The notes under the pieces: model-generated
Database searches by the model: none
Told to the model about the DNA's origin: nothing
Seen by the model: only the letters and a program-made list of their open reading frames with translations
Position numbers and translations under genes: made by a program
Shown here: positions 1 to 24,647 of the stretch, piece by piece
How positions within the stretch are numbered: position 1 is the stretch's first letter
Layout: each line of letters begins with the position of its first letter
From: a virus
Strand: one strand, 5' to 3'
IMG/VR virus record: IMGVR_UViG_3300030012_004578
Coordinates: 1-24,647 of that record
Length of the DNA: 24,647 nucleotides

Positions 1-3000
1 CAAATAAGAGAAGAAGCAATCGATAGATTACAAAAAGAAAATCCTGATCTTTCACCAGAACAGATTGCACAACAAGCAGACCTGTTGGCATTACAAGCAG
101 ATACAGCAGACAAAAGAGCACGACAAAGAATATATTCTTTCCAAGGTCCTGATAGAGCCAGACAAGCAGGTGATCCATTTAGTATGCCTGCTACACCAAC
201 AGCATTCAGAACACCAGGTCAAGATTTTATAGGTGGTAGGTTGCAAAGAGATCCAGAATCCATTCGTGAAATGGGTGTTGGTGAAGCAATGTTTGAAGCA
301 TTAAAACCACAAACAATCATGTCAAGAGAAGAACTGGCACAATCAGAAGGTATGAGAAACCAAAGAGCAGCACAGTTCCAGTTGTCCATACAGTCGCCTT
401 CAGATAAGGATCTACCATTTGAACAAGTAGTACAAAGACAAGATGAAAGAGCAAAACAAATTTTCTTGCAGAAGTTAGAAGCAGCAAAACAAGATGCAAG
501 ACAAGAAGTATTGACAACAAATATCAATGCAATGCAACATCCTAATTTTGAAAACTACATAGAAATCAAAGCCATTGAATCAGTCAGAGCAGATATTCGA
601 GATATTCTTGGTGTTAGGCCAATGCATTTTGCAACACGCGACAAGCTACTGGCAGATCCAGATTTTGCAGTACCAGAAACCAGTTTGGTTGCACAAGCCA
701 AAGATTTTGGTATTGAATATTTACTACCTACACTTACAGACGCTACAACAGAAAAGAAGTTTGGTGAGCTGACAGAATCTATGGGTATGACAATCATTCG
801 TGATATTGGTTTGCCATTCAGGATGATCAACAATCCGATAGAAGAAACGCTAGAAAACATGATCGAAGTAAGTTCAGGCCAACCGTTGGAAAAGCAATCC
901 ACAAAAGGCCAGCTTTATGATGCATACAGTATTGACTTGACAGAAGAAGCAGAAGGATACTTTCCAATCGATGCATATTTAAAAGAAGTTGCACTGGAAA
1001 CAGCAACAGGATATACAATGGGTAATGCTTTTGCAGCATATGCAAAGGCACCAGCCAAAGATCCGCAGAAACCAGACATTGGATTGGACCAACAAGATCA
1101 ACTGTTTATTATAGGTACAGCAGCAGAACTGATTATACCATACGGTACATTATTGAAAGCACCAGGATTTGCAGCCAAAGCTACATTTGGTGCAGGTGGT
1201 AGAGCTGTTGGTGCAATGGCTGATGCAGCTAGTTTAGCTAAGTCAGCAAAAGGCACAAAAGCAGCAGGATCACTTAGATCACCTGGTCCAATAGAATCTG
1301 TATATAGATCAAACACATACATTGCAGAAAAAGCAGCAGATAATATTGCAGGTGTTGAGGCAGCAAAAGATATTGTAAGAGCCAGAGCACAAAGAGAAGC
1401 AATCGATATCGCTGGTGATGAAGCAATGGATGTTGCTGCAGAAGGTGCATCAAGAGCAAGAACTGCAACCACCAGAAAAATTCGTAGTGAAGCAGATGCA
1501 AAATCACTTGATGAAGTAAGAGATGTATTGACAGTATCAGATCCAAAAGATCTAGAAAAACTAGAAGAGGTTGCTGGATCAAAAGCAATATCAGATTACA
1601 ATGCAACAGATATTAGAAAAGCATATCCAAGATTTAGTGAAGATCTAAGAAAAAGTATTGATGAAATCTTTGAAGAAAATCTTAAGCAAGCCAAGGCAAA
1701 CAATCTTACAAGAGAAGAAGCAGCACTAGCTGAATATGATTTTATTACAGAACTACGCTTTGCTGATGAACCACTTGAGGTTCGTGTAGGTAAAATAACA
1801 GATGAAGCTATTGATGATGCATTGCTAAGAATGAGACCAGGTGCTAGAAGAGTGGCTGATGATTTACTTGACAAAGCAGATGCCTTACCACAAACACCTG
1901 ACGAATTAAACAAATTTGCTGATGATCTTGACAACTTTATAGAAAGAGCAGCAATGAAAGACGACATGTATGGTGATATGGCAAGAGTCGTATTACGAGA
2001 AGGTGGCGTTAGATATGGTGTTGCAGATGATGTTGTAAATCCTCTCAGTAAAATGCCAGGTATTCCTGAAGAGGCAGCAGCACCAATTCGTGGTGCAGCA
2101 CCACCTGTTGAAAGAGCAGGCGCATCAGCAGCAAGTTTTGAACAGTTAGTCGAAGCAGGTGCAGAAAGACTAGCAAGATTTGATATTGATAAATACACAG
2201 CACTTACAGATCGTATGAGTGTTGCCAATGTTTGGATGCAAAGAAACGGTAAGGTAATCATAGAGCGTGCAAAGAGAAACCTTGAAGCATTTAAAGGCAG
2301 ATACAGAGAATACTTTGAAGGTGTATCACGCAAGACATTACGACGAGATGTAGAACTACAAAGAATCGTTGCAAAAGCAGATGAAGGTCAAGCATTGACA
2401 GCACCAGAAGAATTATATCTTGGTGCAAGAATCTTAGAAATGGAAGCATTACAACGAGGATCAATGAATCGTGCTGATTTGTTTTTCAACAGTGGTGTGG
2501 TAGGTGAAAGAATACAAAAAGCGCCAGAACTAAGATTAAAAGATTTTCAGCCTGGTATTGTTGCAGGATCTATTGCTACGCTGGCTGGTGAGTTAAGTAC
2601 TGGTGGTGCTATTGGTATGATATCAACACGCAACGGACGACAAATCGTTGCAGAAGCCGCTCGACTTGGTTTGAATGTGCTTGGTATTAGAAGATCACCT
2701 GCACAACTTATCAACAAAGCCAAAGAAGCGGCAGGTAAATTAACAAAGAATAGATTTGGAATCACTGAAGCACCAATATACAACATTACAGCAGAACAGC
2801 AGCAGATGAGACAAGCTGTTGTTGCAGCACAAGGTGAAGTAGAAAGAATAGAACAATCAATACGACCAACTGTATCAGCTTATGTTAAGTGGGCAGCAGG
2901 TGAAGCCAAAGATGGTAATGCACAGCAAAGAGGATTGTTTCAAATGATGGTACAAAGCCAGAAACAAGATCCTGCAATGATTTTAACTGGCACACCACCA

Positions 3001-5499
3001 GATACTGAGTTGGCTCTTGGTGCTCAACAAATTCAAGATCTTGGTAGAATCACATTTGGTGCATTGGAAGCACAAGATGCAAAAGCTTTGGTTATCATGG
3101 CAAAAGATTTAGGATTTGTAGATGAGGCCGGTGAGGTTGCTGTTAAAACATTAGACCAATACCAGATACTGATGGGACAGTTTTTGACACAAAACAAAAG
3201 ATATATACCAACAACAGCGATCGAAGGCATGGCGACCAAGGTAAAGGTACCACCTGATTTACAGGCACAAGGATTACCGGCTGTTATTGACAATGCTATT
3301 GATTATGAAGGCACATTTATTGTGGCTGCAGCAAATGGTATGGCAAGACGACGCATAGAAAGAACCATTGCAGAAAAACTGTCAAGATCAAGTATTCGTG
3401 TTGCAGATAGAAAAGAAGCAGAACTTATACTACGCACAGCAACACAAAGACTTAATGATCCGATCACTTACAATCCTTACATGCAAACCAGAAACCAGTT
3501 CCAAAAACTATTGAAAGATTCTGGTTATGACACCAAGCAAACACAAGATATGCTTGATTACATTTATGGTGCAGGTGATCCTGATACATTACCAATACCA
3601 GGTTTAGGTGTATCAAGAGGTAGTATTGAAGACAAACTACGCGCTTTTTATGCTGGTAGAGATATGGATTTGTACAATCAAGTCAGAGCAGCAGGACTAG
3701 GAAACGCTGAAGATCCACTTACATTTGCACAGCAACTAGCATTTACACAAGAAACATTGCTTGGTGATAACTTTATTGGTGTTGTAGGTGCGAATACAAG
3801 AGCTGAACTGGCCAAATTAAAGACAATGATGGGTGATCCAAAATCTCTTGGTCAGTTGGCAAAAGGTTTTGAACAGTTATCTAGACCAGAAAATCAAGGG
3901 GTGCTTGGTAGTATAATGAGCACATTTGGATTCACACTTGGTGATATTCGTAGATCATTTGTATCAGGTCAGTTAGGTGGTAAATACATACCAAACCTCA
4001 GGTATCAAGCAGAAAACATTGCATCTGCACCTTTCTTGGCTGCTATCACACTAGATGGTGGTGCTGCTTCTTTCATGGGCGCAAGGTTTGCCAATCCAAC
4101 AGGTGCAAGACAACTAAGAGTAATGGCACAACAAACACCTGATGCAATCATACCAGGATCATTGAACATTACATATAAGCAGGCATTTGATGCACTACAA
4201 AGATACAATATTGGATCATCAAACAGTGCATTACAACTTAGTGATGTATTATTGAAAGACATAAAAGCCATAGCAAGAGCTGATGCAGCCAAAGCACAAG
4301 GTCAATATGGAAAGCTTTTGATATATGCAGCCGATGATTTGGTTGCATCACAGGCAGGATTAAGAGCCAAGAAAACATCACCTTACATGAAGATGGCAAT
4401 GGATCAAGACTTCTATTTTAGAGAAGCAATGTATTTTGATCAGATCAAGAAAGGTAAAACACTAGAACAGGCAGCAGATATAGCAAGAAATGCATTCTTA
4501 GATTATGGTAAAATGCCACCTGCATTTAAGAAAGCTGGTGCGCGTGGATTACTATACTTATCATTTACATACAGAACAGCAGCAGAAACATTGAAGGCGT
4601 TGTTTAAACCTAATTCTATGGCAAACCTTATCAAGCTTTCTAATTTTCAACGCAGTATGGCAAGATACTATGGTGCGTATGAATATGTAGGTGATAAAAC
4701 ATTACAGTCATTCTTCTTGTATTCTGCAGATCCTGATGTTGATTATGTACAATCATACTTTAGAAACCCATGGACAGCCAATATGATGATGTATTCTCAG
4801 ATGGTTGGTTTCGGCCTTAATGTTTATGCAGGTGATCCAGAAACCACCGTTTCGACCTCTCTAGATGCAGCATTAGATTTCTTTTACCTACCAGTTATTG
4901 ATGTTTTACGAGATCTGGACCCGGATTATAAGAAAGGTGTGCCACCAAAAACAATGTATCAAATTCTGCAAGCACAACACATGGCTGGCAACATTGATTT
5001 ACCAATATACAGTCCAACAAGAATCACAATGGAACTAGCTGAGCAAGGTGGATTACCAGGTGAATCAGTACTGGCAGCACCATTTGGTATGGGAAGACCA
5101 GAAGATGTATCACCGGCTGCATATTATATTGACAGGTATGATTTGGAAGTACGACCAATAGGATCAAAGGTGCCAGGATCTGCAACATTCTCAGATTACC
5201 AATATAGATTTTCATCACAAGCAGGCTACAACAACTTTAGATTAGATGCATTATTTATGGCGACCCTAGGTGCTCAGCGTATGGGTGGTGATGCAACAGG
5301 TGCATTGATCGCAGGTGGTGTGTTGCCGCCAGGTGCTGAATTTGGATATGCGGAAGAAGGATATCCTGTGTTATATTTATTAGGAAGAGAGACACCGATT
5401 AGAGTGCCAAAGGAATGGGAAGTAAGAGACAGACAGATAAGACAAGCCGCTAGTAAATTAAAAGAACTGGAGAAGAGTTATGGCTACAAAGTTGAATAA
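1..5499 (+). CDS. Giant virion/ejection-type protein, 5' end outside the window
   Basis: The frame is open from base 1, so the true start lies upstream. A TTG at 85 is only an internal in-frame codon. At least 1832 residues are visible. The protein is mostly predicted helix rich in Ala, Gln, Arg and Glu, with long charged stretches and a few apolar segments near visible residues 367-388 and 851-875. The C-terminal 350 residues are aromatic and Pro-rich and look more compact. I see no lysozyme, protease or polymerase motif. Size and position, between tail genes and fibre genes in the usual phage order, fit an internal virion (ejection) protein such as the largest core protein of T7-like phages; this is inference from size and context. 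Ala, Thr and Arg are coded almost always by GCA, ACA and AGA. It overlaps the next gene by 20 bases. A large tail or baseplate protein is the main alternative. Confidence 0.6.
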   Translation, partial: QIREEAIDRLQKENPDLSPEQIAQQADLLALQADTADKRARQRIYSFQGPDRARQAGDPFSMPATPTAFRTPGQDFIGGRLQRDPESIREMGVGEAMFEALKPQTIMSREELAQSEGMRNQRAAQFQLSIQSPSDKDLPFEQVVQRQDERAKQIFLQKLEAAKQDARQEVLTTNINAMQHPNFENYIEIKAIESVRADIRDILGVRPMHFATRDKLLADPDFAVPETSLVAQAKDFGIEYLLPTLTDATTEKKFGELTESMGMTIIRDIGLPFRMINNPIEETLENMIEVSSGQPLEKQSTKGQLYDAYSIDLTEEAEGYFPIDAYLKEVALETATGYTMGNAFAAYAKAPAKDPQKPDIGLDQQDQLFIIGTAAELIIPYGTLLKAPGFAAKATFGAGGRAVGAMADAASLAKSAKGTKAAGSLRSPGPIESVYRSNTYIAEKAADNIAGVEAAKDIVRARAQREAIDIAGDEAMDVAAEGASRARTATTRKIRSEADAKSLDEVRDVLTVSDPKDLEKLEEVAGSKAISDYNATDIRKAYPRFSEDLRKSIDEIFEENLKQAKANNLTREEAALAEYDFITELRFADEPLEVRVGKITDEAIDDALLRMRPGARRVADDLLDKADALPQTPDELNKFADDLDNFIERAAMKDDMYGDMARVVLREGGVRYGVADDVVNPLSKMPGIPEEAAAPIRGAAPPVERAGASAASFEQLVEAGAERLARFDIDKYTALTDRMSVANVWMQRNGKVIIERAKRNLEAFKGRYREYFEGVSRKTLRRDVELQRIVAKADEGQALTAPEELYLGARILEMEALQRGSMNRADLFFNSGVVGERIQKAPELRLKDFQPGIVAGSIATLAGELSTGGAIGMISTRNGRQIVAEAARLGLNVLGIRRSPAQLINKAKEAAGKLTKNRFGITEAPIYNITAEQQQMRQAVVAAQGEVERIEQSIRPTVSAYVKWAAGEAKDGNAQQRGLFQMMVQSQKQDPAMILTGTPPDTELALGAQQIQDLGRITFGALEAQDAKALVIMAKDLGFVDEAGEVAVKTLDQYQILMGQFLTQNKRYIPTTAIEGMATKVKVPPDLQAQGLPAVIDNAIDYEGTFIVAAANGMARRRIERTIAEKLSRSSIRVADRKEAELILRTATQRLNDPITYNPYMQTRNQFQKLLKDSGYDTKQTQDMLDYIYGAGDPDTLPIPGLGVSRGSIEDKLRAFYAGRDMDLYNQVRAAGLGNAEDPLTFAQQLAFTQETLLGDNFIGVVGANTRAELAKLKTMMGDPKSLGQLAKGFEQLSRPENQGVLGSIMSTFGFTLGDIRRSFVSGQLGGKYIPNLRYQAENIASAPFLAAITLDGGAASFMGARFANPTGARQLRVMAQQTPDAIIPGSLNITYKQAFDALQRYNIGSSNSALQLSDVLLKDIKAIARADAAKAQGQYGKLLIYAADDLVASQAGLRAKKTSPYMKMAMDQDFYFREAMYFDQIKKGKTLEQAADIARNAFLDYGKMPPAFKKAGARGLLYLSFTYRTAAETLKALFKPNSMANLIKLSNFQRSMARYYGAYEYVGDKTLQSFFLYSADPDVDYVQSYFRNPWTANMMMYSQMVGFGLNVYAGDPETTVSTSLDAALDFFYLPVIDVLRDLDPDYKKGVPPKTMYQILQAQHMAGNIDLPIYSPTRITMELAEQGGLPGESVLAAPFGMGRPEDVSPAAYYIDRYDLEVRPIGSKVPGSATFSDYQYRFSSQAGYNNFRLDALFMATLGAQRMGGDATGALIAGGVLPPGAEFGYAEEGYPVLYLLGRETPIRVPKEWEVRDRQIRQAASKLKELEKSYGYKVE

Positions 5500-5788
5500 G
5501 AAGAAGATGCCGTGTAATAAACCTCGTAAATCACCTAACCCGAAGAAGAAGAGAGTGGTTAAGGCTTGTGAGGGTGGTAAAGAAAAAATCATACATTATG
5601 GTGCTGCTGGCTTTGGCCACAACTATAGCAAAGCAGCTCGTAAATCTTTCAGAGCCAGACATGGTTGTGATAAGAAAAAATCTAAACTAACTGCTTCATA
5701 CTGGGCATGCCGTGATCTATGGTCTGCAGGTGGGAAGAAGAAAACAACAGGCACTAAAGGTGGTGTCGCAAAACGGCGGAGGAAATAA
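5480..5788 (+). CDS. Small basic phage protein with conserved Cys/Gly core
   Basis: 102 residues, about one third Lys/Arg. The ATG lies inside the end of the giant gene and is preceded by GGAGAAG. A basic N-terminus with one Cys leads to a core with the motif KACEGGKEKIIHYG (about residues 28-41), then a KSFRARHGC segment and an aromatic C-terminal motif around SYWACRDLW, followed by a basic tail. I recall this core as a recurrent small protein of marine phages of unknown function, and I have not searched it. Four Cys residues could bind a metal but the spacing is not a standard finger. It ends in TAATG, which provides the start of the next gene, so translation is probably coupled. A DNA-binding or virion accessory role is plausible but not shown. 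Confidence 0.75.
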   Translation: MATKLNKKKMPCNKPRKSPNPKKKRVVKACEGGKEKIIHYGAAGFGHNYSKAARKSFRARHGCDKKKSKLTASYWACRDLWSAGGKKKTTGTKGGVAKRRRK

Positions 5789-5898
5789 TGCCAAAAGGAA
5801 AAGGATACGGGAAACCGATGAAGAAAAAGAAGCCAGTACGCAAGGTCAAAAAGCCAGTAAAGCGTAAGGTCAAAAAGCCAGTAAAAAAAAAGTACTAA
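5788..5898 (+). CDS. Lys-rich 36-residue peptide; 0-frame product of a candidate frameshift site
   Basis: The ATG overlaps the previous stop (TAATG) and has a strong ribosome site, GGAGG, six bases upstream. The product starts MPKGKGYGKP and then carries two copies of a KVKKPVK-type repeat; 19 of 36 residues are Lys or Arg. It stops at 5896-5898 just after a run of nine A. In this frame the run contains the heptamer A AAA AAG at 5886-5892, the classic bacterial -1 slippery sequence, with a possible stem-loop starting 4-5 bases later. A -1 shift joins it to the downstream frame and gives an 85-residue protein. The short peptide may therefore be only the non-shifted product. Function unknown; the composition is protamine-like. 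Confidence 0.7.
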   Translation: MPKGKGYGKPMKKKKPVRKVKKPVKRKVKKPVKKKY

Positions 5899-6044
5899 AG
5901 CTTACTGAGGCTCAGAATAAAAAGCTTTCTATGCATAAGAAACATCACTCAGCCAAGCATATGGCAATGATGAGAAAACTTATGAAAGAAGGAAAATCAT
6001 TCGGAGCAGCACACAGAGCAGCACAAAAGAAGGTTGGAAAATGA
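5788..6044 (+). CDS. Candidate -1 frameshift fusion, 85 residues (join 5788-5892, 5892-6044)
   Basis: The downstream frame contains the conserved-looking module LTEAQNKKLSMHKKHHSAKH followed by MMRKLMKEGKSF and AAHRAAQKKVGK. That module begins before the only downstream ATG (5931). The ATG has no Shine-Dalgarno sequence at proper distance, and no ATG, GTG or TTG lies between the last upstream stop in that frame (5865-5867) and 5931. A -1 shift at A AAA AAG gives 35 residues from the first frame and 50 from the second, ending at TGA 6042-6044, which overlaps the next ATG. Alternatives are a base missing from the A run in the assembly, transcriptional slippage, or a separate 37-residue gene from 5931. 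The role is unknown. I recall the His/Lys/Met-rich C-terminal module from other phages as a stand-alone or Lys-fused small protein. Confidence 0.6.
5886..5928 (+). promoter_or_regulatory. Slippery heptamer plus downstream stem-loop (recoding signal candidate)
   Basis: A AAA AAG occupies 5886-5892 in register with the upstream frame. After a 4-base spacer, AAAGCTT (5897-5903) can pair with AAGCTTT (5922-5928). Inside, CTGA (5905-5908) can pair with TCAG (5912-5915) around a GGC loop. The 0-frame TAA is at 5896-5898. The pieces and spacing match the known dnaX-type -1 frameshift layout; activity is inferred. Confidence 0.6.
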
Positions 6045-6268
6045 AGAAAAAAAAGGTAGTGCGCCGTCGGCGTAAAAAAGCATTGCCAAAACAGTATAAG
6101 GCCCCAAAAGGATCGTCGCGAGAGAAGAAGCTGAGACGAGCTGCTGCATTGTACAAAGCTGGTAGAAAACAAGAAGCATTTAAACTAAGAGAAGAAATGG
6201 AGAAGAAAGAGCGTGCCAAAAAAAGTAAAAAGAAAAGCACCCGCAAAAAAGGGAAAGCGAAAAAGTAG
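6041..6268 (+). CDS. Very basic 75-residue protein
   Basis: The start codon overlaps the previous stop as ATGA. About half of the residues (37 of 75 by hand count) are Lys or Arg, including RRRR at 8-11 and Lys runs at both ends. The middle, roughly residues 27-58, has heptad-like Leu/Ala spacing and alternating charge and probably forms one helix. There are no Cys residues and no membrane segment. The last 56 bases are also read by the next gene in another frame. Upstream ribosome binding is weak (AAGG some 10 bases before), so expression may depend on coupling. The product resembles ribosomal or protamine-like basic peptides in composition only; I do not recognise a family. DNA or RNA binding inside the virion or nucleoid is a guess. 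Confidence 0.65.
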   Translation: MKKKKVVRRRRKKALPKQYKAPKGSSREKKLRRAAALYKAGRKQEAFKLREEMEKKERAKKSKKKSTRKKGKAKK

Positions 6269-6500
6269 TTTGATGGAAACACTTCGTAAGAAAGCGAAGG
6301 GTACCAAATTTACTGCATCACAACTTAGAAAATCATATAATCGTGGCTTGGCTGCTTATGCATCCTCAGGATCACGCAAAGGTATGTCGTCGCACCAATG
6401 GGCAATGGCACGCGTGAATTCTGTATTGCGTGGTGGAAAAGCAAGATCAATCGACTTTCCAAAGAAAGGAAAGAAGAAAACTACAAGGAAGAAGAAATGA
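6213..6500 (+). CDS. Small basic phage protein with SSGSR and HQWAMARVNS motifs
   Basis: 95 residues from a GTG start, which gives MPKK at the N-terminus; ATG 6273 is an alternative start giving 75 residues but has no clear ribosome site. Basic arms flank a compact core at about residues 33-77 with YNRGLAAYASSGSR, then MSSHQWAMARVNSVLRGG. I recall this core from small proteins of unknown function in many environmental phages; it was not searched. The first 56 bases overlap the previous gene in another frame, so both frames there are Lys-rich. It ends in ATGA, overlapping the start of a Cys-rich mini-gene. The conserved-looking core suggests a folded structural or nucleic-acid-associated protein rather than just a basic tail. 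Confidence 0.7.
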   Translation: MPKKVKRKAPAKKGKRKSSLMETLRKKAKGTKFTASQLRKSYNRGLAAYASSGSRKGMSSHQWAMARVNSVLRGGKARSIDFPKKGKKKTTRKKK

Positions 6501-6553
6501 AACAGTGCGAATGTGAATGCCCTTGCTGTAAGGAGGGAGCATGTCAAAAATAA
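6497..6553 (+). CDS. 18-residue Cys-rich micro-protein
   Basis: The ATG overlaps the previous stop (ATGA). The product is MKQCECECPCCKEGACQK, with six Cys among 18 residues in a CxCxCxCC pattern. It is too small for most gene finders. Its 3' end contains the AGGAGGG ribosome site and the first 13 bases of the next gene, so it may act as a coupling leader, as a metal-binding peptide, or both. Longer phage proteins with serial CxC motifs are in my memory, so it may be a shortened member; this was not checked. Chance is an alternative because of its size, but the stop-start overlap and composition argue for a real gene. Confidence 0.5.
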   Translation: MKQCECECPCCKEGACQK

Positions 6554-6735
6554 TACAATGGATTAACGAGAATAAAATCCGTGTAGGTTTCGTAGGCGGT
6601 GCCATAGTAATAGGTAGCGTTTGGGGAACATGTACTCTAGAACCAAATATAGGAGGTCAGGATGCCGAGATCGAAATACAGCAAGAAGCAGAAAGCTCTA
6701 GCAGCGATGGCAGTGCCGCGGAACAGGATAACTAA
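6541..6735 (+). CDS. Small single-pass membrane protein with acidic tail
   Basis: 64 residues with a strong AGGAGGG site just upstream of the ATG. A short polar, partly basic N-terminus (residues 1-14) is followed by an apolar segment rich in Gly, Val and Ile (about 15-29), then GTCTLEP and a Glu/Ser/Asp-rich tail. One Cys (31) follows the apolar segment but the preceding Thr does not fit a lipobox, so a lipoprotein is unlikely. I recall similar small proteins (Trp/Asn-rich start, membrane segment, GTC, acidic tail) from marine phages with no known job. Possible roles are a membrane or lysis accessory. Its 3' part overlaps the next basic gene in another frame. Confidence 0.65.
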   Translation: MSKIIQWINENKIRVGFVGGAIVIGSVWGTCTLEPNIGGQDAEIEIQQEAESSSSDGSAAEQDN

Positions 6736-6835
6736 AGCCGATCTGCTTGCGCTTAGGAAAAAAAAGAAGCTTAAGGTGAAGCCAACGGCTAAACAAAAAG
6801 CAATAGAACATCTCAAAAAGAAGAGGAAGAAGTAA
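6662..6835 (+). CDS. 57-residue basic protein (PRSKYSKKQK family-like)
   Basis: This short gene starts at an ATG preceded by AGGAGG at ideal distance, within the acidic tail of the membrane protein gene in another frame. The product starts MPRSKYSKKQKALAAMAVPR, continues with a NRITKADLLALRKKKK segment, and ends in LKKKRKK. I recall the KYSKKQK...A...NKIT.ADL..LR pattern from other small phage proteins of unknown function. It stops in TAATG, overlapping the next start. About 40% of residues are Lys or Arg. It is the last member of the basic cluster. A nucleic-acid-associated role is inferred from charge only. Confidence 0.7.
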   Translation: MPRSKYSKKQKALAAMAVPRNRITKADLLALRKKKKLKVKPTAKQKAIEHLKKKRKK

Positions 6836-7299
6836 TGGGACAACAAACTAAAATTCATACCAGTACAGTTTCAAGTTGGGGAGACACAGTAAATAACAAT
6901 GCTGTATGGGACAACGCCTGGGATTTTACTGAACATGCTATATTTAATCAATCAGATCTTAACTTAACATATGCTGTTAGTTCTTCTGAGCCTGCAACTT
7001 TACGAATCGGTCAAGTTGTATTTACAGGAACAGGAACGGTACCAACATCTGATGCAGAGCGTGATGGTATAGAAATACTAATCGCTTCACATTCAGGATT
7101 TGGTCGTGATCACATGATTTTTCATGGCAAAGGCACATATTCAAAAGTAAAGTACGATACAACAAAGGTCATTGCATCATTCGATGTTGATCAAGACATA
7201 TCACTTGATAGTACCGATAACATTTACATTACTGTAAGATGTGAAGGATCAAGTGCTTTGACTGCTGATAAGGGTAGAATAACCGTACAACAGTCATAA
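6835..7299 (+). CDS. Beta-rich structural protein, unknown
   Basis: 154 residues; the start overlaps the previous stop as TAATG, and AGAGGAAG lies upstream. Alternating polar and apolar residues with many Thr, Ser, Asp and Gly suggest a beta-sandwich, as in tail, fibre-associated or decoration proteins. It has one Cys near the C-terminus, no membrane segment and no enzyme motif. It precedes another protein of similar size and character (7336-7779), and a fibre gene follows. The two small neighbours may be related or form one virion substructure, but I see no clear sequence match between them. The structural assignment rests on composition and place. Confidence 0.6.
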   Translation: MGQQTKIHTSTVSSWGDTVNNNAVWDNAWDFTEHAIFNQSDLNLTYAVSSSEPATLRIGQVVFTGTGTVPTSDAERDGIEILIASHSGFGRDHMIFHGKGTYSKVKYDTTKVIASFDVDQDISLDSTDNIYITVRCEGSSALTADKGRITVQQS

Positions 7300-7335
7300 A
7301 AATACATATTCTCAGAAGAAGAAGCAGGAGAAGAC

Positions 7336-7779
7336 ATGCCAAAAGTGGGCACTTTTATACATAGAACCAAGAAAACTGGTTTGTCTGTTGCGTACAATAA
7401 CAGCTTTAGTACCAGCAAATCAGTAGTCTTAAGTTTAAATGACACCGACAAGCGTGCCGGATACGGATCACCAGGAAAAGTAGGCGGATTTTTTGTTGGC
7501 AAGTTGCAACTCGTAAGGATGAGGGGTGCAATAAGTGGTGGTACAAATAATATTACGATCAAAGCAACATGGGATTCCACCGGTCGTGAGCAAATTTTAT
7601 CACCAACTGTTGTACTTATTAGCGCTGATCAACTAGATGTTGATGGATCTGGATCACACTCAATAACACTTTTAGTAGATGCATCTGTAGCCAATGACAC
7701 TGACGACTTTTACTTGTTCGTAAAAACCGACACTGGCACATTTACAGTATCGGAGTGTGAATGCACTTGGATCGAGTAG
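7336..7779 (+). CDS. Beta-rich structural protein, unknown
   Basis: 147 residues with CAGGAGAAG a few bases before the ATG. The N-terminus (MPKVGTFIHRTKKTG) is basic; the rest alternates apolar and Ser/Thr/Asp/Gly residues, typical of beta-rich virion proteins. Near the C-terminus a SECECTW stretch holds two Cys. The segment around IKATWDSTGREQILSPT looks like a domain core. No known catalytic motif was seen. It sits between another small beta-rich protein and the fibre genes. A tail-tip, fibre-adaptor or capsid-spike part is possible; the assignment to the virion is by context. Confidence 0.6.
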   Translation: MPKVGTFIHRTKKTGLSVAYNNSFSTSKSVVLSLNDTDKRAGYGSPGKVGGFFVGKLQLVRMRGAISGGTNNITIKATWDSTGREQILSPTVVLISADQLDVDGSGSHSITLLVDASVANDTDDFYLFVKTDTGTFTVSECECTWIE

Positions 7780-7789
7780 GGGGTGAATC

Positions 7790-8080
7790 ATGTCAAGAGT
7801 TTCTTATCCATCTCCTTTCATAATCACAAAGGATACAGTCGGTTCTGACCTAGAGTATGAAAATTTATCCAGTCAAATCAATGGATCAAATCAAACATTT
7901 ACTCTCACAAAGGCGGCAGATGAGGAAAAAATCTATGTATATTATAACGGGTTATTAAACAATCCGGCAATCTCTGCACGAACGGAAACCTCTTTTACAC
8001 TGGATTTTGCACCATCATCGCCAGATACGATACAAGTCATATATTCAATAAAAGGTAATCCAGGAACTACAGAAGATTGA
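7790..8080 (+). CDS. Small fibre-associated beta-domain protein
   Basis: 96 residues, preceded by a GGGGGTGA stretch. From about residue 28 on it shows a pattern I know from phage fibre ends: NGSNQTFTLTKA, then IYVYYNGLL, a variable turn, a TSFTLDFAP strand and PDTIQVIYS. The same layout occurs at the C-terminus of the next gene product (TLAFDLAN, MAFKNGLLQ, TTITFGANL, DTLEVRS). The protein may thus be a free-standing copy of the fibre's terminal domain. This fits a fibre chaperone, a fibre cap or a small receptor-binding part. The pairing is seen by eye only. Confidence 0.6.
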   Translation: MSRVSYPSPFIITKDTVGSDLEYENLSSQINGSNQTFTLTKAADEEKIYVYYNGLLNNPAISARTETSFTLDFAPSSPDTIQVIYSIKGNPGTTED

Positions 8081-8138
8081 TAGTTAGAAGATGAAGCCGT
8101 TTGTTGAGTTGTATGCATAATAACACAGGAGATTTCAC

Positions 8139-9239
8139 ATGCCAAATATTCAAATTAGAGGAAGTCAGATACAAGGTGAATCGGTCGAAGCATCGAATAT
8201 TAACTTATCTGGATCATTTGACTTTCGTGCCGCTTCAGGTATTGAGTTTTTAACTAAGCCGGAAGCAGATAAAACAACATTCCCAGCGACTACACAGTTC
8301 GTTCATACTATTGTTTCAGGATCACTTATCGATGGATTCCAAGGTGGAGATGGTATTGCCATCAATACTGGAACATCACCTGACACCATTTCAGTTGATT
8401 TAGCAACCAATGGTGGATTGGAGATCTCATCTGCTAAGATTGCTATTGCTCTTGATGGTGGAACACTTTCACTTGGTGCCGGTGGTCTTTCAGTAGGTAG
8501 TATATCAAACGCGCAGATCGCAAATGATGCTGCTATCGCAAAATCAAAGTTAGGTGCGCTTGCTATTGTTGATAGTGATATTGATAACAGTGCAGCCATT
8601 GCCATATCAAAACTTGCACAACGAACCATATCAGGTAAAAATCTTGGTACGAGCCTTGATTCATTAACTGATGGAAACGGTATTGCAGACTTTACATTCG
8701 ACGGTTCTTCTGCTGCTTCGATCGCAATCGATCTTGATGGATCAACACTTTCTGTTGGTGCTGATGGTGTTAAGATTAGTGATGGTGGGGTAGGAACAAC
8801 ACAAATCGCTGATGACGCAATCAATGCAGCAAAAATAGCAGATGATGCTGTTGGAAGTGCGCAAATCGCTGATGATGCAGTAGGATCGGCTCAAATCGCT
8901 GATGCGGCTGTTGATGCAGCAAGATTGGCTTCTAATGCCGTTACGCTTGTAAAGATCGCAAATGGTGCAGTATCAGTTCCAAAACTTGGTTTCCAAGCAA
9001 GACAAGATACCTTTACTCCAAACGGATCTACTTTAGCTTTTGATCTTGCAAATGAAGTTGAAGAGAACATGAAGAATTTTGTAATGGCATTTAAAAACGG
9101 TTTGTTGCAAAGAAAGGTCGCTTCTTCACCTTCAAATGCTGATGAATATACAGTATCAACCGCTGGTGGAACTACAACCATCACATTTGGTGCTAACTTA
9201 TCTGCATCAGACACATTGGAAGTTAGAAGCTTAGCATAA
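8139..9239 (+). CDS. Tail fibre protein with ten-residue repeats
   Basis: 366 residues; ACAGGAG lies upstream of the ATG. The N-terminus begins PNIQIRGSQIQG and probably attaches to the tail. The middle alternates Gly/Ala/Ser/Asp-rich blocks such as GGDGIAINTG and LDGGTLSLGAGGLSVG. Residues about 215-284 are seven ten-residue repeats of the form DDAVGSAQIA, as in trimeric phage fibres. The C-terminal 75 residues form a beta-domain with the KNGLL and DTLEV motifs shared with the preceding small protein. The product is likely an elongated trimer that binds the host surface. The gene is followed by a hairpin that may stop transcription. Confidence 0.8.
   Translation: MPNIQIRGSQIQGESVEASNINLSGSFDFRAASGIEFLTKPEADKTTFPATTQFVHTIVSGSLIDGFQGGDGIAINTGTSPDTISVDLATNGGLEISSAKIAIALDGGTLSLGAGGLSVGSISNAQIANDAAIAKSKLGALAIVDSDIDNSAAIAISKLAQRTISGKNLGTSLDSLTDGNGIADFTFDGSSAASIAIDLDGSTLSVGADGVKISDGGVGTTQIADDAINAAKIADDAVGSAQIADDAVGSAQIADAAVDAARLASNAVTLVKIANGAVSVPKLGFQARQDTFTPNGSTLAFDLANEVEENMKNFVMAFKNGLLQRKVASSPSNADEYTVSTAGGTTTITFGANLSASDTLEVRSLA
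8781..8990 (+). repeat. Seven in-frame 30-base coding repeats in the fibre gene
   Basis: Consecutive 30-base units encode DGGVGTTQIA, DDAINAAKIA, DDAVGSAQIA (twice), DAAVDAARLA, SNAVTLVKIA and NGAVSVPKLG. The two identical peptides use different codons, so selection acts on the protein. The periodicity fits a repetitive fibre shaft. Confidence 0.85.
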
Positions 9240-9245
9240 GATTTT

Positions 9246-9305
9246 GGTGGTCGGGGCGTTTTATTTGTGTTCTTGTTCTGCCAGCCCTGGCCACCTCTCT
9301 CTTTC
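9246..9305 (+). terminator. Probable terminator after the tail fibre gene
   Basis: GGTGGTCGGGGC (9246-9257) can pair over 12 positions, two of them G-U, with GCCCTGGCCACC (9284-9295). A pyrimidine run TCTCTCTTTCTTT follows. The loop is long (26 bases), so efficiency is uncertain. A short T/A run on the left side could allow some function on the other strand. Confidence 0.55.
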
Positions 9306-9319
9306 TTTGAGGTGATCTT

Positions 9320-9562
9320 ATGGAAGCAATATTGTTGGAACTTGCACCGTTTCTCAGTGGTCCTGCCGCTGCAGTAATCGTTGCTTTGTATATGAATCGT
9401 CAGTTTATTTCTTTCACCAATAACTCTATCAATAGAATCCTTGATGATGCTGAAAAAGATAGAGAACTTTTCAAAGAAGCTATCACCAAAATCGACCAAA
9501 GGTTGTATTTTTTGGAGGAGCAAATGAAAGATATAAAAAGTGAGTTGAGGAGAAGAGAATAA
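9320..9562 (+). CDS. Small membrane plus coiled-coil protein, probable holin-like
   Basis: 80 residues; TTGAGGTG lies 11 bases before the ATG. An apolar segment of about 20 residues (roughly 4-27, containing FLSGPAAAVIVALYM) is followed by a charged helix with heptad-like Leu/Ile/Phe spacing (about 33-80). The layout of one membrane helix plus cytoplasmic coiled coil, the small size and the place after the fibre gene fit phage holins or other lysis membrane proteins. No endolysin gene was found nearby, which weakens the call. The stop codon lies within a 14-bp inverted repeat. Confidence 0.45.
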   Translation: MEAILLELAPFLSGPAAAVIVALYMNRQFISFTNNSINRILDDAEKDRELFKEAITKIDQRLYFLEEQMKDIKSELRRRE

Positions 9563-9613
9563 AATATATCTAGGATTTACGAGGTTGTATTCTGTGATCA
9601 TTTTATTCTCTTT
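9552..9613. terminator. Inverted repeat between convergent genes, possible bidirectional terminator
   Basis: Bases 9552-9565 and 9600-9613 pair over 14 positions (one G-U), including a perfect AGAGAATAAAA / TTTTATTCTCT core. The loop is 34 bases. It covers the stop of the holin-like gene and lies before the stop of the opposing gene. The arm is U-rich when read from either side, but the stem is AT-rich, so termination strength is uncertain. Confidence 0.4.
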
Positions 9614-9632
9614 CCTTAAAAACATACCAATC

Positions 9633-9908
9633 TTACTTTGCAAATGATTCTTGAACAATCTCGTAATCTATTTCAATAAGATTATTTAGACGGTTAATAC
9701 CTTGCAACTCATCAACTTCAATGTATTCACCAGTGCTGAGGTAATATGTCATATAGTTTTCCTCATCATACCAATCTAATTCAGCCTCGACTGCTTTCAG
9801 GTATTCAAGATTTTCTGGATGGACACCAACATGACTGTCAATAATCAATACAGTTTTGTATGTTGATTCGTCTTCTGGAAATATCTTGATTACTTGTCCT
9901 TCATTCAT
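9633..9908 (-). CDS. Small strongly acidic protein, unknown
   Basis: 91 residues, read right to left. By hand count 21 Asp/Glu against 5 Lys/Arg, giving about -16 net charge. The sequence mixes strand-like apolar stretches (KTVLIIDSHVG) with an acidic, aromatic middle (AELDWYDEENYMTYYL) and a long acidic C-terminal helix. The start codon overlaps the stop of the upstream gene (9908-10261) by one base, so the two form an operon. I do not recognise a family. Small size, strong charge and a place in an accessory zone fit host-directed or anti-defence proteins, some of which mimic DNA; this is inference only. Confidence 0.6.
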   Translation of the reverse strand: MNEGQVIKIFPEDESTYKTVLIIDSHVGVHPENLEYLKAVEAELDWYDEENYMTYYLSTGEYIEVDELQGINRLNNLIEIDYEIVQESFAK

Positions 9909-10261
9909 TAAACACCTCTCATTTGATCATTGATTTGAAAATCAAACTGAGGCATTGGAATGCATAATCTCATTGGAGACAACTTACAAATATCACCATG
10001 TGCTGAGGTATATCTTGTAGGTGATATTATTCTCCACTCATTTGCTCTTGTCTGAATATAAACTTCTTCTGAAGAGTTGAGGTAGTTTAAAGTATCTTTA
10101 AATATTCCTTGCTTAATCTTCCAAGTAGTAAATTTTTCATTCATAATCTGAGTATCAGATTCTACTTCTTCACCTAATTCAATGTAAGAATATTGATCTG
10201 TTAGTTTGTTTCTGATAAAGAAAGAAGTATATCTTTCAGGTTTAATGTGTTTCCATCCCAT
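9908..10261 (-). CDS. Small unknown protein, first gene of a minus-strand operon
   Basis: 117 residues. The ATG is preceded by TAGGAGAAAC. The N-terminus is basic and aromatic (MGWKHIKPERYTSFFIRN), followed by alternating strand-like stretches such as YSYIELGEEVESDTQIM and EVYIQTRANEWRIISPTRY. No catalytic motif or membrane segment is evident. It is transcribed away from the AT-rich non-coding region and is tightly joined to the acidic gene downstream. A motif shared with other upstream regions (TAGTATAGTTATATTA) lies 50-65 bases before its start. Function unknown. Confidence 0.6.
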   Translation of the reverse strand: MGWKHIKPERYTSFFIRNKLTDQYSYIELGEEVESDTQIMNEKFTTWKIKQGIFKDTLNYLNSSEEVYIQTRANEWRIISPTRYTSAHGDICKLSPMRLCIPMPQFDFQINDQMRGV

Positions 10262-10310
10262 CTTGTTTCTCCTATATTTGAAATGTAATAATAAATCTAA
10301 TAACCATTCT

Positions 10311-10326
10311 TAATATAACTATACTA
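10311..10326 (-). promoter_or_regulatory. Recurrent upstream motif TAGTATAGTTATATTA
   Basis: On the - strand, 50-65 bases before the 10261 start. The same 16-mer with one mismatch lies before the other minus-strand operon (12938-12953). A shared ATAGTTATA core precedes the + genes at 10876 and 13629. This fits a phage promoter or operator, but the AT-rich background raises the chance of coincidence. Confidence 0.4.
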
Positions 10327-10690
10327 TAAAAACTTATTTTGTATATTTTTTTTTATATTTTTTTAAAAATATTTTTTCTAATAAAGTATTTTACAAACTG
10401 AAAGATTAATATTATAATAGATTCTGAGGAAGAGGAGAGAGGTATATATATTATATTCTATATACTAAGAGATATAATAATACCGTGATCATCGGCCGAC
10501 AACGGCCGGATGGAGGGTAATATATATAATATATATATTTGTATTTATTATAGAAATATTTTATAATATTTAGGAAAAAAGTATTTTACTAGTATAGTTA
10601 TTATAGTAATATATAAATAATAATAATCATTCTATAGATAATAATCTAACAGTTCTTTGAAATATTTATTTAAATCTTAACTAACTTAAG
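10327..10690. other. AT-rich non-coding region with GC hairpin; origin or early control region candidate
   Basis: No convincing gene was seen. Long T and A runs and alternating TATATA stretches flank one GC patch, in which CGGCCG (10493-10498) and CGGCCG (10503-10508) can form a hairpin around ACAA. The 12-mer AAAGTATTTTAC occurs twice (10383-10394 and 10578-10589). TAGTATAGTTAT lies at 10590-10601. The region separates divergent genes. Easy-melting DNA plus a GC hairpin fits an origin or a promoter hub; neither is proven. Confidence 0.4.
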
Positions 10691-10697
10691 TTATATT
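10669..10697 (+). promoter_or_regulatory. Weak sigma70-like promoter before a candidate small RNA
   Basis: TTTAAA (10669-10674) and TATATT (10692-10697) are separated by 17 bases. Transcription would start near 10704, just at the first base-paired arm of the candidate RNA. The -35 match is poor. Confidence 0.3.
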
Positions 10698-10703
10698 TAT
10701 GTA

Positions 10704-10797
10704 TGTCAGGTAGGTTTCTAGACATTTCCTATCTGATCTCCTTGAAAAATGAATAGTAGTTAGGCCAGCATCAGAAATGGTGCTGGTTCTTTCTTCT
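10704..10797 (+). ncRNA. Candidate small RNA with two hairpins and an anti-Shine-Dalgarno linker
   Basis: The first stem pairs TCAGGTAGG (10706-10714) with CCTATCTGA (10728-10736) over nine positions, one G-U. The linker begins TCTCCTT, complementary to AAGGAGA in the ribosome sites of the genes at 12673 and 13302. The second stem is a terminator. There is no credible ORF. Expression and targets are inferred; the complementarity of seven bases is generic for ribosome sites. Confidence 0.35.
10765..10797 (+). terminator. Intrinsic terminator
   Basis: CCAGCATC (10765-10772) pairs with GGTGCTGG (10779-10786) with one G-U, loop AGAAAT, followed by the T-rich TTCTTTCTTCT. It ends any + transcript from the AT-rich region before the nuclease gene. 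Confidence 0.7.
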
Positions 10798-10838
10798 AAA
10801 ATATTTACAAAAAAATTAGAAAAAAGTTTTTTTTGTGC

Positions 10839-10847
10839 ATAGTTATA
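10839..10847 (+). promoter_or_regulatory. ATAGTTATA element before the nuclease-like gene
   Basis: The element lies 28 bases before the ATG of the 10876 gene and just after a terminator, where a new promoter would be expected. It is followed by TCAG. The element before 13629 has the same ATAGTTATA followed by CAG, and AAAAGTTTT lies a short distance upstream in both. Possible -10 region. Confidence 0.4.
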
Positions 10848-10875
10848 TCAGTTCATCATTCACGGGAGAGAAGAT

Positions 10876-11364
10876 ATGACAAAGTTATTTAAGAAACTTA
10901 GCAAGGATGCAAAGCCATATGAAGTGGCTGTAGGAAGAACCATTCATTCAGGATCAAAATACACTTACATTGAGGATATTAATGTGCCTGATTATGATGT
11001 ATTCCTCAGCGGCTCTGATAAGAATATCAAAGTTGAAGTAAAGGTGCATGCAGGTGCAGATAAAATGGGATCTCACTATCCGACAATGTGCGTGGAAATC
11101 AAAGAATATTCCTTCAGAACTAGAGATTATGAGTGGTCCCATTGGTTATCATCAAACTTCGATATCATTGCACATGTTGATAAATCAATGGACACCATTC
11201 ATCTCTACAATGGCCACAAATTCAGGCAATGGGCGCTGGCAAGAAAGCATACAGCACGCCAGGCAAAATATGCCGATACTAAGTTTATCACTAGCCCATG
11301 GGTCAATCAAGACGCAGGCTACCTTATGACCCTACCGTTCAGCAGCGGTAGTTTAAAAATATAA
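10876..11364 (+). CDS. PD-(D/E)XK-like nuclease candidate
   Basis: 162 residues, ATG preceded by ACGGGAGAG. Motifs in order: an N-terminal helix with Glu16 (KPYEVAVGRTIHSG), then PDYDVFLSG with Asp39/Asp41, and IKVEVKV with Glu54-x-Lys56. The spacing D...E-x-K, with a helix-borne Glu upstream, fits the PD-(D/E)XK nuclease fold. The C-terminal half is aromatic and basic and may bind DNA. The protein could be a resolvase, a host-DNA nuclease or a small restriction-type enzyme. It sits alone between non-coding blocks with its own terminator upstream and a likely promoter. The assignment is from motifs seen by eye, and no close family is recognised. Confidence 0.5.
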   Translation: MTKLFKKLSKDAKPYEVAVGRTIHSGSKYTYIEDINVPDYDVFLSGSDKNIKVEVKVHAGADKMGSHYPTMCVEIKEYSFRTRDYEWSHWLSSNFDIIAHVDKSMDTIHLYNGHKFRQWALARKHTARQAKYADTKFITSPWVNQDAGYLMTLPFSSGSLKI

Positions 11365-11399
11365 TAACTACCATTATTCATAAAAAACAGGAGAGAAAA

Positions 11400-11612
11400 A
11401 TGAAAGATGTAGAAAAAACAATAACAACCATTCCTCAAATGCTTGATGTGCTTGAAGAGATTTGTGAAGAATACACATACATTGACGAGCGACGACCAAT
11501 CATTCGTGTGATCGAATTTGTAAAGCGACAACAAGAACAGGGGAAGAACTTAGAAGATATAATATTCTGGATTAAGAAAGGTATGCCAGAAGATTTACAA
11601 GACAAAATCTAA
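11400..11612 (+). CDS. Small helical protein, unknown
   Basis: 70 residues, with ACAGGAGAG before the ATG. The sequence is mostly helix-forming with Glu/Lys pairs (MLDVLEEICEEY, VIEFVKRQQEQGKNLEDI) and a single Trp in IIFWIKKGMPEDL. It has one Cys and no membrane segment. It follows the nuclease-like gene after 35 bases, so the two are probably cotranscribed. The downstream convergent region holds a terminator that acts best on the other strand. No family recognised. Confidence 0.55.
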   Translation: MKDVEKTITTIPQMLDVLEEICEEYTYIDERRPIIRVIEFVKRQQEQGKNLEDIIFWIKKGMPEDLQDKI

Positions 11613-11626
11613 TAAAACATACCAAT

Positions 11627-11660
11627 AAAAAAAAGGAGGATCACCAAAGCAATCCTCCTT
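11627..11660 (-). terminator. Strong minus-strand intrinsic terminator
   Basis: AAGGAGGAT (11633-11641) and ATCCTCCTT (11652-11660) form a perfect 9-bp stem with a 10-base loop. Read on the - strand the stem is followed by eight T (complement of the A run 11627-11634). It ends the minus-strand gene group. On the + strand the T run is missing, so it would act less well there. Confidence 0.8.
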
Positions 11661-11663
11661 AAT

Positions 11664-11729
11664 CTATTCCATACATAAGGCCAGTAATATCATTACAACC
11701 CAGATGGCTAACAACTTTAATAAAATCAT
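11664..11729 (-). CDS. 21-residue membrane micro-peptide
   Basis: On the - strand the ATG (11729-11727) overlaps the stop of the 11726-11965 gene as ATGA. GAGG lies about ten bases upstream. The product MILLKLLAIWVVMILLALCM (plus a final Glu) is one apolar helix with one Lys. It ends just before the terminator. Single-helix phage peptides of this size often act in membranes, for example in inhibition, exclusion or lysis tuning; here the role is unknown. It is below usual gene-finder length, but the overlap, ribosome site and clean apolar composition support it. Confidence 0.5.
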   Translation of the reverse strand: MILLKLLAIWVVMILLALCME

Positions 11730-11965
11730 ACAGTATTTTCCTCAATAATATAATGGTCGTTTTTTATTCGAATATTGAAATCATATGCCATTTTAAAGAC
11801 ACTACCATCCCATAACATTCTTGCATAATCATCATCACTTCTATCAATGGCATTACCCCATTCATCAAACTTTACATTTGTGTCCAACATCATTGCATAA
11901 TATTTCTTGGCCACTTGATTTGGATTCGGATCACATGGATTCCACATTCTTATTTCTACTAACAT
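11726..11965 (-). CDS. Small unknown protein
   Basis: 79 residues; TAGGGAGAGAAGT precedes the ATG on the - strand. It is rich in Asp and Asn with several Trp and Met residues (MLVEIRMWNPCDPNPN, DEWGNAIDRSDDDYARMLW). It has one Cys, no membrane segment and no recognised motif. It lies downstream of the 12059-12673 gene with a 93-base gap that contains an inverted repeat, and is coupled to the membrane micro-peptide downstream. The terminator after that peptide closes the group. Function unknown. Confidence 0.55.
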   Translation of the reverse strand: MLVEIRMWNPCDPNPNQVAKKYYAMMLDTNVKFDEWGNAIDRSDDDYARMLWDGSVFKMAYDFNIRIKNDHYIIEENTV

Positions 11966-12005
11966 ACTTCTCTCCCTAAAAATAAAATAAAATAGTTTTG
12001 TTATA

Positions 12006-12054
12006 TTATAAAACAGGGGCAGGCAAAGAACAATAATACTTACCCCTATTATAA
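12006..12054. repeat. Inverted repeat TTATAA...AGGGG / CCCCT...TTATAA
   Basis: TTATAA (12006-12011) and AGGGG (12015-12019) are mirrored by CCCCT (12043-12047) and TTATAA (12049-12054). It lies just after the stop of the 12059-12673 gene. No T run follows on the - strand beyond GTTTTA, so it is a weak terminator or RNA-processing site at best. Confidence 0.35.
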
Positions 12055-12058
12055 ATGA

Positions 12059-12673
12059 TTATTTTGCTGCTAATCCTTCTACTGCTCTTGCTTTTGCTGC
12101 TAATGAATTTGCTTCTAACATATTAGTATGCGCTTCCAGTTGCATTACCATATCTTTTAAACATTCTTCTAATAGATTATTATAAAACGCTTCAACCTTA
12201 TCTCCATAATATTCACCATAGGTAAGTTGCGCTATTAATTCATCTCTTAAATCATCATCATCTTCAAACGCATAATAATCATCTTCATAAATCGGCCAAC
12301 TATCACACATTTTACTATAGATGCGCACATCAAGCGTTTGCTCACAATCTTTCATCCTTTGGCATTCACCTTGGGTTTGCGTCTTTTGCTTTCCACACCA
12401 AACATTATGGGTTGATTCTACATTATAATCAGTTTCCAAACTAATATAATAATCTTCAATAGGCAAACCTTCTAGGTAGCGATACAACCATCTCATTTGC
12501 ACAATATTCGAATAATAACACATTCCACCTAATTTTTTAATAAATTCTTTCACATACTTTGTATCATTACAATAAACAATAGTTTCTTTAAATTCATGCA
12601 CCCAATCAACACATTGTTGTGCAAACATCCAGTCCAGTGCTTCTACACTTATATTTACTTTCTTGTTAGACAT
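12059..12673 (-). CDS. Unknown acidic protein rich in Cys, Trp and Tyr
   Basis: 204 residues; AAAGGAGAAAG precedes the ATG on the - strand. It has several dispersed Cys residues (for example WCGK, GECQRMKDCEQ), many Tyr and Trp, and an acidic stretch DDYYAFEDDDDLRDEL in the last third. The C-terminal 50 residues look like a helix with Ala-rich end. The Cys spacing does not match a standard zinc finger. It is the longest gene in the minus-strand group. The upstream gap to the 12695 gene is 21 bases, so they are one operon. No family recognised; a phage-specific early or host-directed protein is plausible from context. Confidence 0.55.
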   Translation of the reverse strand: MSNKKVNISVEALDWMFAQQCVDWVHEFKETIVYCNDTKYVKEFIKKLGGMCYYSNIVQMRWLYRYLEGLPIEDYYISLETDYNVESTHNVWCGKQKTQTQGECQRMKDCEQTLDVRIYSKMCDSWPIYEDDYYAFEDDDDLRDELIAQLTYGEYYGDKVEAFYNNLLEECLKDMVMQLEAHTNMLEANSLAAKARAVEGLAAK

Positions 12674-12694
12674 TTTCTTTCTCCTTTCTTTATT

Positions 12695-12910
12695 CTAAAC
12701 TTCTACTTCTAAATCCATATTACATCTAATATAGGATAACTTACTTAATCTTTTATAGACGACTTGTTTTTTGCCATCCACTAACAAATCAATACGACTT
12801 GCCTTTGGGTAATCTTGCCATATACTTCTTATCATCTCTTTTGTGGGTTTGCAGCCAGCAGCATATCCTATTTGACTACCATTTCTTTCATAATATTTTA
12901 ATACCAACAT
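12695..12910 (-). CDS. Small unknown protein, start corrected to an internal ATG
   Basis: 71 residues from ATG 12910. An ATG four codons earlier (12922) is in frame, but GGAGG lies between the two at ideal distance for 12910, so 12910 is the better start. The protein begins MLVLKYYERNGSQIGYAAG and has a mixed strand/helix pattern with a basic middle (DGKKQVVYKRLSKLSYIRC). No motif recognised. It is probably the first gene of the minus-strand operon; the recurrent motif at 12938-12953 lies 28-43 bases upstream and is a candidate promoter element. Confidence 0.55.
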   Translation of the reverse strand: MLVLKYYERNGSQIGYAAGCKPTKEMIRSIWQDYPKASRIDLLVDGKKQVVYKRLSKLSYIRCNMDLEVEV

Positions 12911-12937
12911 TTTTGCCTCCATTTGTGTTATGTGATA

Positions 12938-12953
12938 TAATATAAATATACTA
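12938..12953 (-). promoter_or_regulatory. Second copy of the recurrent motif (TAGTATATTTATATTA)
   Basis: One mismatch in 16 to the - strand motif at 10311-10326. It is followed by TATC and lies before the first gene of the 12910 operon. Candidate promoter element. Confidence 0.4.
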
Positions 12954-13006
12954 AATATTTCTAAAATGTATAATATTTTTGCTAATTTTTTTTATTTTTT
13001 TTGAGT

Positions 13007-13062
13007 GTAAATCTCTAACTTACATTTGGCCCAACACAGGCGCAAGCAAATTAGAGGATTAC
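13007..13062. repeat. Inverted repeat with structured loop between minus-strand genes
   Basis: GTAAATCTCTAA (13007-13018) pairs with TTAGAGGATTAC (13051-13062) at 10 of 12 positions. Inside, TTTG and CAAA can add a second stem and GCC/GGC a third. Poly-T lies on the left side of the + strand and there is no U run after the stem on the - strand. It may be an RNA processing or stability element; nothing more can be said. Confidence 0.35.
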
Positions 13063-13077
13063 TTTTGGGGGAGCAGA

Positions 13078-13302
13078 TTAAATGAATTCTACTTGATTGT
13101 ATTCACAATAATACATCACCCCTTTTGCAGTCATTACTAATGTGATGATGGAAGCATCATTATTACCATCCCAATCATCCCATCCAGGTTCATCACCCCA
13201 TGGTTCAGAAAAACATTCCATATCATATTGATAATCATCAACATATCCTTCTACTTCTTTAATAATCATTCCAGTCAAACCATCTTCATTTACAACTAAC
13301 AT
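13078..13302 (-). CDS. Small strongly acidic, Trp-rich protein
   Basis: 74 residues; AAGGAGAAG precedes the ATG. About 17 Asp/Glu against 2 Lys, with a central acidic aromatic stretch (SEPWGDEPGWDDWDG) between strand-like ends. There is one Cys in each half. It lies alone on the - strand just left of the non-coding leader of the packaging genes, separated from the 12910 operon by a structured 167-base gap. Composition is reminiscent of DNA-mimic or other host-inhibiting phage proteins, but no family is recognised and the idea rests on charge only. Confidence 0.55.
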   Translation of the reverse strand: MLVVNEDGLTGMIIKEVEGYVDDYQYDMECFSEPWGDEPGWDDWDGNNDASIITLVMTAKGVMYYCEYNQVEFI

Positions 13303-13391
13303 ATCAACTTCTCCTTTATTTGATATTCTTATTATATAAAAGATCCTTATCCTTTACAAAAAAAATAGAAAAAAAATTTGTCAAAAGATTT

Positions 13392-13421
13392 TTGTAAATA
13401 TTGATCAATCGGCTGTATAAT
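13392..13421 (+). promoter_or_regulatory. Sigma70-like promoter before the packaging/head module
   Basis: TTGTAA (13392-13397) and a perfect TATAAT (13416-13421) are 18 bases apart. Transcription would begin near 13428 and leave a leader of about 200 bases before the first gene (13629). Confidence 0.5.
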
Positions 13422-13427
13422 AGAAAT

Positions 13428-13628
13428 ATTACAATGCAACATAGCAAAGCAAGGTAGGTAGGGGCCCAACCGCCAGCAGGTCGCGTCGAGTAGTCAGCAA
13501 GATGAGAGTGCGCACAGCCGAAAAGCGAAAAAATACTACCCCAAAAAAAATGCACCCCGAAAAAAAAGTACGAACCCCTTTAAAAGTTTTGGCGTCGTTG
13601 TATAGTTATACAGCAGGAGGACACTACT
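13428..13628 (+). promoter_or_regulatory. Long leader with ACCCC/A-tract repeats; regulatory or packaging-site candidate
   Basis: No gene was seen here. The first half (13441-13530) is clearly GC-richer than the surroundings and contains the palindrome GTGCGCAC. The second half holds ACCCCAAAAAAAA (13538-13550), ACCCCGAAAAAAAA (13554-13567) and ACCCC (13574-13578). The upstream GGGG at 13452-13455 could pair with any of them. It ends with the ATAGTTATA element (13602-13610) and the AGGAGG ribosome site. Position right before packaging genes fits a pac or cos region or an RNA switch; this is inference. Confidence 0.35.
13602..13610 (+). promoter_or_regulatory. ATAGTTATA element before the first packaging-module gene
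   Basis: The element includes TATAGT, one base off a -10 box, and lies 18 bases before the ATG. The same core is found before the 10876 gene and, inverted, before the 10261 gene. Confidence 0.4.
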
Positions 13629-13949
13629 ATGAAGCGTGCGGATTATTATAAGAAGCGCTACCAAGACCATGTGATGAACAGAGATTTCTGGGCTGGCTAT
13701 AGACGCCAGGCACAGATGATTGTGTTTTCACATGAAGGCAAGCGCATGGCTAAGGTAATGGCAGTCGATCCTAAAAAGCCAAGAGTTAAGTTAAAGGTTG
13801 AAGGGTTTCAAACCCAAGTATGGGCCTGGTTCTGTCCTGATAAGGATGGCCATTGGTTCTTAGGTTGTTGGAAGTTAAAGTCATGTCGAGAGCCTGGATA
13901 TTCAGGTTGGAAACATTGGAAGATCGTAGCCTTAGGAGGGGAAGGATGA
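13629..13949 (+). CDS. Small basic protein at the head of the packaging module, unknown
   Basis: 106 residues; CAGGAGGAC precedes the ATG. The N-terminus is a basic, aromatic helix (MKRADYYKKRYQDHVMNRDF). From about residue 30, strand-like stretches (QMIVFSHEGKRMAKVMAVD, RVKLKVEGFQTQVWAWFCPD) suggest a small beta-barrel. Trp and Lys are frequent toward the C-terminus, and there are two Cys. It ends in ATGA, the start of the HTH protein, so the two are coupled. No family recognised. Its place, first in the packaging operon, suggests a DNA-binding or packaging-linked role but gives no proof. Confidence 0.6.
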   Translation: MKRADYYKKRYQDHVMNRDFWAGYRRQAQMIVFSHEGKRMAKVMAVDPKKPRVKLKVEGFQTQVWAWFCPDKDGHWFLGCWKLKSCREPGYSGWKHWKIVALGGEG

Positions 13950-14344
13950 ACTGTGCCGCGTGGTGGTTTGTGTGTAAGAATGAAGATGATGTGCGGTGGT
14001 ATCGCCGCCATATAATGAAAAAGACAGAAGTTGTACAATGGATAAGTGATCAACAAGGTCGCTACTCTGATGATCCTCTAGAGCTGCTGATACAAGCGGA
14101 AGAAGAGGCCGCAGAGGAACAGAAAGAATTAAATACTGATATCCTAGGTGTCCTGTTCAAAGAGCTTACAGAGTTGGACAGACAAATTCTGATGTTAAGA
14201 GAAGCCGAAGGTCTGAAATGGAAAGCCATATCAGCACAACTCGGTTATAATCATAGCTACCTATGGAAGCGTCATAAGCGTGCTATGGAAAAATGTCGTG
14301 CTATTATTGACAGAGATAAACTAGATCCGTGGAGGAAACGATGA
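13946..14344 (+). CDS. Sigma-region-4-like HTH protein, possible small terminase or regulator
   Basis: 132 residues from ATG 13946, which overlaps the previous stop (ATGA) and follows AGGAGGGGAAGG. The in-frame upstream codons to 13853 lie inside another gene and have no ribosome site. The N-terminal part is acidic and helical (PLELLIQAEEEAAEEQKEL). Residues about 72-117 read LTELDRQILMLREAEGL then WKAISAQLGYNHSYLWKRHK, which closely follows the sigma70 region 4 helix-turn-helix pattern. In this place, two to four genes before the large terminase, it could be the small terminase subunit that recognises the packaging site, or a transcription regulator. Both roles use such an HTH; the sequence cannot decide. 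Confidence 0.6.
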   Translation: MNCAAWWFVCKNEDDVRWYRRHIMKKTEVVQWISDQQGRYSDDPLELLIQAEEEAAEEQKELNTDILGVLFKELTELDRQILMLREAEGLKWKAISAQLGYNHSYLWKRHKRAMEKCRAIIDRDKLDPWRKR

Positions 14345-14613
14345 CTAAAGAAGAGAGAATGAAGCATGCTGCTCGTAGTCGCAACTATAAGACCAGACTG
14401 AAGCAGGCAGTAGATAAGGGTGATTTTGAAGATGTGGTAAAATCTATCATGCTACTTGCTATCAAACACAATGATGAAACAGATTGGAAAGCCACACCTC
14501 GTACCTTTATGGAACTACTACAAGTGTTGCACAAGTTTCGTGTTGAATTTGGCACCACCGATTCTGATTTTAAAGATATCCTTCAGGTCTTAGAAGGTGG
14601 CCAAAGTGAGTAG
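14341..14613 (+). CDS. Small helical protein before the terminase, unknown
   Basis: 90 residues from ATG 14341, which overlaps the previous stop (ATGA) and is preceded by GGAGGAAACG; an upstream GTG at 14329 is less likely. The N-terminus is basic (MTKEERMKHAARSRNYKTR) and the rest is helical with a DWKATPRTFMELLQVLHKF segment. Short helical proteins of this sort next to large terminase genes are sometimes small terminase subunits, so this is a second candidate for that role. No motif decides. The end of the gene overlaps the next tiny gene. Confidence 0.6.
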   Translation: MTKEERMKHAARSRNYKTRLKQAVDKGDFEDVVKSIMLLAIKHNDETDWKATPRTFMELLQVLHKFRVEFGTTDSDFKDILQVLEGGQSE

Positions 14614-14761
14614 TATTGATGATCAAATCAACGAGCTATCAGCTTCAGAACTACGCCAACTCTTTGACCTGTTGCGTATGAAAGATTCTCGTTTCGAAAA
14701 GAATTTGTATGATGCACTTACCCTTATCAGAGCAAACAAGCGTGCAAGAGGTAGAGGATGA
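14606..14761 (+). CDS. 51-residue helical protein with GTG start, unknown
   Basis: The frame starts at GTG 14606 with AAGGTGG at good distance; GTG 14597 (54 residues) is an alternative. The product starts with SSIDDQINELSASELRQLFD and is helical, ending in a basic tail (RANKRARGRG). The gene overlaps the previous one by a few bases and ends in ATGA, which starts the next. Small size, helix and basic tail are all that can be seen; it is placed in a chain of coupled genes that leads to the large terminase. Confidence 0.6.
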   Translation: MSSIDDQINELSASELRQLFDLLRMKDSRFEKNLYDALTLIRANKRARGRG

Positions 14762-14901
14762 GTGTGATCATACCAAGCCCGTACTTCTTTGGTAAGTGGG
14801 CAGTGCTTCGTCCCGATGGTACAATCATCGACTGTCATAATATAGCCACAGCCAGACAAACAAGAGATTTAATAAATGCCCAGAATACAAAAAGTAAATA
14901 G
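14758..14901 (+). CDS. 47-residue protein overlapping the terminase start, unknown
   Basis: The ATG overlaps the previous stop (ATGA) and follows AGAGGTAGAGG. The product begins MSVIIPSPYFFGKWAVLRPD and continues GTIIDCHNIATARQTRDL. It has a strand-turn pattern, then a short helix. The last 26 bases are shared with the large terminase gene in another frame. It is the last of the small genes before the terminase. No family recognised; coupled translation may set terminase level. Confidence 0.55.
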   Translation: MSVIIPSPYFFGKWAVLRPDGTIIDCHNIATARQTRDLINAQNTKSK

Positions 14902-16423
14902 CGATGTACTCAAGGCATTTGAAGATCCACGAAACTTTTTTAAGTTTCTGAAGGTGTTTAATAAAGAGACAAACAAATTGGAGCCGTTTGTCATGCGTCC
15001 TCAGCAAGAAGAGTTGTTGGATGCACTACTGACACACAAAAAGATTGTGGTGTTAAAAGCTCGCCAGTTAGGAATCAGTACATTACTTCGTGCTTACTTC
15101 TTATGGAAGACATACATGAGCACAGAACCTACGCGTCATGCTATTATTAGTTATACTCGTGATTCGGCTGATCACCTACATCAGATGGACAAGGGATTCT
15201 TTGATTCTTTACCGTCTCCGTTGCGTCGTAAGTTGAGTAAATCTAGTAGTAGAACCTTACAGTTTGGAGACACCAATGCAGAACTTAGAGCCTTTACCGC
15301 CGGTGGAAAAGCCGGAGCTACCCGATCATTTACATTTACAGATACTCATATATCTGAGTTTGCTTTCTTTGACGATCAAGATGACTTGCTTGCAAATGTC
15401 ATGGCCTCAGTTGGCGAGGGACAAATCGTCATAGAGACCACACCAAACACACCTGGTGATAAGTACCATGATCTGATCATGAATGCACCAGAAAACGGTT
15501 GGCACCTATGCTGGTTCCCTTGGCATGAACATACAGTATATACAAAGAAAAGCCAGTTCCATCAACCTCAGGTACCTGATCCTACAGAAGAAGAGATACA
15601 ACTAAAAGAAGAATTTGATCTGACACTTGGCCAACTATACTGGCGTCGTACAATGATTCGTACTATGGGTATAGAAAAATTTAAGCGTGAGTTTCCTGCC
15701 ACTGTAGATGAGGCATTCTTTGCTGCATCCTCAGAATTCTTTCCACTAGATATTGTTGATGAGTTAGAAGTATTAAACTGTGGTGGCCATCGTGAGCGTG
15801 TCTATTGTGATCCTATACCTGGTGATAAATTTGCAATGGGTATAGATGTGGCTGCTGGAAGAGGCGGAGATTACTCTGTAATCACGGTGGTTTCCTGCAC
15901 CACAATGCAACCTATCTACCATTTTAGAAGTAATCAGATCCTACCACACGAACTGGCAGATAAAATCTATGAGTTGTACTGGGACTTTGACGAACCATAT
16001 ACATTGGTCGAGCAGAATGGTCCAGGTGAAACAGTCTTGTATCGACTCAAAGAATGGAAGGTGCGAAACCTGTACAAGGACAGCAAGGGAAGAGACTGGC
16101 GTACCCGTAAGGAAAATAAAATAGCTATATTCGACCACCTACGCGATTTAATCTGCGAAGGTATTATTGATGCTGTAGATAAAGATCTTTGGGCAGAACT
16201 ACGGGCTGTTCAAATAACACAAGGGGCGCCAAAAGTGATAAACGGACATGACGATATGGTAATGGCTACCGCTCTTGCTTGCTGGGCAGCAAAACTAAAA
16301 CCGGTGCCTAGTTTTATGCAGGTACGAAAAACCATGTTGGACGATATGATCAAAAGTCGCAGAGCGCAAAAGATACGCCGCAACAATGGAATACATAAAC
16401 ATATAAGAGGATGGGCTAAATGA
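14876..16423 (+). CDS. terL: Terminase large subunit (packaging ATPase/nuclease)
   Basis: 515 residues. It drives DNA into the prohead and cuts the concatemer. A Walker A-like motif KARQLGIST lies at 61-69 and a Walker B region TFTDTHISE at 153-161 (Asp156, Glu161). The ETTPNT coupling motif is at 187-192. The C-terminal RNase H-type nuclease shows FAMGIDVAAGRGGDYS (Asp324, Asp332), VEQNG (Glu379) and HDDMVMATAL (Asp459 or Asp460). Length and order are normal for the family. The weak ribosome site at the ATG and the 26-base overlap with the previous gene suggest coupling. It ends in ATGA, which starts the portal gene. All key residues are present. Confidence 0.95.
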   Translation: MPRIQKVNSDVLKAFEDPRNFFKFLKVFNKETNKLEPFVMRPQQEELLDALLTHKKIVVLKARQLGISTLLRAYFLWKTYMSTEPTRHAIISYTRDSADHLHQMDKGFFDSLPSPLRRKLSKSSSRTLQFGDTNAELRAFTAGGKAGATRSFTFTDTHISEFAFFDDQDDLLANVMASVGEGQIVIETTPNTPGDKYHDLIMNAPENGWHLCWFPWHEHTVYTKKSQFHQPQVPDPTEEEIQLKEEFDLTLGQLYWRRTMIRTMGIEKFKREFPATVDEAFFAASSEFFPLDIVDELEVLNCGGHRERVYCDPIPGDKFAMGIDVAAGRGGDYSVITVVSCTTMQPIYHFRSNQILPHELADKIYELYWDFDEPYTLVEQNGPGETVLYRLKEWKVRNLYKDSKGRDWRTRKENKIAIFDHLRDLICEGIIDAVDKDLWAELRAVQITQGAPKVINGHDDMVMATALACWAAKLKPVPSFMQVRKTMLDDMIKSRRAQKIRRNNGIHKHIRGWAK

Positions 16424-18090
16424 AATATAAAATGACGACAGGCTTAGTCAAACAAATTCTAGAAACGCACCACGAGTACTGGGATAAATACAAAAACGAG
16501 TTGTATAGATACAAATCAGCGTATGCAACAAAATTCTGGACCAGATCTGTGCAAGGTGAGATGGCTGAGTATGTACAAACCTCAGATGCATACGGATATA
16601 TTGAATCATACATTGCATCTCTCTTCAGTAAAAATCCAGGTGTCATATTTAAAGGTGGATTGAAAGGACGAGGCGATACAAAGAAAGCACAAGCACTTGC
16701 CAATGATTTTCTAATGAACCAAAGGCGTGAAATAGAAACAGCTTCTCGCCTGGCTCTGATCTATCCTATGGCATTTATCAAGCTTATGCCAAACCTCAAT
16801 GACGACATATACAAACGCATGGGTTGCTGTGCTGTTGCACCATGGGAAATCATTCTAGATAGAGATGCCAAACGATATGAAGACCAAAGATTTATTGGTC
16901 ATCATTACTATATGGGTTTGATCGAAGCAAGACACAAATTTGGACGCAAACAATACGAACCAGTCAGAAAAGAAGACTACTTTGACCAATACAAAGACAC
17001 AGAATATACTGGTGATAATGAGTATTATGAAACAGGTTTTGATCACTATGAGTATATTGAGATCGTAGAACTGTATGATTTGCACACAAAGCAAATGTAT
17101 TTTTGGTCGCCTAACTGGAAGATGGGTGAAGAATTCTTGATGGCTGAAGAGATACCATTTAGAGATCCGCAGGACCAGGCTGTGATTCCTATTGTGCCTT
17201 TGTATTATAATAGGATGCCTGATAAACCTCTCGATGGCTACAGTGCAATGGCGAGAATCTATGACCAGATCTACGAAACAAATTTAATCCGTACATTTCA
17301 AGCAAATGGTGTAAGAAAAGCATCTCGTCAGTACTTGGTAAAGAAAGGTGTGATGGATGAAGAACAAATGGCACAGATTACAAGTGGTGTTGATGGATTA
17401 TTTGTAGAGATAGATGAAGAAAATCTTGCAGGTATTATGACTGCACTACCTCAGAATCCAACACCACCTGAACTAGAAGTATATTATCGTCAGGTACAAG
17501 CTGACAAAGACAAAGGATCTATACTGGCACCATTTACGCGTGGTGAGAGCACACGATCTTCCGCTACAGAGATTGCAGCACTTGCTGCATACACATCATC
17601 GGAAGTCGGTCGCTTGGCGCGTGAAAGAGATGCTATGATAGAAGATTTAAGTCGTACTTACATTTACATGTTGCAACTATATCTAGAAGTAGAAAATTCT
17701 GCTGATATGATCATGTTAAATAACGAACCGGTTGTTGTACGACCACAAGATTTAGAAGAAAACTTTTTGATCTATGCACAAGATCAAGCATCAACACCCC
17801 TATCAGAATCTGTAAAGAAGCGTGAATTCATACAATCAATACCGCTTCTGCAATCATTAGGGGTACCCCAAGAAACACTATTGGCAGAACTAGTGAGATC
17901 GCTTGGCCTTCCTGAAGATTTTGTAATCGAAGCCGCTGAAAATATAGAAAAACAGCGAGCAGCATCAGCAGCTAAGGCAAATGTAGCCGGTGAAGCGGTA
18001 CAACCTGATGCAAGGGAAATGGCACAAGCAACACCTCCAGGTCCTGCTAATTTACAAGGCATCTTACCAGGTGCAAGGAGCATTAGCTAA
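16420..18090 (+). CDS. Portal protein
   Basis: 556 residues, start overlapping the terminase stop (ATGA). It forms the ring at the head vertex through which DNA passes and to which the terminase and tail dock. The N-terminal part carries TSDAYGYIESYIASLFSKNP, the middle has NLIRTFQANGVRKASRQYLV and a VDGLFVEIDEEN segment, and residues about 370-425 hold STRSSATEIAALAAYTSSEV followed by the long helix that continues to MIEDLSRTYIYMLQLYLE. This layout is typical of portal proteins of T7/P22-size phages. An Ala/Pro-rich tail ends the protein. It stops in TAATG, which starts the next gene. Confidence 0.9.
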   Translation: MKYKMTTGLVKQILETHHEYWDKYKNELYRYKSAYATKFWTRSVQGEMAEYVQTSDAYGYIESYIASLFSKNPGVIFKGGLKGRGDTKKAQALANDFLMNQRREIETASRLALIYPMAFIKLMPNLNDDIYKRMGCCAVAPWEIILDRDAKRYEDQRFIGHHYYMGLIEARHKFGRKQYEPVRKEDYFDQYKDTEYTGDNEYYETGFDHYEYIEIVELYDLHTKQMYFWSPNWKMGEEFLMAEEIPFRDPQDQAVIPIVPLYYNRMPDKPLDGYSAMARIYDQIYETNLIRTFQANGVRKASRQYLVKKGVMDEEQMAQITSGVDGLFVEIDEENLAGIMTALPQNPTPPELEVYYRQVQADKDKGSILAPFTRGESTRSSATEIAALAAYTSSEVGRLARERDAMIEDLSRTYIYMLQLYLEVENSADMIMLNNEPVVVRPQDLEENFLIYAQDQASTPLSESVKKREFIQSIPLLQSLGVPQETLLAELVRSLGLPEDFVIEAAENIEKQRAASAAKANVAGEAVQPDAREMAQATPPGPANLQGILPGARSIS

Positions 18091-18590
18091 TGGGCTTTTA
18101 TAAAGTAAAATGTAAGAAATGTGATGAACAATGGGAAGTTATGGTCCCCTTCACAGATCTAGAAGGTATGATTTGTGGTGGTAGAGATTATTATGATCGA
18201 CCTGTACAATGGCGTGATACACCAGAAGGGACTGTAGAAAATACAGAAGGTTGTGGTAATCTTGTTGAAAGAATAGTAGAACTCAAACCGTTTGCCATAG
18301 CAGGATCATCATTGGACACACACGGTGTAGATAATGTAAATGGTTATTGGTCGCCTTCTTTTGGTAGATATTTTAAAAATAAACATGCATGTTATGCACA
18401 TGCAGAAGCAAATGGCTACAGGGCAGTATCACAAAGAGAAGCTGATGATGCACTTGGTGGTCAATACAACAACTTACAAAAGCAAGATGAAGTGGGTAAG
18501 ACATACTCAGAAAATTTAAAGAAAGCAAAAGGTGATAAGGTAGAAGCAGCTGCAAAAACCTTCGTACCACAGAATATGCAAGATAAATAG
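18090..18590 (+). CDS. Zinc-ribbon-like small protein
   Basis: 166 residues with the start inside TAATG. The N-terminus resembles FmdB-type zinc ribbons: MGFYKVKCKKCDEQWEV with Cys8 and Cys11, then Cys29 (MICGG) and Cys55 (TEGCGN), which could form a four-Cys metal site. The segment GYWSPSFGRYFKNKHACYA at about residues 90-108 is a motif I recall from phage proteins in the portal-scaffold interval. The C-terminus is charged and Lys-rich. A regulatory or assembly-linked role is possible; none is shown. It is followed by a new ribosome site and a 32-base gap. Confidence 0.65.
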   Translation: MGFYKVKCKKCDEQWEVMVPFTDLEGMICGGRDYYDRPVQWRDTPEGTVENTEGCGNLVERIVELKPFAIAGSSLDTHGVDNVNGYWSPSFGRYFKNKHACYAHAEANGYRAVSQREADDALGGQYNNLQKQDEVGKTYSENLKKAKGDKVEAAAKTFVPQNMQDK

Positions 18591-18622
18591 GAAAATATAT
18601 TAGCATTAATCGGAGGAATGAT

Positions 18623-19123
18623 ATGGCTAGTTTTGAAAAAGCAATGGAAAAAGCACAGGCACTCGACATGGCAGAATCAGAAGTTATGGAACGAGTAGCA
18701 CCAAGAGGTGATTTTTCTAAAGACACTATGAACAGATTTATTGAGAGCGTTAATAAAGTCGCTTCTGAATTCGGTCAAGTACCGGTACTACCAATGGTTG
18801 AGGATGACATTGATCAAATGCCTGGACCAGTTCAGAAATATGTGATGATGATTAACAAAGCATTGGAGGATTCTGGATTTACAGAGTACTCTATCGAACT
18901 TGACAGCATAACCAGCGACCGAGATCTTATGATGGCGCGTGGTAGATTAGATGCAGCTGCAGGTGATAGAGCATTTAAGTCCTTCCTAAAAAAGCCAATG
19001 CCTCAGCAAGATTCCGAAATGGAAGTAGAGATTAGCGTTGAATCTCGACCAGAACCAGAAGCTGAAGAAGAGGAGATGGACGAGAAAGATGTTGATAAAT
19101 TAATGATGTCGCGTATGAGATAA
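18623..19123 (+). CDS. Small protein with acidic C-terminus, head-module, unknown
   Basis: 166 residues; ATCGGAGGAATGAT precedes the ATG. The N-terminal 60 residues are helical (ASFEKAMEKAQALDMAESEV), the middle has GFTEYSIELDSITSDRDLM, and the last 35 residues are very acidic (PEPEAEEEEMDEKDVD). It is located between portal and scaffold. Small acidic proteins here may be minor head proteins, assembly cofactors or a protease-like partner; no catalytic motif was seen. The similar composition of the next gene suggests joint action in prohead assembly. Confidence 0.6.
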   Translation: MASFEKAMEKAQALDMAESEVMERVAPRGDFSKDTMNRFIESVNKVASEFGQVPVLPMVEDDIDQMPGPVQKYVMMINKALEDSGFTEYSIELDSITSDRDLMMARGRLDAAAGDRAFKSFLKKPMPQQDSEMEVEISVESRPEPEAEEEEMDEKDVDKLMMSRMR

Positions 19124-19136
19124 AACAGGAGAACAC

Positions 19137-20021
19137 ATGAGCGAAGAAGTAAGCAACACGGCGGTAGTAGGAGAAGTTGCAGAGCCTACCACCACTGCTG
19201 AAACAGAAGCAACACAAGCAGAACCAACTTTAACTGATATAGATGCCGCTGTCGATGAAGGTAAAAAATTTACCAAAGACAACAAGGGGCAGAACAAAGG
19301 ACAACGACAAGTTGATGCTTTGAATCAGGCAAAGTTGCAGCAGATGAAGATACAGCAGCAGGCTTCGTTAGAAGAAGTGGCTGATATAGATCTACCTACA
19401 GGTAAAGGTGTAAATTTTAAAACTGTAGTAGAAGCATTACCAGAAGATGCAAAAACATTGATCGGTAATCTTCGAGCAGATTATACACGCAAAACTCAAG
19501 AGTTGGCAAATCAACGCAAAGAGTTAGAAGCGCGTATGGCTGCACTTACAGAAAGCGGAGTTTATGATCAGGTCAAAGAACTGGCCAATAGAGATCCTGT
19601 TGAATTAGATCCATATGACACGAAGTCGTTCGAGGATCGTATCGAACAAGAAGTATCTAAACGAATGGAGCAACTATTGAAACCTATAGCCGAACAACAA
19701 GAGCTACAGGCAAGACAATACAAGCTTCAAGAATTCAAGACAAAGCATCCAGATTTAGAAGACATGAAAGTAGAAGTAGCTGAAGAACTACAACGAAATC
19801 ATCATCTTGCATTGGAAGACGCGTATTATATTGTCAAAGGACGAAAGAACGCACAAGAGCTACAAGCATTACGAGACGAGAACGCGCACCGCAAAGAACA
19901 AATGCGAAATGCGGGTTTGAAGATCGGTACTCCGCGTGATTTTAATCCAAACAGACCTCCACCAAATCTTAAAAAAGGTCATGAAATCTACGACTGGTTG
20001 AAAAGAAATGGAAAGAGATAG
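19137..20021 (+). CDS. Capsid scaffolding protein
   Basis: 294 residues; ACAGGAGAAC precedes the ATG. It guides prohead assembly and leaves the head before or during packaging. The N-terminus is an acidic Thr/Ala/Glu-rich disordered region, residues about 70-230 are coiled-coil-like with many Gln, Glu, Leu and Lys (QQMKIQQQASLEE, RKTQELANQRKELEAR, EEQVSK-like segments), and the C-terminus is basic (PPPNLKKGHEIYDWLKRNGK), fitting a coat-binding end. Composition, length and position directly before the capsid gene match phage scaffolds. Confidence 0.85.
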   Translation: MSEEVSNTAVVGEVAEPTTTAETEATQAEPTLTDIDAAVDEGKKFTKDNKGQNKGQRQVDALNQAKLQQMKIQQQASLEEVADIDLPTGKGVNFKTVVEALPEDAKTLIGNLRADYTRKTQELANQRKELEARMAALTESGVYDQVKELANRDPVELDPYDTKSFEDRIEQEVSKRMEQLLKPIAEQQELQARQYKLQEFKTKHPDLEDMKVEVAEELQRNHHLALEDAYYIVKGRKNAQELQALRDENAHRKEQMRNAGLKIGTPRDFNPNRPPPNLKKGHEIYDWLKRNGKR

Positions 20022-20193
20022 GAAAAATATAATGCATAATACGAATGGCCCTCTTATGTATTCGAAGAGGATAACCTTTGGCCTCCCAAGAAAAGTAGTA
20101 TTTCCATACTATCGGATCCCAGGAATACCCAGATGTTTATGAATACAAAAATCAATATGTCAATACACAAAAAAATAAATGCCGGAGGAAAAA
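20022..20193 (+). promoter_or_regulatory. Structured leader of the major capsid gene
   Basis: No gene was seen. TATAAT lies at 20028-20033 without a matching -35 box. CCTCTT (20050-20055) pairs with AAGAGG (20065-20070), or alternatively CGAAT (20042-20046) with ATTCG (20060-20064). TAGTAT (20096-20101) pairs with ATACTA (20106-20111) around TTCC, and GTATTTCC (20098-20105) could pair instead with GGAATAC (20122-20128). The choice between exclusive stems suggests RNA-level control; the ribosome site is GGAGG just before 20194. Confidence 0.4.
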
Positions 20194-21180
20194 ATGGCTA
20201 TATCAAATGATATTCTATCATCGACACTCCGAATTCTTCTTGACGAAGAAGTTGATAACCTTTTTAAGGCGACTCCTCTTTTAGAAGAAATGCGTAAGAG
20301 TGGCGGTGTAGAAACTTATGATGGTGGGCAAAAGCTTAATGTTCCACTTATACTCGCGGAACATAGTTCCATCACACAACTATCCAATGGATATGAACCT
20401 GTAGATCTTGCTGTTAAAGATGCTCTTCGTCAGGCTGAATATAACTGGTGCGACTTTGTTGCTCCTGTTGTTATCACCAGAAAAGAAGAATTATCTAACA
20501 AGGGCGAGAAAGCAGTAGTATCTATTGCGGAAGCACGAATGAAATCAGTTATGGGAATGCTACAACGAGAAGTTGAAAAACAACTTGTTGCTGGTTCTTC
20601 TACAGTTTTATCTGAACTTGAAACACTACTTGCTGATGGTACTACAGCAACAGACAACGGTGGATTCTTGGCTCACCAAGCTGGTACAAGAACAGTAGGT
20701 GGTATTAGCTGTGGTAGTTTTGCTACCTATAACAATCAGTATGTCTCAGCTGCTGTGGATATTCCAAAGATGACTGAGCTTTATATCAACTGTCAAGCAA
20801 ATACACCTGGTGGAACTTCACCAAATGTTATTCTTGCTTCACAAGAAGCTTATCAAACTTATAAAGAAAAGCTTTTCAATAAGGAAAGATTCATGTCAGA
20901 AGACAGCCTTGATGGTGGTCGTCTCAATCTTGCTTTCCACGGTGCTCGTATGTACTACGATCCGTTTATGGACAGCTTGACTGATGCGAACAGCAAAGCG
21001 GTACAGTTCTATTTCTTAAACACTAAACACATTAAACTGGCCTTCGATTCAGCTGCTCAGTTCGAAATGGATGACTTCGAGTCTATCTCAGGTTATGCTT
21101 CTCGTTCTGCTAACATTTTCACTCGTTTGCAAATGTATGTTGATCACTTAGGTGCTCACGGTTTATATTCAGCTGCATAA
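20194..21180 (+). CDS. Major capsid protein
   Basis: 328 residues from ATG 20194. An in-frame ATG at 20179 contains the GGAGG ribosome site inside its own first codons, so 20194 is the better start. The product forms the icosahedral shell. The N-terminal helix (SNDILSSTLRILLDEEVD) is followed by a beta-rich core with typical features of HK97-fold coat proteins, such as KSVMGMLQREVEKQL, the NVILASQEAYQTYKE segment, and a C-terminal RSANIFTRLQMYVDHLGAHG. Unlike its neighbours, it often uses GCT, ACT, CTT and CGT codons, consistent with high expression. It is flanked by scaffold and decoration genes. Confidence 0.9.
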   Translation: MAISNDILSSTLRILLDEEVDNLFKATPLLEEMRKSGGVETYDGGQKLNVPLILAEHSSITQLSNGYEPVDLAVKDALRQAEYNWCDFVAPVVITRKEELSNKGEKAVVSIAEARMKSVMGMLQREVEKQLVAGSSTVLSELETLLADGTTATDNGGFLAHQAGTRTVGGISCGSFATYNNQYVSAAVDIPKMTELYINCQANTPGGTSPNVILASQEAYQTYKEKLFNKERFMSEDSLDGGRLNLAFHGARMYYDPFMDSLTDANSKAVQFYFLNTKHIKLAFDSAAQFEMDDFESISGYASRSANIFTRLQMYVDHLGAHGLYSAA

Positions 21181-21192
21181 TAGGGGGATACT

Positions 21193-21681
21193 ATGGCTAC
21201 AAATACATTAATACAACGACTTTTCTCCGCTGATGAAAGCGGCGTAAATGAAGAAAGTAATACTTGTTCAAACAGAGTACAACACGAAATCTTTCGTGCT
21301 GGCGAAACAATCACTGCAGGTGCTACTGTTTCTCTCGACTTCTCACAAACTTCTAACGGAGAGCGTGCTTTGGTCGTAAAAGAAGCTGATGCAGCTGATG
21401 TTGTTGGAATCGGTGTTTATGATGGTGATACGGATGGTGTTCAAGATACATTTATTCGCATTTGCATTAGAGGTATCGTTGAAAACGCTCTTGTCAATGG
21501 ATCAGGTACTAATATCGCTATTGGCGATGCTCTTTACAGATCTGTTGATGGAAAACTAGTTGCACAAGAAATCGACGAAGATGGTTCATCTGACTTCAAT
21601 CTGAAGGCTCCTGTTGCTGTTGCAATGGAAGCTTCTACTGCCGATGAAACTGCAAGAGTTTTTGTTATTAAAAACTACTAA
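21193..21681 (+). CDS. Capsid decoration/head-stabilising protein candidate
   Basis: 162 residues; TAGGGGGATACT precedes the ATG. After a polar N-terminus, strand-like repeats such as ETITAGATVSLD, DVVGIGVYDGDTDGVQ, IRICIRGIVENALVNGSG and GDALYRSVDGKLV give a beta-sandwich-like pattern as in small head decoration proteins (the DUF2190 type). It follows the capsid gene by 12 bases and shares the GCT-rich codon use (13 of 19 Ala codons by hand count), so both are probably made at high level. A strong terminator-like hairpin follows. Function by context and pattern. Confidence 0.65.
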   Translation: MATNTLIQRLFSADESGVNEESNTCSNRVQHEIFRAGETITAGATVSLDFSQTSNGERALVVKEADAADVVGIGVYDGDTDGVQDTFIRICIRGIVENALVNGSGTNIAIGDALYRSVDGKLVAQEIDEDGSSDFNLKAPVAVAMEASTADETARVFVIKNY

Positions 21682-21707
21682 GATTTAAATCTGCGTGGTT
21701 AAATAAT

Positions 21708-21745
21708 GTGGGCCCGCCTGGCAACGGGCGAGGCCCACTTCTTTT
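21708..21745 (+). terminator. GC-rich terminator after capsid/decoration genes
   Basis: GTGGGCC (21708-21714) pairs with GGCCCAC (21732-21738), and CGCC with GGCG inside. TTCTTTT follows. The next gene starts 12 bases later, so the hairpin is likely a partial terminator that lets some transcription through. Confidence 0.75.
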
Positions 21746-21756
21746 ATGAGGACAGT

Positions 21757-23244
21757 ATGAATTTAAAAGAAGTTAGAAACATGATTGCTTCGATCGTTGA
21801 TTACGATCCTGAAGTACAAACATATAGAGACGAAGTAAATCGTATTGTCAATGAGATTTACAGAAACTGGTTTGTTAGTCGTCCTTATGAATTTTCACAG
21901 AAAACTGTGGATGTATTTACAATGCCAGATGCCGACATACCCGATGCTTCTATTGCTGGTAGCAACTCAGAGGTAAGAAACTACATACAAGCGGGGGCAC
22001 TAGATAAAACAGATTCATCTGAAGTAGGATTTACCTACAGATTTTTACTTACACACGAAGGTAGTATAGTCATAGTATCAGGTGATGATGAAACCAGCAA
22101 CAACGGAACATACATTATTGATAAGGTAGATTTTGGCACCAATAGAGTATTAGTTTCCAAGATGTCCTCTACACCACAAGTAGATTGGGCAGGTACAGTA
22201 GCAACCAGCGTAACGGGTGCTGTACAACAAAGATTTTTAACCTTACCACAAGATTGCGCACAGATCTTAGCATTGCAGATAAGAAACTTAAATGAAGGTG
22301 ATGCAGGTAATGGTACAAATGCGCTAGGTAAAATATACAATCTTACCAGGCGAAGAGAAGAAGAATTTAACATAAGGTACGACCTAGTAGGAACACCAAC
22401 AGAATACATTGTGTATGATGGATATCCTGAACACACAGTAGATATTGACCAATTTACTCCAAGAGCAGGTAAAGATTTTAATGTGGTAGAAACATCAAAC
22501 ACACCAGGTTGGCCACAAGGTACATACGAATTTAAAATGGCTTATGTTTGGCGTGGTATAGAAGGTCAGCTTAGTGATCCAATAGAACTAAAAATCGAAA
22601 CAGCAAACAAGATACCTCAGTTCGTAACGCAAGATACAACAAGACAAGGCTTTCTAGGTCTTCGTAAAAAGTTTTATGTGCGTGTAAAAAGCATTACAGG
22701 AATATCAGGTGAGCATGAAGAAAACTTCTTCAGAGATCTGAGTACTGTATATAGCAAAACATCACCAAACACAGGTGCAGCACAGTTTAACTTCTTTATT
22801 ATTGATGATGATGAAACTACTGTATCTTGGCCACAAACACAACTATCAATACAAAACAATGAAGATCTGTGGGCATATGCAAGACAAGAAGTAAATCTTA
22901 CAAACAGAAAAAGAGTAAGGTTGTATCCTCGTCCTGCATCTATTGTACCAGTAGAATTCAGATATATTTACATGCCTCCTGATTTAGAAGATGATTTTGA
23001 TGTACCAAAGTGTCCTGATGACACACATCGTTATCTAGTTTATCAGACATGCTCAGATCTTTTTATCAAACACAATAATCCAGATATGGCTGATTACTAT
23101 CAGAAAAAGGCAGACAAAGAGTTATTAAAGATCGACAACAAGTATTTGACACAACGATCCGCAATGTACATCAAAGACAACTATATATCTGGTCCATTAC
23201 GCGTCAAGCCTTTTCAGACGCTGACTAAACTACCGGATGCATAA
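21757..23244 (+). CDS. Head-tail adaptor/neck protein candidate
   Basis: 495 residues from ATG 21757, preceded by GAGGACAGT; the open frame upstream to 21706 covers the terminator hairpin and is not likely coding. The N-terminus (NLKEVRNMIASIVDYDPEV) is helical. The middle contains fibronectin-like beta segments (YEFKMAYVWRGIEGQLSD). The C-terminal 110 residues carry VRLYPRPASIVPVEFRYIYM, DVPKCPDDTHRYLVYQTC and a NNPDMADYYQKKAD helix, a pattern common in phage adaptor proteins of the gp11/tail-tube-A type. It would connect portal to the tail. It ends in TAATG, coupling the tail gene. Adaptor by position and pattern. Confidence 0.65.
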   Translation: MNLKEVRNMIASIVDYDPEVQTYRDEVNRIVNEIYRNWFVSRPYEFSQKTVDVFTMPDADIPDASIAGSNSEVRNYIQAGALDKTDSSEVGFTYRFLLTHEGSIVIVSGDDETSNNGTYIIDKVDFGTNRVLVSKMSSTPQVDWAGTVATSVTGAVQQRFLTLPQDCAQILALQIRNLNEGDAGNGTNALGKIYNLTRRREEEFNIRYDLVGTPTEYIVYDGYPEHTVDIDQFTPRAGKDFNVVETSNTPGWPQGTYEFKMAYVWRGIEGQLSDPIELKIETANKIPQFVTQDTTRQGFLGLRKKFYVRVKSITGISGEHEENFFRDLSTVYSKTSPNTGAAQFNFFIIDDDETTVSWPQTQLSIQNNEDLWAYARQEVNLTNRKRVRLYPRPASIVPVEFRYIYMPPDLEDDFDVPKCPDDTHRYLVYQTCSDLFIKHNNPDMADYYQKKADKELLKIDNKYLTQRSAMYIKDNYISGPLRVKPFQTLTKLPDA

Positions 23245-24647
23245 TGAAGACGAATGGCAAATTTGAAGTATCACCTTTACTAGGTATGGATGAACGCATT
23301 CCAGCACCTGACAACAGCACAATACTGTTAGAGAACTGGACATATGATGCGCATACAAAAACCTGGAATAACTTTTTAGGATTCGAAGAATTTTTTCATA
23401 CAACAAATCGTCCATATGGGAACAGTGGTGTAGGACAAATATATGAAGATGCTGCTATTGACAGCATTTATGTGTATCAACGCCACAACTCAGCACAACA
23501 ATGGTTTTTGTTCGAGCAGAATGGTAAGTTAAAATATCTTGTACCATCAGCAGGACAAGCAGCCAACAAAGTGGCACAAACATTATTGTCAGATCGGCAC
23601 ATACCTACAGTACAAGAAGCACATACAAACTACACACCATACGGTCGATATGTGATCATAACAAATGGTATTGATGGTCCTGTAAAATACAGGGGTGGTG
23701 ATAGAACATTTCCACTAGGCTGGGACAGACGACCTGGTACTATTGATGTGCAAACACCTGATAAATTTGACAGTGGTGCAAAACCACAAAGCTACATAGA
23801 AGCAACATCTGATTTCGAATTAGGAGAAAATGAGATAGAAGGTGGTAGTATATTTAAATCAGGTGTATTTGAAGGTGTAGGTTTCGTTACGGGATCTGAT
23901 GGACAAAACGAATATTCATACAAAGTAAGTTTTATAAACGAAGCAGGATCAGAATCACCACTATCAGAACCTACACAGTTTATCAAATGGACAACAAAAG
24001 ATATTACAAAAGGTACAAATGAATATGCAAACAGAGCATGTCCAAATATGGAAATACCTATTGGTCCTGCCGGTGTAAGAGCAAGAAAGATATACAGAAC
24101 TGCGAATGGTGGATCACAATACTTTTTCTTAGATCAAATAGACAACAATACAGACAGTGTTTATGTAGATTACAGACAAGATTCACAACTAGGTGCATTG
24201 GCACCAAATGATTCTGATTCTATTATTATGCCTGCACCTGGTGGTAGATTTACAGCAACATTTAAGAACTGTTTGTTTATTGATGGAGGAATAGCTGATG
24301 GGTCGAGAATCTACTTTAGCGAGCCTAATCAACCTGATACATTTAAGGATTCTAGCTTCTTCGATGTCGGAACAAGAGAAGGCGGAGACATTACGGGTTT
24401 TGAGGTGTATTACAACTCACTTCTAGTATTCAGAGAACAGGCCATCGATTTGATCCGTGGTGATGCGATAAACGGCTTTGAACTCGTCCCCTTTATATCC
24501 GGCATCGGCTCAAGATCACACCACGCCATCGTTAATGTGCCCACTGCAGGGATTATGTTTTTGGGGCAGGACGGTATATACAATATCATGGGTGGTTTGG
24601 ATGGTGGTGCAAACCTAAAAATAGACAAGATAAGTGATCCAATACAG
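23244..24647 (+). CDS. Tail nozzle (tubular B-like) protein, 3' end outside the window
   Basis: The ATG overlaps the previous stop (TAATG), and the frame stays open to the right edge; 468 residues are visible. It starts MKTNGKFEVSPLLGMDERIP. Repeated strand-rich modules follow, with GSRIYFSEPNQPDTFKDSSF, then LLVFREQAIDLIRGDAI, RSHHAIVNVPTAGIMFLGQD and GIYNIMGG near the cut. This order (SD...W-like, VFRE, G..S.., FL..DGIY) is what I know from nozzle and tail-tubular-B proteins of podoviruses. It would form the distal tail tube. It is truncated by the window, so length cannot be judged. Confidence 0.7.
   Translation, partial: MKTNGKFEVSPLLGMDERIPAPDNSTILLENWTYDAHTKTWNNFLGFEEFFHTTNRPYGNSGVGQIYEDAAIDSIYVYQRHNSAQQWFLFEQNGKLKYLVPSAGQAANKVAQTLLSDRHIPTVQEAHTNYTPYGRYVIITNGIDGPVKYRGGDRTFPLGWDRRPGTIDVQTPDKFDSGAKPQSYIEATSDFELGENEIEGGSIFKSGVFEGVGFVTGSDGQNEYSYKVSFINEAGSESPLSEPTQFIKWTTKDITKGTNEYANRACPNMEIPIGPAGVRARKIYRTANGGSQYFFLDQIDNNTDSVYVDYRQDSQLGALAPNDSDSIIMPAPGGRFTATFKNCLFIDGGIADGSRIYFSEPNQPDTFKDSSFFDVGTREGGDITGFEVYYNSLLVFREQAIDLIRGDAINGFELVPFISGIGSRSHHAIVNVPTAGIMFLGQDGIYNIMGGLDGGANLKIDKISDPIQ

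Follow-up and report, generated by a model that had tools for sequence, protein, structure and literature searches.

Two tiny reading frames overlap on the forward strand of a marine phage contig, and they raise the question of whether they form one gene and, if so, how their products are joined. The first-pass annotation of this locus proposed a programmed -1 ribosomal frameshift, with loss of one A from the assembly as an alternative. Here, we analyse the whole window, a 24.6-kb virus record (IMG/VR IMGVR_UViG_3300030012_004578, positions 1 to 24,647), which is a fragment of a podovirus-like phage with genes for terminase, portal, major head, internal virion and tail fibre proteins; no close relative was found among GenBank phages. 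Judging from sequence, we think it somewhat probable that the upstream frame (ORF-A) and the downstream frame (module B) are a single small gene whose frame is broken at a run of nine As (A9), that this break is confined to the contig or its lineage, and that it may be leaky.

The two frames and their relatives

The locus lies among six or seven clustered genes, all tiny and lysine-rich (5480-6835), most of which touch or overlap; three related records (L164, L009 and L202) share part of this cluster, with a different order or with members missing. The features discussed below are listed in Table 1. Ahead of the cluster, a 1804-aa ORF (85-5499) has no Pfam or PHROG match and a close relative in L164; from its position, it is probably a large virion protein. 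It is followed by a 102-aa gene (5480-5788) that is very widespread, with at least 600 stretches in IMG/VR, and that resembles part of the profile of phrog_220, a large minor head/DNA pilot protein. Further downstream, a small gene with a weak ribosome site (6273-6500, directly behind the gene at 6041) matches DUF5824 (PF19141, E 5.4e-11).

Table 1. Features at the junction of ORF-A and module B, in window coordinates
Feature	Position	Strand	Remarks
ORF-A	5788..5898	+	36 aa, lysine-rich; start codon shares bases with the stop of the 102-aa gene before it (TAATG)
Three repeat units of ~24 bases in ORF-A	5824..5895	+	KKKPVRKV, KKPVKRKV and KKPVKKK, the last followed by Y in frame 0 or V in the -1 frame; direct reading
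A9 run	5883..5891	+	site of the frame break; candidate site of RNA polymerase slippage; L009 junction also A9
A_AAA_AAG heptamer	5886..5892	+	in the register of ORF-A, inside the A9 run
Module B	5892..6044	+	-1 frame, VLKLTEAQ...GKSFGAAHRAAQKKVGK; its TGA shares bases with the start codon of the following gene (ATGA)
Stem-loop of the first-pass annotation	5897..5928	+	-4.7 kcal/mol, z -0.39; not significant
Longer irregular predicted fold	5900..6019	+	ambiguous
First in-frame ATG of module B	5931..5933	+	no ribosome site; duplex energy -0.1 kcal/mol

ORF-A reads MPKGKGYGKPMKKKKPVRKVKKPVKRKVKKPVKKKY* and begins at an ATG with a strong ribosome site (GGAGG, duplex energy -9.5 kcal/mol). Its stop, TAA at 5896-5898, follows one codon after A_AAA_AAG. 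From 5868 onwards, the -1 frame has no stop until its TGA at 6042-6044, and the product of both frames together would have 85 residues, the length given at first pass. That the downstream frame carries a conserved module was borne out beyond chance, both by relatives in IMG/VR (164 found, of which the best 80 were kept) and by a match to the profile of phrog_31838 (E 1.5e-5, profile positions 1-51 of 51, residues 37-85 of the joined protein). No ATG, GTG or TTG precedes module B in the -1 frame, so that the extension indeed lacks a start codon. The ATG at 5931 was described as the only one and as lacking a ribosome site; the second part of this holds, and four further ATGs (5961, 5967, 5970 and 5982) follow it.

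That the two frames belong together, as the first pass proposed, is seen in the orthologue closest over the full arrangement, L009, which shares the junction beyond chance and encodes both in one frame of 92 codons (MPKGIGYGKPTKKKK...KKKTTKKKVSKLLRKKLTKAQ...GKSFGAAHRAAKKAVGK, 92 aa). Its DNA is 69% identical to the window across the junction, with a matching TAAAAAAAAAGTAnnnAAGCTT that also contains nine As. In two other records (L011 and L020), a head (MPQGKGTYGSKRG...) is joined to module B in one frame. Module B is thus a clear relative of phrog_31838, a small phage protein, to which a lysine-rich or glycine-rich tail is fused in-frame in L009, L011 and L020; phrog_31838 relatives in marine phages are in one frame, and the window copy alone is out of frame with its head.

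Of the two layouts that the first pass suggested looking for in homologues, both modules in one frame or a split at the same place, the former was found in L009, and no second split copy of ORF-A and module B was found among 63 viral and nine GTDB copies. An in-frame start (ATG, GTG or TTG) is present in 63/63 other distinct viral copies whose module B has its head, and in 9/9 GTDB copies; many have their own ATG and ribosome site, and a few are fused in one frame. The first-pass annotation had named a second module that always has its own start as counting against a shift, and the relatives bear this out in the form of an in-frame start in every other copy. When the search was widened to five neighbouring genes besides module B (173 copies in all, few of which carry runs of eight or more), no split frame was seen. 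A search with the junction pattern returned L009 and four unrelated chance matches only. L009 is the only close orthologue of the joined form that was found, and because of this, conservation of the joined form is hardly testable. One of the GTDB copies has a similar neighbourhood: in a SAR202 MAG (L207, 3965-4144), the GTG start of module B overlaps the stop of a lysine-rich gene (GTGA), which gives the same -1 neighbourhood as in the window, yet with a start codon of its own.

ORF-A also has orthologues in several states, being fused in L009 and standing alone with 38 aa in L202 and 32 aa in L200. In L202 (5928-6044), the stand-alone ORF-A ends in an A9 run directly before a TGA that overlaps the ATG of the next gene. 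The gene order of L202 is that of the window, its record holds no module B, and the close relative L164 also lacks module B. These observations would suit a scenario in which ORF-A functions alone and module B is an untranslated, decaying remnant. We regard this as very improbable, since module B has no internal stop, keeps all conserved residues, and retains a stop that overlaps the next start. Differences between module B and L009 fall mainly on third codon positions (13/10/25 for the first, second and third). Because of this bias and the intact state of module B, we conclude that selection acted on the -1 frame, and that module B was translated, until recently if not to this day.

The A9 run and the origin of the break

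Two lines of evidence bracket the point at which the frame changes. Within the 24-base repeat, frame 0 holds as far as GTA at 5881-5883, and the -1 frame applies from GTA at 5892-5894; the valine that closes the first two units (GTC in both) is matched by the latter GTA in the -1 frame only, and the third unit agrees with the other two only if reading passes into the -1 frame at the A run. Likewise, the codon alignment of the window to L009 resumes at 5892-5894 (KKKVxKL). Taken together, these place the change of frame inside the A run. In the reading we favour, an ancestral in-frame gene would have lost one A there, either through a natural indel or variant or through a slip in the assembly.

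The first pass was right to flag a missing A as an alternative, and a break of this kind is now the leading reading. By the GeneTack criteria, a singleton frameshift that is validated by similarity represents a sequencing error or a recent indel (PMC3711429). The locus resembles such singletons (PMC3711429) in being a single copy, supported by its similarity to relatives that are unbroken, without a second broken copy, and with a homopolymer (a poly-A run) at the break. It differs from them in that the assembly has no other such break: comparison with relatives revealed no other broken gene in the window. Additionally, homopolymer runs (six or more A/T, five or more G/C) were compared with those of L172, an independent contig of 96% identity found via its terminase, and 34/34 had equal length, including a T9. 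On this evidence the assembly appears accurate. L172 starts at window position 6848, about 960 bases past the site; none of the other records found via the terminase holds module B, and a search with the exact flanking sequence, aimed at contigs in which the A run differs in length, returned none. The equal run lengths and unbroken genes make an assembly artefact less likely, but some chance of one is left because L172 begins only there and nothing else covers the site. A recent natural indel in the poly-A run, or a population variant, would be an equally simple explanation. The nine As of L009 suggest that the run length as such may be ancestral. The accurate-looking assembly, the intact module B, the A9 run in L009 and the single close joined orthologue all weigh against the frame-break reading.

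If the break is natural, frame 0 would yield the 36-aa ORF-A peptide, and unselected slippage at A9 could supply some of the joined 85-aa protein, either through an extra A in some mRNAs or through a -1 ribosome shift at A_AAA_AAG. An added A in the mRNA and a -1 slip of the ribosome lead to the identical protein (...VKKKVLKL...), and peptide data therefore cannot distinguish slippage by the polymerase from slippage by the ribosome.

Slippage by the polymerase, which the first pass did not consider and which would give the same protein, could also be productive, with RNA polymerase adding an A at A9 in some mRNAs and both the 36-aa and the 85-aa product being maintained. The run lies at the frame transition, one added A restores the frame, and the occurrence of ORF-A alone in L202 and L200 makes a short product plausible. 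Known systems point in both directions. In bacteria, slippage is known to occur at runs of nine As, and in endosymbionts 12-50% of the transcripts from long poly(A) tracts are corrected (PMC5009743); with T7 RNA polymerase, poly(A) reporters in the -1 frame are rescued by up to 90% (PMC6260861). Against this, the E. coli enzyme shows hardly any slippage on A runs (PMC6260861), and a genome-wide study of E. coli and Buchnera found no restored frame (PMC5574713). The locus shares with poly(A) slippage in Buchnera, Blochmannia, Shigella genes and T7 reporters an A9 run at which one added A gives the identical joined product; it differs in that its split is not conserved. Overall, we consider productive transcriptional slippage unlikely.

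Candidate signals for a programmed shift or a restart

A programmed -1 frameshift of the dnaX type would likewise yield a short and a long product. Two stimulators accompany the shift in E. coli dnaX, namely an upstream ribosome-site-like element and a strong stem-loop, and neither is supported here. In a shift of this type, a stable stem-loop or pseudoknot would start about 5-9 bases past the heptamer. About 10 bases before the heptamer, no ribosome-site-like stimulator was found (5870-5885 reads TCAAAAAGCCAGTAAA); the nearest such bases, AAGG at 5866-5869, lie 17-20 bases before it and thus not at the dnaX distance. The inverted repeat on which the proposed stem-loop rests does exist, but 56/200 shuffled sequences fold as well, and we rejected it as a stimulator because it is no better than chance.

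A second fold, at 5900-6019, is harder to judge. It reaches z -3.96 against dinucleotide shuffles and z -2.4 (2/200) against codon shuffles that preserve the protein, and at z about -4 the segment is more structured than in 29 homologues (mean -0.75, sd 1.0), which speaks for a programmed shift. Such stability is, however, not unusual for this genome, in which 7-14% of 120-base windows are as stable. We count this fold as ambiguous because it is irregular and was picked after several windows had been inspected.

The heptamer itself is the shift site of dnaX (PMC5009743). As the first pass had noted, it is in register with ORF-A, and it falls within the overlap of both frames. It sits one codon before the stop of ORF-A, and module B has no start of its own, both of which favour a programmed shift. 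The likeness to dnaX thus extends to the heptamer in register, a frame-0 stop soon after it, and a predicted short and long product, with the difference that frame 0 gives the long product in dnaX and would give the short one here. The same heptamer occurs in register in three other, ordinary genes of the window (at 6049, 6760 and 18988), whose -1 frames are closed by a stop codon after 6, 2 and 13 codons, respectively, and it is in frame in 15/81 lysine-rich ORFs of related loci. Its occurrence in lysine-rich ORFs is, by these counts, not beyond chance, and the heptamer is common in such genes. The heptamers tested in E. coli did not exceed about 10 times a background of 0.055% when stimulators were absent (PMC4066793). 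Given the absence of a second split copy among those compared, the insignificant stem, the lack of a nearby upstream ribosome site and the commonness of the heptamer, the proposal of a programmed shift did not hold up, and we consider it distinctly improbable. At the level of sequence, slippage is possible; a programmed shift is not supported and lacks conservation, which leaves it a small probability.

Module B might also be reached by a restart, in which ribosomes that finish at TAA 5896-5898 would reinitiate at the ATG at 5931, 32 bases further on, and make a 37-residue module B. The shortened domain would retain all 11 invariant residues of the family, and methionine occurs at this position in only 1/45 aligned relatives, which we count in its favour. 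It would, however, lose the nearly invariant L, T and Q together with a large part of the domain's first predicted helix, and the ATG lacks a ribosome site. We give a restart as little credence as the decay of module B.

Possible products and their meaning

In the structure predicted for the L009 orthologue, three confident helices come after a basic tail of low confidence. On this model, the joined protein would be a lysine-rich tail plus a three-helix basic domain, and its function can be inferred in outline only. Searches of solved structures and Pfam with module B gave no function and no relative of known structure, and the matches from a viral fold library were weak and confined to small phage proteins without a name (best E 0.053).

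The most far-reaching interpretation is that a marine phage maintains both a 36-aa lysine-rich peptide and an 85-aa protein of peptide plus domain, at a ratio set by slippage of the polymerase or the ribosome at A9. We put this forward as a tentative idea that is more likely wrong than right. Should slippage at A9 prove productive, a single start in a very small phage gene would serve two proteins, a reminder that metagenomic phage genes broken at a poly-A run are not necessarily dead. Otherwise, the locus would be a case of a frame break that divides one gene in annotation. In both cases, it shows that marine phages mix domains of the phrog_31838 type with lysine-rich tails, fusing the two in some instances and keeping them apart in others.
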